Below are positions 1-64,000 of a DNA stretch of 64,000 nt, piece by piece. The stretch covers positions 1,612,001 through 1,676,000 of the forward strand of contig NZ_JAFBCB010000001.1 of the NCBI RefSeq assembly GCF_016907455.1, read 5' to 3'. Source of the DNA: Brachybacterium muris. GTDB lineage: Bacteria > Actinomycetota > Actinomycetes > Actinomycetales > Dermabacteraceae. Position 1 is the stretch's first letter. Every line of letters begins with the position of its first letter. The notes beneath the pieces were generated by a model. It ran no database searches and was not told the origin of the DNA. It worked only from the letters and a program-made list of their open reading frames with translations. Made by a program: the position numbers and the translations under genes.

Positions 1-158
1 CTCTGGCCGCGCTCCGCGCAGTCCGGATGGAAGTAGATGCACCAGCACCCACCGAAGATGCCGTTGTGACGCTCCACTAGATCTGCGAAGGCGTCCCACG
101 TATCAGGGCTCAGCGGCCTGATCACCGGCTGTTCCGCCTGCTCGGCCTCAGGTGCCAT
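1..158 (-). CDS. GNAT-type N-acetyltransferase, N-terminal part (runs off left edge)
   Basis: The reverse strand reads 52 codons from an ATG at 158 to the window edge, with no stop. The translation contains TWDAFADLVERHNGIFGGCWC followed shortly by YFHPDC, the N-terminal signature I know from a group of GNAT acetyltransferases with a GGCWC motif. The acetyl-CoA-binding part lies outside the window. The ATG overlaps the last 11 bases of the upstream VOC gene, which suggests co-transcription and translational coupling. The family call rests on this one motif and the substrate is unknown. Confidence 0.6.
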   Translation of the reverse strand, partial: MAPEAEQAEQPVIRPLSPDTWDAFADLVERHNGIFGGCWCIYFHPDCAERGQ

Positions 159-1320
159 CGATGATCACCAGCTCGTTCCCCTCCGGATCGGCGAGGGCCC
201 ACAGTCCCGGCGCCTCCTCGAGCAGTCGGCCTCCGGCGCCGAGCGCCGCATCGAGACGCGTTCGTCCCTGGCCGGGCGGCACCGTCAGTTCGAGGTGCAG
301 GCGATTGCGCTGGCTGCGTCGTTCCTCGTCGGCCTCGAGATCCTGGAACACCAGCACAGGGTTCAACCGCCTCGGGTCGACGATGTCGGTGACGTCATTT
401 CGCCGGTCAGGCACGTACCCGAGCACGGCGCACCAGAAGGCCCGGACCGCCGCGACATCGGCGGCATCCAGCACGAACTGGACAAACCGCGGCAGCATCG
501 GATCGGTGGCAGCACCGAGATCCTGGGCTGCTCGCTGGATCCTCCGGGCCATCGAAGCGACATCGACGTTCAGGCCGTGTGCCTCGGCATCGGCCTGGTC
601 CTTGCCGGAATCCAGGATCACGAGCCCAGGGCGCAGGTCGATCACCAGGGGAAAGCCGACCTCCGTGGCGATGGTGGCCGCCGTATCGGCCACCGCCACC
701 TGCTGGGCGGTCGAACCGATCCGGTAGCAGGCCATCACGCTGAACACCGCCTGCCAGCCGTCCGTGCCGGGGCCGTCACCGTAGGGCTCTCCCGGCACCA
801 GGTCCACCTCGTTGCCATCGGCGTCGCTGTGACGCAGCCCGTACGGACCACCGGGCTCCCCCGGGCTCACCTGCTCGACAACAGCTGACGGCCGCACCAC
901 GTCCACGTGCATCCGATTGCGCAGGGGTCGGTGTTCGCTCGAGGCGCGGATCTGCAACGCTGGATCCCGTTGCAGGGGGTCTGAAAGTGCGCCCCGCTCC
1001 CCCGGCACATAGCCAAGCGCGCTGTGCCAGAAACCGGAGACGGCTTCCGGGTGCGGGGACTCCATCACCAGGCCGATCCGTGGAGGCGCCGCCTCGCTCG
1101 CCACAGAGCCGAGCTCCAGGATTCCTCCGGCCACTGCCGCGACGTCCTCGTCCGGATTGAGTCGAACCTGCAGCCCCGAATGTCGCACGTCGATGCTGCT
1201 CGCGGGCACCCGCTCCGCGACGCGTCGTCCCAGCGCCACCGAATCGACCAGGGACGACGTCTCGAACCATGCCGTCGCAGCGCCGTCGATCATCGACCAC
1301 CCCGGTGTGAGCCCCGTCAT
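148..1320 (-). CDS. VOC-fold (glyoxalase/bleomycin-resistance-like) protein with two to three VOC units
   Basis: About 390 residues. Two clear copies of the VOC pattern are seen, each with a FWxxxLGYVP-type segment (near residues 97-110 and 297-310) and each ending in a D-x-x-GNE segment (GNEVDLVP near residue 170, GNELVIID at the C terminus). A less clear repeat fills the N-terminal 80 residues. Proteins of this kind are metal-dependent lyases, dioxygenases or antibiotic-binding proteins, and no substrate can be assigned here. I chose the ATG at 1320 rather than upstream Met codons because it begins the typical MTGLTPGW segment. The gene overlaps the acetyltransferase gene downstream. Confidence 0.75.
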   Translation of the reverse strand: MTGLTPGWSMIDGAATAWFETSSLVDSVALGRRVAERVPASSIDVRHSGLQVRLNPDEDVAAVAGGILELGSVASEAAPPRIGLVMESPHPEAVSGFWHSALGYVPGERGALSDPLQRDPALQIRASSEHRPLRNRMHVDVVRPSAVVEQVSPGEPGGPYGLRHSDADGNEVDLVPGEPYGDGPGTDGWQAVFSVMACYRIGSTAQQVAVADTAATIATEVGFPLVIDLRPGLVILDSGKDQADAEAHGLNVDVASMARRIQRAAQDLGAATDPMLPRFVQFVLDAADVAAVRAFWCAVLGYVPDRRNDVTDIVDPRRLNPVLVFQDLEADEERRSQRNRLHLELTVPPGQGRTRLDAALGAGGRLLEEAPGLWALADPEGNELVIIDGT

Positions 1321-1365
1321 ACGGCACATACTAGAGCGCACTGCCGCGCGGGAGAAGAGCTGGTG

Positions 1366-1749
1366 TCACTCACTCACGAAGATGCACAGCGGATGGCCCG
1401 CAGGATCGGCGACCACGTACAGCGGTTCCTCCGGGTCATCCGTGCGGTCCAGCAGGAGTGTGGCCCCCAGAGCCAGAGCCCTGTCCTTCTGCCGCTCCAG
1501 CTCGTCGATGGTGGGCACGGTGGTGTCGAGGTGGAATTGTTGAGGCACCTCGCTCGAGGGCCATGTGGACCGCGCCACCTTCTCGGTGCGTTGGAACGCC
1601 AGGGAGATCCCGGCACCGCGCAGCACCAGCCACCCGTCGTCGTCCGCCTCCCCCTCAGCCGGGGGCTCGTCGCCGGGTCGGTAGTGGAGGCCGTACAGCT
1701 GTCGGTAGAACTCTGCGAGCCCACGGGCGTCCTCGGCATCGAGGACCAC
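1366..1749 (-). CDS. VOC family protein, probably 5'-truncated by an in-frame stop
   Basis: A single VOC domain: VVLDAEDARGLAEFYRQLYG opens the fold and DPAGHPLCIF closes it, a glyoxalase-like pattern. The GTG at 1749 falls inside the first beta strand, which is unusually short for the family. In the same frame, upstream of a TAG at 1765-1767, the reading continues back to an ATG at 1836 preceded by GGAG. Reading through the TAG gives GER(x)PSILQVVLD, a normal-looking VOC start. The ancestral gene was therefore probably 1366-1836 and carries a nonsense codon. Whether a shorter product is made from 1749 is unknown. Confidence 0.6.
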   Translation of the reverse strand: MVLDAEDARGLAEFYRQLYGLHYRPGDEPPAEGEADDDGWLVLRGAGISLAFQRTEKVARSTWPSSEVPQQFHLDTTVPTIDELERQKDRALALGATLLLDRTDDPEEPLYVVADPAGHPLCIFVSE

Positions 1750-1836
1750 CTGGAGGATCGATGGCTACCTCTCCCCCGCGGTCTCGCCGTCAGCCGGCAC
1801 CTGCGCATCGTTGACCATGGCGCTCAGGCTAGGCAT

Positions 1837-2197
1837 GTCTCCGGCGTGCCACAAGACCGCCCGCCAGGAATGTTCACCCCGCGTTCCCCGGTTCCTCGCA
1901 TCCCGGTCCCCCAGGTCTGAACGGCCGCCTCTCCCCCGCGAGAACATGCAGCGAAACCGCCATGCATCCGCCCGATTCGTGTACGTCTGCCCAGGTCAGG
2001 GGGCCGGAATCGACGGCAGTCCGGTATCTCCGACTCCGGTGATCACCCTCACGCGGACGCCTCCAGGACGCAGGAAGACCCCCACCGGAAACCTTCTGGT
2101 GACCTACCGGTAGCCGAACTGCTCGAGGCCCAGCATCATCATGACCAGTACGAATGCAGCGGCCTGGGTCGAGACCGGATCGCGCGGCACCCGGGCG
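1837..2197. other. Non-coding stretch, no gene recognised
   Basis: Between the probable original start of the VOC gene (1836) and the PHO-box array there is no reading frame with convincing protein features on either strand. The open frames present give arginine- and serine-rich translations with no family resemblance. It presumably holds the VOC promoter. I see no clear hairpin or repeat. Confidence 0.4.
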
Positions 2198-2296
2198 GAT
2201 CACCCGCTGTTCATCTTGCGCCCGCAACGACGCGCCCTTCCCGGGCCGCGCGGTTCACCCTCTGGTCAGCAACGTCGCCCGGAGCGTTCACCGCCG
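2198..2296 (+). promoter_or_regulatory. PHO-box-like array with 11-bp phasing upstream of ugpA
   Basis: Units resembling the actinobacterial PhoP repeat (G-G/T-TCA-pyrimidines, 11-bp period) occur at 2198 (GATCACCCGCT), 2209 (GTTCATCTTGC), 2253 (GTTCACCCTCT), 2264 (GGTCAGCAACG) and 2286 (GTTCACCGCCG). All starts differ by multiples of 11. A -10-like CATAGT lies at 2302-2307, just before the GTG of ugpA at 2315, so the transcript could be nearly leaderless. This predicts induction on phosphate limitation. The motif match is seen directly; PhoP binding is inferred. Confidence 0.6.
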
Positions 2297-2314
2297 CCGG
2301 ACATAGTCCCCGTC

Positions 2315-3250
2315 GTGACCACACACTCCATCCCCGGGATCGAACCGATCGCGGATGATCAGGCCCCGCTGCGCCGCAAGCGCGGCGTGAACTGGCGGCA
2401 CGTGGGCCTCGCAGCCCTGTTGGTGCTGCCGAACATGGCCCTGCTGCTCGTGTTCACCTACCGCCCCTTGCTGGACAACATCCGCATCTCGTTCTACCAC
2501 TGGAACATCTCCTCACCGCGGATGAGGTTCGTGGGTCTGGACAACTACGTCCGCTACTTCTCGGACCCCGAGAGCTGGCAGATCATGCTGCAGACCTTCC
2601 TGTTCACCGGGGCCACGGTCGTCGGGTCGATGGTCGCCGGGCTGGGCCTGGCACTGGTGCTGGACCGCAACCTGCGCGGGCGCAACTTCGTGCGCGCCGT
2701 CGTGTTCGCCCCCTACGTGATCGCCGGAGCCGCCATCGGCGTCGCCTTCCAGTTCGTGTTCGACCCGAACTTCGGGCTGGTCCAGCAGCTGCTGGCGTGG
2801 ACCTCTGTGGAGTCCCCGAACTTCTACCAGCACCGCTGGTGGGCCCTGTTCATGGTCACCTTCACCTACTTCTGGAAGAACCTCGGCTACACCTTCGTGA
2901 TCTACCTGGCCGCACTGCAGGGCCGCCGTGCCGACCTGGACGAGGCCGCCGAGATCGACCGCACTCCCCCGTGGCGCCGCTTCTGGCGGATCACCCTGCC
3001 GCAGCTGCGAGGCACCACGGTGTTCCTGTCCATCACGGTGCTGCTGAACTCGTTCCAGGTGTTCGACATCATCCAGGTGATGACCAAGGGCGGCCCGTTC
3101 GAGACTGCCACCACCACGATGGTCTACCAGGTGTACCAGGAGACCTTCGTGAACTCCCAGGCCGGGTACGGCGCAGCCGTGGCCACCGTGATGTTCGCGT
3201 TCGTCCTGATCATCACGGTGATCCAGGCGCGGCTGCAGAAGGAGTCCTGA
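2315..3250 (+). CDS. ugpA: UgpA-like sugar/glycerophosphodiester ABC transporter permease
   Basis: 311 residues and six predicted membrane segments, beginning with LAALLVLPNMALLLVFTY near residues 31-48. It carries the binding-protein-dependent permease EAA loop (EAAEIDRTPPWRRFWRITLP) near residue 215. Gene order permease-permease-binding protein-ATPase matches the mycobacterial ugpAEBC operon. The start was set at GTG 2315 because the sequence upstream of it is not permease-like and contains the PHO-box units. Oddity: the EAA motif usually has Gly after the Asp, but here it reads DRT. Import of glycerol-3-phosphate or glycerophosphocholine is inferred from the homology pattern and context; another sugar is possible. 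Confidence 0.75.
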   Translation: MTTHSIPGIEPIADDQAPLRRKRGVNWRHVGLAALLVLPNMALLLVFTYRPLLDNIRISFYHWNISSPRMRFVGLDNYVRYFSDPESWQIMLQTFLFTGATVVGSMVAGLGLALVLDRNLRGRNFVRAVVFAPYVIAGAAIGVAFQFVFDPNFGLVQQLLAWTSVESPNFYQHRWWALFMVTFTYFWKNLGYTFVIYLAALQGRRADLDEAAEIDRTPPWRRFWRITLPQLRGTTVFLSITVLLNSFQVFDIIQVMTKGGPFETATTTMVYQVYQETFVNSQAGYGAAVATVMFAFVLIITVIQARLQKES

Positions 3251-3253
3251 CCG

Positions 3254-4180
3254 ATGAGCACCGTCGTCCTCCCTCCAACACCAGGCACCACCGTCGAGGC
3301 AGAGCCCACCCTCACCGCCGCACAGAAGCGCCGGCGCGCCGCGGCAGTGGGCGATGCCGGCTCCCCCGCCGGCAGGATCGCCGGGTACGCAGCGATGGTC
3401 CTCGCGGCGCTGATGTTCCTGCTGCCGCTGTACTTCATCGTAATCACCTCGCTGAAGACCCACGGCGACATCTACTCCAACCCCATCAGCTGGATCCCCG
3501 ACCCCTTCGTCCCGGGCAACTACGTGGACGTGTTCAACAACCTCAACTTCGGGATGTACCTGCGCAACTCCCTGATCATCACCTCGGCGCTGACCGTGGT
3601 GGAGGTGACGCTGGGAGTGCTGAGCGCCTACGGGTTCGCGTTCCTGAAGTTCCCAGGACGGGACCTGCTGTTCGTCCTGGTCATCGGCTCACTGATGGTC
3701 CCCAACCAGATCACCATCATCTCCAACTACGCGCTGGTGGCGCAGTGGGGCTGGCGCAACACCTTCATCGGCATCATCGTGCCGCTGGCGGGCGTCGCCT
3801 TCGGGACCTTCCTGATGCGCAACCACTTCCTGTCCCTGCCCACCGAGATCATGGAAGCGGCCGAAATGGACCACGCCGGCTTCTTCCGCACCCTGTTCAA
3901 GGTCGTCCTGCCGATGTCCTGGCCCACCCTCAGCGCCTTCACGCTGATCACCGTGGTCACCGAGTGGAACCAATACCTGTGGCCGTTCCTGATCGCCAAC
4001 GACGACAGCGTGATCCCCCTGCCCATCGGTCTGACCCAGCTGCAGGACGCCGAGGGCATGACCAACTGGGGCCCGGTAATGGCCGGAACCGTCATCACCA
4101 CCATCCCCATGCTGATCGTCTTCGCGCTGCTGCAGAAGCAGATGATCAAGGGCCTCACGGCAGGCGCTGTGAAGGGTTGA
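3254..4180 (+). CDS. ugpE: UgpE-like ABC transporter permease
   Basis: 308 residues, a MalG/UgpE-type inner-membrane permease. After a polar N terminus of about 35 residues, six membrane spans follow, starting with AGYAAMVLAALMFLLPLYFI. The EAA loop is EAAEMDHAGFFRTLFKVVLP near residue 200. The start codon lies three bases after the ugpA stop, so the two are translationally linked and would form a heterodimeric channel. The C terminus ends in LLQKQMIKGLTAGAVKG, typical of this family. Confidence 0.78.
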   Translation: MSTVVLPPTPGTTVEAEPTLTAAQKRRRAAAVGDAGSPAGRIAGYAAMVLAALMFLLPLYFIVITSLKTHGDIYSNPISWIPDPFVPGNYVDVFNNLNFGMYLRNSLIITSALTVVEVTLGVLSAYGFAFLKFPGRDLLFVLVIGSLMVPNQITIISNYALVAQWGWRNTFIGIIVPLAGVAFGTFLMRNHFLSLPTEIMEAAEMDHAGFFRTLFKVVLPMSWPTLSAFTLITVVTEWNQYLWPFLIANDDSVIPLPIGLTQLQDAEGMTNWGPVMAGTVITTIPMLIVFALLQKQMIKGLTAGAVKG

Positions 4181-4269
4181 CCCACACCCCCGGCCGACCC
4201 ATCGGCCCACGTTCTCCCGGGAGACCCTCCCGGGCCCTCCCCCGCACCACCCCGAACAAGGAGACACTC

Positions 4270-5577
4270 ATGTCCGTCGACCGTCGCAGTTTCATCGGCC
4301 TGGCCGGCGCTTCCGCCGCCGCACTCACCCTCGCTGCCTGCTCCGGTGCCGGTGCCGGGTCAGAATCCGGTGGCGGGCAGGAGGGCGACGGCACCCTCCA
4401 GTTCTGGTCGAACCACCCCGGTGGTTCCAAGGAGCTCGAGCAGGCCATGATCGACGCCTGGAACGAGGCCAACCCCGATACCCCCGCCGCCCTGGTCAGC
4501 GCCGGCGCCAACTACGAGGAGCTCGCCCAGCGCGTCAACGCCGCCCTCACCGGTGGTGATCTGCCGGATGTCTTCATCGCCTCGGACGTCACCTGGTTCA
4601 ACTTCGCGCTGAACGAGGCGACCACGCCGCTGGACGACCTGTGGACCGAGAACGACATCGACTCCGACGACATCGTGGACACCCTCCGTGAGGACTACAC
4701 CTTCGAGGACAAGCACTACGGCATGCCGTACTGCCGCTCCACCTGCCTGATGTACTTCAACACCGACGTGCTCACCGCTGCCGGGCTGCCCACCGACCGT
4801 GGACCGGAGACCTGGCAGGAGTTCGCCGAGTGGGCCCCGAAGATCGTGGAGGCCAACGACGGCAAGCCCGCCCTGGTGGTCCCGGACGGTGCCAACTACC
4901 TGGACTGGTACTTCCAGGGCATGATCTGGGCCTTCGGCGGGAAGTACTCCGAGGGATGGGAGCCCACCTTCACCTCCGCCGAGGCGGTCGAGGCAGGCAC
5001 GTTCCTCCAGGAGCAGGTGCGCGCCGGGCACATCGCCATCGACGCCAACGCGAGCAACACCTTCGCGATCGGCGAGGCCTCAGGCCTGCTGCAGTCCACC
5101 GGGTCCCTGGGCGGACTGAACGACACCGCCTCCGCCCCGTTCCACACCACCTTCCTTCCCGGCCCCGGTCCGTCCTGCGCCACCGGCGGTGCCGGACTGG
5201 CGATCCCCGCGGGGATCTCCGACGAGCGCAAGGCGATCGCCGTGAAGTTCATGGACTTCATCACCAGCACGGAGAACACAATCACGTTCACCCAGGCCAC
5301 CGGCTACATGCCGGTGCGGAAGTCCGCACTGGAGCACCCCGACGAGGTCGCCTACCTCGAGGAGAACCCCAACGCGCAGACCGCCATCGACCAACTGGCC
5401 GAGAACACCGCCCCGCAGGACGCGGCCCGCGTTTTCGTCCCCGGCGGCGGTGCCCGGATCGGCGGCGGCCTGGACCGCATCACCATCGGCGACGAGGACG
5501 TGCAGACCGTCTTCCAGTCGCTGTCCGACGAGACCCAGGAGGTCATCGAGCGCGACATCGAGCCGCTGCTCGGCTGA
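4270..5577 (+). CDS. ugpB: UgpB-like extracellular solute-binding lipoprotein
   Basis: 435 residues. The N terminus is RRSFIGLAGASAAALTLAAC, combining a twin-arginine-like start with a lipobox (LAAC) and lipidation at about Cys23. The mature part begins with GTLQFWSNHPGG and contains NYEELAQRVNAALTGG, plus the C-terminal ATGYMPVRKSAL and NPNAQTAIDQL segments characteristic of UgpB-type binding proteins. AAGGAG lies 7 bases before the ATG. It would sit outside the membrane, capturing the ligand for the UgpA/UgpE channel. The RR pair suggests export through Tat; tatA and tatC occur near 52 kb. Confidence 0.78.
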   Translation: MSVDRRSFIGLAGASAAALTLAACSGAGAGSESGGGQEGDGTLQFWSNHPGGSKELEQAMIDAWNEANPDTPAALVSAGANYEELAQRVNAALTGGDLPDVFIASDVTWFNFALNEATTPLDDLWTENDIDSDDIVDTLREDYTFEDKHYGMPYCRSTCLMYFNTDVLTAAGLPTDRGPETWQEFAEWAPKIVEANDGKPALVVPDGANYLDWYFQGMIWAFGGKYSEGWEPTFTSAEAVEAGTFLQEQVRAGHIAIDANASNTFAIGEASGLLQSTGSLGGLNDTASAPFHTTFLPGPGPSCATGGAGLAIPAGISDERKAIAVKFMDFITSTENTITFTQATGYMPVRKSALEHPDEVAYLEENPNAQTAIDQLAENTAPQDAARVFVPGGGARIGGGLDRITIGDEDVQTVFQSLSDETQEVIERDIEPLLG

Positions 5578-5610
5578 CCCACACCCACTCCCCCGTCCAA
5601 GGAGACCACC

Positions 5611-6741
5611 ATGGCCCACGTCGCCTTCCGCCAGGCGTCCCGCATCTTCGACCCTGCACGCCTGCCGGCCGTGAACCGCGTGAACCTGGAGATCGTCGAC
5701 GGCGAGTTCCTGGTGCTCGTGGGACCGTCCGGCAGCGGCAAGTCCACCGCGATGCGGATGCTCGCCGGACTGGAGCCGGTAGACGAGGGCAGCATCCTCA
5801 TCGACGGCCAGGACGTCACCGAGATGCGTGCCCGTGATCGTGACGTGGCCATGGTGTTCCAGTCCTACGCGCTGTACCCGAACATGACCGCCCGGCAGAA
5901 CATCGCCTTCGCCCTGGAGAACCTGAAGCTCCCCAAGGACGAGATCGCCCGCAAGGTGCAGGAGGCGGCCCGGATGCTCGAGCTGGAGCCACTGCTGGAC
6001 AAGAAGCCGGCTGCGATGTCCGGCGGCCAGCGGCAGCGCGTGGCGATGGGCCGTTCCATCGTGCGCGACCCCAAGGTGTGGTGCATGGACGAGCCGCTGT
6101 CCAACCTCGATGCGAAGCTGCGCGTGGCCACACGCGCCCAGATCGCTTCCCTGCAGCGCGACCTGGGGGTGACCACCGTGTACGTCACCCACGATCAGAC
6201 CGAGGCGATGACCATGGGCGATCGGGTGGCGGTGCTGAAGGACGGGGTGCTGCAGCAGGTCGACGAGCCCACCCACATGTACGAGCACCCGGGTAACACC
6301 TTCGTCGCCGAGTTCATCGGTTCCCCCTCGATCACGATCCTGGAGGGCGTCACCGTGAAGGAGGGCCGCGCCCTGCTGGGCGAGGGCCACCGCTTGGACC
6401 TCGGCATGCCGCCCGAGTTCGACGAGAAGATCGCCGATCGCGTGCTGGTGGGGGTGCGGCCGGAGCACTGGGAGATCGTCTCCCGCTCCGATGAGGACCG
6501 TGACGACCAGTGCGTGCCCCTGGAGGTGCAGCTGGTGGAGAACCTGGGGGCAGAGGCCTTCGCCTACTGCGTGGCCCAGGTGACCCCGGGCTCCACTGTG
6601 TCGATCCGGCAGAAGCGGATCGCCGTGCGCCTGGACTCCGCCAAGGACGCGGTGCAGGGGGATGTGCTCTGGTTGCGACCTCGACCCGGCTCCTGTTCCT
6701 TCTTCCACCCCGACAGCGAGATCAACCTCGAGTACCTCTGA
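5611..6741 (+). CDS. ugpC: UgpC-like ABC transporter ATP-binding protein (MalK/UgpC class)
   Basis: 376 residues. It has Walker A GPSGSGKST near residue 43, the Q-loop FQSYALYPNM, the signature MSGGQRQRVAMGRS (M replacing the usual L), Walker B VWCMDEPLSNLD and the switch His in VTHDQTEAM. The region after about residue 240 is the regulatory TOBE/OB part of this class. AAGGAG precedes the ATG. It would energise the UgpA/UgpE channel and is the last gene of the operon, meeting the next gene tail to tail. Confidence 0.85.
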   Translation: MAHVAFRQASRIFDPARLPAVNRVNLEIVDGEFLVLVGPSGSGKSTAMRMLAGLEPVDEGSILIDGQDVTEMRARDRDVAMVFQSYALYPNMTARQNIAFALENLKLPKDEIARKVQEAARMLELEPLLDKKPAAMSGGQRQRVAMGRSIVRDPKVWCMDEPLSNLDAKLRVATRAQIASLQRDLGVTTVYVTHDQTEAMTMGDRVAVLKDGVLQQVDEPTHMYEHPGNTFVAEFIGSPSITILEGVTVKEGRALLGEGHRLDLGMPPEFDEKIADRVLVGVRPEHWEIVSRSDEDRDDQCVPLEVQLVENLGAEAFAYCVAQVTPGSTVSIRQKRIAVRLDSAKDAVQGDVLWLRPRPGSCSFFHPDSEINLEYL

Positions 6742-6754
6742 GGGCTCAGCCCTC
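6740..6754. terminator. Small hairpin between convergent ugpC and FNT genes
   Basis: GAGGG-CTCAG-CCCTC forms a perfect 5-bp stem with a 5-base loop across the two convergent stop codons. The stem is short and has no T tract, so it is only a possible bidirectional terminator. Confidence 0.3.
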
Positions 6755-7446
6755 GGCCTGCTCCTCCAGCTGCTCCAGGGTGAGCTCGTCGCGGCGCAGG
6801 GCGCCGAGGATGCGCCAGGTGCGGATCACTCGTGGCAGGGCGATCACCAGCAGGCCCGAGACCAGGCACACCAGCGCCGTGACCACGTCATTGGAGGTGC
6901 CCTGCTGCATGCGGGTGGACAGTGTGATGGTCGCTCCCGCCAGTAGGGACAGACCGATCATCACCGGCAGCGAGTCCTGATCCAGGTACTTGTGGGCGGT
7001 CCCGATGATGGTGTCGTGGTACCCGGGCAGGGACACGACGATCAGCCACGCGAAGGCGAGGCCCCCGGCGAGGTTGGTCACCAGGCTCACCGCCCATAGC
7101 CGCACCACCTGCCACCAGGTGCCCTGGCCGGCGATCACGGCGTTCAGCGGGAGCAGGAACTCTTCGGTGAACAGCTCGGAGTGGGCGAGCTTGAGGGCCA
7201 GCAGTCCCACGCCGAATGCCATCCCGGCCAGGATGTCGGAGTCGGTGGCCTGTTTGACCAGCACCATCGCCAGGATGCCGAGACCCACGTCGATCCCACC
7301 GAACAGGCCGGTGATGATCAGCTCGGGCCATTTGCGGTTCAGTCGTTCCGCGCCCTCCGCCACCGTGGAGACCGCCTCGTCCAGAAGCTCGTCCTGATGT
7401 CGAGGTCGTTGCTGCCCAGTCGTCGGCGCTGCTGGTCCTGATCCAT
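6746..7446 (-). pseudogene. Formate/nitrite transporter (FNT) family channel, apparent frameshift near codon 17
   Basis: The long frame from about 7399 down to 6746 encodes an FNT-family membrane protein of the YfdC-like branch. It includes IITGLFGGIDVGLGILAMVL, the KLAHSELFTEEFLLP segment and further hydrophobic spans, ending in EQLEEQAEG. That frame has no start near its natural N terminus. An ATG at 7446 opens MDQDQQRRRLGSNDLDI in another frame, and adding one base near 7393-7399 joins the two as ...DLDI-QDELLDEAV. The first in-frame start otherwise is GTG 7363, giving about 205 residues. Either a real frameshift or a sequence error is possible. Confidence 0.6.
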
Positions 7447-7455
7447 ACCGGGAGC

Positions 7456-8217
7456 CTATGCGCGCTGCGCCGAGGGGGTGTGCCGGCCGGCCAGCACGAA
7501 GCAGCCGATCGAGATGAGGGAGCCGACCACCATGGTGATCGCCATCGGCAACGAGGAATGGGTGCCGGCGATACCCACCAGCGGCGCGGCGAGGGAGGCC
7601 GAGAAGGAGAAGCCAAGGCCCAGCATCGCCGAGCCGGTCCCGGCGAACTCGCGGGCCTGCTCGGAGGCCATCGCTGCGCCGTTGCCGAAGATCATGCCCT
7701 GCGGAGCCACGGTGAAGAAGAACGCCGGGAGCACGATCCAGGCCGGGGTGTCGAAGAACAGGCTGCCGATCAGCAGGGCGAAGCTCGCCAGGCTCACCAC
7801 CGCCAGCGCCACTCGCATGATGCGGCGGGGGTGGATGGTGCGGGTGAGGCGGGCTGAGAGGAACGCGGCGGCCATCATGCCCGTGGAGTTGATCGCGAAG
7901 CTCACGGAGTACTGGGTGGAGGTGAAGCCCAGCATCTCCTGCACCACGAAACTGGAGGCGGAGACGTATGCCATCAGCGCGAACGCCGAGAAGGCGTTGA
8001 CCAGCATGTAGGCGACGAACAGGCGTCGCCGCAGCAGAGTCCCGGCGTTGTGCAGGAAGGTACGGAAGCCGCCGGCATGGCGGCGCTCCTGCGGCAATGA
8101 CTCGGGGATCAGGAACAGTGTGCCCAGCAACGAGATCAGGGACATCGCCGCGATCGCCCAGAAGATCTCGCGCCACTGCCCGACCACCAGGATCAGGCCG
8201 CCCATCAGCGGTGCGAC
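7456..8217 (-). pseudogene. MFS drug-efflux transporter (Bcr/CflA type), C-terminal part cut off by IS21
   Basis: This encodes the C-terminal 254 residues of a 12-helix major facilitator, starting at VAPLMGGLILVVGQWREIFW (the end of the first six-helix half in Bcr/CflA proteins) and ending GRHTPSAQRA. The N-terminal part lies beyond the IS element at 10806-11429. Deleting the IS and one 7-bp duplication joins the frames as IAPIV-APLMG, restoring a protein of about 461 residues. No usable start exists here, so the transporter is presumed inactive. Confidence 0.88.
8211..8217. repeat. Target-site duplication of IS copy 1, left
   Basis: GTGCGAC immediately precedes the IS end beginning TGAGTATTCG. 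The same seven bases follow the other IS end at 10799-10805. Confidence 0.9.
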
Positions 8218-8330
8218 TGAGTATTCGTAGTCGTGGGAGCCACCGAATCTTGCTCTTGGGGACCGCCGATCGTGCCGACGGGGGCCAGTAGCCGCCGCGG
8301 TGGGGACCACTGGCTCCCGCCGGCATCGGG

Positions 8331-9077
8331 TCACTGGGGCAGTGCGGTGTGTTCTCGCATGTTCCTGTCGCCGGTGTCGATCCAGATTGTGTTGTGCACG
8401 ATGCGGTCCATGATCGCATCGGCGTGGACTGCTCCACCGAGCCGGGCGTGCCAGTCCTTCTTCGGGTACTGGGTGCAGAACACGGTCGAGCCGGTGTCAT
8501 AGCGGCGCTCGAGCAGTTCCAGCAGCATCGAACGCATTCCCTCGTCAGGATGGTCCAGCAGCCACTCGTCGATCACCAGCAGCGAGAACGTGGAGTACTT
8601 CCGCAGGAACTTCGTCTGGCCCTGCGGCTTGTCCTTTGCCAGGGCCCAGGCCTCTTCGAGGTCGGGCATTCGGATGTAGTGGGCTCGGAGCCGGTGCTGG
8701 CAGGCCTGCTTCGCCAGCGCGCAGCCGAGGTAGGACTTCCCTGAGCCGGTGAAGCCCTGGAAGACCACGTTCTGTTGCCGCTGGATGAAGGAGCAGGTTG
8801 CCAGTTGCGCGATCACGTTCCGGTTCAGTCCCCGTTCCTCGACCAGATCCAGCCGCCGCAGGTCCGCTCCGGGATAACGCAGCCCCGCCCGGCGGATCAG
8901 ACCCTCGACCTTTCCATGATTGAAGATGGAATGCGCCTCGTCCACGATCAGCTGGAGCCGTTCCTGGAACGACATCCCCAGCACGTGAGCCTCATCCTGG
9001 GCATCGATCGCGTCCAGCAGCGCGGTCGCGCCCATCTCGCGCAGCTTCCGCTTCGTGTCGTTATCGATCACGCTCAC
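8331..9077 (-). CDS. istB: IS21-family helper ATPase IstB
   Basis: 248 residues from a GTG that overlaps the istA stop by four bases (GTGA), the usual IS21 translational coupling. AAA+ features: Walker A GFTGSGKS near residues 109-116 and Walker B LLVIDEW near residue 166, preceded by the family's FQERLQLIVDEA segment. IstB assembles on DNA and recruits and activates IstA at the target. A longer open frame extends 5' of the GTG but its extra residues lie inside istA and look non-coding. The protein equals that of the second copy. Confidence 0.93.
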   Translation of the reverse strand: MSVIDNDTKRKLREMGATALLDAIDAQDEAHVLGMSFQERLQLIVDEAHSIFNHGKVEGLIRRAGLRYPGADLRRLDLVEERGLNRNVIAQLATCSFIQRQQNVVFQGFTGSGKSYLGCALAKQACQHRLRAHYIRMPDLEEAWALAKDKPQGQTKFLRKYSTFSLLVIDEWLLDHPDEGMRSMLLELLERRYDTGSTVFCTQYPKKDWHARLGGAVHADAIMDRIVHNTIWIDTGDRNMREHTALPQ

Positions 9078-10636
9078 CGGACACCTCCGGCGTAGTAGTC
9101 GGCGCCACGGACGTATCCGCCGTCTTCCGCGGGTTCCTCGCGGGGTGGACGCAGGGCGGCGACCTTGTCCTGCCCGGTGGCCAAGATCGGGTGCAGATGC
9201 GCATAGCGCGGTGAACGGACCCGTCCCGTCAGCGCGAGTGCGCAGGCCGCCTCGACCCGATCTACGGAGAAGCGGCGAGAGAGCCGTAGCACCGCCAACG
9301 CGGGATCCAGGCCCTGTTCCACGATCGGCACGGACTCGAAGATCCGCTGGATCACGATCACCGTGGCCGGCCCGACCCGATCTGCCCACGCCCGCACCCT
9401 CTGCGCGTCCCAGGCCTGGAAACGCTCGCCCGCAGGTAGGTCCGCGTCGTTGGTGCGGTACTCATTGCTCGCGGTCTCCGGGAGCAGCAGGTGACTGGTC
9501 AGTCGCTGGCTGCCCTGATAGATCTCCAGCGTCCGGGCCGTGATGCGCAGATCGACCTTCGCGCCGATGTGCGCGAACGGCGCGGAGTAGAAGTTCCGCG
9601 CGAACGTGACGTGCCCGTTCCTGCCCACTCGTCGTCCGTAGTGCCATGTCGAGATCTCGTAGGGCACCGCCGGCAGCGGCGTCAGCAGCGGCCGCTCCTC
9701 CGCGTCGAACACGCTGGCGCGGGATCCGGGCCGCTTCTGGAACGGCTCCGCGTTATAGGCCTCCATCCGCTGCCCGATGGCGGCTGCAAGTTCGGGCAGG
9801 GACGTGAATCGCTGATCCCGCAGCCCGGCGATGACCCAGGTCGCGACGTGCGCGACGGTGTTCTCCACGCTCGCCTTGTCTTTCGGTTTCCGCACCCTCC
9901 CCGGGAGCACCGCCGCCGAGTAATGCGCTGCCATCTCGCGATACGCATCGTTCAGGACGATCTCGCCCTCGCGGGGGTGCTTCACCACACCGGTCTTGAG
10001 GTTGTCCGGAACGATCCTCGGGACCGTCCCGCCCAGCGCCTCGAACATCGCTACGTGCGCTCGCAGCCAGGACTCCTGGCGCATATCCAGCGCCGGGAAG
10101 CAGAACGCGTAACGAGAAAAAGGCAGGCAGGCAACGAACAAGAACACCTTCGAGACCTCGCCGGTGACCGGATCGGCCAGCTCCATCGTGGGGCCGGACC
10201 AGTCGACCTCCACGCTCTGGCCGGCCTTGTGACCGACTCTCGAAGCGGCACCGGTGACCATGACGTGGTGCTGGTAGGTGCGGCAAAACCGGTCATACCC
10301 CATCGCCGGATCCCCAGCCGCCGTGGTCGCGTCGAAGTACTCGCCGTGCAACAGCTTCAGCGTCACGCCGACCCTGGCCATCTCTCGATGGACCTGTTCC
10401 CAGTCCGGCTGTGCGAACACGCTCTCGTGCTCGCCCCGGCCCGGGAACAACCGGGCATACACCTGCTCATCGGCGACGTCCGCGATATCGCCCCACCCGA
10501 TCCCTGCAGCGTCAGCGGCCTCGAACACCGCCCTCACGGACTTGCGGGACATGCCCTGCGAGGACGAAATCGCTCGCCCCGACAGACCTTCTGCGCGCAG
10601 CTGGAGCACCAGCTTCGCCCTGATCTTCCGTACCAT
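9074..10636 (-). CDS. istA: IS21-family transposase IstA
   Basis: 520 residues. The N-terminal helix-turn-helix (GLSGRAISSSQGMSRKSVRA, residues 17-36) would bind the element ends. The DDE catalytic triad is visible as VEVDWSG (about residue 145), VPDNLK (about 210) and KASVENTV (about 257). The length is normal for IS21. Nothing suggests inactivation, so the element may still be mobile. Confidence 0.94.
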   Translation of the reverse strand: MVRKIRAKLVLQLRAEGLSGRAISSSQGMSRKSVRAVFEAADAAGIGWGDIADVADEQVYARLFPGRGEHESVFAQPDWEQVHREMARVGVTLKLLHGEYFDATTAAGDPAMGYDRFCRTYQHHVMVTGAASRVGHKAGQSVEVDWSGPTMELADPVTGEVSKVFLFVACLPFSRYAFCFPALDMRQESWLRAHVAMFEALGGTVPRIVPDNLKTGVVKHPREGEIVLNDAYREMAAHYSAAVLPGRVRKPKDKASVENTVAHVATWVIAGLRDQRFTSLPELAAAIGQRMEAYNAEPFQKRPGSRASVFDAEERPLLTPLPAVPYEISTWHYGRRVGRNGHVTFARNFYSAPFAHIGAKVDLRITARTLEIYQGSQRLTSHLLLPETASNEYRTNDADLPAGERFQAWDAQRVRAWADRVGPATVIVIQRIFESVPIVEQGLDPALAVLRLSRRFSVDRVEAACALALTGRVRSPRYAHLHPILATGQDKVAALRPPREEPAEDGGYVRGADYYAGGVR

Positions 10637-10798
10637 TCCAGATTGCTCCTTCCGCCGCGTGCCCTATACACACGGCGGAAGGAGCGTAGACAGAGCGGCC
10701 CCAACGACACCACTGGTGGTCCCGAACGACGCCACCGCTACGGCAGCGACGTGGCACCCGAACCCTCGATCAGCGGACCCCAGCGAGGCGAATATTCA

Positions 10799-10805
10799 GT
10801 GCGAC
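10799..10805. repeat. Target-site duplication of IS copy 1, right
   Basis: GTGCGAC directly follows the IS end CGAATATTCA, matching 8211-8217. Confidence 0.9.
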
Positions 10806-11429
10806 GATCGGGGCGATCCCGCCGATGCCCTGCATGATGTTCATGATCCGGAACAGCTCGGGGCCGTCGGTCATGTCTATGAGGACTGCCCGGCCCAGCA
10901 CCATACCGAAGCCGCCCCCGATGCCCTGGAGCACCCGCATCAACAGCAGGATCTCCACGCTCGGGGCGAGGGCGCAGCCGATGGACGCCAGCAGGCACAG
11001 CACGATGCCGATCAGCAGCGGGGTGCGCCGCCCGATGCGGTCCGAGAGCGGCCCAGCCACCACCTGGCCAGTGGCGGTGCCCACGAAGAAGGCGGTCAGG
11101 GTGAACTGCAGGCTCGCGGCACTGGTGGCGAGGTCGGAGGCCACCTGGGGGAACGCCGGGATGTACATGTCGGTGGCCAGCGGGCCGATGGCGCTCAGCG
11201 TGGTGAGCACGACGATCACCATCACGGTGACCTTGGCGCGGGTGCGCGAGAGGTCCTGCTCATCGGGAAGGTGGGCCAGGTCGCGGTCGGCCTCGTCCTC
11301 CATCACGGGGATCGCACCGGTGATGGTGGGGATCGAGCCGGTCGTGGTGGGGACGTGCTCGTCGTGCTGCGGGTACTGCTCGTGCTGATCGCTCTGATCG
11401 CGGCGGGGTTGGCGGGCGGGGGAAGCCAC
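10799..11429 (-). pseudogene. MFS drug-efflux transporter (Bcr/CflA type), N-terminal part cut off by IS21
   Basis: It begins at a GTG (11429) with AAGGA six bases upstream. A polar N-terminal tail of about 70 residues leads into MVIVVLTTLSAIGPLATDMY, the Bcr/CflA first helix, then DRIGRRTPLL (the MFS loop 2-3 motif) and LQGIGGGFGMVLGRAVLIDM. The frame enters the IS at IAPIV. A truncated protein with five helices could be made, but transport is unlikely. The downstream half is at 7456-8217. Confidence 0.88.
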
Positions 11430-11533
11430 GGGGGTCCTTTCGAGGGGAAAAGGATGAGCCGGGCAGGGTCGCAAGGATCCCGCCCGGCTCGACCGCACCA
11501 TCCTAGGGAGGTGGCGGCACTTCCCGATACATC

Positions 11534-12544
11534 TCAGGCAGTGGGCTGCGCTACTCCCCCGCGGACGTTGTCCTTCTGCTGGGCGCGTCGACGGCGCTCG
11601 TACAGCCACACCAGCCCCACGGCCACCAGATCCATCGCGATGAACGCCAGTATGAACGGTCCGCCCATGCCCACCGAGCGGTCGATCACGATCGCACCAT
11701 CGTCCGACCCCAGCGCGCCGATCACCATGATCACCACGTTGTTGACGACGTGGAGGGCGATCGGGGCCTCCAGACCTCGGCTGATCACGGCCATCGCAGC
11801 CATCGCGGCGCCGAAGATCGTGTAGTAGCTCAGCAGCCACGGGTCCACCGACCCGTGCATGATGCCGAAGATGATGCTGGAGACCACCAGACCCACCACC
11901 AGAGCCACCTTCGCGGGGCGGATCCATGAGGCGACCGACGGCATGATCGCGCCGCGGAACATGATCTCCTCGGCAGCGGCCTGCAACGGGGTGGTGAACA
12001 GGGTGATGACGATCAGTGCGATCACCCCACCGCTGAGGGAGATGGCCTGCAGGGAACTTGGGTCGATCACAAAGAAGATCGCGTTGACCACCAGCAGCAG
12101 CACCAGGAACATCCCGGTGTACACGCCCAGTCGCCCCCAGGAGGCGCGGCGGGCAAGGGCGAACTGCTCACGCACCGGCACCTTCCCGATCCACCGCATC
12201 AGAGCGATCGAGATCGGTGCCATCGCGGCGATGCTCAGGTTCGCGGCCAGCATCATCAGCGGCGACAGCGCGAGATTCGCCATGTCCGGCTCGTTGCCGA
12301 GCACGAGCCACTCGAACATCACCACACCGACGCTGGCGACGATCTGGATCACCAGCATCAGGATGATCAGCAGGGGCACGATCACCAGTGGCTTCCACCA
12401 GCTCATGCGCACGTGAGCACCGAAGGGGCGGCTCTGGTCGACGGCCGGTGGCCGTACCGAGGCAACGGCGGGCGTCGGGTTCGGGTCGGGGGTGGGAGCA
12501 CCGGCCCGTTCAGGGACGGAAGGCTCCTGATAGATGTTCGTCAT
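11534..12544 (-). CDS. CPBP family intramembrane metalloprotease (Abi/CAAX-protease type)
   Basis: 336 residues with about eight membrane spans after a proline-rich N-terminal tail of about 45 residues. The three CPBP motifs are present: EEIMFRG (EExxxR) near residue 197, FGIMH (FxxxH) near residue 230 and HVVNN near residue 270. These supply the glutamates and histidines of the active site. Bacterial members act in protein processing, bacteriocin immunity or membrane stress; the substrate cannot be told. It stands alone, separated from both neighbours by about 100 bp. Confidence 0.85.
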   Translation of the reverse strand: MTNIYQEPSVPERAGAPTPDPNPTPAVASVRPPAVDQSRPFGAHVRMSWWKPLVIVPLLIILMLVIQIVASVGVVMFEWLVLGNEPDMANLALSPLMMLAANLSIAAMAPISIALMRWIGKVPVREQFALARRASWGRLGVYTGMFLVLLLVVNAIFFVIDPSSLQAISLSGGVIALIVITLFTTPLQAAAEEIMFRGAIMPSVASWIRPAKVALVVGLVVSSIIFGIMHGSVDPWLLSYYTIFGAAMAAMAVISRGLEAPIALHVVNNVVIMVIGALGSDDGAIVIDRSVGMGGPFILAFIAMDLVAVGLVWLYERRRRAQQKDNVRGGVAQPTA

Positions 12545-12633
12545 GCCTCGACCCTTTCAAAGGGAGGGCCTGCCGTGCACGTCCAGGGGTTCACCGTGGG
12601 GTTGACCGAGCGGCCCGAGTCGGGAGTTGCCCC

Positions 12634-13431
12634 TCAGGCTTTCGTCGGGGCGTCCCCTGCGACGATCGTCGAGGCGCCCGGGTCCGCGTCAGCGGCCTCC
12701 CCCACGAGGCGAGCCTGGTATGTGGGATCGGTGCGCTTCAGCCAGCGGATCACCCAGGCGGTCACGGGGATCGCGGCGTACTGGACCAGCACTTTGTAGA
12801 GGAATCCGAGGATCGTGTACTGCGCCCACTGCTCCACGGTGGTGATGCCGATCGCGGCCGCGGCAATGGTGCAGAAGATGATGGTGTCCACCAGTTCGCC
12901 AAGGCCGCTGGCGGTGAAGAGCCTGCCGATCAGGCCGCGCTCGCCTGTGCGCTGCTTCATGCGACTCACCAGGAAGGAGTTCAGCGACTGCCCGGCGGCG
13001 AAGCCTGCCAAGCCCGCCACCACCACGATCCAGACGGGGCCGAGGGCGAGTTCGAGGGCTTCCTGCTTCGCCAGGCCGTAGTCGTCGGGGAACGGGGGCA
13101 GGGCGATGATCACCTGGTAGCTGAGGGTGGCGATGACGCTCACGGTGAAGGAGGTGATAATCGCGCGGCGCGCGGAGCGAGGGCCGTACAGCTCGGTGAT
13201 GACGTCGCCGAGGATGTACGCCAGGGGGAACAGGAAGAAGCCGCCGTCGGTGATGATCTCGAAACCGGTGCCGGGGACCGTGCCGAAGCTGACGCCCTTG
13301 GCGGCGCCGATGCCGGAGAGGATCACCACGGTGACCATGGCTGCCAACAGGATGTCGAAGTGCGAGGAACCCCGGTCGGCGTAGACGGCGCCGGCCGGGC
13401 GTCCAGGGTGGGTGTCTTTTCGTGTGTTCAC
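12634..13431 (-). CDS. Queuosine precursor transporter (YhhQ family)
   Basis: 265 residues, six hydrophobic spans. Family segments include DILLAAMVTVVILSGIGAAK, FPLAYILGDVITELYGPRSA (the hallmark of the family), and GQSLNSFLVSRMKQRTG. YhhQ proteins import preQ0/preQ1 for queuosine tRNA modification. It starts at GTG 13431, nine bases after the stop of the TetR gene on the same strand, so the two are probably co-transcribed. Confidence 0.85.
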   Translation of the reverse strand: MNTRKDTHPGRPAGAVYADRGSSHFDILLAAMVTVVILSGIGAAKGVSFGTVPGTGFEIITDGGFFLFPLAYILGDVITELYGPRSARRAIITSFTVSVIATLSYQVIIALPPFPDDYGLAKQEALELALGPVWIVVVAGLAGFAAGQSLNSFLVSRMKQRTGERGLIGRLFTASGLGELVDTIIFCTIAAAAIGITTVEQWAQYTILGFLYKVLVQYAAIPVTAWVIRWLKRTDPTYQARLVGEAADADPGASTIVAGDAPTKA

Positions 13432-13440
13432 CGGGGCAGG

Positions 13441-14099
13441 TTACACAGCCCGGGGGTCGCCCTCCGGCACCACGAATGCCCGCAGGGTGCCCAGGATGGT
13501 GGTGGCCGCGAGGTCCGTGACGTCGCGGCCGTCCATCTGCTCGCGCAGCATGAGGTCCACGAACACGCCCACCAGCAGCTGGGCCAGGTCCTCGACGGGC
13601 AACAGGGGCCGCTCCCCCTTGACCTCCATGCCTGCCAGCAGCAGCTGGCCGATCTCGTCGCGCAGACGTTCGCGGTGCACGGTGAGCCGATCCCGCAGCT
13701 CGACGTCGCGCAGCGAGCGGGAGACCGCATCGGAGTACAGCAGGTACCACTGGCGTCCGAAGGGCGGATCGCCTCGAAGATGGTCACCATCACGGTGGCG
13801 TCGTCGGCCGGCGCCTCGCCGCCGGCGGGCATCGCCTCGATCAGCTCCCGACCCATGATCGCCAGCAGCTCCTCGGTGACCGAGGCGAACAGCTCGTCGA
13901 ACACCTCCTCCTTGGTGGAGAAGTTCGAGTAGAACGCTCCGCGGGTGAAGCCTGCCGCGGTCACCAGGTCGTCCACGGTGGCGCCGTCGATCCCCTTCTC
14001 CACGAACACGTCCAGCGAGGCCCGCACCAGGCGCGTGCGGGTGTTCTCCTTGCGCCGGGTGGCGGCGGATTCCGGGAGCGGTTCGAACAGATCGGTCAT
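13441..14099 (-). pseudogene. TetR family regulator with an apparent frameshift in the ligand domain
   Basis: It starts at ATG 14099. The N-terminal DNA-binding domain is intact (VRASLDVFVEKGIDGATVDD, then GFTRGAFYSNFSTKEEVFDE). After about residue 110, at 13768-13773, the frame turns into Cys/Ser-rich nonsense. Another frame continues sensibly as PPFGRQWYLLYSDAVSR and RERLRDEIGQLLLAGMEVKG to the stop at 13441. Adding one base joins the two. It is divergent from the MMPL gene with palindromes in between, so it is the likely repressor of the MMPL-YhgE operon. If the shift is real, repression may be lost. Confidence 0.7.
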
Positions 14100-14177
14100 G
14101 GGTCCTTCAGGGGCGCGGAGGGATCGGGTGCTGATGCTCTCACTCGCGTCGTGCACCTGGGCGAGCACTCAGGTTCT

Positions 14178-14208
14178 GGATAGTATCCCATTGATACATT
14201 CGTGTATC
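14178..14208. promoter_or_regulatory. TetR-type operator palindromes in the divergent promoter region
   Basis: Two perfect palindromes lie between the divergent TetR and MMPL genes: GGATAGTATCC (14178-14188) and GATACATTCGTGTATC (14193-14208). TAGTAT within the first resembles a -10 element. Autorepression and control of the MMPL operon are inferred from layout. Confidence 0.6.
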
Positions 14209-14302
14209 GAGTGCATGGCTGTCTCGAATGCGTCCTCGCATCCGGCCAGCGCGTGCCCGTGCCGCCACTTCGCCATCCGTCGAATCCCGATCTGGAGATC
14301 GT

Positions 14303-17065
14303 GTGTCCTCCTCCCTGTACCGACTCGGTCGCGCCATGGCAGCGGCCGGGTGGAAGATCGTCGCCCTGTGGACGGCCCTGCTGATCGCGGTCGCCGCCCT
14401 CGCCTTCGGGCTGAACGGCTCCTTCTCCACCGAGTTCGAGATCCCCGGCACGGAGGGGCAGGCCGGCATCGACAACCTCGCCACCCGCTTCCCCGAGATG
14501 GGCGGCACCTCCGGCCAGGTGGTCTTCCGCACCACCGACGGCACCACGGTGGACGAACTGCAGGGGCCGATCGAGGAGACGATGACGGCGATCGGCGAGG
14601 TGGAGGGCGTGGAGGTGGCTCCCTCCCCCTTCGACGAGCTCTCCCCCGGCACCCGCAACCAGGACGACACCGCCCTGATCGCCCAGTTCCAGCTGGACGG
14701 GCAGATCGGTGAGTTCCCCGCATCCGCGCCGAGTGAGGTGCTGGAGATCGTCGAGGCCGCCAATACCCCCGAGCTGGAGGCCCACCTGGGCGGTCAGGTG
14801 CTCAACAGCGCCGAGATCCCCTTCAGCATCGGTGAGGTGCTGGGCATCGTGGTGGCCCTGATCATCCTGGCGATCATCTTCCGCTCGTTCCTGCCGGCGA
14901 TCATCCCGATCGTCACCGCGATCATGGGCGTGGGCATCTCCATGCTGGCCCTGGTGGCGCTCTCCGCCGGGATCGAGATCCCCTCGGTCACCACCGCACT
15001 CGGCACGATGCTGGGCCTGGCCGTGGGCATCGACTACGCGCTGTTCATCCTGCACCGCCATCGCGGCAACCTCGAGCAGGGCGACGACGTCACCGAGTCC
15101 ATCGGCACGTCCCTGGCCACTTCCGGCAGCGCCGTCATCTTCGCCGGCATCGCCGTGATCATCGCCCTGGTGGGCCTGTTCGTCACCCGCATCCCCTTCG
15201 TCACCGTCATGGGTGTGGCAGCTGCAGCCACCGTGGCCCTGTCCGTGCTGGTGGCGGTGACGATGCTGCCCGCGATCATGGGCATGCTCGGCGAGAGACT
15301 GCGCCCCAGGAAAGTGCGCCGCCTGATGGCGGACAACGGAGGCACCCTGCCTGCCGAGGACCCCCAGCAGGGCCCCCGGAAGAAGCCCTTCGGCACCGGC
15401 TGGGTGCGCCTTGTCACCAAGGTCCCGGCCCTGACCATCCTGGTGGTGGTGCTGGGCGTCGGTGCGATGTCCGTCCCGCTGAAGGACCTGGAGCTGGCCC
15501 TGCCCGACCAGGGCACCGAGCAGCCCGGCACCCCCGCCCGCGACACCTACGACCTGATCGCCGAGGAGTTCGGCCCCGGGTACAACGGTCCGCTGCTGGT
15601 CACCGCCGACATCATCAACACCACCGATCCGCTCGGCGTGGTGGAGCAGCTCGAGAACGAGATCGCCTCCCACCCCGACGTGCGCGAGATCCAGATCGCC
15701 ACCCCCAACCGCGGCGCCGACCTGGCGGTGATCGCCGTGGTCCCCGAGGGCGGCCCCACCGAGCAGTCCACCAAGGACCTCGTGCAAGACCTGCGCGACG
15801 CCGGCCCCACCTGGGAGGAGGAGTTCAGCATCTCCGAGGTCACCGTGACCGGTGCGACCGCCGTCGGCATCGACGTCACCGACATGCTCTCGGAGGCCCT
15901 GCTGCCGTTCGGCATCTTCGTGGTGGGCCTGTCGCTGATACTGCTGATGGTGGTGTTCCGCTCGATCTGGGTGCCGATCAAGGCGTCGCTGGGCTATCTG
16001 TTGTCCGTGGGTGCAGCCTTCGGCGTGACCGCGATGGTCTTCGAGTACGGCTGGATGAACGATCTGTTCTTCGTGAGCGTCAACGGCCCGGTGGTGGCCT
16101 TCATGCCGATCTTCGTGATGGGTGTGCTGTTCGGCCTGGCCATGGACTACGAGGTGTTCCTCGTCTCCCGGATGCGCGAGGAGTACGTCCACTCCGGTGA
16201 TGCCAGGCGCGCCATCGAGAAGGGCTTCACCGGCAGCGCCCCCGTGGTCACCGCCGCCGCCCTGATCATGGTCGCCGTGTTCGCCGGGTTCATCACCACC
16301 GGCTGGTTCATGCTGCAGCCCATCGCGATCGGCCTGGCTGTCGGTGTGCTGGTGGACGCCTTCATCGTCCGCATGACCCTGGTGCCCGCGGTGCTGGCCC
16401 TGCTGGGCCCGCGCGCCTGGACGCTGCCGGCATGGCTGGACCGCCTGCTCCCCACGGTCGACGTCGAGGGCGAGGGCCTGGCGCACGTGCTCGAGCACCG
16501 CCGCTGGACCGAGCAGAACGGCAAGGCAGCCCTGCGACTGGACGGAGCCGTGGTCCCCACCCCCGATGACGGCGAACCGCTGGGACCGCTCAGCGGGTCC
16601 ATCACCCCCGGCACCCTGCTGGTGGTGCGCAGCGCCGACGACGCAGCCCGTGGTGCCTTCCTGTCCCTGGTCGCGGGCCGCCTCTCCCCCACCGAGGGGA
16701 TCGTCGCCCTGCACGACCGGCTGCTGCCGCAGGACACCGGCGCCGTCCAGGGCCGCACCCACTGGATCGGCCCGCGGACCGACGTGACCGCTCGGCTCCG
16801 GGACGTGACCGGCAAGGACCTTGCACACCGGGTGGTGGTGATCGAGCAGATCGAGGACCTCGCACACGCCGCGACCGTCACCGAGGACCACACCATCCAG
16901 CTCCTGGACGAGCTGCTGGAGCGCGGCGTCACCGTGGTGATCGGCTCCCGCTCCGAGCACGCCCTGGACGCCGAGCGTCATCTGCACGAGTCCCTGCAGG
17001 ATCCCACCCGCCTCACCGCCCTTGCACTGCACCGCTCCCCCGCCCCTGAAGGAGCCCTGGTATGA
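14303..17065 (+). CDS. MMPL (RND superfamily) transporter with a C-terminal degenerate ABC-like domain
   Basis: 920 residues from GTG 14303, preceded by GGAG. There are two MMPL repeats: helix 1 near residues 15-35, a periplasmic loop, then a five-helix bundle with GIDYALFIL (about 242); the second bundle has AMDYEVFLV (about 612). After the last helix (about 705) an extra cytoplasmic tail of about 200 residues follows, beginning VDVEGEGLAHVLEHRRW. It contains SGSITPGTLLVVRSADDAAR and LVAGRLSPTEGIVALHDRLL, which resemble an ABC ATPase start with an eroded Walker A. Lipid or drug export is usual for MMPL proteins. It overlaps the next gene by ATGA. Confidence 0.82.
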   Translation: MSSSLYRLGRAMAAAGWKIVALWTALLIAVAALAFGLNGSFSTEFEIPGTEGQAGIDNLATRFPEMGGTSGQVVFRTTDGTTVDELQGPIEETMTAIGEVEGVEVAPSPFDELSPGTRNQDDTALIAQFQLDGQIGEFPASAPSEVLEIVEAANTPELEAHLGGQVLNSAEIPFSIGEVLGIVVALIILAIIFRSFLPAIIPIVTAIMGVGISMLALVALSAGIEIPSVTTALGTMLGLAVGIDYALFILHRHRGNLEQGDDVTESIGTSLATSGSAVIFAGIAVIIALVGLFVTRIPFVTVMGVAAAATVALSVLVAVTMLPAIMGMLGERLRPRKVRRLMADNGGTLPAEDPQQGPRKKPFGTGWVRLVTKVPALTILVVVLGVGAMSVPLKDLELALPDQGTEQPGTPARDTYDLIAEEFGPGYNGPLLVTADIINTTDPLGVVEQLENEIASHPDVREIQIATPNRGADLAVIAVVPEGGPTEQSTKDLVQDLRDAGPTWEEEFSISEVTVTGATAVGIDVTDMLSEALLPFGIFVVGLSLILLMVVFRSIWVPIKASLGYLLSVGAAFGVTAMVFEYGWMNDLFFVSVNGPVVAFMPIFVMGVLFGLAMDYEVFLVSRMREEYVHSGDARRAIEKGFTGSAPVVTAAALIMVAVFAGFITTGWFMLQPIAIGLAVGVLVDAFIVRMTLVPAVLALLGPRAWTLPAWLDRLLPTVDVEGEGLAHVLEHRRWTEQNGKAALRLDGAVVPTPDDGEPLGPLSGSITPGTLLVVRSADDAARGAFLSLVAGRLSPTEGIVALHDRLLPQDTGAVQGRTHWIGPRTDVTARLRDVTGKDLAHRVVVIEQIEDLAHAATVTEDHTIQLLDELLERGVTVVIGSRSEHALDAERHLHESLQDPTRLTALALHRSPAPEGALV

Positions 17066-19836
17066 ACCGCCTGCGCCACCCCCGCACCCTGATCGTCGTC
17101 CTCCTGCTGCCACTGCTGGTGGCCGCGGTGGGCATGTGGGCGCTCAGCGGTCGCGTCGACCGCATCGACGAGGTGCCCGCCGCCGTGGTGAACCTCGACG
17201 AGGGCACCACCATGGAGGTCGACGGCGAGGAGCAGATGGTGCCCTTCGGCCGGCTGCTGGCCGGTGCACTCACCCAGCCCGGCACCGTCGAGGGTCAGGA
17301 AGCACCGGAGATGACCGGTTTCGACTGGCGCCTCACCGACGCCGAGGACGCCCGCCAGGGCCTGCGCGACGGCACCTATGCCGCGGTGGTCACCATCCCC
17401 GCCGACTTCTCCGACAAGGTGGGCACCCTGGGCACCCCCGACGCGGTCCAGGCGCAGCTCCAGGTCACCACCAACGATGCCAGTGGGCAGCTGAACGCAC
17501 TGGTGGGCACCGCGGTCGCGCAGGCCTCGGCCTTTACCATGGGCGGGGAGATGGCCCGTCAGTACCTCGACGGGATCTACCTCGGGTTCAACGACCTGCA
17601 GTCCAGCTTCGACGAGGCCGCCGACGGTGCCCGCGAACTGGCCGACGGCACCTCCGAGCTCGACGACGGTCTGGGGCAGACCGCCGACGGCACCGAGGAA
17701 CTCGCTGATGGCGCCGATGAGGCCGCTGGGGGCACCCGCGAACTGGCCGACGGCGCATGGGGCCTTGCCGATGGCACCCGCGCGGCGGCCGATGGCAACC
17801 GCCAGCTGGCGGACGGACTGGGCGGCCTGGCCGACGGCACCGACGGGGTCGCCGGCGGCAGCCGCGACCTGGCCACGGGCCTGGACGAGCTGGCGGGCGG
17901 CGTCGAGGGCGCGGCCTCCGGCACCGACGAGCTCGCCACCGGCCTCGATGAGCTGGCCGATGGCACCGAGGAACTGGCCGACGGCGCCACCGCACTGGAG
18001 ACCGGTCTGACCGGTACCGACACCGAGCCGGGTCTGCTGGACGGTGCGGACGCGCTGCGCAGCGGCGTCGAGGGCGACGGCACCCCGGAGAACCCGGGCC
18101 TGGTGGCCGGCGCCGACCAGCTCGCCACGGGCCTGGAGGGCTACGCCGACGGTGTGCAGAGCGCCTACGACGGTCTAAGCGTCGGACTGAACGGTGACGG
18201 AACCGAGCAGAACCCTGGCCTGGTCGCGGGCAGCCGCGGCGTGGCCGACGGCGCCACGCAGGTGGCGGACGGTACCGCGGAACTGCGCGATGGGATCGCC
18301 GGGGACGAGGCCGCCGGTGTCCCGAGCATGCTGGACCTGGCACGGGCGCTCGAGGCCCAGACATGCGCTGTCGCTGACGCGGATCCTGCTGACCTAGGTG
18401 CCCGGGCCCTGTGCACCCAGGCCGAGGGCAACCTCGCCTACGTCCAGGGCGTGGACGAGGGTCTGAACGGCACCGAGGGCAATCCCGGTCTCGTCACCGG
18501 CACCCGCGGAGTCGCCGATGGTGCGTCGGGCATCGCCGACGGCACCGCTGCCCTCGCGGGCGGCGTCGACACCGCCTTCAACGGCGACGGCACCGCCGAG
18601 AACCCGGGCCTGATCGCTCCGGCGCAGGCCCTGGCCACCGGTGCCCGGACCAGCGCCGATTCCGCCCCTGTGCTGGTGGACGGCGTGGGTCAGCTGGCCG
18701 ACGGGCTGCACGCCTACGCCGATGGCGTGGGCGAGTTCTCCGACGGCGCCTCCGAGCTCGCCACCGGCGCCCGGGACGCCGCTGATGGCGCCGGTGAGCT
18801 CTCCGGTGGTCTCGCCCAGCTGTCGGACGGCACCCGTGCCAGCGCCGACGGCGCCGATGACCTGGCCGACGGAGCCGGACAGCTCGCTGACGGTGCCCGC
18901 TCCAGCGCCGACGGCGCCGGTGAACTGGCCGATGGCGCAGGACAGCTGGCCGACGGCACCCGTGAGCTCGCCGAGGGCAGTGACGAGCTGGCCGGTGGCA
19001 TCGGTGAGCTGGCCTCCGGGACGGAGGAGCTGGCTGACGGCACCCGTCAGCTGGCCGATGGCAGCACGGAGCTGGCCGACGGCACCGACGAGCTGGCCAC
19101 CGGTCTGCGCGAGGGCGCAGACTCGGTCCCCACCTACTCCGAGTCGGAGCGGGAGCGGATGGCCGAGATGGGTGCTGAGCCGATCACCTCCGTCGCCGAG
19201 CGTCAGAACGAGGCCGCCGGTGCCTCCACTGCGACCTTCCCCTTCGTGGCTGCCCTGGCACTGTGGATGGGCGCGTTCGCGACGTTCCTGCTGCTGCCGG
19301 CGCTGTCCGGGCGTCTGTTGGACCGGGCCCTGCCGATGTGGCAGGTGGCGCTGCGCTCCCTGGCCCCGGCCGTGGGCATCGCCGTGGTGCAGGCCGTGGC
19401 TGTGCTCGCGGTGATCACCGCCATGGGTGTGTCCCCCGTGTCGCCGCTCGGTGTGGGGGTGGTGGCGCTGGCGGGCGCGATCATGTTCGCGGTGCTGCAC
19501 CAGGCGCTGATGGCCCTGTGCGGCGATCGCATCGGCCGGATCGTGTCGGTCCTGCTGCTGGTGCTGCAGGCCGTGGCGCTGGTGGGCATCGTGCCGGTGC
19601 AGACCGCTCCCCCGCTGCTGCAGTCGGTCAGCGACCTGATGCCTCTGACGGTCGTCTCCCAGGGGCTGGTGCACGCGGCCCTCGGTGGCCAGGTCACCTC
19701 GCTGGGCAGTGTGCTGGGCTCGATCCTGGCGTGGGCTCTGATCGGCGTGGTAGTGACCCTCGTGGCCACTCGCAACGCCCGTAGCTCGCGCCGCACCGAG
19801 CACGGCGCGGTGGGCATGGTGCCGGCCGCGGCCTGA
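17062..19836 (+). CDS. YhgE/Pip-domain giant membrane protein with ADG heptad repeats
   Basis: 924 residues. One N-terminal membrane helix (TLIVVLLLPLLVAAVGMWAL, residues 10-29) is followed by the YhgE/Pip N-terminal domain (VPAAVVNLDEG, AAVVTIPADFS). Residues about 188-700 are dominated by a seven-residue pattern, ELADGTx, predicted to form a long extracellular rod. Five C-terminal helices follow from about residue 725. YhgE/Pip proteins resemble ABC-2 permeases and include phage-infection proteins and type VII secretion partners. The start overlaps the MMPL stop, so the two products probably work together. Cargo is unknown. Confidence 0.82.
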   Translation: MNRLRHPRTLIVVLLLPLLVAAVGMWALSGRVDRIDEVPAAVVNLDEGTTMEVDGEEQMVPFGRLLAGALTQPGTVEGQEAPEMTGFDWRLTDAEDARQGLRDGTYAAVVTIPADFSDKVGTLGTPDAVQAQLQVTTNDASGQLNALVGTAVAQASAFTMGGEMARQYLDGIYLGFNDLQSSFDEAADGARELADGTSELDDGLGQTADGTEELADGADEAAGGTRELADGAWGLADGTRAAADGNRQLADGLGGLADGTDGVAGGSRDLATGLDELAGGVEGAASGTDELATGLDELADGTEELADGATALETGLTGTDTEPGLLDGADALRSGVEGDGTPENPGLVAGADQLATGLEGYADGVQSAYDGLSVGLNGDGTEQNPGLVAGSRGVADGATQVADGTAELRDGIAGDEAAGVPSMLDLARALEAQTCAVADADPADLGARALCTQAEGNLAYVQGVDEGLNGTEGNPGLVTGTRGVADGASGIADGTAALAGGVDTAFNGDGTAENPGLIAPAQALATGARTSADSAPVLVDGVGQLADGLHAYADGVGEFSDGASELATGARDAADGAGELSGGLAQLSDGTRASADGADDLADGAGQLADGARSSADGAGELADGAGQLADGTRELAEGSDELAGGIGELASGTEELADGTRQLADGSTELADGTDELATGLREGADSVPTYSESERERMAEMGAEPITSVAERQNEAAGASTATFPFVAALALWMGAFATFLLLPALSGRLLDRALPMWQVALRSLAPAVGIAVVQAVAVLAVITAMGVSPVSPLGVGVVALAGAIMFAVLHQALMALCGDRIGRIVSVLLLVLQAVALVGIVPVQTAPPLLQSVSDLMPLTVVSQGLVHAALGGQVTSLGSVLGSILAWALIGVVVTLVATRNARSSRRTEHGAVGMVPAAA
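17620..19120 (+). repeat. Intragenic repeat tract encoding (x)LADGTx heptads
   Basis: The DNA repeats a 21-bp unit around GCCGACGGCACC, with synonymous variation, many times inside the YhgE gene. There are interruptions near 18010-18110, 18180-18300, 18340-18480 and 18560-18640 coding for non-heptad segments that share GDGTxxNPGL. Such tracts can change length by slippage or recombination. Confidence 0.8.
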
Positions 19837-19839
19837 CCC

Positions 19840-22800
19840 TCACCGGAAGTCCCGGGAGGTGCCCGCGGCTGTCAGTTCGAGATGCTCGACGCCGTCGGCC
19901 ACCAGGTTCACCGCCCCGGTGCGGTTCTCCACGATGCCCCGCAGCACCACGGCGCGGGAGGTGCGCAGCAGCGCCCGGTGACGGGACCAGAACCCGGCCG
20001 AGCACACCACGTTGAGCATCCCGGTCTCGTCCTCGAGGCTGAGGAAGGTGATGCCGCTGGCCGTCTGCGGCCGCTGCCGGTGGGTGATCACCCCGCCCAC
20101 CCGCACCCGGGTGGAGTCCTCCACGTCCCGGCACTCACCGATCGCCAGCACCCCCTCGGCACCCATATGCTCCCGCACCAGCACCATCGGGTGGTCATCG
20201 AGGGTGATGCCGGTAGCCCAGGCGTCGGCCGAGGCGAGCTCACCGTCGCTCATCCCCGGCAGCATCGGCGCCCGTGCCCCCACCGCCAGGCCCGGCAGGG
20301 TGTGCGGGGACTCCTGGGCGGCGGCCCCGGCCGCCCACAGCGCCTGCCTGCGTGAGGAGGCCAGCGCGTCCAGGGCTCCGGCGGTGGCCAGTGCCTCCAG
20401 CTGTCGGGCCGTCAGCCCCACCCGCCGGGCCAGGTCCGGTACCGAGGTGAAGGGGCCGTGCGCCTCCCTCTCGGCGACGATCTGCTCGGCGGTATCGGTG
20501 CTGATGGAGCGCACCTGGTCCAGGCCCAGGCGGATCGCGGGCCCGCCACGGGCCTGCTCCCCCTGCACCTGCGGGCCGGGGTCGTGATCGGGCACCTGGT
20601 AGGGGCGGTGCTCCTCGTCGCACTCCAGGTCGGTGCGGGCCGCGCTGCGCAGCGCGTCGGGCCCGCGGGTGAGCACGCCGTGCCGGCGGGCGTCGGCCAC
20701 CAGGGACTGCGGGGAGTAGAAGCCCATCGGCTGGGAGCGCAGCAGGGCGGCGGTGAACGCGGCCGGGTAGTGGCACTTGAGGTAGGAGCTGGCGTACACC
20801 AGGTAGGCGAAGGAGTAGGCGTGGGACTCGGGGAAGCCGTAGTTGGCGAAGGCCAGCAGTTTGCGGTGCACCGCCTCGGCGTCCTCCCCGCTGATGCCGT
20901 GCCGGGCCATCCCCGCGAACAGTGCGTCGGACAGCTCCAGCATCTTCTGGGTGGAGCGCTTGGAGCCCATCGCGCGGCGCAGCTGGTCGGCCTGGGCGGG
21001 GGTGAAGTCGGCGACGTCCACCACCATCTGCATCAGCTGCTCCTGGAACAGCGGCACCCCCAGGGTGCGGCCCAGGGACTTCTCCAGCAGCGGGTGGATG
21101 AAGGTGACCGGCTCCTCCTTGTTGCGGCGGCGGATGTAAGGGTGCACGGAGCCGCCCTGGATGGGGCCGGGCCGGATCAGCGCCACCTCCACCACCAGGT
21201 CGTAGAACTCGCGGGGCTTCAGCCGCGGCAGGGTGGAGATCTGGGCGCGGGACTCCACCTGGAACACGCCCACGCTGTCACCGGTGCACAGCATGTCGTA
21301 CACCGCCGGGTCCTCCTGCGGCAGGGTGCGCAGTTCGTAGGACTGCCCGTGGTGGTGGGCCACCAGGCGCAGGCAGTGGTCCAGCGCGGTGAGCATCCCC
21401 AGGCCCAGCAGGTCGAACTTCACCAGGCCCGCGTCGGCGCAGTCGTCCTTGTCCCACTGCAGCACGCTGCGGTCGGCCATCGCCGCCCACTGCACCGGGC
21501 ACACCTCGATCACCGGCCGATCGCACAGCACCATGCCCCCGGAGTGGATGCCCAGGTGCCGTGGGGCATCCCGCAGCTGCTGGGCCAGGGCCATCACGTC
21601 CGCGGGGATCTGCGCCTCGGCCAGGGAGGAGAAGGAGCGCTCGATGCGCTTGGAGAAGGCGTCCTGCGCACCGGGGTCGTAGCCGAGCGCCCGGGCGGCG
21701 TCGCGCACCGCGAGCTTCGCCCGGTAGGTGATGACGTTGGCGACCTGGGCGGCGTTCTCCCTGCCGTAGCGCCGGTACACGTACTGGATCACTTCCTCGC
21801 GACGGTCGGCGGCGATGTCGATGTCGATGTCGGGCGGCCCGTCCCGCTCCGGTGCCAGGAACCGTTCGAACAGCAGATGATGGCCGACGGGTTCGACGGC
21901 GGTGATGCCCAGCGCGTAGCAGACCGCGGAGTTCGCGGCCGACCCGCGGCCCTGGCACAGGATCCGCTCACGCCGGCAGAAGGCCACGATGTCGTGCACG
22001 ATCAGGAAGTAGCCGGGAAAATGCAGGTCGGTGATCACCTTCAGCTCGTGGTCGATCTGCGCCCATGCCCCGGGCACCCGTTCGGCACCGTCGGGCCCTG
22101 GCCGGGGCCCGTATCGGGCGCGCCCCTCGATCTCCACCAGCTCCACCAGCCAGCTGGCCTCGTCGTGCCCGGCCGGCACCGGCGACGGCGGCAGGTCCGG
22201 GGCCAGCAGCCGCAGGTCCAGGGCGCACTCCCGCCCCAGCCGGGCCGCGTCGCTGATGGCCTGCGGGTAGCGGGGAAGCAGGTGCGCCAGTTCCTCGCCG
22301 CTGCGCAGGTGCGCCAGACGGTCCGGGAGGTACGGGTCGGCCTGGGCCAGCGGCACCCCGGCGCGCAGGGCGGCGTGGGTGTCGGCCAGGTGCTTGCCGG
22401 AGGGATCGGCGTAATGGGCGTTGGTGGAGGCCACCAGTGGCAGGGTGATCCGGTCCAGGCCGTGGTTCTCGCGTACCAGGCGGGCCCCCTGGGCAAGGGC
22501 GTCGTGCAGCTCATCGGCGGCTCCTCCCCCGCCGGCCACCAGTTCGACGGCCACGTTGCCGGGGCCGAACAGGTCGATCAGCCGGGCGATCGCCTCGGCC
22601 GCGGCGTGGGCGGCGCCATCCAGGTCACCGGCCTCGAGGTGCGCGGCGGCAGCGCGGGTGACCGATCCCTTGCGGCAGCCGGTGAGGATCTGCCAGTGCC
22701 CCTGGTGGGCGATGCGGGACAGCTCGGACAGGCGGTAGCGCGGCACGCCCTTCTCGCCGCTGTCGAGGTGGGCGCGGGCGATCGCGGAGGACAGCTCCCG

Positions 22801-23280
22801 GTACCCGATCTCATCGCGCACCAGCACCAGCAGGTGCTCGCCGTCCGGGTCGGGCACCCCGGTGCGGGGCGCGGAGCGCACGGGGACGGTCCCGGCGTGC
22901 TCGGCGCCCGGTTCCAGGCCCAGGGTGAGCTCGGCGCCGAACACGGTGGAAAGGCCCTGTTCGCGGGCGGCGCGGGCGAAGCGCACCGCCCCGGGCAGCC
23001 CGTCGTGGTCCACCAGTGCCAGGGCGGTCAGGCCCAGCTGCGCGGCCTGTTCCACCATCTCCTCGGGGCTGGAGGCGCCGTCCAGGAAGCTGAAGTGGGA
23101 GTGGGCGTGCAGCTCGGCGTAGTCCACCCGGTGGGCGGAGCGGGGCTGATCGGGCTGGGCGGGCCTGCGGTGGCCGGTGTGCTCGACCGTGATCGGCGGG
23201 GAGACCAGCTCCGCGGGACGGTCCGAGAGGATCGCCTCGAGGTCCTTCCACGCGGGCGGCCCCAGGAACCAGCCGGCCAT
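19840..23280 (-). CDS. dnaE2: Error-prone DNA polymerase III alpha subunit DnaE2
   Basis: 1146 residues. The N-terminal PHP domain (YAELHAHSHFSFLDGASSPE, then ALALVDHDGL) is followed by the PolC-type palm with PPDIDIDIAADRR near residue 480, holding the catalytic aspartates. The helix-hairpin-helix and C-terminal OB fold (VGGVITHRQRPQTASGITF, about 1065) are present. The length fits DnaE2 rather than replicative DnaE1. With imuA' and imuB just upstream it makes up the actinobacterial mutasome for translesion synthesis. Its ATG has AGGAG about nine bases upstream and lies 104 bp after the imuB stop. Confidence 0.93.
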   Translation of the reverse strand: MAGWFLGPPAWKDLEAILSDRPAELVSPPITVEHTGHRRPAQPDQPRSAHRVDYAELHAHSHFSFLDGASSPEEMVEQAAQLGLTALALVDHDGLPGAVRFARAAREQGLSTVFGAELTLGLEPGAEHAGTVPVRSAPRTGVPDPDGEHLLVLVRDEIGYRELSSAIARAHLDSGEKGVPRYRLSELSRIAHQGHWQILTGCRKGSVTRAAAAHLEAGDLDGAAHAAAEAIARLIDLFGPGNVAVELVAGGGGAADELHDALAQGARLVRENHGLDRITLPLVASTNAHYADPSGKHLADTHAALRAGVPLAQADPYLPDRLAHLRSGEELAHLLPRYPQAISDAARLGRECALDLRLLAPDLPPSPVPAGHDEASWLVELVEIEGRARYGPRPGPDGAERVPGAWAQIDHELKVITDLHFPGYFLIVHDIVAFCRRERILCQGRGSAANSAVCYALGITAVEPVGHHLLFERFLAPERDGPPDIDIDIAADRREEVIQYVYRRYGRENAAQVANVITYRAKLAVRDAARALGYDPGAQDAFSKRIERSFSSLAEAQIPADVMALAQQLRDAPRHLGIHSGGMVLCDRPVIEVCPVQWAAMADRSVLQWDKDDCADAGLVKFDLLGLGMLTALDHCLRLVAHHHGQSYELRTLPQEDPAVYDMLCTGDSVGVFQVESRAQISTLPRLKPREFYDLVVEVALIRPGPIQGGSVHPYIRRRNKEEPVTFIHPLLEKSLGRTLGVPLFQEQLMQMVVDVADFTPAQADQLRRAMGSKRSTQKMLELSDALFAGMARHGISGEDAEAVHRKLLAFANYGFPESHAYSFAYLVYASSYLKCHYPAAFTAALLRSQPMGFYSPQSLVADARRHGVLTRGPDALRSAARTDLECDEEHRPYQVPDHDPGPQVQGEQARGGPAIRLGLDQVRSISTDTAEQIVAEREAHGPFTSVPDLARRVGLTARQLEALATAGALDALASSRRQALWAAGAAAQESPHTLPGLAVGARAPMLPGMSDGELASADAWATGITLDDHPMVLVREHMGAEGVLAIGECRDVEDSTRVRVGGVITHRQRPQTASGITFLSLEDETGMLNVVCSAGFWSRHRALLRTSRAVVLRGIVENRTGAVNLVADGVEHLELTAAGTSRDFR

Positions 23281-23384
23281 CAGACGGTGCTCCTGCGGTG
23301 CTGCCCGGTCACGACGGTGTCACTGCCATGGGGGCTCTCCCAGTACTCAAGATGTCGGCTGTTCTGCTCCTCCTGTGGGTCACC

Positions 23385-25112
23385 TCAGTCATACATCCCC
23401 TCCAGGAACCACTCGCCGGTGCGGGACAGGGCCAGCACCGCTGTCTCTTCGTCACCGGCTCCCGCGAGCACCAGCTGCAGACGCGCCGCGCGATTGCCGC
23501 CGGGTGTCCACCAGCGCTCGTCGATCACGGTGGGGGCACCGTGGGCCAGCACCGTCAGCGCGGTGCCCGCACGCAGCCCTGCCCTTTGCAGGGCGGGGGC
23601 GCCGGGTGCGGCCACCAGCAGACGGGCCGGCGGGGCGCTGAGCAGACCGCGGGCGGTGACCACCACCGGGCTGCCGTGCGCGTCCTGGAGCAGCACCGGT
23701 GGCGGGGTACGGAACACGGTGGCCGGCACCGGTCGCGGCAGGGACCCCGGCCAGGGGCCGTGGCGCGGTGCAGGCTTCTCGGCGCGCCAGGGCACCAGCT
23801 GCACCTCCTCAGCCAGCAGGCGCCCGCCCACCAGCACCGGCACCTGCACGGCGTCCTCCCCCGCGAGGCCCTGCGCACGGGCGAAGGCGCGGGCTGCCCG
23901 CTGGGCCGCCTCCCCGGCACTGCCCCACAGGGCGGGGGCGTTCTGCCCGGCGGGCGCCAGCTGCAGGGGGTGCAGACCGATCCGCACGATCGCCCCGGTG
24001 GCGGGCCCACCCAAGCGGGCACGGGTGATCCAGCCGTCGCACTGCCAGCGGATGCGGTCCACCACGTCGGCCACGGTGAGCGCGCCGTCGTGCCGCCAGG
24101 TGCGCTCCATCTCCTCGCCGCCCTCGGTGCGGGCCACGATCCGCAGCCGCGTGCACACCAGGCCCCGCTCCACCAGCATCGTGTGCAACTGCTCGGCCAG
24201 GGGGCGGGCCACGAAGGCGGCCTGGTCGGTGCGCACCAGGGGTGGGTCCAGGGCGGCCTCGGCCAGGATCGGCTGGGTGGGGTGGTGCGCCGCGGGCGGG
24301 GCGGGCTCCTGGCCGGTGGCCAGCAGGTGCAGGGTGGCCACGTCCGGGCCGAAGCGGTCGGCCACCGAGGCGGCGGGCAGTGCGGCCAGGTCCCCCAGGG
24401 TGGCGATGCCCAGACGCTGCAGGAGGTCCACCGTCTCGGGCAGGTCCAGGCGGCGCTCGGCCCGGGTGGCGGCCGGTTGGCCGCGGTGTCCCCAGCCGGG
24501 GCCGACGGGGGCGTCGCGCAGGGCTGCGATGGGGTGCGGGGCCAGGTAGTCGCCGGAGCGGCCGGGTCGCACGATCCTGCCGGCGCGGGCAGCGAGCAGG
24601 GCTGCGAAGGGGCCGTCGGCGATGCCCACGGAGCAGTCCCAGCCGGTGAGGTCGGCGACGGCGTCGATGATGTGCTCGGCGAGCGTGGACTCATCGCCGT
24701 GATGGCGGGCAGGGCCGCGGGCCGACATCAGCAGGGTGCCGGGCCGCAGCACGTCCACCCCGGCGGCGACGGTGTCCACCGCGGCGGCCACCAGCTCGAA
24801 CAGAGCTGATTCGCTCTCCCTGTCGCCCTCCAGCACCAGGGCGTCGGGGCAGGCGGCGCGGGCTGCACGGCGACGCATCCCCGGCAGCGCCCCGGCCTGC
24901 CGGGCGGCGGACCCGGCATGGGTGACCCGGTGCTGATCCAGCAGTATCACTGGGGTGAGTGCGAGATCGACCGGTTCGGAGTCGGTGCGGCGCTGGTGGC
25001 GGTCCAGGGCGGCCACCAGCGGCCAGTCCGGGACGATCACGGCGGCGGTGCGGGTGGCGGGGCTGCCGGTGGGGGTGCCCGTGTCAGGCACGGTGGTGGA
25101 GGTTCCCATCAT
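23385..25112 (-). CDS. imuB: ImuB, inactive Y-family polymerase homologue of the mutasome
   Basis: 575 residues. It has Y-family layout (palm start AAVIVPDWPLVAALDRHQ; helix-hairpin-helix LLQRLGIATLGDLAALPAAS near residue 240) but lacks the catalytic acidic residues of active Y polymerases, as ImuB proteins do. In mycobacteria ImuB is the hub binding the beta clamp, ImuA' and DnaE2. The expected clamp motif (QLxLWG) seems to be replaced here by QNAPALWG near residue 390. The start overlaps the imuA' stop by ATGA. Confidence 0.87.
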   Translation of the reverse strand: MMGTSTTVPDTGTPTGSPATRTAAVIVPDWPLVAALDRHQRRTDSEPVDLALTPVILLDQHRVTHAGSAARQAGALPGMRRRAARAACPDALVLEGDRESESALFELVAAAVDTVAAGVDVLRPGTLLMSARGPARHHGDESTLAEHIIDAVADLTGWDCSVGIADGPFAALLAARAGRIVRPGRSGDYLAPHPIAALRDAPVGPGWGHRGQPAATRAERRLDLPETVDLLQRLGIATLGDLAALPAASVADRFGPDVATLHLLATGQEPAPPAAHHPTQPILAEAALDPPLVRTDQAAFVARPLAEQLHTMLVERGLVCTRLRIVARTEGGEEMERTWRHDGALTVADVVDRIRWQCDGWITRARLGGPATGAIVRIGLHPLQLAPAGQNAPALWGSAGEAAQRAARAFARAQGLAGEDAVQVPVLVGGRLLAEEVQLVPWRAEKPAPRHGPWPGSLPRPVPATVFRTPPPVLLQDAHGSPVVVTARGLLSAPPARLLVAAPGAPALQRAGLRAGTALTVLAHGAPTVIDERWWTPGGNRAARLQLVLAGAGDEETAVLALSRTGEWFLEGMYD

Positions 25113-25966
25113 CCGGCCCTCCGTACGGGATGCAGGGCAGGCCGACCGCCGCTGGCTCCGCTGGCGGCGACCCCGCGCCCGGCCCCTGCCGGGACCAGCG
25201 GCGCCTCACTGATCGCCCCGCCCACCTGCGGCAGCAGCACCTCGACATCCCGGTGCCCGGCGATGCCCCGCCCGCTCGAGGTGACATGCAGACGGCGCCG
25301 GCGCAGCCGCCCCGACCCTGCCTGCAGCCCGGTCCAGCCGCGGCTGGTGGTGTGCAGGGTGATGTCGGCGGTGCCGGGCGGACGGGCGGCCAGCACCAGG
25401 GTGTCGGCGGCACGAGCCCGGCCCAGCAGGCTGCGCCACAGCGCCGGGGCGAGGTCGAGGTCGGGCCCGAGCACCAGGACTCCCACCCCATCGGCCAGGG
25501 TGGAGAGCACCTGGGGACGCTGCTCCCCGCCGGCGGGCGCGAGGGCGAGACGGCAGGGATCCAGCCCGGCGTCCAGAGCGGAGCGCAGCCCGAGATCGTC
25601 CATCCCAGCGACCGCGCACCAGGAGTCCTCCCCCGCGGCGGCGACCGCGAGGGACAGCAGCAGGGAGGTGGTGGCCGCCCCCTGCACCGCGACGGAGCTG
25701 CCGGCCCGCACCCCTGCCCGGGGGAACAGATCGGCCAGGGGGTCCGGGACGGGCAGGCGCGTGCCGGTGACGTCGTCGACGAGCCCAGGAGAGGCGTCAT
25801 GCCGGGTGGATGCCGGCTCGGACGGCGCCCCCTGGACAGGCCGCAGCGCGGTGCGGTCGATCCGCCCACCCCAGCGGGCAGCGCTGCGCTCCGCCGCAGA
25901 GAGCACGGCGCGTGCCTGCGCCAGGCGCTCCTCCTGCACAGGGTTCTCGCGGGTCACCGCTGTCAT
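25109..25966 (-). CDS. imuA': ImuA' (RecA-like mutasome accessory protein)
   Basis: 285 residues, the first gene of the imuA'-imuB-dnaE2 cassette. The N terminus is charged and helical; the middle resembles a RecA core (GVRAGSSVAVQGAATTSLLL, near residue 90, where Walker A is degenerate; VLVLGPDLDLAP near 165). Assignment rests mainly on position before imuB, the ATGA overlap and two SOS boxes upstream. It is thought to help DnaE2 translesion synthesis through ImuB. Confidence 0.8.
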   Translation of the reverse strand: MTAVTRENPVQEERLAQARAVLSAAERSAARWGGRIDRTALRPVQGAPSEPASTRHDASPGLVDDVTGTRLPVPDPLADLFPRAGVRAGSSVAVQGAATTSLLLSLAVAAAGEDSWCAVAGMDDLGLRSALDAGLDPCRLALAPAGGEQRPQVLSTLADGVGVLVLGPDLDLAPALWRSLLGRARAADTLVLAARPPGTADITLHTTSRGWTGLQAGSGRLRRRRLHVTSSGRGIAGHRDVEVLLPQVGGAISEAPLVPAGAGRGVAASGASGGRPALHPVRRAG

Positions 25967-26015
25967 GGATCCACCTCCGCTCTGCTGCCCAGGGCACTTC
26001 GTATCGCCGCATTAC

Positions 26016-26031
26016 TCGAACAGGCGTTCGA
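26016..26031. promoter_or_regulatory. LexA/SOS box 1 (perfect)
   Basis: TCGAAC-AGGC-GTTCGA matches the actinobacterial LexA consensus TCGAAC-N4-GTTCGA in all twelve defined positions. It lies 50 bp upstream of the imuA' ATG. Confidence 0.9.
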
Positions 26032-26078
26032 ACTCTACGCCGACATTCGGAGAGCCTCAAGGACAGCAGGTCATCGCT

Positions 26079-26094
26079 TCGAACAGTTGTACGA
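26079..26094. promoter_or_regulatory. LexA/SOS box 2 (one mismatch)
   Basis: TCGAAC-AGTT-GTACGA differs from consensus at one position. It is 63 bp from box 1, between the HNH gene stop and imuA', consistent with double-site repression. Confidence 0.7.
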
Positions 26095-26173
26095 AGCATG
26101 GTGGAGGGGTGTGACAGACGAGGATCCGCGGGCGCAGATCCTTGATCGATCTCGTCGTAACCCCTGCGATCTG

Positions 26174-27868
26174 TCAGAAGGGTGGGGGTTCGTCGTACGG
26201 GGACGGACGGGCTGGGGGTTCGTCGCCGGGGTCAGGTGTCCCTCGTTGTTGTTTGCGGTGTTTGATGGTGAGGGCGCGTTGTTCGCGGTGGTCCTGGTAG
26301 GCGGCCCAGGCGGCGGTGAGGTCGGCGATCGTGGCGGGGGTGGCCAGGTCGGTGTCGTCCCGGACCGCGACCGATGCTCCGGCACGGATCTCCCACTGCG
26401 TCACCCCGGGCTTCGTGGTGGGGGTGGGGTGGCGGATCGGGTCGAGCAGGCCGGTGGTCTTGAGCCGGTGGTGCATCCAGCACAGCAGGTGCAGGTTCTC
26501 TACCTCCGTCTGCCCGCCCTGTTCGGGGTTCGTGTGGTCGTATTCCTGGATGTGGTCGCATTCGGTGGCCCACGAGGAGGCCCGGGTGCAGCCGGGGACC
26601 GCGCAGGTCGCGTGCCGCAGGCGGAGGTGCTCCAGCATCGGCTTGCTCGGCCGGTAGGTGTCTGCTGAGAGGGGAAGGAACGCGCCCGATGCGGGATCGG
26701 TCAGGACCCGGTACCAGACCTCGCTGTCCCCGGCGAGCTCCCGTGCCATCGACGCGGGGACCGGGATGGTGCCGTCCAGGGTGCCGGGTTCCTCGGAGAT
26801 GCCCAGCAGAGTCAGGGCCGGGACGGTCACGGTGAGACGGAAACGGGCTGCCGGGACCTTCACCCCGTCCGTGTCCAGGGTCGCGCCGGTGAGCAGCTCG
26901 TACCGGATCCTGGCCAGGGACAGGGGCTTGCCGTGCGCTTCGACGGCGCCGGTGGCATCCAAGGGCAGGGGTTCGCCGGCTTCGAGGGCGCGGCGCTGGG
27001 TGTCCTGGATCGCGCGGGCTGCGGCATCCAGGCGCTGGGCGAGGTCCAGGATCTCCGGGATCGGCCCGGTGACCTGGAGGCAGCCGATACCGTCCTCCCC
27101 CACGGGCAGCAGGTCCACGCGGCGGCGGCCTTCGGGGGTGTGCTGGGCGGGGGTCCCACGGGATGCTTCGATACGGGTCAGGGCGTGGGAGAGTTTGCGG
27201 CGGTACTGCTCGACCGTGACATCCAGCGGCCACGACGCGACCTGGGCGTCCAGGGCGGCGAGGTCCGGCTCGGGAAACATCCGGGTGCGGAGCAGGAGAC
27301 GCCCGAACCATTCCACCGGGAACACCCCGGCCTCCAGCCGGGCGAAGCACCGCGGGAAGCTGGTGAGGGCCCGGTGGGCGTCGTTGATGCGGTGGAACGC
27401 GACACCACGGGTGCAGCGCAGCGCCAGAGCCACCGCCAGGGTCTCTGCCTCGTACACGTCCAGGCAGGCCGGGTCCGCGTCCTTGGGGATCTCCGTCTCC
27501 CGCCAGAACGCGGCCAGGCGCCGGTAGTGGGCGGCCTGGCGGCGGGACTCGGCCGGCCCCTCAGCCCAGATCTCCTGCAGCCCAGGATCGGTCAGCAGGC
27601 CCCCCAGGATCGGATCCTCCAGATCCCCACCCGGCGGCACCACCACACCAGCAGCGGGGGCAGCAGTCAGGGGCGCAGGGACAGGGTCCGGGATGGGGAC
27701 GAGATCGGGGGCGGGCATGAGTGCTGGGGAGTGCGCGCGCCCGTCAGCAGCGGATGACTGCGTCGAACCCGGGGGTGAAGGCGACGGCAGTGCCACGCAG
27801 GCCGAGTCGTCGACCTGATCGCTACTGCGCTTGCGCGGATCGTCCTGCAACTCACCCATGCCGCCCAT
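26174..27868 (-). CDS. DUF222/13E12-type HNH endonuclease
   Basis: 564 residues. After a Pro/Ser-rich N-terminal tail of about 90 residues, a DUF222 helical domain follows (LGGLLTDPGLQEIWAEG onward). The C-terminal HNH nuclease is CAVPGC...ATECDHIQEYDH...NLHLLCWMHHRLKT, with Cys pairs for zinc and the catalytic DH. I chose ATG 27868 because AAGGGGG lies six bases before it; the open frame continues upstream into the non-coding repeat array. Such genes are multicopy in many actinomycetes (REP13E12 in mycobacteria) and their role is unclear. Confidence 0.83.
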   Translation of the reverse strand: MGGMGELQDDPRKRSSDQVDDSACVALPSPSPPGSTQSSAADGRAHSPALMPAPDLVPIPDPVPAPLTAAPAAGVVVPPGGDLEDPILGGLLTDPGLQEIWAEGPAESRRQAAHYRRLAAFWRETEIPKDADPACLDVYEAETLAVALALRCTRGVAFHRINDAHRALTSFPRCFARLEAGVFPVEWFGRLLLRTRMFPEPDLAALDAQVASWPLDVTVEQYRRKLSHALTRIEASRGTPAQHTPEGRRRVDLLPVGEDGIGCLQVTGPIPEILDLAQRLDAAARAIQDTQRRALEAGEPLPLDATGAVEAHGKPLSLARIRYELLTGATLDTDGVKVPAARFRLTVTVPALTLLGISEEPGTLDGTIPVPASMARELAGDSEVWYRVLTDPASGAFLPLSADTYRPSKPMLEHLRLRHATCAVPGCTRASSWATECDHIQEYDHTNPEQGGQTEVENLHLLCWMHHRLKTTGLLDPIRHPTPTTKPGVTQWEIRAGASVAVRDDTDLATPATIADLTAAWAAYQDHREQRALTIKHRKQQRGTPDPGDEPPARPSPYDEPPPF

Positions 27869-27969
27869 CACACACCCCCTTGCCCACGGACCGATTTGAT
27901 TACTTGATTGATTCGATCCTAGAGGCCACCTCCGACAATTCAAGCCCCACCCGGAAATGTGCACAAGAA

Positions 27970-28406
27970 TGTGGAAAACACGGTATTGGGGAGGAACACC
28001 GAAAGGCGATGAAGGCGGGAGGGTGGGCCGATGGAGACAACTACCGGCGCCATACGCCGACCAGTGCAGCGTTCGTGAACTGCGGGAAGAGTGGGCTGGC
28101 GGACCGGTGGGTCGGCGGAGTCGCGGGGCTATGGGCCGATGGACCGGTGGAAATGCGGAGTTGCGGGGTTGCGGGCAGACCCCACTCTCACCCAGAAATG
28201 TGGATAACCAACCCCTGGGGAGGAACTCGGCCCCCAAACGGGGAAATCCCTGTGGATAACCGACCCCTGGGGAGGAACACCTCCCAGTCAGACGGGGCAA
28301 TCCCTGTGGATAACCGAACGATGTGGCTCAACCATCCCCCGCTTACCCTCATTGCTCACCAAGAATGGGGATGACCCGGTGGAAAACCCTACATGGGGGA
28401 GGAACC
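27970..28406. repeat. Non-coding array of TGTGGATAA (DnaA-box-like) plus GGGGAGGAAC units
   Basis: A two-word unit recurs: TGTGGATAACC or a variant, then after a short gap TGGGGAGGAAC(A)CC. Copies: 27970 (TGTGGAAAAC) with 27987; 28199 with 28215; 28251 with 28267; 28305 (first word only); a degenerate TGTGGCTCAACC at 28322; 28378 (GGTGGAAAACC) with 28394. The three central copies form a tandem repeat of 52 and 54 bp that also shares ACGGGG(A/C)AATCCC. TGTGGATAA is the exact complement of the DnaA box TTATCCACA. No convincing gene lies in 27869-28463; 28000-28198 shows nothing I recognise. Confidence 0.75.
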
Positions 28407-28407
28407 T

Positions 28408-28431
28408 GAACCCAGGAACCCAGGAACCCAG
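28408..28431. repeat. Three tandem copies of GAACCCAG
   Basis: Three perfect 8-bp repeats lie directly downstream of the array and just beyond the rRNA methyltransferase stop codon at 28464. Confidence 0.7.
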
Positions 28432-28463
28432 AACCCCTGGGCCCCGGAGGACGAGGAACAGTG

Positions 28464-29288
28464 TCAGCCCGCCGAGAGCATCGCCCGGCGCTGCCAGAAC
28501 ACCACGGCGCTGGCGGCAGCCACGTTCAACGAGTCCACTCCCCCGGCCATCGGGATCACCACGTGGTCCGGGACGGCCCGCAGCGTGGCGGGCGTGAGCC
28601 CGTGCCCCTCCGTGCCGAGGACGAAAGCGACCTTGCGCTCCGGCCCGAGGTCCACGGCATCCAGCGCACACGCCTGATCGGAGAGGGCCAGGGACAGAAC
28701 GTCGAACCCGGCCTCGCGCAGGCGGTCCACGTCGGCCGGCCATTCCCGGAGCCTGGTCCACGGCACCTGGAACACGGTGCCCATCGACACCCGGATCGAG
28801 CGGCGGTACAGCGGGTCGGCGCAGCGCGGGCTCACCAGCACCGCATCCACCCCCAGTGCCGCAGCGGAGCGGAACATGGCACCCACGTTGGTGTGGTCCA
28901 CGATGTCCTCGAGCACCGCGACAGTACGGGCCCCGGCCAGCACCTCGGCCACGGGCGGCAGTGCGGGCCGGTGCATCGCAGCCAGTGCCCCGCGGTGCAG
29001 GTGGAAGCCGGTGATCTGCTCCAGCAGGGCCTCGTCGGCCACCAGCACCGGCACGTCGGGGAAGCGGGAGGTAAGGGGCTCGAACTTCTCCAGCCACTTC
29101 TCGCTCATCAGGAAGGAGCGGGGCTCCATGCCGGCGTCCATCGCCCGGGAGATGACTTCGTAGCTCTCGGCCATGAACAGGCCGCGCTCCACCTCGATGC
29201 GGGAGCGCAGGCGCACATCGGTCATGCGCAGGTAGTCGTCCAGGACCGGATCGGCGGGGTCCAGGATGCGACGGATCTGGGAGGTCAC
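28464..29288 (-). CDS. TrmH/SpoU-family RNA 2'-O-ribose methyltransferase
   Basis: 274 residues from GTG 29288. The N-terminal substrate-binding part (IRRILDPADPVLDDYLRMTD) is followed by the SPOUT fold: NVGAMFRSAAALGVDAVL (motif 1), FVLGTEGHGL (motif 2) and IPMAGGVDSLNVAAASAV (motif 3, the knotted SAM site). The exact rRNA or tRNA target cannot be told. It lies 34 bp downstream of the ABC ATPase gene on the same strand. Confidence 0.85.
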   Translation of the reverse strand: MTSQIRRILDPADPVLDDYLRMTDVRLRSRIEVERGLFMAESYEVISRAMDAGMEPRSFLMSEKWLEKFEPLTSRFPDVPVLVADEALLEQITGFHLHRGALAAMHRPALPPVAEVLAGARTVAVLEDIVDHTNVGAMFRSAAALGVDAVLVSPRCADPLYRRSIRVSMGTVFQVPWTRLREWPADVDRLREAGFDVLSLALSDQACALDAVDLGPERKVAFVLGTEGHGLTPATLRAVPDHVVIPMAGGVDSLNVAAASAVVFWQRRAMLSAG

Positions 29289-29322
29289 GGGGCCAGGCGG
29301 GGCGAGCTCGGGGCTTGCGCCG

Positions 29323-30117
29323 TCAGGACAGGGATAGCGAGCGCGCGGTGAACCGCTCCCCGCGCTGCTCCACCACGAGCGGCAGCCCGAAAGCGCGGGT
29401 GAGGTTCTGCGAGGTGATCGTCTCAGCGATGGGGCCGGCGGCAACCACGCCGCCCTCGCGCAGCAGCAGGGCGTGGGTGTAGCCCGGGGGGATCTCCTCC
29501 ACGTGGTGGGTGACCAGCACGGTCACCGGCGTGGCGGGGTCCTTGGCGAGCTGGCTGAGGGTGCGCACCAGCTCCTCGCGGCCGCCCAGGTCCAGCCCGG
29601 CGGCGGGCTCGTCCAGCAGCAGCAGCTCCGGGTCGGTCATCAGGGCGCGCGCGGACAGCACGCGCTTGCGCTCACCGGTGGAGAGGGTGCCGAACATGCG
29701 GTCGGCCTTGTCGGCCACACCGAAGGCGTCCAGCAGCACGCGGGCGCGGTCCAGGTCCAGGTCGTCGTACTGCTCGCGCCAGCGGCCCACGATGCCGTAC
29801 CCGGCGGTGACCACCACGTCGAGCACCTTCTCCTCGACCGGCACCGTCTCGGCCAGTTCCTGGCTGGCCAGCCCGATCAGGGGGCGCAGCTCGAAGATGT
29901 CGGTGCGGCCCAGACGTTCGCCGAACAGGTCCACGGTGCCGCTGGTGGGGTGCAGTCGCGCCGAGAGCAGGCGCACCAGGGTGGACTTGCCGGCGCCGTT
30001 GGGGCCGAGCACTGCCCAGCGCTCCCCCTCGGCGATGGTCAGGTTCACGGTGGACAGGATGTCGCGCCCATTGCGGCGGACGACGACATCGTTCAGGGAA
30101 GCTGCAGCAACGGCCAT
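29323..30117 (-). CDS. Stand-alone ABC ATPase
   Basis: 264 residues. Walker A GPNGAGKST near residue 39, the signature LSTGERKRVLSARAL, Walker B LLLLDEPAAGLD and the switch His in VTHHVEEI are all present. The signature with TGE instead of GGQ and the EEIPPGYTHAL stretch recall the ModF/PhnC-like soluble ABC proteins. No permease gene is nearby, so the partner is unknown. It is divergent from the ribonuclease gene with a 59-bp shared promoter region. Confidence 0.82.
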   Translation of the reverse strand: MAVAAASLNDVVVRRNGRDILSTVNLTIAEGERWAVLGPNGAGKSTLVRLLSARLHPTSGTVDLFGERLGRTDIFELRPLIGLASQELAETVPVEEKVLDVVVTAGYGIVGRWREQYDDLDLDRARVLLDAFGVADKADRMFGTLSTGERKRVLSARALMTDPELLLLDEPAAGLDLGGREELVRTLSQLAKDPATPVTVLVTHHVEEIPPGYTHALLLREGGVVAAGPIAETITSQNLTRAFGLPLVVEQRGERFTARSLSLS

Positions 30118-30176
30118 GGGTCGAGCTTATCGCCCCTAGACTGACTGAGCCCGGATCCGCCCAGCAGGAGGTCACC

Positions 30177-31742
30177 GTGCCGCTCCGTCCCGTCTCCCTC
30201 CACGCCACCCGCGGTTCCGTCGCCGCCCAGGAGATCTCCCAGGGCATCGACGCCCTGCTGGAGGAGTACCGCGACCAGGTGCCCCTCGAGTTCCCCGCCG
30301 AGGTCCTGGCGGAGGCCGAGCGCGTGGCAGGCAGGGCGGCACCCCGTACCGGAAGTGCTGCTTCGGCCGACGACACTGCCCGCATCGACCGCATCGACCG
30401 CACCGATGTGCCGTTCGTGACGCTGGACCCCGAGTCCTCCACCGATCTGGACCAGGCGATGCACCTGGAGCGCACCGATGCCGGGTATCGCGTGCTGTAC
30501 GCGATCGCCGACGTCCCGCTGTTCGTGGACCTGGACGGCGCGATCGACACCGAGGCCCGGCGGCGCGGCGCCACCGTGTACCTGCCCGACCGTCGCGTCC
30601 CCCTGCACCCCGAGGTCCTCTCCGAGGGCGTGGCGTCCCTGCTGCCCGAGCAGGACACCCCCGCCTTCGTGTGGATCTTCGACCTCGACCAGGCCGGCGC
30701 CGTGCAGAGCATCGACCTGGAGCGGGCCACAGTGCGCTCGGTGGCCAAGCTCGACTACGACACGGTGCAGGAACAGCTCGATGCCGGCCAGGGCCACCCG
30801 ATGATGCAGCTGCTGCAGGAGATCGGCGACCTGCGCCAGCAGCAGGAGGCGGCACGCGGTGGGGCCAGCCTGAACGTGCCCGAGCAGGAAGTGGAGGGCG
30901 ATGGCGACCATGTTCTGCTCACCTGGCGCAGCCCCAACCCGATCGAGGAGGCCAACGCGCAGATCTCCTTGATGACGGGGATGGCTGCCGCGCAGCTGAT
31001 GCTGGAGCACGGCGCCGGGATCCTGCGCACCATGCCCCCTGCGGAGCCTCAGGCCATCGAGCGCTTCCGGCGCCAGTCCCAGGTGCTGGGCACCCCGTGG
31101 CCGAAGGACGTCGCCTACGGGGACTTCCTGCGCTCCCTCGACTGGCGCGATCCCGGGCACCTGGCGCTGCTGAACCAGGCCACCTCCCTGTTCCGCGGTG
31201 CCTCCTATGCCGCCTTCACCACTGCGCAGGAGGTCCCGGATGATCCCGCGCAGGCCGCAATCGCAGCGCCGTACGCCCATGCCACGGCGCCGCTGCGACG
31301 ATTGGTGGATCGTTTCGTGCTGCTGGTGTGCCACGCCCACGCCGCAGGCCGCACCCCGGAACCGGCCCTGCTGCAGGCGTTGGAGGCGATCCCGGAGGCG
31401 ATGCGCACCACCGCGGCGAAGGCCGGGGAACTGGAGCGGCACGCGATCGAGCTGGTGGAGACCGCTGCCCTGCGGGCCTTCGTGGGCGAGGAGTTCGACG
31501 CCTCGGTGATCGAGCGCCGTGAGGCCACGCCGTCGAAGGAATCTGGGAAGGGCACGAGCAACGGCAGCCCCACCCGGGTGGAGGTGCAGCTGACCGACCC
31601 GCCGGTCACCGCCTGGGTGCCGATGGATGCCAGTCCCGGTGACGTGGTGCGGGTGCGCCTGGACTCGGTGGACCCCCGGCACGGCACGGCCCGTTTCGTG
31701 CCGGCCGGCGACCTGTCGGCATCGGCCGACGGCGACCGGTGA
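30177..31742 (+). CDS. RNB-domain (RNase II/R family) ribonuclease
   Basis: 521 residues, starting at GTG 30177 behind GGAGG. The RNB catalytic core shows FVTLDPESSTDLDQAMHLER with its four aspartates near residue 85 and ADVPLFVDLDGAIDTEARRR. The end of the domain reads YAHATAPLRRLVDRFV. N-terminal cold-shock domains of full-length RNase R are absent, making it the short actinobacterial form. It degrades RNA 3' to 5'. It overlaps the next gene by four bases. Confidence 0.85.
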   Translation: MPLRPVSLHATRGSVAAQEISQGIDALLEEYRDQVPLEFPAEVLAEAERVAGRAAPRTGSAASADDTARIDRIDRTDVPFVTLDPESSTDLDQAMHLERTDAGYRVLYAIADVPLFVDLDGAIDTEARRRGATVYLPDRRVPLHPEVLSEGVASLLPEQDTPAFVWIFDLDQAGAVQSIDLERATVRSVAKLDYDTVQEQLDAGQGHPMMQLLQEIGDLRQQQEAARGGASLNVPEQEVEGDGDHVLLTWRSPNPIEEANAQISLMTGMAAAQLMLEHGAGILRTMPPAEPQAIERFRRQSQVLGTPWPKDVAYGDFLRSLDWRDPGHLALLNQATSLFRGASYAAFTTAQEVPDDPAQAAIAAPYAHATAPLRRLVDRFVLLVCHAHAAGRTPEPALLQALEAIPEAMRTTAAKAGELERHAIELVETAALRAFVGEEFDASVIERREATPSKESGKGTSNGSPTRVEVQLTDPPVTAWVPMDASPGDVVRVRLDSVDPRHGTARFVPAGDLSASADGDR

Positions 31743-32518
31743 GCGCCGCCGCTCGCGCGCAGTACCTGGCGCTGCCCCGTGCTGCAGCGCTGATGATGCA
31801 CGCCGCCTCCTACCTGCGAGGCGATGCAGGGCCCGATGACATCACCCAGCTCAGCCTGGGCAGCGGCAGGGACCGGCACGGTGCGGAGGGGGTCGAGCTG
31901 TTCGACTGGCTCACCTCGCTGCGGCGGATCCCGCTGCTCCACCTGCGTCTGGTGCTGCCGTTACCGGGCCGGATCGCCGGGCTCGTGGGACCACCGGAGG
32001 CGGTCGAGGCGGCCCTGGCCTGCGAACAGGCCGTGGTGGTGACCGCTGCCGGGCTGCCCGACCACACCCTGGTTCCCGAGGTCACGCCGGTGTCCTCCGT
32101 CGACGGGCCGATCGGCCTGGTGGACTGGATGCACTACCCCGCGCCCAGAGGTGCGAGTCTGCCGCCCACCCCGAGCTCCGGCACTGCCCGCGAGCAGCTG
32201 CTGCGGGTGATGCAGGCCGCCGCCCGCTCCACCGTCGACCTGGACCTGGTGCCCGATGAGCCGATCCCCGCGGACGAGCTGCCGTTGAGCTGGATCCGTT
32301 CCGTCCCGCCCCGTCATCTGAGCGCCGCGGACGCCCATCTGCTGGAGCTCGCGGGGCGGGTCCTGGTTCTCACCGGGTACGAGCTCACTGCGGGTTCCCC
32401 GCATGCTCGGGGGCTCGCCGACGACCAGGCACGCCGCACGATCCTGGAGCAGTTGCGGGACGCGGCCCGCGAGGCCCTAGTCGAGACCGTCGAGCGCGCC
32501 GCGGATGTTGCCGGCTGA
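31739..32518 (+). CDS. Conserved hypothetical protein coupled to the RNB ribonuclease
   Basis: 259 residues from a GTG overlapping the ribonuclease stop (GTGA). No membrane segment or signal peptide and no motif I recognise. It is leucine- and alanine-rich with a middle segment AGLVGPPEAVEAALACEQAV and acidic C-terminal helices. The translational coupling suggests a function with the ribonuclease, but that is only context. Confidence 0.6.
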   Translation: MSAAARAQYLALPRAAALMMHAASYLRGDAGPDDITQLSLGSGRDRHGAEGVELFDWLTSLRRIPLLHLRLVLPLPGRIAGLVGPPEAVEAALACEQAVVVTAAGLPDHTLVPEVTPVSSVDGPIGLVDWMHYPAPRGASLPPTPSSGTAREQLLRVMQAAARSTVDLDLVPDEPIPADELPLSWIRSVPPRHLSAADAHLLELAGRVLVLTGYELTAGSPHARGLADDQARRTILEQLRDAAREALVETVERAADVAG

Positions 32519-32539
32519 CTGAGCAGCCCTCAGCCAGCC
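32513..32539. terminator. Bidirectional hairpin between hypothetical gene and glgA
   Basis: GGCTG-A-CTGAG, loop CAGCC, CTCAG-C-CAGCC forms a 10-bp stem with one mismatch. It lies at the junction of two convergent genes and overlaps the upstream stop. There is only a weak T stretch. Confidence 0.5.
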
Positions 32540-32553
32540 GTTCTCAACCGCCC

Positions 32554-33750
32554 TCAGCCGTCGTAGCTTTCCAGCACCTGCTTGTAGACCTCCAGGGTGC
32601 GCTCACCGATCGAGGTCCAGGAGAAGTGCCCGGCGGCCCGACGCCGTGATGCCTCGCCCATCTCGCGGGCCCGCGCCGGGTCCGAGACCATCCGCACCAG
32701 GGCGTCGGTCATGTCGGCCACGAAGCGGTCCGGGTCGGTCGGGGTGCCGGTGCCGTCGGTGAGCTGGTCGAAGTGGACCAGGTACCCGGTCTCACCGTCC
32801 ACCACCACCTCGGGGATGCCGCCGGTGGCGGAGGCCACCACGGGGGTGCCGCAGGCCATCGCCTCGAGGTTCACGATGCCCAGCGGCTCGTACACGCTGG
32901 GGCACACGAAGGTGGTGGCGTGGGTGAGGATCTGGGTGAGGTCGGTGCGGGGCAGCATCTCGGTGATCAGGTGCACGTTGCCGCGGTCGCGGTGCAGCTC
33001 CCCCACCAGCTCGTCCACCTCGGCGGCGATCTGCGGGGTGTCCGGGGCGCCGGCGCACAGCACCACCTGGTAGTCGGCCGGAAGTTCCCGCACGGCGCGC
33101 AGGAAGTAGGGCAGGCCCTTCTGCCGGGTGATGCGGCCGACGAACACGATCGTCGGTGCTTCGGGATCGATACCGCGGGAGGTGAGAGCGGAGGTCTCGG
33201 GGTTCGGGGACCACTGCTCGATGTCGATACCGTTGTGCACCACGTGCACGCGGGCCGGATCGACGGACGGATAGGAGCGCAGGATGTCCTCCCGCATCCC
33301 GGCGGAGACAGCGATCACCCCCGCGGCGGACTCGTAGGCGGTGCGCTCGGCGAAGGAGCTGAGGCGGTAGCCGCCGCCCAGCTGCTCCGCCTTCCACGGG
33401 CGCAGGGGCTCGAGGGAGTGGGCGCTGAGCACATGCGGCATCCCGTGCAGCAGGGAGGCCACGTGCCCGGCGAAGTTCGCGTACCAGGTGTGGGAGTGGA
33501 CCAGGTCCGCTCCCTCGCAGTCACGGGCGATCAGCAGATCGGTGCCCAGGGTGCTGAGAGCGGCGTTGGCACCGTCCAGCTCTGCCGGAGGGCGGTAGGA
33601 GGTGGTGTCGGTCTCGTCACGATCTGCGCCGAAGGCGCGCACCTGCACCTCGATGTGGTGGCGCAGCACGGCGCTCAGCTCGGCCACGTGCACACCGGCC
33701 CCGCCGTACACCTCCGGCGGGTACTCCTTGGTCAGCAGATCCACGCGCAT
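32554..33750 (-). CDS. glgA: Actinobacterial glycogen synthase / maltose-1-phosphate synthase (GT4)
   Basis: 398 residues with a GT-B fold. The N terminus is VDLLTKEYPPEVYGGAGVHV with the substrate-binding GGAG loop. The middle has HSHTWYANFAGHVAS, and the nucleotide-sugar site includes FVGRITRQKGL and the EPLGIVNLEAMACGTPVVAS segment with the two catalytic-site glutamates. This is the GlgA/GlgM type of actinobacteria, adding glucose from ADP-glucose to glucan or glucose-1-phosphate. It is divergent from glgC across 79 bp, a common arrangement. Confidence 0.9.
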   Translation of the reverse strand: MRVDLLTKEYPPEVYGGAGVHVAELSAVLRHHIEVQVRAFGADRDETDTTSYRPPAELDGANAALSTLGTDLLIARDCEGADLVHSHTWYANFAGHVASLLHGMPHVLSAHSLEPLRPWKAEQLGGGYRLSSFAERTAYESAAGVIAVSAGMREDILRSYPSVDPARVHVVHNGIDIEQWSPNPETSALTSRGIDPEAPTIVFVGRITRQKGLPYFLRAVRELPADYQVVLCAGAPDTPQIAAEVDELVGELHRDRGNVHLITEMLPRTDLTQILTHATTFVCPSVYEPLGIVNLEAMACGTPVVASATGGIPEVVVDGETGYLVHFDQLTDGTGTPTDPDRFVADMTDALVRMVSDPARAREMGEASRRRAAGHFSWTSIGERTLEVYKQVLESYDG

Positions 33751-33829
33751 AGCGATCCCTCCTCCGGCACCTTCGTCCGAGGGCCGTTCGACGACGTGAT
33801 GGACACCACCTCTGCATTATCCTCGACTC

Positions 33830-35068
33830 ATGCAGAAAAAGGTCCTCGCCATCGTTCTCGCAGGCGGAGAGGGCAAGCGCCTGATGCCGCTCACCCTCGA
33901 CCGGGCGAAGCCCGCCGTCCCCTTCGGCGGGATCTACCGCCTGATCGACTTCGCTCTGTCCAACATCGTCAACTCCGGCTACCTGCGCGTGGTGGTGCTC
34001 ACGCAGTACAAGTCGCACTCCCTGGACAAGCACATCTCCCAGACGTGGCGCATGAGCTCGCTGCTGGGCAACTACGTGGCCCCCGTCCCCGCGCAGCAGC
34101 GGATGGGCAAGCACTGGTACCGCGGCTCCTCGGACGCCATCTACCAGTCGCTGAACCTGATCTACGACGAGAAGCCCGACTACGTGGTCGTGGTCGGCGC
34201 CGACCACGTGTACCGCATGGACATCTCCCAGATGCTGGATGCGCACATCGCCTCCGGCAAGGCGTGTACGGTGGCAGCCATCCGCCAGCCGATCGAGATG
34301 TCCGACCAGTTCGGCGTCATCGAGACGGTCCCGGGGGACCCGTCCACGATCGCCCGTTTCGTGGAGAAGCCGAAGGAGACCACCGGGCTGGAGGACGATC
34401 CCACCCAGATCCTGGCCTCCATGGGCAACTACATCTTCACCGCCGACGCGCTGGTGGAGGCGGTCACCAAGGACGCGGAGGACGACGACGCCGCGCATGA
34501 CATGGGTGGCGACATCGTGCCGTACTTCGTCCAGCAGGACGCCGCCGGCGTGTACGACTTCATCGACAACGACGTGCCCGGCTCCACCGACCGCGATCGT
34601 GACTACTGGCGGGACGTGGGCACCCTGGACGCGTTCTACGACGCCCACATGGACCTGATCGCCATCCACCCGGTGTTCAACCTGTACAACGAGGACTGGC
34701 CCACCTACACCGGGCACCGCACCGTGCCGCCGGCGAAGTTCGTGCACGCAGGGCCGGGCCGCATGGGTTCGGCCGTGGGCTCGATCATCTCCCCCGGGGT
34801 GGTGATCTCCGGCGCGCAGGTCTCCAACTCGGTGGTCTCACCGGGGGTCCGCATGAACTCGTGGTCCTCGGTCTCGGACTCGGTGGTGATGGACGGCGTC
34901 TCCATCGGCCGCCACAGCCAGATCCACCGCGCCATCATCGACAAGAACGTGGTGATCCCTCCCCGCACCCAGATCGGTCTGGACGCGGAGCAGGACCGGG
35001 CCCGCGGCTTCGTGGTCACCGAGTCCGGGATCACCGTGATCGGCAAGGGCACGGTCCTCGAACCGTGA
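33830..35068 (+). CDS. glgC: Glucose-1-phosphate adenylyltransferase (ADP-glucose synthase)
   Basis: 412 residues. The nucleotidyltransferase start is [20 protein letters not shown], with the fructose-bisphosphate/catalytic region [19 protein letters not shown]. Further markers are GTADAIYQ-like [26 protein letters not shown] and a C-terminal left-handed beta-helix (hexapeptide-like [20 protein letters not shown]). It makes ADP-glucose, the donor for GlgA, and is normally the controlled step of glycogen synthesis. Confidence 0.94.
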
Positions 35069-35739
35069 CGGGTGCCGCCGGCGCGACCGGCACCGTTCGC
35101 GTGACAGGTCTCCTGGTCTCCGACGTCGACTCCACCTTCCTCACGCAGGAGGTCATCGAACTGGTGGCCGAGCACGCCGGGGTGCGCGCGGACGTGGAGC
35201 GGATCACCGAGGCTGCGATGCGTGGGGAGCTGGACTTCTCCGCCTCACTGCGGCAGCGGGTGGCGCTGCTGGAGGGTCTTCCCGCAGCGGTGCTCGCACA
35301 GGTGCGAGAGGTGCTGGTACCCACCGAGGGGGCGCTGGAGCTGATGCGCCGGGCGCGGGAAGCCGGATGGGTGACGGCCCTGGTCTCCGGCGGCTTCCAC
35401 GAGGTGATCGACGAACTCGCGGCGTCGGCCGGGATCGACCATGTGGTCGCCAATCGGTTCGGGATCCGCGACGGCCGCCTCACGGGCACCCTGGACGGGC
35501 CGATCATCGATGGCCGGGCGAAGCTGGACACCCTCGAGGAGCTGGCTCGTTCTCATGCAGTGCCCCGCTCCCGGGTGGTGGCGGTGGGTGACGGCGCCAA
35601 CGATCGGGCGATGGTGCAGGCAGCTGGCACGGGCATCGCCTTCCGGGCGAAGCCCGCGCTTCGGGAAGCGGCCGACGTGGTCATTGACGGCACGTTGATG
35701 GACGTGTGGCCGCACCTGGAGGCCGCCGCCCGGACCTGA
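35065..35739 (+). CDS. serB: Phosphoserine phosphatase (HAD superfamily)
   Basis: 224 residues from GTG 35065, which overlaps the glgC stop (GTGA). A second GTG at 35101 is possible. HAD motifs: SDVDST (nucleophile Asp20), motif II in LVSGGFHEV, a Lys in [10 protein letters not shown] and motif [15 protein letters not shown] near residue 175. The SerB-specific [11 protein letters not shown] segment is present. It catalyses the last step of serine synthesis. The short form lacks an ACT domain. Confidence 0.88.
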
Positions 35740-35746
35740 AGGGTCC
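35732..35746. terminator. Short hairpin at the serB / sixA convergence
   Basis: GGACC-TGAAG-GGTCC is a perfect 5-bp stem with a 5-base loop over the serB stop codon. It is short and lacks a T tract. Confidence 0.3.
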
Positions 35747-35762
35747 CAGCGGCGCCATGCCC

Positions 35763-36290
35763 TCAGGGTCGGACGATCGTGTGCAGCGTCAGGGCGCTCT
35801 CGTCGAGGTCCGCCCAGTGCGCGAGCGGCCCGGAGAGGACCCCCATCGCGCCGGTGGGCAGGCCGATCCGGGCCTGCGCGACGGAACCGGCGTCGGACTC
35901 GTCATCGGCGAGCTGGGCGACGAGGCTGGACATGGTGGGCTCATGACCGATGGCCATCACCACTGTGTCCTGGTCGCCGGTGGAGCGGATCAGGTCCAGC
36001 AGCTCGGCGGTGCCGCCGCTGTAGATCTCCTCGTGGAACGTGGCCTGGCCGTCGAAGCCGTGCATCGTGGAGAGCACGTGCTGCCAGGTCTCCGAGGTGC
36101 GGGCAGCGTCCGAGACGAACACTCGGGTGGGGCGCACGTTCTGGGACTCCAGGTACTCCCCCACCAGCTGGGCCTGGGAATGGCCGCGGTCGGTGAGGCG
36201 TCGTTCGTGGTCCGGCTGGCCGGCACCGCTGTCCGCCTTGCCGTGTCGCATGAGCAGCAGGAGCCGACTGTCGGGGTCGGAGGATGACAT
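35763..36290 (-). CDS. SixA-type histidine phosphatase
   Basis: 175 residues. The histidine phosphatase signature LLMRHGKAD sits near residue 15, with the second catalytic His in VMAIGHEPTMSSLVAQL near residue 113. The short length and RLTDRGHSQAQLVGEYL segment point to SixA-like phosphohistidine phosphatases rather than phosphoglycerate mutase. The substrate in actinomycetes is not established. It lies just downstream of fabG on the same strand. Confidence 0.8.
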   Translation of the reverse strand: MSSSDPDSRLLLLMRHGKADSGAGQPDHERRLTDRGHSQAQLVGEYLESQNVRPTRVFVSDAARTSETWQHVLSTMHGFDGQATFHEEIYSGGTAELLDLIRSTGDQDTVVMAIGHEPTMSSLVAQLADDESDAGSVAQARIGLPTGAMGVLSGPLAHWADLDESALTLHTIVRP

Positions 36291-36350
36291 GAGGGAGCGA
36301 TCACACCTTGTGTCTCGGGGTTCGTGGGGCCGGGATCGATGCGGCCGGGA

Positions 36351-37076
36351 TCAGTGTCCCATGCCGAGGCCGCCGTCGACGGGGATCACGGCTCCGGAGA
36401 TGTAGGCGGCGTCGTCGCTCGCCATGAACGCCACCACGCGCGCCACTTCGCTGGGGTCGGCGAAGCGGCCGGCCGGGATGGACTTGCGGTAGGAGTCCTG
36501 GAGCTCGTCCGAGAGCTGCGCGGTCATGTCGGTGTCGATGTAGCCGGGGGCGACGACGTTCGCGGTGATGCCGCGGGAACCGAGCTCACGGGTGAGCGCA
36601 CGGGCGATGCCGACCAGGCCTGCCTTGGAGGCTGCGTAGTTGATCTGCCCGGGGGATCCGTACAGGCCCACCACCGAGCTGATCAGCACGATCCGGCCCT
36701 TCTTCTTGCGCATCATCGAGCGGATCACCCGCTTCACGATGCGGAAGGAACCGGTGAGGTTGGTGTCCACGACGTTCTCGAAGGAGTCGTCGCTCATGCG
36801 CATCAGCAGCTGGTCATCGTTGATCCCGGCGTTGGCGACCAGCACCTCGATGGGGCCGTTGGCCTCCTCTGCGGCCTTCACGGCCGCGTCGAGGCTGTCG
36901 CCGTCGGTGACGTCGGCGGCGACGGTGATCGATCCCTCGGGCCCGCCGGAGCCGGAGCGGCTGGTGACCGCGACTTTGTCCCCGCGGCGCAGGAACTCCT
37001 CGGCGATGGCCCGGCCGATACCCCGGTTGCCTCCGGTGATCAGGACACTGCGCGGCTCGGTGACGGGATCGGACAT
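36351..37076 (-). CDS. fabG: 3-oxoacyl-ACP reductase (SDR family)
   Basis: 241 residues from ATG 37076. SDR hallmarks: ITGGNRGIGRAIAEEF (NADPH-binding GxxxGxG) near residue 13, NAG in VLVANAGIN, catalytic Ser in SSVVG, and YAASKAG (YxxxK). The C-terminal GRFADPSEVARVVAFMASDD and VDGGLGMGH are characteristic of FabG/MabA. Role: NADPH reduction of 3-oxoacyl-ACP in fatty-acid elongation. No inhA/fabI follows, which is the usual partner in mycobacteria. Confidence 0.87.
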   Translation of the reverse strand: MSDPVTEPRSVLITGGNRGIGRAIAEEFLRRGDKVAVTSRSGSGGPEGSITVAADVTDGDSLDAAVKAAEEANGPIEVLVANAGINDDQLLMRMSDDSFENVVDTNLTGSFRIVKRVIRSMMRKKKGRIVLISSVVGLYGSPGQINYAASKAGLVGIARALTRELGSRGITANVVAPGYIDTDMTAQLSDELQDSYRKSIPAGRFADPSEVARVVAFMASDDAAYISGAVIPVDGGLGMGH

Positions 37077-37187
37077 CGGCTCTCCTGGATGAGGGGACTG
37101 ATAAGGGGTGTGCTCTACGATACGTGTCGAGAGAGGCCAGGACCTTCGGGGGGACCTGGCCGACGTCGACTTCGGAAGGTGCCCCAG

Positions 37188-38639
37188 ATGGCCTATCGCT
37201 TCAATCCTCCGCCGAACTGGCCCATCGAGGATCCGAACTGGACTCCCCCGCCCGGCTGGCAGCCGGATCCGTCGTGGGGTCCGCCGCCCGCGGACTGGAA
37301 CTTCTGGGTCGCTGACGACACCCCTGCCGAGAGCGTCGCGGACACCCAGAGTGAAGTCGAGGAGACCCAGGCCGAGGACGCTCAGGTCGAGGTCGAGGAC
37401 GCTCAGGCCGAGAAGGTCGAGGAGACGCCGGTCGCCGACGCTGAGGCGAACCCGGCAGACCACCTGGAGGGTCAGGATCCGGCCGGGGCTGCTGACGAGG
37501 CCGACGACCCTGTTGCTGCCCCTGAGGAGCGCTCGGCACCTGAGGAGCCCTCTGCCCCCGCCCTCGCCCCCGAGGAGCCCATGTCTTCCACTGAGGCTCC
37601 TGCTCCTGTGGGCGACGCGCCTGTCGAAGGGGCGCCCGAGACTGCGGAGTACGAGGGGCCCGACCTGGAGGCCGACCTCGCACAGCAGGCTCCCTACGAG
37701 ACCGGCGATCAGGACTTCCCGCAGCAGCCTGAGCCGGGACCCGGTATCGACCAGGACGACACCGTTCACGAGCCCTCGGCCGGTGACGCCCCGCTCGTTG
37801 CCGGAGGCGCAGCGGCTGCAGGTGCCGGCACCGCCGCGGCATCCGGCTACGGCCAGGCCTCCCCGAGCCAGGGCTACGGTCAGGCCTCCCCGAACCAGGG
37901 CTACGGCTCGCCGGACAGCGCCTCTACCTGGACCGCCACCACTGCTCCCGAGGACGCCCCCAAGAAGGGCGTCGTGGCGCGGTTCTGGTGGGTCGGCTGC
38001 CTGGTGCTGCTGCTGGTCGGTCTGCTGATCGCCGTGCTGGCCGGCGGCATGCTGTTGATGAACCGCGGGGGCGAGGAGGAGCCCACCGGGAGTGGTGGCA
38101 CCACCACTTCCGCCTCGGCCGACCCGACGGACGATCCCACGGCCACAGAGGAGGAGCCCACCTCCGAGGAGCCCACCACTGAGGAGGCATCCGAGGAGGC
38201 CGTGACGCCTTCGGTGCTTCCCACCGTGGATCCGGCGGCAGAGTCGGTCGAGGTCGTCTCCAACGATGGGCGCGGTACCATGCAGGTATCGATGGAGTGG
38301 CTTCCCGCCGAGCAGCTTCCCAGCGAGTACGGCGGCACCGTCGAGCCCGCGGAGCATGGGGAGTACCTGGTGGTGACCGCCAAGATCTCCGTCACCGAAG
38401 GACAGATGTTCTTCAGCAACGCCCAGTTCAACGTCGTCACCCCCTACGGTGGCGAACTGGGCACCGACCTGGAGTCCTACTCGCTCAAGGACTCCGGGAT
38501 CGGGATCGAGGCCCCCACCGACATCAAGGCCGGAGAGGAGTACTCCATCAGGATGCTGTTCGCCCCGAAGCGGGCCGGCGGCATGCACCTGGAGTACGAC
38601 ACCTTCACCGACCAGTACACCTGGGACATCGCTGAGTGA
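37188..38639 (+). CDS. Pro/Trp-rich N-terminus, single-pass membrane protein with acidic linker and extracellular C-terminal domain
   Basis: 483 residues from ATG 37188, with GGAAGG eight bases upstream. The N terminus is YRFNPPPNWPIEDPNW and a further PPPGWQPDPSWGPPP. About 190 residues of Glu/Ala/Pro-rich linker and YGQASPxQG repeats follow. One membrane helix (VGCLVLLLVGLLIAVLAGGM, near residue 270), a Thr/Glu-rich spacer and a C-terminal beta-rich domain that may be DUF4352-like come next. The function is unknown. It is translationally coupled to the next gene. Confidence 0.65.
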   Translation: MAYRFNPPPNWPIEDPNWTPPPGWQPDPSWGPPPADWNFWVADDTPAESVADTQSEVEETQAEDAQVEVEDAQAEKVEETPVADAEANPADHLEGQDPAGAADEADDPVAAPEERSAPEEPSAPALAPEEPMSSTEAPAPVGDAPVEGAPETAEYEGPDLEADLAQQAPYETGDQDFPQQPEPGPGIDQDDTVHEPSAGDAPLVAGGAAAAGAGTAAASGYGQASPSQGYGQASPNQGYGSPDSASTWTATTAPEDAPKKGVVARFWWVGCLVLLLVGLLIAVLAGGMLLMNRGGEEEPTGSGGTTTSASADPTDDPTATEEEPTSEEPTTEEASEEAVTPSVLPTVDPAAESVEVVSNDGRGTMQVSMEWLPAEQLPSEYGGTVEPAEHGEYLVVTAKISVTEGQMFFSNAQFNVVTPYGGELGTDLESYSLKDSGIGIEAPTDIKAGEEYSIRMLFAPKRAGGMHLEYDTFTDQYTWDIAE

Positions 38640-39121
38640 CCGAGCGATTCAACCCCCCGCCCAACTGGCCGGAGCCCCCGCACGACGGGTGGACCCCGCC
38701 GGCGGACTTCCGTCCGCAGCATGAGTGGGGTCCGGTCCCGGCCGGGTGGCGGTTGTGGCTCGGCAAGCAGCTCCCCTCCCGGGCCGGTTCGCCCCTGCAG
38801 CTCAGCGAGGACGTTCCCGCCAGTGGCGCGCAGCCCCGCGCCCGCGTCGAGGCGTATCCGGTGTCGGTGCTGAACCCGGGCATGTGGACCGAGAACCACC
38901 TGCAGGCTGAGGATTACGGCTTCGAGCCGGCCAAGCCCGTGAAGAACCGCCCCCGCCTGCGCCTGGCGCTCACCATCGTGGCGACCGTGCTCGGCTTCCT
39001 GTTGGCGGCGGCGACTGTCGTGCTGTTCGTCCAGCTCACCGACTTCGCGGTCGAGGACCTCCCGGGCATGATGACCGGTTGGCTCGGCGGTTCTCTCCCG
39101 GCCCCGCCGGGAGATTCATGA
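38636..39121 (+). CDS. Small membrane protein sharing the FNPPPNWP N-terminus
   Basis: 161 residues from a GTG overlapping the preceding stop. The N terminus RFNPPPNWPEPPHDGWTPP repeats the pattern of its neighbour, followed by EWGPVPAGWRLWLGK. There is one membrane helix near the C terminus (LALTIVATVLGFLLAAATVV). The shared N-terminal module suggests duplication or common binding to a partner. Function unknown. The stop overlaps the SURF1 start. Confidence 0.6.
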   Translation: MTERFNPPPNWPEPPHDGWTPPADFRPQHEWGPVPAGWRLWLGKQLPSRAGSPLQLSEDVPASGAQPRARVEAYPVSVLNPGMWTENHLQAEDYGFEPAKPVKNRPRLRLALTIVATVLGFLLAAATVVLFVQLTDFAVEDLPGMMTGWLGGSLPAPPGDS

Positions 39122-39996
39122 CCTCCCCCACCGCTCGACGCAGGGTCCTGTTCAGCCGCGACACCCTGGTGGGCGTGCTCGTGGTCCTGTTGGCGGTGGC
39201 CGTGTGCGTGGGCCTGGGCCTGTGGCAGTACGGCAGGTTCGAGGCGCGCCGTGACCAGGCCCGGGTGGTGGAGGCTAACTACTCCTCCGACCCGGTGCCC
39301 CTCAGCGAGGTGATCAGCGCGCCCGAGGATCCCCTGGCCCCCACCGACGACTGGACCCCCGTGCAGATGCACGGACAGTACTGCACCGATCCCGCGTGCC
39401 AGCTCTACGTGCGCAACCGCACCCTGGGTGCTCAGGTCGGCTTCTGGCAGCTGGTCCCCTTCGTGGCGGACGACGGGACGACCCTGATGGTGGTGCGCGG
39501 CTGGGTCACCGCGCACTCCCAGGAATCCGTTCCGGCCGATCCCCCGCCGGTCCCCGAGGGCGAGCAGACGATCACCGTGCGACTGCGCCCCGCCGAGGAT
39601 GCCCTGGAGCGTCGCGGCAACCCCGAGGGCCAGGTCCATTCCGTGGCCCCCGAGCAGATCCGGGCGCAGTTGCCCACCGGTTCCCTGCCTCGACTCGACG
39701 AGAGCCTCGTCACCGGCGCCTACGGGTCCCTGGTAGCTGAGGACCCCTCGGCCCCCAAGCCCACCGCCCTGCCTGCCCCGGACACGTCGCTGGGCCCGCA
39801 CCTGTCCTATGCCTTCCAGTGGTGGATCTTCGCCCTCTTCTTCCCGGCGGCGCTGATCTACCGCACCCACCGACTGATCCAGGAGGAGTCCGAGGATGAC
39901 GGGAACACCCCCCGTGCCCCGCGGGAACCCCGCGCCCGCCGCCGCAGCCGCGACGAGGAGGAGGAGGATGCGCTCCTCGACCCCTCTGCGCCCTGA
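39118..39996 (+). CDS. SURF1 family protein (cytochrome oxidase assembly)
   Basis: 292 residues from ATG 39118 behind GGGAG, overlapping the previous stop. It has two membrane helices near the ends (TLVGVLVVLLAVAVCVGLGL and FQWWIFALFFPAALIY) with the SURF1 core between: GLWQYGRFEARRDQ, TPVQMHGQY, and LVVRGWV-like LMVVRGWVTAH. The C-terminal Arg/Glu-rich tail is unusual. SURF1 proteins help insert heme into aa3-type oxidase. It ends inside the start of the next gene. Confidence 0.8.
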   Translation: MTSPTARRRVLFSRDTLVGVLVVLLAVAVCVGLGLWQYGRFEARRDQARVVEANYSSDPVPLSEVISAPEDPLAPTDDWTPVQMHGQYCTDPACQLYVRNRTLGAQVGFWQLVPFVADDGTTLMVVRGWVTAHSQESVPADPPPVPEGEQTITVRLRPAEDALERRGNPEGQVHSVAPEQIRAQLPTGSLPRLDESLVTGAYGSLVAEDPSAPKPTALPAPDTSLGPHLSYAFQWWIFALFFPAALIYRTHRLIQEESEDDGNTPRAPREPRARRRSRDEEEEDALLDPSAP

Positions 39997-40825
39997 CCGG
40001 CCGGCGTCCCCGAGCGGCAGGACCGTGCCGCCGTTGCGCTTCCTGCCCGGTCCCCGTCCTCGGCGCATCGCCCACCGCGGGCTCGCCCTGGACGGGGCCG
40101 AGAACACCATGCGTGCCTTCGAGGATGCCGTCATTGCCGGTGCCGACATGCTCGAGACCGATACCCGCGCCACCTCCGACGGCCTCGCCCTCGCCTTCCA
40201 CGACGAGGACCTGCGGCGCGTCGCCGATGATCCCCGCCGCATCGACCGGCTGAGCACCGTCGATGCTCGCCAGGTGCGCCTTGCCGGCGACGAGCCGCTG
40301 GCGACCTTGGAGGAGGTGCTGGGCACCTTCACCGATCTGCCTGTGAACATCGACGTCAAATCACCCTCGGCGATCGAACCGGCGGTAGCGGCCATCGCCC
40401 GCACCGGGAGCGCGGGCCGCATCTGCCTGGCGGGGTTCGACGACGCCGTCACCGCTCTCGCCGTGCGGAGGGTGCGGGAGGTCACCGGTGTCGCCCCGGT
40501 TCGAAGTCCCTCCCGTCGCGCCATCGCACTGTTCCTGGGCCTGGTCGCGTCCGAGGCACCCCATGCCGTGGTCAGGCGCCTGCTGGCGCCCTACGCTGCC
40601 CTGCAGGTGCCGCGGGCGTACCGGGGGATACCGGTGGTGACCCCGCGTACGGTGGCGGCAGCCCACCGGGCCGGCTGCGAGGTGCACGTGTGGACGATCG
40701 ACGAGATCCCCGCCATGGAGGAACTGCTGGTCATGGGCGTGGATGGTATTATCAGCAACCGTGTCGACCGGCTCGGCCATCTTCTGGACGGGCCTCGGGA
40801 ACAGAACCGGCACGCGGGGCGTTGA
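39968..40825 (+). CDS. Glycerophosphodiester phosphodiesterase
   Basis: 285 residues from ATG 39968 (an ATG at 39896 would add 24 residues). The GDPD core shows IAHRGLALDGAENTMRAFE (catalytic His and metal-binding Glu) near residue 35, GADMLETDTRATSDG, and AFHDEDLRR with the second His. The C-terminal VHVWTIDE and GVDGIISNRVDRL are typical. It hydrolyses glycerophosphodiesters to glycerol-3-phosphate, a possible functional link to the distant ugp importer. The start overlaps SURF1 and is preceded by a purine-rich GAGGAGGAGG stretch. Confidence 0.83.
   Translation: MRSSTPLRPDRPASPSGRTVPPLRFLPGPRPRRIAHRGLALDGAENTMRAFEDAVIAGADMLETDTRATSDGLALAFHDEDLRRVADDPRRIDRLSTVDARQVRLAGDEPLATLEEVLGTFTDLPVNIDVKSPSAIEPAVAAIARTGSAGRICLAGFDDAVTALAVRRVREVTGVAPVRSPSRRAIALFLGLVASEAPHAVVRRLLAPYAALQVPRAYRGIPVVTPRTVAAAHRAGCEVHVWTIDEIPAMEELLVMGVDGIISNRVDRLGHLLDGPREQNRHAGR
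40798..40824 (+). promoter_or_regulatory. Sigma-R/ECF-type promoter for rbpA
   Basis: GGAAC at 40798-40802 and GTT at 40821-40823 are separated by exactly 18 bases, the consensus for thiol-stress ECF sigma factors (SigR in Streptomyces, SigH/SigE in mycobacteria). It would start transcription about 75 bases before rbpA, which is a known SigR target in Streptomyces. It overlaps the end of the phosphodiesterase gene. Confidence 0.6.
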
Positions 40826-40906
40826 ACCCCTGAGACCTGAACCCCCGAACCACCGGCGGGGCTGACGCCGCACCGTGCGCCCCCACCGGCAGGAAGCGAG
40901 AACCGC

Positions 40907-41257
40907 ATGAACAGCCGCAGCCTGCGAGGGACCCGACTGGGCTCCCTCTCCATGGAGACCGACGAGGGCGTGCTCGCCGCACCGCGCCAGGAGGCGGTCT
41001 ACGACTGCCCCAACGGTCACCACATCGTCCTGCCCTTCTCTGTCGAGGCCGATGTCCCCGCCGTGTGGGAGTGCCGCTGCGGTGCCACCGCGGTGCTGCG
41101 CGACCACGAGAAGCCCGAGGAGAAGCCGGGCAAGCCCCAGCGCACCCACTGGGACATGCTGCTGGAGCGTCGTGACGAGAAGGACCTGCAGGTGCTGCTG
41201 GATCAGCGCCTTGAACTGTTGCGCGCCGGGAAGCTGCACTCCAGCCGCACCCTCTGA
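40907..41257 (+). CDS. rbpA: RNA polymerase-binding protein RbpA
   Basis: 116 residues. The N terminus RSLRGTRLGSLSMETDEGV and core YDCPNGHHIVLPFSVEADVP are diagnostic for RbpA. Cys34 with CRCG near 56-58 forms the zinc site. The C-terminal THWDMLLERRDEKDLQVLLD is the sigma-interacting domain. RbpA binds group I sigma factor and stabilises open promoter complexes, and in some species lowers rifampicin sensitivity. It is monocistronic behind the ECF-type promoter. Confidence 0.96.
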   Translation: MNSRSLRGTRLGSLSMETDEGVLAAPRQEAVYDCPNGHHIVLPFSVEADVPAVWECRCGATAVLRDHEKPEEKPGKPQRTHWDMLLERRDEKDLQVLLDQRLELLRAGKLHSSRTL

Positions 41258-41266
41258 GACCAGAGA

Positions 41267-41285
41267 GCTCGGGCCTGGCCTGAGC
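41267..41285. terminator. Hairpin between rbpA and fxsA
   Basis: GCTCGGGC-CTG-GCCTGAGC pairs along its length with one G-T pair. It lies between convergent genes and could end both transcripts. Confidence 0.45.
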
Positions 41286-41315
41286 GCTGAACCGCCGCCC
41301 CCGTCCCCGGGACGA

Positions 41316-41636
41316 TCAGTCCTGGGTGATGGTGGGCGGCTTCGTCGTACCGGTGGGCCGGGAATCGCTGCTGCGGGGTCCGCCCGGGGTGTCCTCGGCG
41401 GTGGGTTCGGCGTTGATCACGATCTCACCGTCGATCACGCCGCCGCTGGAGCGGCGGTACAGCACGCTGCGGGCGCCCTGTGAACCGCTGCCCAGCCCCA
41501 TCTTCTTCACTGTGCAGCGCTGCACCGGGGTGAGCAGCAGCACCAGGCCCACGACGTCGGTGATCAGGCCCGGGAAGAAGAACGCGAGGGCCGACAGCAG
41601 GGTGAAGGCGGGGCGCGAGAGGTGGTCCTGCACGTC
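41316..41636 (-). pseudogene. fxsA: FxsA family membrane protein, C-terminal part cut off by IS21
   Basis: The C-terminal part reads VQDHLSRPAFTLLSALAFFF then PGLITDVVGLVLLLTPV, the conserved FxsA segment, followed by a charged tail ending TKPPTITQD. The N-terminal part is at 44218-44516. Excision of the IS and one ACGTC joins the frames as GSGDV-QDHLS, giving about 204 residues. FxsA overproduction relieves F-plasmid exclusion of phage T7 in E. coli; its role in actinomycetes is unknown. Confidence 0.85.
41632..41636. repeat. Target-site duplication of IS copy 2, left
   Basis: ACGTC precedes the IS end TGAATATTCG and recurs after the other end at 44218-44222. The duplication is 5 bp, against 7 bp at copy 1. 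Confidence 0.8.
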
Positions 41637-41798
41637 TGAATATTCGCCTCGCTGGGGTCCGCTGATCGAGGGTTCGGGTGCCACGTCGCTGCCGTAGCGG
41701 TGGCGTCGTTCGGGACCACCAGTGGTGTCGTTGGGGCCGCTCTGTCTACGCTCCTTCCGCCGTGTGTATAGGGCACGCGGCGGAAGGAGCAATCTGGA

Positions 41799-43361
41799 AT
41801 GGTACGGAAGATCAGGGCGAAGCTGGTGCTCCAGCTGCGCGCAGAAGGTCTGTCGGGGCGAGCGATTTCGTCCTCGCAGGGCATGTCCCGCAAGTCCGTG
41901 AGGGCGGTGTTCGAGGCCGCTGACGCTGCAGGGATCGGGTGGGGCGATATCGCGGACGTCGCCGATGAGCAGGTGTATGCCCGGTTGTTCCCGGGCCGGG
42001 GCGAGCACGAGAGCGTGTTCGCACAGCCGGACTGGGAACAGGTCCATCGAGAGATGGCCAGGGTCGGCGTGACGCTGAAGCTGTTGCACGGCGAGTACTT
42101 CGACGCGACCACGGCGGCTGGGGATCCGGCGATGGGGTATGACCGGTTTTGCCGCACCTACCAGCACCACGTCATGGTCACCGGTGCCGCTTCGAGAGTC
42201 GGTCACAAGGCCGGCCAGAGCGTGGAGGTCGACTGGTCCGGCCCCACGATGGAGCTGGCCGATCCGGTCACCGGCGAGGTCTCGAAGGTGTTCTTGTTCG
42301 TTGCCTGCCTGCCTTTTTCTCGTTACGCGTTCTGCTTCCCGGCGCTGGATATGCGCCAGGAGTCCTGGCTGCGAGCGCACGTAGCGATGTTCGAGGCGCT
42401 GGGCGGGACGGTCCCGAGGATCGTTCCGGACAACCTCAAGACCGGTGTGGTGAAGCACCCCCGCGAGGGCGAGATCGTCCTGAACGATGCGTATCGCGAG
42501 ATGGCAGCGCATTACTCGGCGGCGGTGCTCCCGGGGAGGGTGCGGAAACCGAAAGACAAGGCGAGCGTGGAGAACACCGTCGCGCACGTCGCGACCTGGG
42601 TCATCGCCGGGCTGCGGGATCAGCGATTCACGTCCCTGCCCGAACTTGCAGCCGCCATCGGGCAGCGGATGGAGGCCTATAACGCGGAGCCGTTCCAGAA
42701 GCGGCCCGGATCCCGCGCCAGCGTGTTCGACGCGGAGGAGCGGCCGCTGCTGACGCCGCTGCCGGCGGTGCCCTACGAGATCTCGACATGGCACTACGGA
42801 CGACGAGTGGGCAGGAACGGGCACGTCACGTTCGCGCGGAACTTCTACTCCGCGCCGTTCGCGCACATCGGCGCGAAGGTCGATCTGCGCATCACGGCCC
42901 GGACGCTGGAGATCTATCAGGGCAGCCAGCGACTGACCAGTCACCTGCTGCTCCCGGAGACCGCGAGCAATGAGTACCGCACCAACGACGCGGACCTACC
43001 TGCGGGCGAGCGTTTCCAGGCCTGGGACGCGCAGAGGGTGCGGGCGTGGGCAGATCGGGTCGGGCCGGCCACGGTGATCGTGATCCAGCGGATCTTCGAG
43101 TCCGTGCCGATCGTGGAACAGGGCCTGGATCCCGCGTTGGCGGTGCTACGGCTCTCTCGCCGCTTCTCCGTAGATCGGGTCGAGGCGGCCTGCGCACTCG
43201 CGCTGACGGGACGGGTCCGTTCACCGCGCTATGCGCATCTGCACCCGATCTTGGCCACCGGGCAGGACAAGGTCGCCGCCCTGCGTCCACCCCGCGAGGA
43301 ACCCGCGGAAGACGGCGGATACGTCCGTGGCGCCGACTACTACGCCGGAGGTGTCCGGTGA
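41799..43361 (+). CDS. istA: IS21-family transposase IstA (copy 2)
   Basis: The 520-residue protein is identical to that of copy 1, with the same helix-turn-helix and DDE residues (VEVDWSG, VPDNLK, KASVENTV). Its identity implies recent transposition or ongoing gene conversion. Confidence 0.94.
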   Translation: MVRKIRAKLVLQLRAEGLSGRAISSSQGMSRKSVRAVFEAADAAGIGWGDIADVADEQVYARLFPGRGEHESVFAQPDWEQVHREMARVGVTLKLLHGEYFDATTAAGDPAMGYDRFCRTYQHHVMVTGAASRVGHKAGQSVEVDWSGPTMELADPVTGEVSKVFLFVACLPFSRYAFCFPALDMRQESWLRAHVAMFEALGGTVPRIVPDNLKTGVVKHPREGEIVLNDAYREMAAHYSAAVLPGRVRKPKDKASVENTVAHVATWVIAGLRDQRFTSLPELAAAIGQRMEAYNAEPFQKRPGSRASVFDAEERPLLTPLPAVPYEISTWHYGRRVGRNGHVTFARNFYSAPFAHIGAKVDLRITARTLEIYQGSQRLTSHLLLPETASNEYRTNDADLPAGERFQAWDAQRVRAWADRVGPATVIVIQRIFESVPIVEQGLDPALAVLRLSRRFSVDRVEAACALALTGRVRSPRYAHLHPILATGQDKVAALRPPREEPAEDGGYVRGADYYAGGVR

Positions 43362-44104
43362 GCGTGATCGATAACGACACGAAGCGGAAGCTGCGCGAGA
43401 TGGGCGCGACCGCGCTGCTGGACGCGATCGATGCCCAGGATGAGGCTCACGTGCTGGGGATGTCGTTCCAGGAACGGCTCCAGCTGATCGTGGACGAGGC
43501 GCATTCCATCTTCAATCATGGAAAGGTCGAGGGTCTGATCCGCCGGGCGGGGCTGCGTTATCCCGGAGCGGACCTGCGGCGGCTGGATCTGGTCGAGGAA
43601 CGGGGACTGAACCGGAACGTGATCGCGCAACTGGCAACCTGCTCCTTCATCCAGCGGCAACAGAACGTGGTCTTCCAGGGCTTCACCGGCTCAGGGAAGT
43701 CCTACCTCGGCTGCGCGCTGGCGAAGCAGGCCTGCCAGCACCGGCTCCGAGCCCACTACATCCGAATGCCCGACCTCGAAGAGGCCTGGGCCCTGGCAAA
43801 GGACAAGCCGCAGGGCCAGACGAAGTTCCTGCGGAAGTACTCCACGTTCTCGCTGCTGGTGATCGACGAGTGGCTGCTGGACCATCCTGACGAGGGAATG
43901 CGTTCGATGCTGCTGGAACTGCTCGAGCGCCGCTATGACACCGGCTCGACCGTGTTCTGCACCCAGTACCCGAAGAAGGACTGGCACGCCCGGCTCGGTG
44001 GAGCAGTCCACGCCGATGCGATCATGGACCGCATCGTGCACAACACAATCTGGATCGACACCGGCGACAGGAACATGCGAGAACACACCGCACTGCCCCA
44101 GTGA
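43358..44104 (+). CDS. istB: IS21-family helper ATPase IstB (copy 2)
   Basis: 248 residues from GTG 43358, overlapping the istA stop by four bases. Walker A GFTGSGKS and Walker B LLVIDEW are intact. The protein is identical to copy 1. Confidence 0.93.
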   Translation: MSVIDNDTKRKLREMGATALLDAIDAQDEAHVLGMSFQERLQLIVDEAHSIFNHGKVEGLIRRAGLRYPGADLRRLDLVEERGLNRNVIAQLATCSFIQRQQNVVFQGFTGSGKSYLGCALAKQACQHRLRAHYIRMPDLEEAWALAKDKPQGQTKFLRKYSTFSLLVIDEWLLDHPDEGMRSMLLELLERRYDTGSTVFCTQYPKKDWHARLGGAVHADAIMDRIVHNTIWIDTGDRNMREHTALPQ

Positions 44105-44217
44105 CCCGATGCCGGCGGGAGCCAGTGGTCCCCACCGCGGCGGCTACTGGCCCCCGTCGGCACGATCGGCGGTCCCCAAGAGCAAGATTCGGTGGCTCCC
44201 ACGACTACGAATACTCA

Positions 44218-44222
44218 ACGTC
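44218..44222. repeat. Target-site duplication of IS copy 2, right
   Basis: ACGTC follows the IS end CGAATACTCA, matching 41632-41636. Confidence 0.8.
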
Positions 44223-44516
44223 CCCGGAGCCGCGCACCGCCCGCACCAGGGAGCGCAGGCGCACGAACGACTGCTGACCGGCGGTGATCAGCAGTGCCAC
44301 GCCGATGATCCAACCCAGCACCACGATCAGCACCGACCACCACAGGCTGGTGTTCACGCCGATCGCGATCAGGATGGCGAGCTCGGCGACACCGAGCGCC
44401 ACGAAGGCGACCGGCAGCCAGGCGGCTCGGCGGGATCCGTCCCTGCGGGGATCACCCGTCCTGCCGCTGCCGCGGCTGTGGCCGGTGGGTGGTGTCTGCT
44501 GCGATGCGGTGCTCAC
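44218..44516 (-). pseudogene. fxsA: FxsA family membrane protein, N-terminal part cut off by IS21
   Basis: It begins at GTG 44516, overlapping the ppm1 stop by GTGA. A charged N-terminal tail of 30 residues leads into WLPVAFVALGVAELAILIAI and a second helix LWWSVLIVVLGWIIGVALLI. The frame continues three codons into the IS before a stop. It completes the fragment at 41316-41636. Confidence 0.85.
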
Positions 44517-45316
44517 GTCGCGTCCCCTCCTTCTCGTCCGCGCAGGTGCCTGCGGCGGCCGCGCCCAGGGTAGCCCAGCGCCCCGAGGAGCTGCTGGGCG
44601 CGATGCGCGAGCCCCCAGGCGGTCACCTTCACCAGGGCCTCGCGCACGATCCCGGAGCTCATCTTGCTGGCGCCCTCGGCGCGTTCGTCGAAGTCGATCG
44701 GGACCTCACGGATCACCGCCCCGGCATCGCGGGCGCGGCGGGTCATGTCCACCTGGAAGCAGTAGCCCTGGGAGGCGACCTGCTGGTCGACCAGTCGTTG
44801 CAGGAGGGGCGCCCGAAAGGCCCGGTACCCGGCGGTGGCGTCGCGCACCGACAGTCCCATCAGCGCTCCGGCGTACAGGTTCGCCCCGCGGGAGAGCACC
44901 AGGCGGCGCACCGGCCAGTCGTGGACACGGCCACCCGGGACCCAGCGGGAGCCGATCACGAGATCCGCCCCGCCCGCGATGGCGTCCAGCAGTCGCGGCA
45001 GCTGCTCGGGCCGATGGGAGGCGTCGGCGTCCATCTCCACCAGCACCTCGTACCCCAGCTCCAGCCCCCAGGCGAAGCCGGCGAGGTACGCAGGCCCCAG
45101 CCCCTCCTTCCCCGCGCGGTGCAGCACATGCACGTTCTCATCGCGGGCGGCGGCCTGGTCGGCCCACTGGCCGGTGCCGTCGGGGGACGCGTCATCAGCG
45201 ATCAGCACGTGGGCGTGCGGCACCGCGGTGCGCAGGCGCGCCAGGGTGCCGGGCAGTGCCTCGCGCTCGTCGTAGGTGGGGATCACCACGAGGGCGCGCA
45301 GTTCGGTGGTGCTCAT
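44513..45316 (-). CDS. ppm1: Polyprenol-phosphate mannosyltransferase (GT2, Ppm1/DPM type)
   Basis: 267 residues. GT2 fold: ALVVIPTYDEREALPGTLAR, DDASPDGTGQWAD, and VEMDADASHRPEQLP with the DxD motif near residue 95. The GSRWVPGGRVHDWP and GYCFQVDMTRRARDAGAVIR segments are typical of dolichol-phosphate mannose synthases. It makes polyprenyl-phosphomannose for lipoglycans and protein mannosylation. It directly follows lnt with an ATGA overlap; in mycobacteria the two activities are fused or adjacent. Confidence 0.88.
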   Translation of the reverse strand: MSTTELRALVVIPTYDEREALPGTLARLRTAVPHAHVLIADDASPDGTGQWADQAAARDENVHVLHRAGKEGLGPAYLAGFAWGLELGYEVLVEMDADASHRPEQLPRLLDAIAGGADLVIGSRWVPGGRVHDWPVRRLVLSRGANLYAGALMGLSVRDATAGYRAFRAPLLQRLVDQQVASQGYCFQVDMTRRARDAGAVIREVPIDFDERAEGASKMSSGIVREALVKVTAWGLAHRAQQLLGALGYPGRGRRRHLRGREGGDAT

Positions 45317-46962
45317 CGGGTGCTTCTCCGTGCCTGTTCGCGTCGTGGGGTGCGGCGGGCCACGGCCCGGTGCCGGGTGGACAGTGCCCCGATCCAGCCC
45401 AGCAGGCCGAGGGCTGAGATCCCGATCGCGATCCAGATGCCGCCGGCCACCGCCGGGGTAATACCGGTGCGCAGGGGGACCTCCGCGCTGACGTAGCCCT
45501 GCTCCCAGTGGTCCACGAAGTCCAGCCTGCGGCCCTCGGGGCTGAAGATCGCGGAGTGGCCCACGGTGGACACGTGCACCACGCTGCGCCCGGTGACCAC
45601 GGCCAGCACCTTCGCTTCGGCGAGCTGCTGGATGGCCTCGTGGGAGTCACCGAACAGGGCGTTGTTGGACTGCACCACCACCATCTCGGCCCCTGCATCG
45701 ACGGTGTCCATGATGAGGGTGTCGTAGGCGATCTCGAAGCAGATCAGCACGCCCACCTTGCCCTGCCCGAGCTCGAGGGCCTCCAGGTCCAGCAGGCCCA
45801 CCTCGGTCCCCGGCAGCATGTCCCGGCCCACCCGGTCCACCTTGTCGGTGATCATGCGGAAGAAGTCGCGTGCGGGGACGAACTCGCCGAACGGCACGGG
45901 GTGCCGCTTCGCGTACACGTACGGGGTCTCGCCCTCGGAGGTCCACAGCACGGAGTGGTTGTAGCGGTGGTGCTCCCCCACTGCGGTCTGGGTGCCCACC
46001 AGGATCGGGGCCCCGGCCCGTGTGGCCGCGTCGGTAAGGGCGTTGCCGCGGTAGGGATCCTGGCGCGGGTCGTACGTGGTGGAGTCCTCCGGCCATACGA
46101 TCAGCTCGATCTGCTGGCCCTGCTGCTGGAAGGCGGTCGTGGCCTCGTTCGTCACCTCGAGATGGTTCTCGAACACGCCCTCGGGCATGGTCAGTGCCAC
46201 CGGGTCGATCGGATCCATGGACCCCTGGGCCCCCACCACGGTCATCGTGGGTCGGCCCTCCGGGGCCCGGTTCGCCGGGTGCGGCACCACCATCGTGGCC
46301 AGCACCGCTGCGATGGCCAGTGCCAACGGCCACACGCCGGCAAGGCCACCCAGGACGCTGCGACGCCGACCGGCCAGGGTCAGCACCCCGCGTGCGAGCA
46401 GCTGCCCCAGGGCGGCGACGACGAACGCCATCCCGGCCATCCCGATCCACGGCCCCAGGTTCAGCAGCGGGGAATCGGCCAGGGCGAACCCGGAGGCGCC
46501 CCACGGCAGACCGCCCCAGGGGACGTGGCTGCGGAACGTCTCCACCGCCACCCACAGGGCACTGACCACGATCAGGGTGCTGGGGGTGAGCCCGCGGCGC
46601 ACCATCACGGTGCGGGCCAGCAACCCGAACAGCACGATGTACAGCGCCTGGACGATACCGAGGGCCACCCACGGCATGGTGCCGGCGTAGGTGTTCGCCC
46701 ACTCGGTGAGAGGCACGAAGAAAGCCAGGCCCCAGGCCAGGGAGGACAACAGCGCGATCCACGCCGAGCGGGTGAGCACCGCGACGCTCAGCAGCGCGAG
46801 GGCCACCGGAAGCAGCATCCACAGGTCGTACGGGGGGAACGCGAGCAGTGCCAGTGCCCCACCGACAGCGCCGCACAGCAGGGCCAGGGGCCACGGCGTG
46901 GGGTCGAGCTCGTCAAGCTCGGCCCGATGGGTGCGGGAAGAACGGGTGGCGGTGGTGGTCAC
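45313..46962 (-). CDS. lnt: Apolipoprotein N-acyltransferase
   Basis: 549 residues. About seven N-terminal membrane helices precede a nitrilase-like domain. The catalytic triad is visible: Glu in LIVWPEDSTT (about 291), Lys in AKRHPVPFGEFVP (about 350) and Cys in GVLICFEIAYD (about 405). It N-acylates the lipid-modified cysteine of lipoproteins such as UgpB. The C-terminal membrane helix (AGGIWIAIGISALGLLGWIG) leads to an Arg-rich tail. Start GTG 46962 overlaps the upstream stop. Confidence 0.91.
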   Translation of the reverse strand: MTTTATRSSRTHRAELDELDPTPWPLALLCGAVGGALALLAFPPYDLWMLLPVALALLSVAVLTRSAWIALLSSLAWGLAFFVPLTEWANTYAGTMPWVALGIVQALYIVLFGLLARTVMVRRGLTPSTLIVVSALWVAVETFRSHVPWGGLPWGASGFALADSPLLNLGPWIGMAGMAFVVAALGQLLARGVLTLAGRRRSVLGGLAGVWPLALAIAAVLATMVVPHPANRAPEGRPTMTVVGAQGSMDPIDPVALTMPEGVFENHLEVTNEATTAFQQQGQQIELIVWPEDSTTYDPRQDPYRGNALTDAATRAGAPILVGTQTAVGEHHRYNHSVLWTSEGETPYVYAKRHPVPFGEFVPARDFFRMITDKVDRVGRDMLPGTEVGLLDLEALELGQGKVGVLICFEIAYDTLIMDTVDAGAEMVVVQSNNALFGDSHEAIQQLAEAKVLAVVTGRSVVHVSTVGHSAIFSPEGRRLDFVDHWEQGYVSAEVPLRTGITPAVAGGIWIAIGISALGLLGWIGALSTRHRAVARRTPRREQARRSTR

Positions 46963-47711
46963 GGCCGCCCATCCTCCGTCCTGTCACTGGGAGCATCCTG
47001 CATCATCAGGTCGTGCACCACCTCACCGCCGATCACGGTGCGCAGTGCCCGGGGCGAGCCCTTTGCGAGGTCCGGCAGCAGCGGGGTGCGCGAACGCGGG
47101 TCGGTGGACCAGGTCTCGAACTGCTCTCCCTGGCCTCGAACCGTGAGGTCCCACGGCTCCCACACCACGAAGGTGGCCTCCTCCCCGGTGAGCAGGGAGC
47201 CCGGGGCGCGGTCCCCGGCGGCGCGGTGGCCACCACGGGTGGCGGCGAGGAACGCAGCCCGGTCGCTGATACGGTGCTCCAGGGGGCCTTCCTGGGCGGC
47301 GGCGCGCACCCACGCCCAGGGGTCGGCCGCATCCGGTGCGCCGCCGGAGCCGAAGGCCAGCGGCACCCCCTCGGCCAGGAGTGCGCGGTAGTCGGCCTGC
47401 TCGGTGAGCGGCGTGATCACCCGCACCCCCTCGGAGGCACCGGTGCCGACGGGAAGGCGACGCACGATGCCCCGGGCCAGGGACGCAGCTGGCATGGCGT
47501 CGTCGGGAGCGGCGGCGTCCACGAAACCCGGGGTGAGCAGGCAGCCGGTCGCATCGATCGCCTGGGCGTCGGGGAACAGCACGCGGGCGGAGTCCTCGGG
47601 GCCGGCCCAGGCGATCAGGCCGCCGTCGACCAGCATCGCGGAGGCCTCCGGATCCGCGGTGGAGTACAGCACGATCCCGGTGTACAGCTGAGCGGGAGCG
47701 GTGGGGCTCAT
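46959..47711 (-). CDS. Amidohydrolase-like protein lacking the metal-binding HxH motif
   Basis: 250 residues. It resembles the composite-fold N terminus of amidohydrolases: LYTGIVLYSTADPEASAMLV, then GCLLTPGFVDAAAPDDAM where active members have PGFVDxHxH. The protein is also too short for a TIM barrel of normal size, and ends with FVVWEPWDLTVRGQGEQFE, RTVIGGEVVHDLM-like segments of the small beta domain. Both suggest a degenerate, non-catalytic member. It sits between helY and lnt, overlapping each by four bases. Confidence 0.7.
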   Translation of the reverse strand: MSPTAPAQLYTGIVLYSTADPEASAMLVDGGLIAWAGPEDSARVLFPDAQAIDATGCLLTPGFVDAAAPDDAMPAASLARGIVRRLPVGTGASEGVRVITPLTEQADYRALLAEGVPLAFGSGGAPDAADPWAWVRAAAQEGPLEHRISDRAAFLAATRGGHRAAGDRAPGSLLTGEEATFVVWEPWDLTVRGQGEQFETWSTDPRSRTPLLPDLAKGSPRALRTVIGGEVVHDLMMQDAPSDRTEDGRP

Positions 47712-50700
47712 CGATCGATCTCCTGTGCCACCAGTCCGCGGCGCACCGCGGCGATGGCTGCCCGGGCGGTCGTTCCCAGGCTTTCGTCGGGGGTCAACTG
47801 GTCCAGCAGGTCCACCACCTGGCGGCAGTGGCGCACGAAGTCGCCGGGCGGCAGGTCGGAGCCGTCCAGGGCAGCGGCGAAGTGCAGTCCTCGGGCCCAC
47901 CGGTGCACCACGGCGGCAACCGCCGGATCCGGGGGCGCGGTGGCGTCCACGCCGTGACGGGACTGGGCGGCCTGCAGGCGGGTGGCGATCTCACCGGAGG
48001 CGATCAGGGCGGCCTCCACGGCGGGATCGTCGATCAGCTCGGGGGCTCGGCCCTCGTCCCGGCGGGACTCGTGCACGGCAGCGGAGACCACCGCTGCCAG
48101 GCCCGCGGCATCCAGTCCGTCCCACGCGCCGTGCTCGAGGCATTCGGCGATCAGCAGGTCACGGTCGCTGAAGATGCGGCGCAGGCGCAGGCCGCGCTCG
48201 GTGGGCTCCAGCTCATCCTCTCCTGCGCGTCGCAGGTAGCCCAGCTCCACCAGCAGGCCGGTGAGCAGGTCGAACTGTCGCGCCAGGGAGCTGGTGCGCC
48301 CCTCGATGCGTCGATGTACACCGGCCAGGTCGCGGCGGGTGGAACGCCAGCGGTTCACCCAGCGCAGATGGGACTCGAGTTCCGGGCAGGCAGCGCAGGG
48401 GTGCGCGGCGAGCTCGGCCCGCAGTCCCTGCAGGGTCTCGTCGGTGGCGGCGGTGGACGGGGTGCGACCGGCCCTGCTGCGCACCTCGCGGCGCGGGTCG
48501 TCGTCGTGCCCGGCCAAGCGCTGGCGCAGGGCGGCGGCAGTGTCCTTGCGGATCTTGCCGCTGTTGAGCTTCTCCGGGCGGGGCAGCCGCAGGGAGTCGA
48601 TCACAGCAGGGGGCGAGGGGAGGTCACCGGGGCGGATGCTGCGGCGGCGACCCTCGGTGTCCAGCACCTGGATCTGAGGGCCGCCGAGGACGTCCCTCTC
48701 CACGTCGGTCACCACGGCGTAGCCGCGGCGCTTGCCACCGGGCAGGGCGAGCACGTCACCGCGCTGCAGGCTGCGCAGCACGGAGCGGGTGCGGTCGCGG
48801 TCGGCCCCGGCGCGGGCGCGCGACAGGGACTTCTCCCGTTCGGTGATGCGCTCGCGGATATCGGCGTACGCGGCGATGTCACCGAGCTCGCACTCCATGG
48901 CCTCCCGGTAGGACTCGGCGGTGTCCTCCAGTTCGCGGGCACGGCGGGCCAGCCCGACCACGGAGCGGTCGGCCTGGAACTGGGCGAAGCTGGTCTCGAG
49001 GGTCTCGCGGGCACGGGCCAGGTCGAAGCGGTCCAGCAGGTTCACCGCCATGTTGGCGGTGGGTCGGAACGCGGAGCGCAGCGGGTAGGTGCGGCGTGAG
49101 GCCAAGGAGGCCACGGCCTCGGCGTCGAAGCGGGGCCCGGCCACCACCACGGCGTGGCCCTCGGTGTCGATGCCGCGGCGGCCGGCGCGGCCGGTGAGCT
49201 GGGTGTACTCCCCCGGGGTGAGGTCGGCGTGCTCGATGCCGTTGAACTTCACCAGCTTCTCCAGCACCACGGAGCGGGCAGGCATGTTGATGCCGAGGGC
49301 CAGCGTCTCGGTGGCGAACACGGCCTTGATCAGGCCCTGCTCGAAGAGGTGCTCCACCACCGTCTTCAGCAGCGGCAGCATGCCGGCGTGGTGGGAGGCG
49401 TAGCCGTCCATCGCGGCGCGGCGGAAGGCGGCCACGCCCAGGATCTCCTCGTCCTCGAAGGGGATCGGTGCCAGCTCCTCGTCCAGGACGGCGCGGATGG
49501 TGCGGCGCTCCTGCTCGCTGGTCAGACGCAAGCGGGCCTGGGCGCACTGCCGCACGGCGGCCTCGCAGCCGGCGCGGGAGAAGATGAACATGATGGCCGG
49601 CAGCAGCGCCTGCTGATCCAGCAGGGAGAGCACATCGGGTCGGCGCAGGGTGCGATGGCCGCCACCGAAGCGGCCGCCGTGACCACCGCTGAAGCGGTCG
49701 CCCTGACCACCGCGGTGGTCCCCTCTGCCGTGGTGCCCGTGCTGATCCCGCTGGTCGAGATCCCGGCGGGCCCCCCGTTCGGGCCGGCGCTGGGCCGAGC
49801 CCCGTGCCCGGTGTCGCCCGCGCGTGCCCTTACGGCTGGGGGGTGCGCCGCGGCGGCCACGATCGGGGCCCTGGCGTTCGGGAAGCTGAGTGGCGAGGGA
49901 GGCCATGCGCTGCAGTTCGGGATTGATGATGCGGTCCGAGCGGGCCCCGGGGCCGTGGGAGATCACCGGGTCCCCGGACTCGTCCACGAACAGGTCGAGC
50001 ATCTGGTCGCCGATGATCACGTGCTGCCACAGCGGCACCGGCCGGGTCTCGGAGACGATGATGTCGGTGGCGCCGCGCACCTCCTGCACCCAGACCCCGA
50101 ACTCCTCGGCGTTGGAGACGGTGGCCGAGAGCGCCACCAGCTGGACCGAGGGGGCCAGGTGGATGATGACTTCCTCCCACACGGGCCCGCGCAGGCGGTC
50201 GGCGAGGTAGTGCACCTCGTCCATCACCACGAAGCCGAGCCCGTCCAGCAGGGAGGAGTCGGCGTACAGCATGTTGCGCAGCACCTCGGTGGTCATCACG
50301 ACGACGTCGGCGTCCGGCCGCACGGAGGTGTCCCCGGTCAGCAGGCCCACCCGGTCGGCGCCCAGCCATTCCACGAGCTCGGCGTGCTTCTGGTTCGACA
50401 GCGCCTTGATGGGGGCGGTGTAGAAGACCTTGCGGCCCTGCGCCAGTGCCAGGTGCACCGCGAACTCCCCCACCACCGTCTTCCCGGCACCGGTGGGCGC
50501 GGCGACCAGCACGGAACGGCCCTGCTCGAGCACCCGGCAGGCATCGAGCTGGAAGGCGTCCAGCGCGAAGGAGTAGCGGGCGGTGAAGACGGCCAGCTCC
50601 GTGTCCTCGAGCTGCTTCCGCTCGCGCTCCTCCTGCGCCCAGAGGGCGTACCGCTCGGACGGTGAGGGGTTCTCGGACGACGATGCCGAGGCACCGTCGG

Positions 50701-50731
50701 ACCGGGATGGACGTCGTGATCGCGGGGTCAT
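47708..50731 (-). CDS. helY: DEAD/DEAH-box RNA helicase HelY (Mtr4/Ski2-like)
   Basis: 1007 residues. Helicase motifs: I AAPTGAGKT (about 78), II VVMDEVHYLADRL (about 170), III LSATVSNAEEF, and the second lobe with MFIFSRAGCEAAV, TETLALGINMPARSVVLEKL and QLTGRAGRRGIDTEGH. A strongly Arg/Gly/His-rich insertion (about residues 285-365) separates the two lobes. A C-terminal DSHCT-like helical domain is present. It probably acts in RNA processing or decay. ATGA overlaps with both neighbours. Confidence 0.9.
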   Translation of the reverse strand: MTPRSRRPSRSDGASASSSENPSPSERYALWAQEERERKQLEDTELAVFTARYSFALDAFQLDACRVLEQGRSVLVAAPTGAGKTVVGEFAVHLALAQGRKVFYTAPIKALSNQKHAELVEWLGADRVGLLTGDTSVRPDADVVVMTTEVLRNMLYADSSLLDGLGFVVMDEVHYLADRLRGPVWEEVIIHLAPSVQLVALSATVSNAEEFGVWVQEVRGATDIIVSETRPVPLWQHVIIGDQMLDLFVDESGDPVISHGPGARSDRIINPELQRMASLATQLPERQGPDRGRRGAPPSRKGTRGRHRARGSAQRRPERGARRDLDQRDQHGHHGRGDHRGGQGDRFSGGHGGRFGGGHRTLRRPDVLSLLDQQALLPAIMFIFSRAGCEAAVRQCAQARLRLTSEQERRTIRAVLDEELAPIPFEDEEILGVAAFRRAAMDGYASHHAGMLPLLKTVVEHLFEQGLIKAVFATETLALGINMPARSVVLEKLVKFNGIEHADLTPGEYTQLTGRAGRRGIDTEGHAVVVAGPRFDAEAVASLASRRTYPLRSAFRPTANMAVNLLDRFDLARARETLETSFAQFQADRSVVGLARRARELEDTAESYREAMECELGDIAAYADIRERITEREKSLSRARAGADRDRTRSVLRSLQRGDVLALPGGKRRGYAVVTDVERDVLGGPQIQVLDTEGRRRSIRPGDLPSPPAVIDSLRLPRPEKLNSGKIRKDTAAALRQRLAGHDDDPRREVRSRAGRTPSTAATDETLQGLRAELAAHPCAACPELESHLRWVNRWRSTRRDLAGVHRRIEGRTSSLARQFDLLTGLLVELGYLRRAGEDELEPTERGLRLRRIFSDRDLLIAECLEHGAWDGLDAAGLAAVVSAAVHESRRDEGRAPELIDDPAVEAALIASGEIATRLQAAQSRHGVDATAPPDPAVAAVVHRWARGLHFAAALDGSDLPPGDFVRHCRQVVDLLDQLTPDESLGTTARAAIAAVRRGLVAQEIDR

Positions 50732-51666
50732 CGGTCCCCTCGTTTCAGTTCGGCGAGGATCCGCACCGCGCCGGGCAGCACCCGGGCGGTGACGGGCAGG
50801 TCGATGCGCGGCTCACCGTCGGCATAGGCCCGCAGGCGGCGATCGTTGCGCAGGCCCACGGTGACCTTCTGCACCGGCTGCACACCGAAGCCCTCCACCG
50901 TGGTGTGGGTGCCGCGGAACACCCTCGGGAAGAACCGCAAGAGCTTTGTCCGGCCGATGCCGGTGAGGGTGACCAGCTCCAGCACGCCGTCGTCCACGCG
51001 GGCCTCGGGGACGATGCGCATGCCCCCGCCGAACACCCCGGAGTTGCTGAGGGTGATGAGGGAGGCGTCCAGGTCGATGCGCTCGCCGTCGTCGATGCTG
51101 AGCCAGTACGGCAAGGGGCGGAACGCGGGCAGTTCGCGCAGGACCGCGGTGGTGTAGCGGACGGCGTGGCCGCGGGAGGCGCTGTTGGCGCGGGCGTTGA
51201 CCAGGGCGTCGAATCCGAGGTTCACGTTCCCGAGGGCCAGGGACCGGTGCGGCAGAGCGGTCCCTGAGGCGGCGGTGATCTCGATGGCATCGATGGTGAC
51301 GACCGGCCGGGACAGGGCATGCAGGAGTGCGCGGGTGGCTTCCTGGGGGTTGTTCTCGGGCAGGCCCAGGGCTCGGGCGAAGTCGTTGCCGCTGCCGGCG
51401 GGCACGACGCCGAGGCGCACGGGCGTGTTGGCGACCACTTCGGCGCCGAGGGAGACGGTGCCGTCGCCGCCCACCACCACCAGCGCGGTGAGGGTGTCGC
51501 GCACCTCGAGGGCGCGGGCGCGGGCCACGTGCGCGGAGGAACCGGACAGGTCCACCACGGAGATCCCGGACAGGCGCAGCAGGTTCCCCACCTGGCGGCC
51601 CACCCGGTGAGCGGTGCCGAGCGCTGCGGTGGGGTTGGACAGCAGCCCTACCCGGAGTCGACTCAC
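50728..51666 (-). CDS. Diacylglycerol/lipid kinase family protein (YegS/DagK type)
   Basis: 312 residues from GTG 51666, overlapping the tatC stop. The catalytic signature VVVGGDGTVSLGAEVVAN lies near residue 66, followed by LGVVPAGSGNDFARALGLPE and, near the C terminus, YADGEPRIDLPVTARVLPGA. Such enzymes phosphorylate diacylglycerol or other lipids at the membrane. A longer open frame upstream lies inside tatC and is rejected. Confidence 0.88.
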   Translation of the reverse strand: MSRLRVGLLSNPTAALGTAHRVGRQVGNLLRLSGISVVDLSGSSAHVARARALEVRDTLTALVVVGGDGTVSLGAEVVANTPVRLGVVPAGSGNDFARALGLPENNPQEATRALLHALSRPVVTIDAIEITAASGTALPHRSLALGNVNLGFDALVNARANSASRGHAVRYTTAVLRELPAFRPLPYWLSIDDGERIDLDASLITLSNSGVFGGGMRIVPEARVDDGVLELVTLTGIGRTKLLRFFPRVFRGTHTTVEGFGVQPVQKVTVGLRNDRRLRAYADGEPRIDLPVTARVLPGAVRILAELKRGDR

Positions 51667-52568
51667 CTGTTCTCCGGCTCGTCGATCTGGGAGGGGGCGT
51701 CGATCGGCTCGACCACGTGATCGATGCGGCTGGCCTGGTCGGGGTCGAGGTCCTGCGCCTCGAGCCCAGCCTTCTTGTCGCGCTTCTTGTCGTTGTAGAT
51801 CGAGATGAACACGGCCGCGAAGAACAGGCTGGAGATCGCGGCGGACATGCCGATCAGGGTGAAGGGCTCCGGGGTGGGCACCATCACCGCGGTGAAGGCG
51901 AAGCACAGGAAGATCACCCAGCGCCAGGCCTTCAGCATGGACTTGCCGCGCAGGATCCCCAGGAAGTTCAGCAGCACCAGCACCACCGGCATCACGAAGG
52001 CGATGCCGAATGCCAGCATGGTCTTGACCAGCAGGGCGAGGTACTCGTCGTACTTGATCAGCTGTTGGACGCCCTCGGTATCCGGGGTGAAGCTCAGCAG
52101 CACCGGGACCAGCTGGTTGACCGCCCAGTACCCGGCGGCGCAGCCCAGGAAGAACAGCGGGATCGCCGCTCCGAAGAATCCGATCGCGTACTTGCGCTCG
52201 TTCTTGTGCAGGCCGGGCATCACGAACAGCCAGGCCTGGAGCATGATGATCGGTGCCGACAGCAGAAGTCCGAGGTAGGCGGACATCTGCAGTCGGACGT
52301 TCAGACCCGTGGCAACACCCTGGAAGTTCAGGTCCGCCTCCCTGCCACCGAGCGCGGCGACGCGGAAGGGGCGCTGCAGTGCTTCGAACACCGCGGGGAA
52401 CAGGAACCAGCCCACGATGGCGAAGATTAGGATCGCAACGGCGCAGATGACCAGGCGGTTGCGCAGCTCGGTGAGGTGCTCACCGAGGGACATCCTGCCC
52501 TCGGGGTCCTTCTCCTTGCGCTGCTTGCGCTTCTTCGCCGTACGGCGTGCCTGACTGTCACTCGCCAC
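51663..52568 (-). CDS. tatC: Sec-independent protein translocase subunit TatC
   Basis: 301 residues from GTG 52568 behind GGAGGAG. The TatC hallmark MSLGEHLTELRNRLVICAVA begins near residue 26, followed by six membrane helices, with FLGCAAGYWAVNQLVPVLLSF and YLALLVKTMLAFGIAFVMPV. The Lys-rich N terminus and acidic tail are common in actinomycetes. It recognises twin-arginine signal peptides. Confidence 0.95.
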   Translation of the reverse strand: MASDSQARRTAKKRKQRKEKDPEGRMSLGEHLTELRNRLVICAVAILIFAIVGWFLFPAVFEALQRPFRVAALGGREADLNFQGVATGLNVRLQMSAYLGLLLSAPIIMLQAWLFVMPGLHKNERKYAIGFFGAAIPLFFLGCAAGYWAVNQLVPVLLSFTPDTEGVQQLIKYDEYLALLVKTMLAFGIAFVMPVVLVLLNFLGILRGKSMLKAWRWVIFLCFAFTAVMVPTPEPFTLIGMSAAISSLFFAAVFISIYNDKKRDKKAGLEAQDLDPDQASRIDHVVEPIDAPSQIDEPENR

Positions 52569-52659
52569 GGGTGTGCTCCTCCCAGCAATCTGGGTCCGGT
52601 CGCGAAGCGGCCGGACCCGTCCTGTCGCTCAGCGGGACACCCGCTGAACGATGTACCGC

Positions 52660-53064
52660 TCAGTCGCGACGGTAGGAGTCGTCGTCCTGGGAGCGGACGG
52701 GCTCGCGCTCGACCTCGTCGCGCGGATCGTACTCGCGGCTGCGGGGACGGTCGTCGCGATCATCGCGGTAGCGGTCATCCCGGTCATCGCGGTAGCGGTC
52801 ACGATCGCGGGCATCGCGATCACGATCGTCGCGCAGACGGTCGCGATCGTCGCGATCATCGCGGACGCGGTGGGAGCCGCCACGGCGGTCCTCGTCCACG
52901 TCCTCGTCGCGGTCGTCACCGCGCATCTCCTCGACCTCGCTCTTGAAGATGCGCATGGACTGACCCAGGTTGCGTGCCAGGCCCGGCAGCTTGCCGGCAC
53001 CGAACAGCAGCACGACCACCAGAATCAGCAGGACGATCGCCCAGGGATTGCGGAACAGATTCAT
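52660..53064 (-). CDS. tatA: Twin-arginine translocase subunit TatA with a long Arg/Asp tail
   Basis: 134 residues from ATG 53064, with AAAGGG upstream. The TatA/E signature is complete: [20 protein letters not shown], then [20 protein letters not shown]. The normal amphipathic helix ends near residue 50. The remaining 80 residues are a low-complexity Asp-Arg tail ([16 protein letters not shown] and similar) not usual for TatA. It is 91 bp upstream of tatC on the same strand. Confidence 0.92.
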
Positions 53065-53191
53065 CAAAGACCCTTTCGACAGCGCCGCGATCATGCGGGA
53101 GCCCGCCCATGGTCCCACAGTGGACTGGTGCGGAGCCGTACCGATTGGCGGCGGCGCGCCCACCGCGCGGCGGGCCCCCTCAGGGTAGCGC

Positions 53192-55243
53192 TTAAGTAGG
53201 GCGATGCCGCAGTGCGGAGGTCCGTGAAACGGTCACGATCGTGTCTCTGAGTGATGTGGGATGGAGCACGTCCGCCGCGCCGGCGGCCTCGAGCACCGCA
53301 TCCACCAGAGGTGCCCGTAGCGGATCGACGAGCAGTGCGTAGGACGCCGGCTGATCGGCAGTGCCCGCATCACGCAGTTCGCGGGCGCCGAACGCCTCGG
53401 CGATCCAGTGCGCCGGTGGCTCGAGACGCAGCCACACCTCGCCCGCGACGGTGCCGGAGACGTCCACCGAGGATCCCGCTTCACTCCCGTTGTCCCGCTG
53501 CTGCGGGGTGTCATCCGCCAGCAGCTCCACGATGCGGTCCAGGCGGAACAGGCGCTCCCCCTGCGCGAGCTCGCAGTGAGCACGCAGGTAGGAGCGTGTG
53601 CCATCGGTCTCGATGCGCAGCGGGCGGATCCGGCGCACGGAGGTCCCGGGACGGTCCGCCGCCGAGTAGCGGATGGTCAGGGTGCCTGCCGGATCGGAGG
53701 GGCCATCGGCGGCGAGGGCGCGGTGCACGGCGGCCAGCACCACCTCGCCGCGGTGCGCGGGGCCGGTGCTCGCACCGGGGGTGGGCGGTCGGCGCTCGGC
53801 CCCTCCGCCAGCGTGCTCGGCCCCTTCTCCCCTGTGCTCAGCAGGGCCCGCGGCACGTGTGGCCAGGAGCTTGCTGCGGGCCGCGGCCACCAGGCGGGAC
53901 TCCTCGCCGGCTGCGGGTTCGAGTGCCGCGAGCCCGGCCAGGAGCGCGGTGACCTCGACATCGGTGAGCTGCAGGGCACGGCGCAGCGGATCGGCGTTGC
54001 GCACTCTCACGGTGCCCTGTTCCCACTCGGCCTCGATCAGGTCCTCGAAGCCGGTGCCCATGTCCCCGCACACGAACAGCACCTGCAGGTCGGTGATGAG
54101 CTGCTGCTGCGTGATGCCCAGCGCCTCGGCGAGCTCAGCGAGGTCCACCTCGCTTCGGGACTGCACGTAGGAGGCCTCGCTGATCAGGCGGGACAGCTGC
54201 TCGGCACCACTGCTGGCCACCCGGATCCGCGGCACCGGACGCGCAGGCGCATCGAGCACGGCATCCAGATCGGCGGCGCCCTCATGGCGCTGGGCTATCC
54301 GCGCCAGCACCTGGGCGATCTCGTCCCGCCACTCGACAGGTTCCAGCAGGGTCACCCAGCGGGCAGAGCCCAGCACCAGGCGACGCAGGGCGGGACGCGG
54401 CATGGCGGCCGTCTCGAAGCGCTCCACATCCAGCGGTGCATCGGAGCGGTCACGAAGTTCGAGGGCCTTGTACGGGGCCGCCTCGACCAGCGCGGGAGCG
54501 CTTTCGTCCCCGGTGTGGAGCCTGCCCAGCACCTCGGCAAGGTCCACTCTCGCGGGCCGCGGCTGGGAGGCAGCCTTGCCCACCCGGGGGAAGGACTCGA
54601 TGCGGGAGGCCCGGAAGATGCGGGCGTCCTCGCGCACCCGGTCCCATCCGTGCAGGTACCAGTGCCCGTCGTGGACGCCCACCACCCAGGGCTCCACGGT
54701 GCGGGTGCTCAGGGCACCGGTGGTGGCCCGGTAGTCGAAGCTCACGGTGCTGCCGCTGGTCACCGCTTCCAGCAGGGGGGTCAGTACGGGAAGCGACTCG
54801 ACGGAGCCGCGGGGGGCGCGGCGCAGCAGATCGGGGTCGGCATCGTGGCCCAGGCTCAGGAGCTTGGAGCGCACCCGGCGGGCCGCTCCCCCGGCGGCAG
54901 CATCGTCCCAGGCGCGGCTGGCGGCCAGCAGCACCGTGTACTCCGCAGTGGTCAGGTCCAGGACCGCGTCCCCGGCGGTGGTGTCGAGCCGGTAGTACAC
55001 GGTGTTCTCGTCCAGTACGTCGGCCTCGGTGACCAGGGGCAGGCCGAGTTCGAGGATGGCGGCCTTGTCCCGCTCGAACATGCGCTCCGCTGCGCTCTCG
55101 CTGGGGGCATCGGCGTAGTCGGGGATGACCCGGAACAGTTTCGACCGGTCTATGCGACGGCGCGAACCGATGGTCATGATCACGTTGAGGAGTCGTTCCA
55201 CGCCACGGGCAGCCACGAGCTCAGCGTACCGGTCCACCCTCAT
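53192..55243 (-). CDS. pafBC: PafB-PafC fusion, WYL-domain transcriptional activator
   Basis: 683 residues with two tandem units of helix-turn-helix plus WYL domain. Unit 1 starts [20 protein letters not shown] and has [20 protein letters not shown] (WYL-type) near residue 195. Unit 2 starts near residue 345 ([20 protein letters not shown]) and has [20 protein letters not shown]. PafB and PafC are separate genes in mycobacteria and form the heterodimer activating the LexA-independent DNA-damage response. Here the dimer is one chain. It is divergent from the DUF3866 gene across 20 bp. Confidence 0.88.
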
Positions 55244-55263
55244 CGACGTCCTACGCTGGGCCC

Positions 55264-56379
55264 ATGCTGCATTGGGAACGGGGAACCGTGGTCGAGCTCC
55301 GTGCCGGGTGGGCGGGAGTGACGCGCCTGCTGGTCAGGCTCGAGGACACCGATCAGACCGTCAAGGCCCTGGCCTACCCGGAGCTGACGGGATCGCCCGG
55401 GATGGGCGAGAGCGTGCTGCTGAATACGAATGCACTGCGCCGTGACCTGGGCACCGGCGGCGAGGCGCTGGTGGTGGCCCGCCCGGAGGTGCAGCAGGAG
55501 CCCCAGCAGATCGACGGGCACATGGTGAAGGCCCGCTACACCCCCATGCAGACCATGGTCGACGCGATCGACGACCCGGCCTCCGAGCACTACGAGACAC
55601 TGCGCAGCGCCGACGGCCTCGACGGCATGCCAGTGGTGGTGGCGGATCTGCACTCCTCACTGCCCGCGGTGGTGGCGGGAATCAGGGCCGATGCACCCGC
55701 TGCGCGCATCGCGTACGTGCACACCGATGCCGCCGCACTTCCTGCCGCGTACTCGGCGACCGCGGCTGCACTCCGGGCTGAGGGCCTGTTGGAGGCGACG
55801 ATCAGCGCCGGGCAGTCCTTCGGCGGTGACCTGGAAGCAGTGACGGTGCACTCGGCACTGCTGGGCGCCCGGCACGTGGTGGGCGCCGACGTGGCCGTGG
55901 TGATCCAGGGCCCGGGCAACCTGGGCACCGGAACGGGCTGGGGCTTCTCCGGCGTGCAGGCCGCCGAGGCCGTGCACGCCGCCCATGTGCTGGGCGGGAC
56001 GCCCATCGCAGCCCTGCGGGTCTCCAGTGCGGATCCCCGCGAACGGCACCGGGGACTCTCCCACCACAGCGCCACGATGTTCGGGCGCGCCACCCTCGCT
56101 CCCCTGCTGCTGCCGGTGCTCCACACCGACGATCCGCAGTACAGCGAATTTCATGCGTCAGTCGCTGAACAGGTGGAATCGACGATCATGGGCGTGGGCA
56201 GGGAACGCGGCGTGGAGCACCGCAACATCGCGTTGCGATCCGAGGGGCTGCGCGCGGCCCTCGACGTGCTACCGGTGAAGCTGTCCACCATGGGGCGCGG
56301 GCTGGACGAGGATCCCGAGGCGTTCCTCTACGCCGCGCTCGCCGGCCGCTGTGCGGCGGGGCTGACCACCCAGCGCTGA
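55264..56379 (+). CDS. DUF3866 family protein
   Basis: 371 residues. The N terminus is LHWERGTVVELRAGWAGVTR, then VLLNTNALRRDLGTGGEALV, both of which I associate with DUF3866 proteins of actinobacteria. Central segments include VVVADLHSSLPAVVAGIRAD and VVIQGPGNLGTGTGWGFSG. No signal peptide or membrane helix. Function unknown. It is commonly found next to pafBC. Confidence 0.75.
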   Translation: MLHWERGTVVELRAGWAGVTRLLVRLEDTDQTVKALAYPELTGSPGMGESVLLNTNALRRDLGTGGEALVVARPEVQQEPQQIDGHMVKARYTPMQTMVDAIDDPASEHYETLRSADGLDGMPVVVADLHSSLPAVVAGIRADAPAARIAYVHTDAAALPAAYSATAAALRAEGLLEATISAGQSFGGDLEAVTVHSALLGARHVVGADVAVVIQGPGNLGTGTGWGFSGVQAAEAVHAAHVLGGTPIAALRVSSADPRERHRGLSHHSATMFGRATLAPLLLPVLHTDDPQYSEFHASVAEQVESTIMGVGRERGVEHRNIALRSEGLRAALDVLPVKLSTMGRGLDEDPEAFLYAALAGRCAAGLTTQR

Positions 56380-56383
56380 CACG

Positions 56384-56824
56384 TCAGGCGTCGTTGTCCG
56401 CCGCTTCCCCGCGCTCACGCACCAGGGCCGCCAGGCGATGGGCGTCGGCTATGCCCCTCTTGCCGTCGGCACGTTGGATCGCCCAGGTGGCGAGGGTGGT
56501 GCCGTCGGCGAGGTCCAGGTGCGCCCAGGGGTCGCCCATCGGGAAGCTCACCCCGACCACCTCGGGCCAGGTGATGGTGCGGCTGCGGAAGAGGTTGCGC
56601 ACCTCGAGCGTCTCCGGGCCGGCCACCAGGCGCACGGACGCCTGCAGATGGCAGAACAGGGCCGCCAGCACGCCGAACATGATCATGCCGGCACGGTCCA
56701 ACGGGCTGAAACCGGGGATCAGGATCCCGCCGGCCACCAGCCCCACCAGCATCACCGCCGCGATCCCGTAGCCCACCACCCGCACCATGCGGGGGCGGAA
56801 CACCACGGTGCCGGCGGGATGCAT
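56384..56824 (-). CDS. PH-domain membrane protein
   Basis: 146 residues. Two membrane helices (YGIAAVMLVGLVAGGILI and AGMIMFGVLAALFCHLQA) are followed by a bacterial PH-like beta domain (VRLVAGPETLEVRNLFRSRT, WPEVVGVSFPMGDPWAHLDL). The role is unknown. It starts 10 bp after the hisG stop on the same strand, so it shares its transcript. Confidence 0.72.
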   Translation of the reverse strand: MHPAGTVVFRPRMVRVVGYGIAAVMLVGLVAGGILIPGFSPLDRAGMIMFGVLAALFCHLQASVRLVAGPETLEVRNLFRSRTITWPEVVGVSFPMGDPWAHLDLADGTTLATWAIQRADGKRGIADAHRLAALVRERGEAADNDA

Positions 56825-56834
56825 GGCGATCGGC

Positions 56835-57692
56835 TCAGATCCGGCAGGCCTGGATCGCGGTGACCAGGATGGCGCGGGCGCCGGCCTCGTACAGCTCGTC
56901 CATCATGCGGTGGGCGTGAGCCTTCTCCACCATGGAGCGCACGGCGGACCACTCCCCGCCGTGCAGCGGGGAGACGGTGGGCGACTGGAAACCGGGGGTG
57001 ATGGTGACGGCACGGTCCAGCAGAGCGGTGGGCACGTCGTAGTCCAGCAGCACGTACTCGCGGGCCACCAGCACGCCGCGGATGCGCCGCTCGAGAACCT
57101 CGAGGGCATGGGCGGCGTCGTCGGACAGCTCCAGGCCGGGCCGGGAGAACAGCACGGCCTCGCTGGTCATGATGGGGTCGCCGAAGGGCTCCAGGCCAGC
57201 CTGGCGAAGAGTGGTCCCGGTCTCGACCACATCGGCGATCACATCGGCCACGCCCAAGCGGATCGAGGACTCCACGGCCCCGTCGAGGTGGACCACTTCG
57301 GCGCTCACGCCGTGGCCGGCGAGGTGGTCGCTGACCAGGTTCTCGTAGCTGGTGGCGATGCGGGTGCCCTCGAGGGTGCTGAGGTCCTGGTGCTCACCCA
57401 CGGGGGCGGCGAAGCGGAAGGTGGAGCGGGCGAAGCCCAGCGGCAGGATCTCCGCGGCGGGCGTGCGGGAGTCCAGCAGCATGTCCTGCCCGGTGATGCC
57501 CACGTCCACCGTCCCGGACCCCACGTACACCGCGATGTCCCGCGGGCGCAGGTGGAACAGCTCCACGTCGTTGTCGTGGTCCACCACCACGAGCTCCTTG
57601 GCCATGCCGCGGCGCCGGTAGCCGGCCTCCTGCAGCAGTTCGGCGGCGGGCTCGGACAGGGCGCCCTTGTTGGGGACGGCGATGCGCAGCAC
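56835..57692 (-). CDS. hisG: ATP phosphoribosyltransferase (long form)
   Basis: 285 residues from GTG 57692. It starts [20 protein letters not shown]. The PRPP-binding signature is [20 protein letters not shown] near residue 150, and a C-terminal regulatory domain (about residues 210-285) marks the long, histidine-inhibited form. First step of histidine synthesis. It lies 82 bp downstream of hisE. Confidence 0.95.
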
Positions 57693-57774
57693 AGGTTCTC
57701 TCCTCGGTCACCACTGGGGCGAAGGGACGGGACGGATGGGGGGCGGGGCTGGGACGACCGGATCGAGCGGCGAC

Positions 57775-58038
57775 TCAGAGACGCCGGTAGACGTCCTCGA
57801 GAGTCAGCCCCTTGGCGATCATCATCACCTGCAGGTGGTACAGCAGCTGGCTGATCTCGGTGGCGGCGTCGTCGAGGGACTCGTGCTCGCAGGCCATCCA
57901 GACCTCCGCCGCTTCCTCCACGATCTTCTTGCCGATGCCGTGAACCCCGGAGTCCAGCTCGCGCACGGTGCCGGAGCCCTCCGGGCGGGTGCGGGCCTTC
58001 TCGGTGAGCTCGGCGAACAGAGTGTCGAAATCCTTCAC
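57775..58038 (-). CDS. hisE: Phosphoribosyl-ATP pyrophosphatase
   Basis: 87 residues from GTG 58038 (the frame extends upstream but the family starts [20 protein letters not shown]). The all-alpha NTP-pyrophosphatase motif is [17 protein letters not shown] with the metal-binding glutamates. Second step of histidine synthesis, next to hisG as in other actinobacteria. Confidence 0.94.
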
Positions 58039-58130
58039 CCCGTCAGGGTACGCGTCCCGGTGGGCGGGTGCTGTGGGGGCCCACCCACCGGGCACGCGTG
58101 ATCACAGGGCCGACCGACTAGCGACGACGT

Positions 58131-58832
58131 TCAGCGGGTGCGGACCGTGGGGTCCAGGTGCGCTGTCTCCACCTCGACCCGGCCGTCCTCGCGGCGATTG
58201 CGCACACGCCACCACACGAAGAAGCCCGTCAGTGTGAACACCCCGTAGAAGAGGTACATGAGGGCACTGGCGTAGTAGCCGGCGCTCCACAGCAGGGGAA
58301 CCCCCACGATGTCCACGGCGACCCAGATCAGCCAGAACTCGACCCATCCCTTGGCCATGCCGTAGGTGGCCAGCAGGCTGCCCATGAAGATCCAGGCGTC
58401 GGCCCAGACCGGCTCGTAGGAGCCCAGAGCGCGGAAGATGGGGGTGAGAACGGCGGTGCCACCGACCATCGCGGCCACCAGCAGGGCGCGGGTGCCCCAG
58501 GAGGCCCATTCGGGTTCCACCGCGGTGCCGCCCTCGCTGCGGGCCTGTCGCCAACGTACCCAGCCGTACACGCTGGTGGCGATGAACATCACCTGTCGGC
58601 CGGCCTGGCCCAGCAGGTCCACGGTCTCGGCGCTGCCGAACAGGCTGCCCAGGAACACCGTCAGCAGCAGCAGGTTGCCGAGGATGCCGACGGGCCACGC
58701 CCACACCTTGCGGCGCATGCCACCCAGGGCGCTGAGGAGCCCGAACACATTGCCGAGCACTTCTCGGATCAGGAGGAACTGTCCTCCTGAGAATTCGATC
58801 TTGGCGTCGAAGAGCCACTGCAGAACATCCAT
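58131..58832 (-). CDS. ribM: PnuC-family transporter, probably riboflavin importer RibM
   Basis: 233 residues from ATG 58832, with AAAGGA upstream. PnuC-fold membrane protein with about seven helices: FGLLSALGGMRRKVWAWPVG, then ATSVYGWVRWRQ and WLIWVAVDIVGVPLLWSAGY. Most PnuC proteins import nicotinamide riboside, but this gene follows an FMN riboswitch, which marks the RibM/PnuX branch importing riboflavin in actinobacteria. No nadR or riboflavin gene is adjacent. The substrate is inferred from regulation. Confidence 0.8.
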   Translation of the reverse strand: MDVLQWLFDAKIEFSGGQFLLIREVLGNVFGLLSALGGMRRKVWAWPVGILGNLLLLTVFLGSLFGSAETVDLLGQAGRQVMFIATSVYGWVRWRQARSEGGTAVEPEWASWGTRALLVAAMVGGTAVLTPIFRALGSYEPVWADAWIFMGSLLATYGMAKGWVEFWLIWVAVDIVGVPLLWSAGYYASALMYLFYGVFTLTGFFVWWRVRNRREDGRVEVETAHLDPTVRTR

Positions 58833-58926
58833 GTCAGTCCTTTCACGTCCGGATGCAGTGGCTCCGGGGAAAAAGGATCCGGCATGGGCACCGAGCGCGC
58901 GCAAGCGCGACCGACGGCATGCAGGA

Positions 58927-59040
58927 CGTGCGCCTCTCATCCAGGCTTTACTGTCGGTGCCGGAGTTCCACCGGCTCCACCGCCGAAGCGGGTCGCGGAC
59001 TATCACCGCCGGCTCGGACTTTCACCGACCCCGGAGCACG
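58927..59040 (-). promoter_or_regulatory. FMN riboswitch (RFN element)
   Basis: Read on the reverse strand, the leader contains, in order, GGGGTCGGTGAAAGTCC, GAGCCGGCGGTGATAGTCCG, CGACCC, GGAGCCGGTGGAACTCCG, GCACCGACAGTAAAGCCTGG and ATGAGAGG. These are the conserved blocks of the RFN element. The outer stem is CGTGC (59036-59040) with GCACG (58927-58931). A GC-rich region and T5 run (near 58870) follow before the start codon and could be the expression platform. FMN binding should reduce transporter expression. Confidence 0.9.
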
Positions 59041-59088
59041 TCACTGATGTGACAGGTCAAGCGTAACCCCGTCAGCAGCGGTGCACGG

Positions 59089-59787
59089 TCAGTGACCGTT
59101 GTGGTGCGCCCCATGGGCGGCGGCCAGATCGCGCAGTGCCGAGATCTCGGCAGCGGCGTCATGGGCGCGGTAGATGGCGGAGCCGGCCACGAACACGTTG
59201 GCACCGGCCTCGGCGCAGCGTTCGATGGTCTCGCGGCTCACCCCGCCGTCCACCTGGATCGATACCTGCAGGTTCGACTCGCTGATGGCGGCGCGGGCGC
59301 GGCGGATCTTGGGGAGCATGGTCTCCAGGAAGCTCTGACCGCCGAAGCCGGGCTCCACGGTCATGATCAGCAGCATGTCGAACTCGCCGATCACGTCCAG
59401 CAGGGGCTCGACGGGAGTGGCGGGGCGCAGGGCCACGCCCACGGCGGTGTTCTTGCGTCGCAGTTCGCGTGCCAGGCGGATCGGGGCGGCGGCGGCCTCG
59501 AGGTGGAAGGTGACCGAGGAGGCCCCCGCCTCGGCGAACACGGGGGCCTGGCGGTCGGCGTCCTCGATCATCAGGTGGGCGTCCACCGGGATCGGGGAGC
59601 GCTCCACGATCTGCTCCACCATCGCGGCCCCGAAGGTCAGGTTGGGCACGAAGTGGTTGTCCATCACGTCCACGTGGACGCTGTCTGCACTGGAGATGCG
59701 GTCCAGCTCCTCGCCGATACGCATGAAGTCGGCGTTGAGGATGCTGGGGTGGATGTACTGGCCGTCGGTCGCATAGGCGGAGTTCAT
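59089..59787 (-). CDS. rpe: Ribulose-phosphate 3-epimerase
   Basis: 232 residues from ATG 59787, overlapping the rsmB stop. TIM-barrel markers: [26 protein letters not shown] (metal-binding His/Asp), [21 protein letters not shown] and [13 protein letters not shown]. It interconverts ribulose- and xylulose-5-phosphate in the pentose phosphate pathway. Confidence 0.95.
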
Positions 59788-61403
59788 GACGCGGGGTGTC
59801 CTTCCTCGGGGGTGGCGGGGTCGCCTGTGGGGTTCTTGCGCAGCAGGGCGATGAACATGGCATCGGTGCCGTGGACGTGGGGCCACAGCTGCACGGAGGG
59901 GCCCTGGCCCAGGTCCACCTCGTCCTGCAGGTCGGGGTGGATGCCGGCGGCGACGGCGGGGCGCGCGTCGAGCTGCTCGATGTCGTCGCGGCGCTTGAGG
60001 ACGTCGGCCACCACCAGGCGGGTCTCCGCCAGGTGCGGGGAGCAGGTCACGTAGGCGACCACCCCTCCGGGGGCCGCGGCGTCCAGGGCGGAGGTGAGCA
60101 GGTCCCGCTGGAGGGCGGCCAGCTGGCCGATGTCACCGGGGGTGCGGCGCCAGCGGCTCTCGGGCCGACGGCGCAGGGCGCCCAGGCCCGAGCAGGGCAC
60201 GTCGGCGAGGATCCGGGTGAAGTGTCCGGGCATCTCGCGGCCGATGGTGGTGCCGTCGGCGGTGCGGGTGATGATCTCGCAGCCGGCCTCCCGGAGGGTC
60301 TCCACGGCGCGGTCCACCAGTACGGTGCGGTGGGGCTGCACCTCGATCGCGAGCAGTTCGGCGTCGTGGCCGGGGGCGAGGCCGCCGAGCAGGGCGGTCT
60401 TCCCGCCGGGGCCGGCGCACAGGTCCAGCCATTCGGCCGGGCCCTCCTGCTCGGCGATGACCAGGTCATCGGCCCCCAGTCCCAGGGCCAGTGCCATCAG
60501 CTGGCTGCCCTCGTCCTGCACGGCGGCGCGGCCCTGTCTGACGGGGTCCATGCCGCCGGGGTCACCGGAGGGCCAGGTGGCACCGAAGATGGAGAGCTTC
60601 CCCCGCCCGGCGCCGCCCTCGATCATCTCGTCGAGGTCGGTGAGGCCGGGGCGCATCACCAGCGACACCGCGGGGGCTCGGTTCTGGGCGTCCAGCAGGT
60701 CCGCGAGCTCGGCCCGGTCGCGGCCGTGGCCGGCGAGGGCGTCGCCGAGGGCGCGCACGATCCAGGTGGGGTGGGAGTGGACCACGGCGAGGTGTCCCAC
60801 CAGGTCCTTCTCGGGGTCCGGGGCGACCTTCTGGATCCACTCCTCGGGGGTGCGCTCCCCCACCCGTCGCAGCACGGCGTTGACGAAGCTGGCGGCCCCG
60901 GCGCCCACGACGGACCGGGCCAGGGCCACGGTCTCGGAGGTGGCGGCGTGGGGTGCGACACCCATGTCCACGAGCTGGTAGGCGCCCAGGCGCATCACGT
61001 CCAGCACGGCGCCGTCCACCTCGTCCAGGCTCCGGTCGATGCAGGCGGCGATGATCGCGTCGAGCCGACCCTGGGCACGCAGTGATCCGTAGAACATCTC
61101 GGTGGCGAAGGCGGCGTCGCGGCCGGAGAGGCGGTGGCGACGCAGCAGGCGCGGCAGCACCAGGTTGGCGTAGGCGTCGTCCTCGCGCACGGCAGTGAGA
61201 GCCTCGTAGGCGACCTCGCGGGAGCCGGTGGAGGTGCGGCTGCGCTCGGAGGGGCGGGAGCTGGACCAGCCCCGACGGGGGCCGCCCTGACCGCGGGACC
61301 CGGAGCGCTCGCGGCCCTGCGCGTCGCGCCCGCTGCGGGGCCGGTCCTCACGCCGTCCGCGGTCCTCGCGGCGGCCGCGGTGGTCATCTCGCTGCGGGTT
61401 CAT
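59784..61403 (-). CDS. rsmB: 16S rRNA (cytosine-C5) methyltransferase RsmB
   Basis: 539 residues. A 55-residue Arg/Gly/Ser-rich extension precedes the NusB-like domain ([20 protein letters not shown]). The methyltransferase domain has [20 protein letters not shown] (motif I) near residue 315, [18 protein letters not shown] with the catalytic-site Cys, and [17 protein letters not shown] with the second Cys. It methylates C967 of 16S rRNA in E. coli numbering. Confidence 0.92.
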
Positions 61404-62359
61404 CGCTGCTCCTTCTGGTCGTCGCTGTCGAAGGCCGCATCCGCGGCGAGGCTCGCGCCCCTGGCCCAGTCGGCGCCGCGCATGGGACGCTTCCCGGCCG
61501 GTGCCACCTGGGCGATCGCCAGTGGATCCGTGGCGGTGCCCACCAGGAGGTGGCGCTTGGTGGCGCGCAGTCGGCCAGGGGCGAGGTGGTCATCGCCGGT
61601 GGTCTCGGGAACGGGTTCGAGCCCCAGCACCTTCATGCGGGTGCCCTCCCACTCGGTCCAGGCGCCCGGGTGCGGGCTCATGCCGCGGATGTGGGCGCTC
61701 ACCTGCTGGGCCGGGTGGTCCCATTCGATGCGGGCCTCGGCGCTGCTGAGCTTCGCGGCATGGGTGGCTGCCTGGTGGTCTTGCACGGAGAAGGTGGCGG
61801 TGCCGTCGGCCATGGCGTCCAGGGCCTGTAGCAGCAGCGAGGCGCCGTCCTCGGCCATGGCCTCCAGCAGCTCGCCGGCGGTCTCGTAGGGGCCGATGGT
61901 GCGCTCGCGCGTGGTGATGACCTCGCCGGTGTCCAGGCCCTCGTCGAGGCGGAACACGGTCATGCCCGTCGCCGTGGCTCCGGAGAGCACGGCCCGTTGT
62001 GCGGGGGCGGCCCCTCGCAGTGCCGGGAGGAGTGAGAAGTGCAGGTTCACCCAGCCGAGGGTGGGGATCGCAAGGGCCTCGGCGGGGATGAGCTTGCCGT
62101 ACGCCACCACTGCGGCGGCGTCGGCGTCCAGGGCGCGCAGCTGGGCCTGCACCTCGGGGTCCCGGAGAGTGGTGGGGGTGAGCACCGGGACACCGGCCTC
62201 GAGGGCGAGGGCCTTCACGGGGCTGGGGGTGAGCTTGCGGCCGCGCCCGGCAGGAGCATCGGCGCGGGTGAGCACTGCGACCACCTCGTGGCGGGAGTCC
62301 AGCAGGGCGCGCAGGGAGGGCAGGGCGGTGGCGGGGGTTCCGGCGAAGATCAGACGCAT
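61400..62359 (-). CDS. fmt: Methionyl-tRNA formyltransferase
   Basis: 319 residues. It begins RLIFAGTPATALPSLRALLD. The formyl-folate site reads WVNLHFSLLPALRGAAPAQRAV, and MTVFRLDEGLDTGEVITTRE is typical. The C-terminal OB-like domain ends [13 protein letters not shown]. It formylates initiator Met-tRNA. It overlaps rsmB by ATGA and lies 32 bp downstream of priA. Confidence 0.95.
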   Translation of the reverse strand: MRLIFAGTPATALPSLRALLDSRHEVVAVLTRADAPAGRGRKLTPSPVKALALEAGVPVLTPTTLRDPEVQAQLRALDADAAAVVAYGKLIPAEALAIPTLGWVNLHFSLLPALRGAAPAQRAVLSGATATGMTVFRLDEGLDTGEVITTRERTIGPYETAGELLEAMAEDGASLLLQALDAMADGTATFSVQDHQAATHAAKLSSAEARIEWDHPAQQVSAHIRGMSPHPGAWTEWEGTRMKVLGLEPVPETTGDDHLAPGRLRATKRHLLVGTATDPLAIAQVAPAGKRPMRGADWARGASLAADAAFDSDDQKEQR

Positions 62360-62391
62360 GGTTCCTCGAGTCTAGGTTCAGTGCGCTCGGT

Positions 62392-64000
62392 TCAGAACAC
62401 GCTGGGCGGGTCCAGACGCACGCGCAGCGAGCCGGGCGCCTTGCGGGCGGAGCGGGAGGCCACACCGGCGCGCAGCGCGTCGGCGAGCTCACGGGAACGC
62501 CTGGCCTCCAGGCGCAGCACGGCGCGGGCCCGTTCGGCGGTGCCGGGGGCAGCGGGTGCAGGGCCGGTCTGCGCATCGAGGTCCACGGGGCCGAACACAT
62601 CGGTGCCGTCGGGCAGCGGGGTGGACTCCAGGAATGCGCGGCAGGCGTCTCGGGCTCCCACCACCTCCGCGGTGCGGGAGAAGGGCGGTAGGTCCAGTTC
62701 CTGCCGGTCGGCCAGTACCCGTTCCCAGAACACCTCGGAGCGGTGGGCCACCAGGTGTCGGATCGCGGGCAGGGTGGCGGTGCCCACCACCAGCACTTCC
62801 CCGCCGTGCTCGGCGCTGCGCACCAGAGCGATGGCGTTGCTCCAGCGGCGCACGGACTCCACGTCGGCGTCGTAAGCGGCGCGGGCCAGCATCGCGTCGG
62901 CGTCCAGCAGCAGGCAGGCGGCGTAGCGGTCCTGGGGGGCGGGCTCGGCGCCGGGGGTGGCCACCACGATCCCCCGTTCGGGGACGTCCTGGTCGGCCAG
63001 GGGGCCGTGGGCACCGCCGGCAATGCGCAGAGGGGCTTCGGGGAAGGCGCGGCGCAGTTCCTCGGCGGTGCGGGTGGAGCCGATGACCATGGCGCGCACC
63101 TGGGTGCGATGGCACTCGGGGCAGCGGTAGCCGTCCTCCCGGCGCCCGCACACGGTGCAGTGCAGCGGCCCGTCGCCGCCGGCCAGTAGCAGGGGGCCGG
63201 CGCAGTGCGGGCAGCGGCAGCGGGTGCCGCAGAAGGTGCAGGCCACGGCCGGGACGTAGCCGGAGCGCGGCACCTGCACCAGCACCGGGCCCTGCTCGAG
63301 GCCGGTGCGGATCACCCGCAGCGCCTCCCGCGGCAGCCGGGAGCGGCCCGAGGGGCCCTCGCGCTCGCGCAGGTACTCGTCCATCGCGACGATGCGGGGC
63401 CTGACCTGGTTCAACGGCGCGGGTTCAGGGTCGAGCCGGGCGAGGTAGCCGCTGTCCACCAGGGCACGCAGCGGCACGGCATCGCTCGCAGCCAGGAACA
63501 GCAGGGCGCATCGTTCCTCGTGGGAGCGGCACTGCAGGACGGTGCGCATGTGCGGGTAGGGGGCGCGGGGCTCCTCCAGGAGGTCGTCGGCGCTGTCCCA
63601 GCAGATCGCCAGGGCCAGGTCCTTGACCGGCGCGAAGGCGGCTGAGCGGTTCCCGAGCACCACGCGGGTGGCGCCGCGCAGGATGCGGCGGAAGGTGCGG
63701 TACCGCTTCTCGGGGCCCTCGGTGCCGGCGAGGATCTCGTGGTCGATGCCCCGTTCGGTGAGCACCCGGCTGAGGCGGGCGACGTCCCGCTGGTCGGGGG
63801 CGATCACCAGGGCGCCCTGGGCGGGGTCCAGAGCTGCGATGGCGTCGGCGGCGACGGTGGTCCAAGAGTCCGCGGGGTCGAGCGTGATGGTGGCGCGGGG
63901 CACGGGACCGGTGGGCGAGCCGGCCCGGGACAGCAGGGCCGACAGACCCCGGTAGCGGCGACCAGGGCGGGGCTGCGCTGCTGCAACGTCCGCGCGGTCC
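62392..64000 (-). CDS. priA: PriA, primosomal protein N' (partial; runs off right edge)
   Basis: At least 535 residues in an open frame that continues past 64000, so GTG 63903 is not the true start. Zinc-binding clusters are CTFCGTRCRCPHC and CTVCGRREDGYRCPEC. The place of helicase motif I reads GALVIAPDQRDVARL with no GxGKT, and the helicase lobes are eroded, as in other actinobacterial PriA proteins that are probably not active helicases. It would act in replication restart. The N-terminal DNA-binding domain is outside the window. Confidence 0.87.
   Translation of the reverse strand, partial: DRADVAAAQPRPGRRYRGLSALLSRAGSPTGPVPRATITLDPADSWTTVAADAIAALDPAQGALVIAPDQRDVARLSRVLTERGIDHEILAGTEGPEKRYRTFRRILRGATRVVLGNRSAAFAPVKDLALAICWDSADDLLEEPRAPYPHMRTVLQCRSHEERCALLFLAASDAVPLRALVDSGYLARLDPEPAPLNQVRPRIVAMDEYLREREGPSGRSRLPREALRVIRTGLEQGPVLVQVPRSGYVPAVACTFCGTRCRCPHCAGPLLLAGGDGPLHCTVCGRREDGYRCPECHRTQVRAMVIGSTRTAEELRRAFPEAPLRIAGGAHGPLADQDVPERGIVVATPGAEPAPQDRYAACLLLDADAMLARAAYDADVESVRRWSNAIALVRSAEHGGEVLVVGTATLPAIRHLVAHRSEVFWERVLADRQELDLPPFSRTAEVVGARDACRAFLESTPLPDGTDVFGPVDLDAQTGPAPAAPGTAERARAVLRLEARRSRELADALRAGVASRSARKAPGSLRVRLDPPSVF

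Follow-up and report, generated by a model that had tools for sequence, protein, structure and literature searches.

The competence operators described in Bacillota, the ComX/sigma-X cin-box and the ComK box, are short elements common to genes of transformation. Natural transformation in the Actinobacteria was found more than four decades ago (PMC4322843, accessible part), and a 2026 paper, in its accessible part, calls the competence regulon of M. luteus unknown (PMC12849477). The com system of M. luteus, which belongs to the same order in the NCBI taxonomy as the organism studied here, comprises comEA/EC, tad-1 and Mlut_14650/14660. As at the sites reported below, a Flp/Tad pilus goes together with comEA/EC, and cpaB-like and HTH_17 genes are implicated, there by genetics: mutations in Mlut_14660 alter comEA/EC promoter activity, with binding considered putative. 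Unlike here, the available text on that system describes no operator or regulon (PMC8467076).

The window, a stretch of 64,000 nucleotides of the Brachybacterium muris genome (one contig, 3.65 Mb), carries upstream of a DUF222/HNH gene a dense group of repeated words (Table 1). The exact word TGTGGATAA occurs at 28199, 28251 and 28305, with a mean of 0.00 in shuffled windows, and the paired word GTGGAWAAC-N7-TGGGGAGGAAC, scanned over the window with up to three mismatches tolerated, is found on the plus strand at 27971, 28200, 28252 and 28379, with 0.01 expected. The spacer is a constant 7 nt in all four pairs; the copy at 28379 has one mismatch, and the word at 28378 begins with G rather than T. 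Searched alone in the window with up to two mismatches, TGGGGAGGAAC is not enriched (29 versus 23.4 expected), so the signal is carried by the fixed pairing. In minus-strand orientation the two words form a single 27-bp operator, GTTCCTCCCCA-N7-GTNNTCCAC, directed towards the DUF222/HNH gene and present 5' of it in four copies plus a decayed one. Every word listed in the original prediction is present, and its 52/54-bp tandem repeat is confirmed; the word at 28322 that it called degenerate is also there, as the left half of the decayed fifth box. The promoter appears to match the PafBC-type layout, with a TTGTC element about 8 nt 5' of TANNNT, TTGTCGGAG resembling the consensus of the PafBC/RecA-NDp element. 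Elsewhere in the window, positions 17683-19103 hold tandem repeats of 63 bp and 21 bp, probably coding, within what we take to be a YhgE/Pip-type protein.

Table 1. Features of the window upstream of and including the DUF222/HNH gene
Feature	Position	Strand	Remarks
DUF222/HNH endonuclease gene	26174..27868	-	564 aa; Pfam DUF222 E=7.8e-07, HNH E=2.8e-04; C-terminus ...PYDEPPPF
-10 element TAGGAT	27916..27921	-	by sequence
TTGTCGGAG	27930..27938	-	8 nt before -10; resembles PafBC/RecA-NDp promoter element
Operator box 1 (proximal)	27971..27997	-	GTTCCTCCCCA-N7-GTTTTCCAC; 49 nt from box end to -10
52/54-bp tandem duplication	28199..28317	-	includes boxes 2 and 3; the decayed copy begins within it
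Operator box 2	28200..28226	-	GTTCCTCCCCA-N7-GTTATCCAC
Operator box 3	28252..28278	-	GTTCCTCCCCA-N7-GTTATCCAC
Decayed fifth box (third tandem copy)	28306..28332	-	right half intact, left half degenerate
Operator box 4 (distal)	28379..28405	-	left half with 1 mismatch

Throughout the genome, the operator pair is found at 31 sites with up to three mismatches and at none when the pattern is reversed; a looser form gives 44 sites versus 12 reversed. The claim of a non-random, non-coding array is borne out by these numbers, and the random occurrence that the original prediction had named as speaking against a function is not what the genome holds. The best-site set consists of the 33 looser-form matches out of 44 that have no or one mismatch, 19 of which do not belong to DUF222 genes. 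The genome scan and domain searches place a box 5' of comEA-comEC, yraN-comM-dprA, recA, an ssb paralog, xseA, comF (with a weak TIGR00201 match), HEPN_SAV_6107-dinB, SAF/cpaB, the gene of a CpaE homolog (cpaE) with tadA, recQ (with a match below the equivalog cut-off), and RNase_T exonuclease and M23 peptidase genes. Boxes also precede REase_MTES_1575-like genes (L039, L041, L056, L059 and L062); of the first two and the last two, which were scanned for domains, L062 is above the cut-off, L041 and L059 are below it and L039 has no match. Another box precedes a gene taken as DUF4192-like, the protein of which has no Pfam match at 0.001 and the G091 counterpart of which is a DUF4192 protein (E=3.7e-33). 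As a separate observation, a transposase-like ORF (MVRKIRAKLVLQLRAEG..., IS21-like by eye) recurs near L040, L043, L047, L056, L059, L062, L065, L068 and L103, and at L043 adjoins a short miaB-like ORF.

The boxes have a fixed position relative to the genes that they precede. Of the 19 best sites outside DUF222 promoters, 15 have an ATG 51-53 nt 3' of the box, with at most four in any other 3-nt bin, and the remaining four lack one at that distance. The starts of recA, HEPN-dinB and the ssb paralog lie farther downstream, and the 766-kb site has no ATG at 51-53 nt. The comEA site, which has two mismatches and is for that reason outside the best-site set and the 15 of 19, has its ATG at 52 nt too. 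TANNNT is found 39-40 nt from the box at nine of these 19 sites; the corresponding distance at the window gene is 49 nt. From the two spacings together we infer that the box-controlled transcripts are probably leaderless.

With the box in one orientation and at a fixed distance before com, Tad-pilus, recombination and nuclease genes, the array reads as a competence-regulon operator array rather than as a cluster of DnaA boxes or a target of the HNH protein. It very likely represents stacked operators of one sequence-specific transcription factor governing a natural-competence regulon of DNA uptake and recombination, and the "transcription-factor array" that figured among several options in the original prediction thus appears, on sequence grounds, to be the best-supported reading. 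Like the Bacillota operators, one short element is common to comEA/EC, comF, dprA, recA, ssb and pilus genes, that is, to core transformation genes, and keeps a fixed position to promoter and start (15 of 19 at 51-53 nt). Unlike the cin-box and the ComK box, it is a direct repeat of another sequence, located around -52 to -78 at promoters that are probably leaderless, and not a sigma-factor -10; unlike Bacillota competence regulons, the set includes DUF222/HNH, REase_MTES_1575-type and DUF4192-type genes.

The right halves of the array read TTATCCACA or TTTTCCAC, the former a DnaA-box word, and most of the pairs listed in genome G191 end in TTATCCACAG; a DnaA-box cluster, with DnaA being titrated or itself acting as transcription factor, would account for such words. 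This explanation is nevertheless very improbable. The element, unlike DnaA boxes, is bipartite, and its left half, TTCCTCCCCA, lacks the CACA core: TCCCCA stands in 31 of the 33 best sites and CACA in none, part of the invariance of the conserved columns coming from the choice of sites by similarity. The pairing is not explained by DnaA, as the original prediction had held, and the titration that it proposed fares poorly: TTNTNCACA fits 10 of 33 right halves (23 violate it), only two of the 19 outside DUF222 promoters, and no left half, and C and T are equally frequent at position 2 of the right half (15 of 33 sites each). An oriC was looked for at two contig ends without being seen, so the comparison does not extend to the DnaA boxes of the origin.

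The genome contains 11 DUF222/HNH genes, 10 recognized by DUF222 and one, L061, by an HNH match only, its sequence being about 45% identical to those of L046 and L052. A correctly oriented box lies within 620 nt of nine of them; L045 and L050 have half-sites only over this distance, and L045 has two boxes in the opposite orientation. Multi-box arrays (4, 2, 2 and 2 boxes) stand before four of the 11 genes, and the 19 other sites are all single. That multi-box arrays are confined to DUF222/HNH genes in this genome would suit a DNA target, resolution or homing site of the DUF222/HNH protein, also put forward originally. Such a role is scarcely credible, since the motif does not always adjoin these genes: 19 members of the best-site set of 33 stand 5' of unrelated genes, and in 15 cases box and start codon are separated by a fixed distance, for which a cleavage site would have no need. 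Additional half-sites, for example TTTTCCACAT, recur at 12-bp steps in the promoters of the window gene, L060, L061 and L065, which suggests head-to-tail binding at DUF222 promoters.

TTGTC precedes a TANNNT-like -10 at recA and at five of the 11 DUF222/HNH promoters, as in PafBC/RecA-NDp promoters. Many repair genes are under PafBC (PMC8223512, accessible part), and RecA, RecQ, XseA and DinB as targets would also suit a general repair regulon; the boxes might then be operators through which PafBC, or a protein acting with it, controls a DNA-damage/recombination regulon, the com genes being included incidentally. We consider this unlikely, because TTGTC is a separate proximal element, whereas the box is an upstream one also found at genes without TTGTC, and because boxes stand at the comEA, comF, yraN-dprA, cpaB and cpaE-tadA promoters, pilus and uptake genes not being repair genes.

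The operator, in its full form, is nearly specific to Brachybacterium. Eleven of the 12 genomes of the genus have exact copies of the looser pair, against none of the 186 others of the order; a scan of 84,980 species gives 34 hits, 22 of them in Brachybacterium, and an ORF of at least 100 aa begins 50-53 nt downstream of 14 of these 22 and of none of the 12 others. Other species of the genus have the box before recA, HEPN, ssb, yraN, cpaB, recQ, cpaE, exonuclease and DUF222 genes, as named by eye from the translations. The DUF222 ortholog of B. epidermidis (L237, 73% identity over the matched part) has retained two boxes, 169 bp apart and 1.8-2.0 kb upstream of the gene. Absence of the tandem copies from orthologous loci had been named as an argument against a function: the 52/54-bp copies are indeed missing from L237, but the proximal box is kept, at the same 49 nt from TAGGAT as in the window. 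About 1.8 kb of other DNA separates the box promoter from the DUF222 ortholog at L237/L072 (B. epidermidis and G104). Three viral contigs (L238-L240) carry an exact box-like word.

Outside the genus, several comEA promoters of other families have TCCAC, a half-site of the operator, at the corresponding position. In the order, 31 of the 59 genomes scored have a TCCAC that ends 50-54 nt 5' of the start codon of comEA, with 19 permuted words averaging 0.58 of 28 and 0.47 of 31 genomes (maximum 2). The 59 comEA loci are 29 of the 30 of a first set, L168 being dropped as the second piece of the same gene, and all 30 of a second. The half-site is lacking in 28 of the 59, including two of three congeners by the strict word, both of which have the variant TCCCC before comEA. 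The paired repeat TCCACAG-N18..24-TCCACAG is found 571 times in 198 genomes versus 65 for its reverse; enrichment is slight or absent in families f6 (8 versus 2), f7 (4 versus 5), f10 (6 versus 1), f19 (7 versus 3), f4 (1 versus 0) and f20 (3 versus 3).

Two genomes of two other families, G023 and G091, hold 16 and 20 paired repeats, respectively; 35 of these 36 sites were examined, G023 C17:580-615 being left out, and Pfam was run on 16 of their proteins. The repeat precedes comEA (L172, L193), recA (L179; L189 by eye), yraN (L187; L181 by eye), the genes of a comF-like Pribosyltran protein (L200) and a RecQ-like helicase (L173), SAF/RcpC (cpaB/SAF, L186), SSB (L184), T2SSE (L176) and ParA/CpaE-like proteins (L182, L197), as well as DUF559/AbiEi (L190), DUF4192 (L191) and a DUF222 gene (L177, E=8.4e-32) without HNH match. 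Five more G023 loci resemble DUF222 at the N-terminus (L169, L170, L171, L174 and L178), unconfirmed by Pfam: L171 and L178 have no Pfam match, and L169, L170 and L174, partly masked or cut, were outside the scan. A start lies 49-53 nt downstream of the repeat at 23 of the 35 loci, as counted by a script that favoured starts in that range.

For the factor that binds the boxes, a small HTH_17/excisionase-like protein similar to Mlut_14660 (G000:C1:2261954-2262181) is compatible with the competence-regulon reading, but we regard its being the regulator as rather doubtful. Searches at E<=1e-8 detect it in 152 of 198 genomes, and its gene is divergent from a SAF/CpaB-like gene, as Mlut_14660 is from Mlut_14650 in M. 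luteus (PMC8467076, accessible part); BldC, another small MerR-like protein, binds direct repeats (PMC5859096, accessible part). Families f4 and f20, without the protein, are nearly without paired repeats (1 versus 0 and 3 versus 3), and family-level absence of the two gives a Fisher p of 0.004 over lineages that are not independent. Against this, 13 of the 31 genomes that lack the protein (E<=1e-8) have the comEA half-site, versus 18 of the 28 that contain it; five of the 13 belong to f20, in which one genome holds a divergent copy (E=2e-5), and seven genomes without the protein have at least three paired repeats. With divergent homologs possible, co-occurrence gives the protein no clear support, and it is kept as a candidate only. 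A single-sequence search for solved-structure relatives of this protein returned nothing convincing, the best hit (E 0.006) being an unrelated molecule. A second HTH_17 paralog, 54% identical, is encoded in this genome at G000:C1:1259232-1259444. The response regulator Mlut_14110 was considered and not kept, nor was MraZ, which had been considered for TGGGGA: by eye, the mraZ promoter (L044) has GTGGGG-like repeats at 10-bp steps, versus 17-bp here.

The probable membership of the DUF222/HNH genes in a competence regulon directs attention to their proteins. The HNH-motif residues D438-H439, N458 and H466-H467 are invariant in five aligned proteins. The SSB tail is known to recruit partner proteins, and the C-terminal end of the window protein, PYDEPPPF, can be set beside the acidic tip of the housekeeping SSB (L241), YDDPPF; other DUF222/HNH proteins of the genome end in EFDDPPF and QYGDPPF. 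PPF/PPY-type ends are carried by six of the 11 (the window protein, L045, L046, L052, L060 and L061), and L050, L064, L065, L066 and L067 have no SSB-like tip. Among five further Brachybacterium proteins, the tip is found in L209, L213 and L214 and not in L210 and L229; ortholog L237 has a different C-terminal end, and L211 comprises two pieces, both broken. No such tip is present on L242, L090 and L184, the SSB paralogs linked to a box. By analogy, the SSB-like tip of the DUF222/HNH proteins may recruit SSB partners. With a mean pLDDT of 47.6, the structure that AlphaFold predicted for the DUF222 protein was too poor for use; a single-sequence search gave no solved-structure relative at E<=0.1, and no close relatives were found in viral contigs.

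These elements can be assembled into a scheme in which an oligomer arranged head to tail would bind some 52-78 bp 5' of the gene start, most of the genes being leaderless, and would activate a promoter of housekeeping type. The DUF222/HNH genes would be members of the regulon. At the window gene, where the proximal box lies above a PafBC-like promoter, expression could respond to competence as well as to DNA damage; higher occupancy and output would follow from the additional boxes farther upstream. The DUF222/HNH protein itself may act on taken-up or recombining DNA. Activation through the boxes, like the competence of these species, is what we infer from the sequences.

Most likely, Brachybacterium and related actinobacteria possess a set of DNA-uptake genes, this regulon, that has not been described before. 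No such operator appears in the titles or abstract openings of the literature on actinobacterial competence that was searched, a partial corpus that mostly leaves out subscription papers, and among the papers mentioning DUF222 in that corpus none has competence in its title. A wider reading is possible, although we would lean somewhat against it: a competence regulon of high-GC Gram-positives, undescribed so far and extending over the order, with a regulator that binds direct repeats, the DUF222/HNH nucleases being competence effectors, many of which would dock by their SSB-like tip on SSB-partner proteins at single-stranded transforming DNA, with the SSB paralog of the regulon lacking the tip. 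The operator is defined and has about 30 sites in a single genome, so that a regulon can be proposed before any experiment and the missing regulator becomes accessible to DNA pull-down; the DUF222/HNH family, which is poorly understood, would gain a testable role in DNA uptake.
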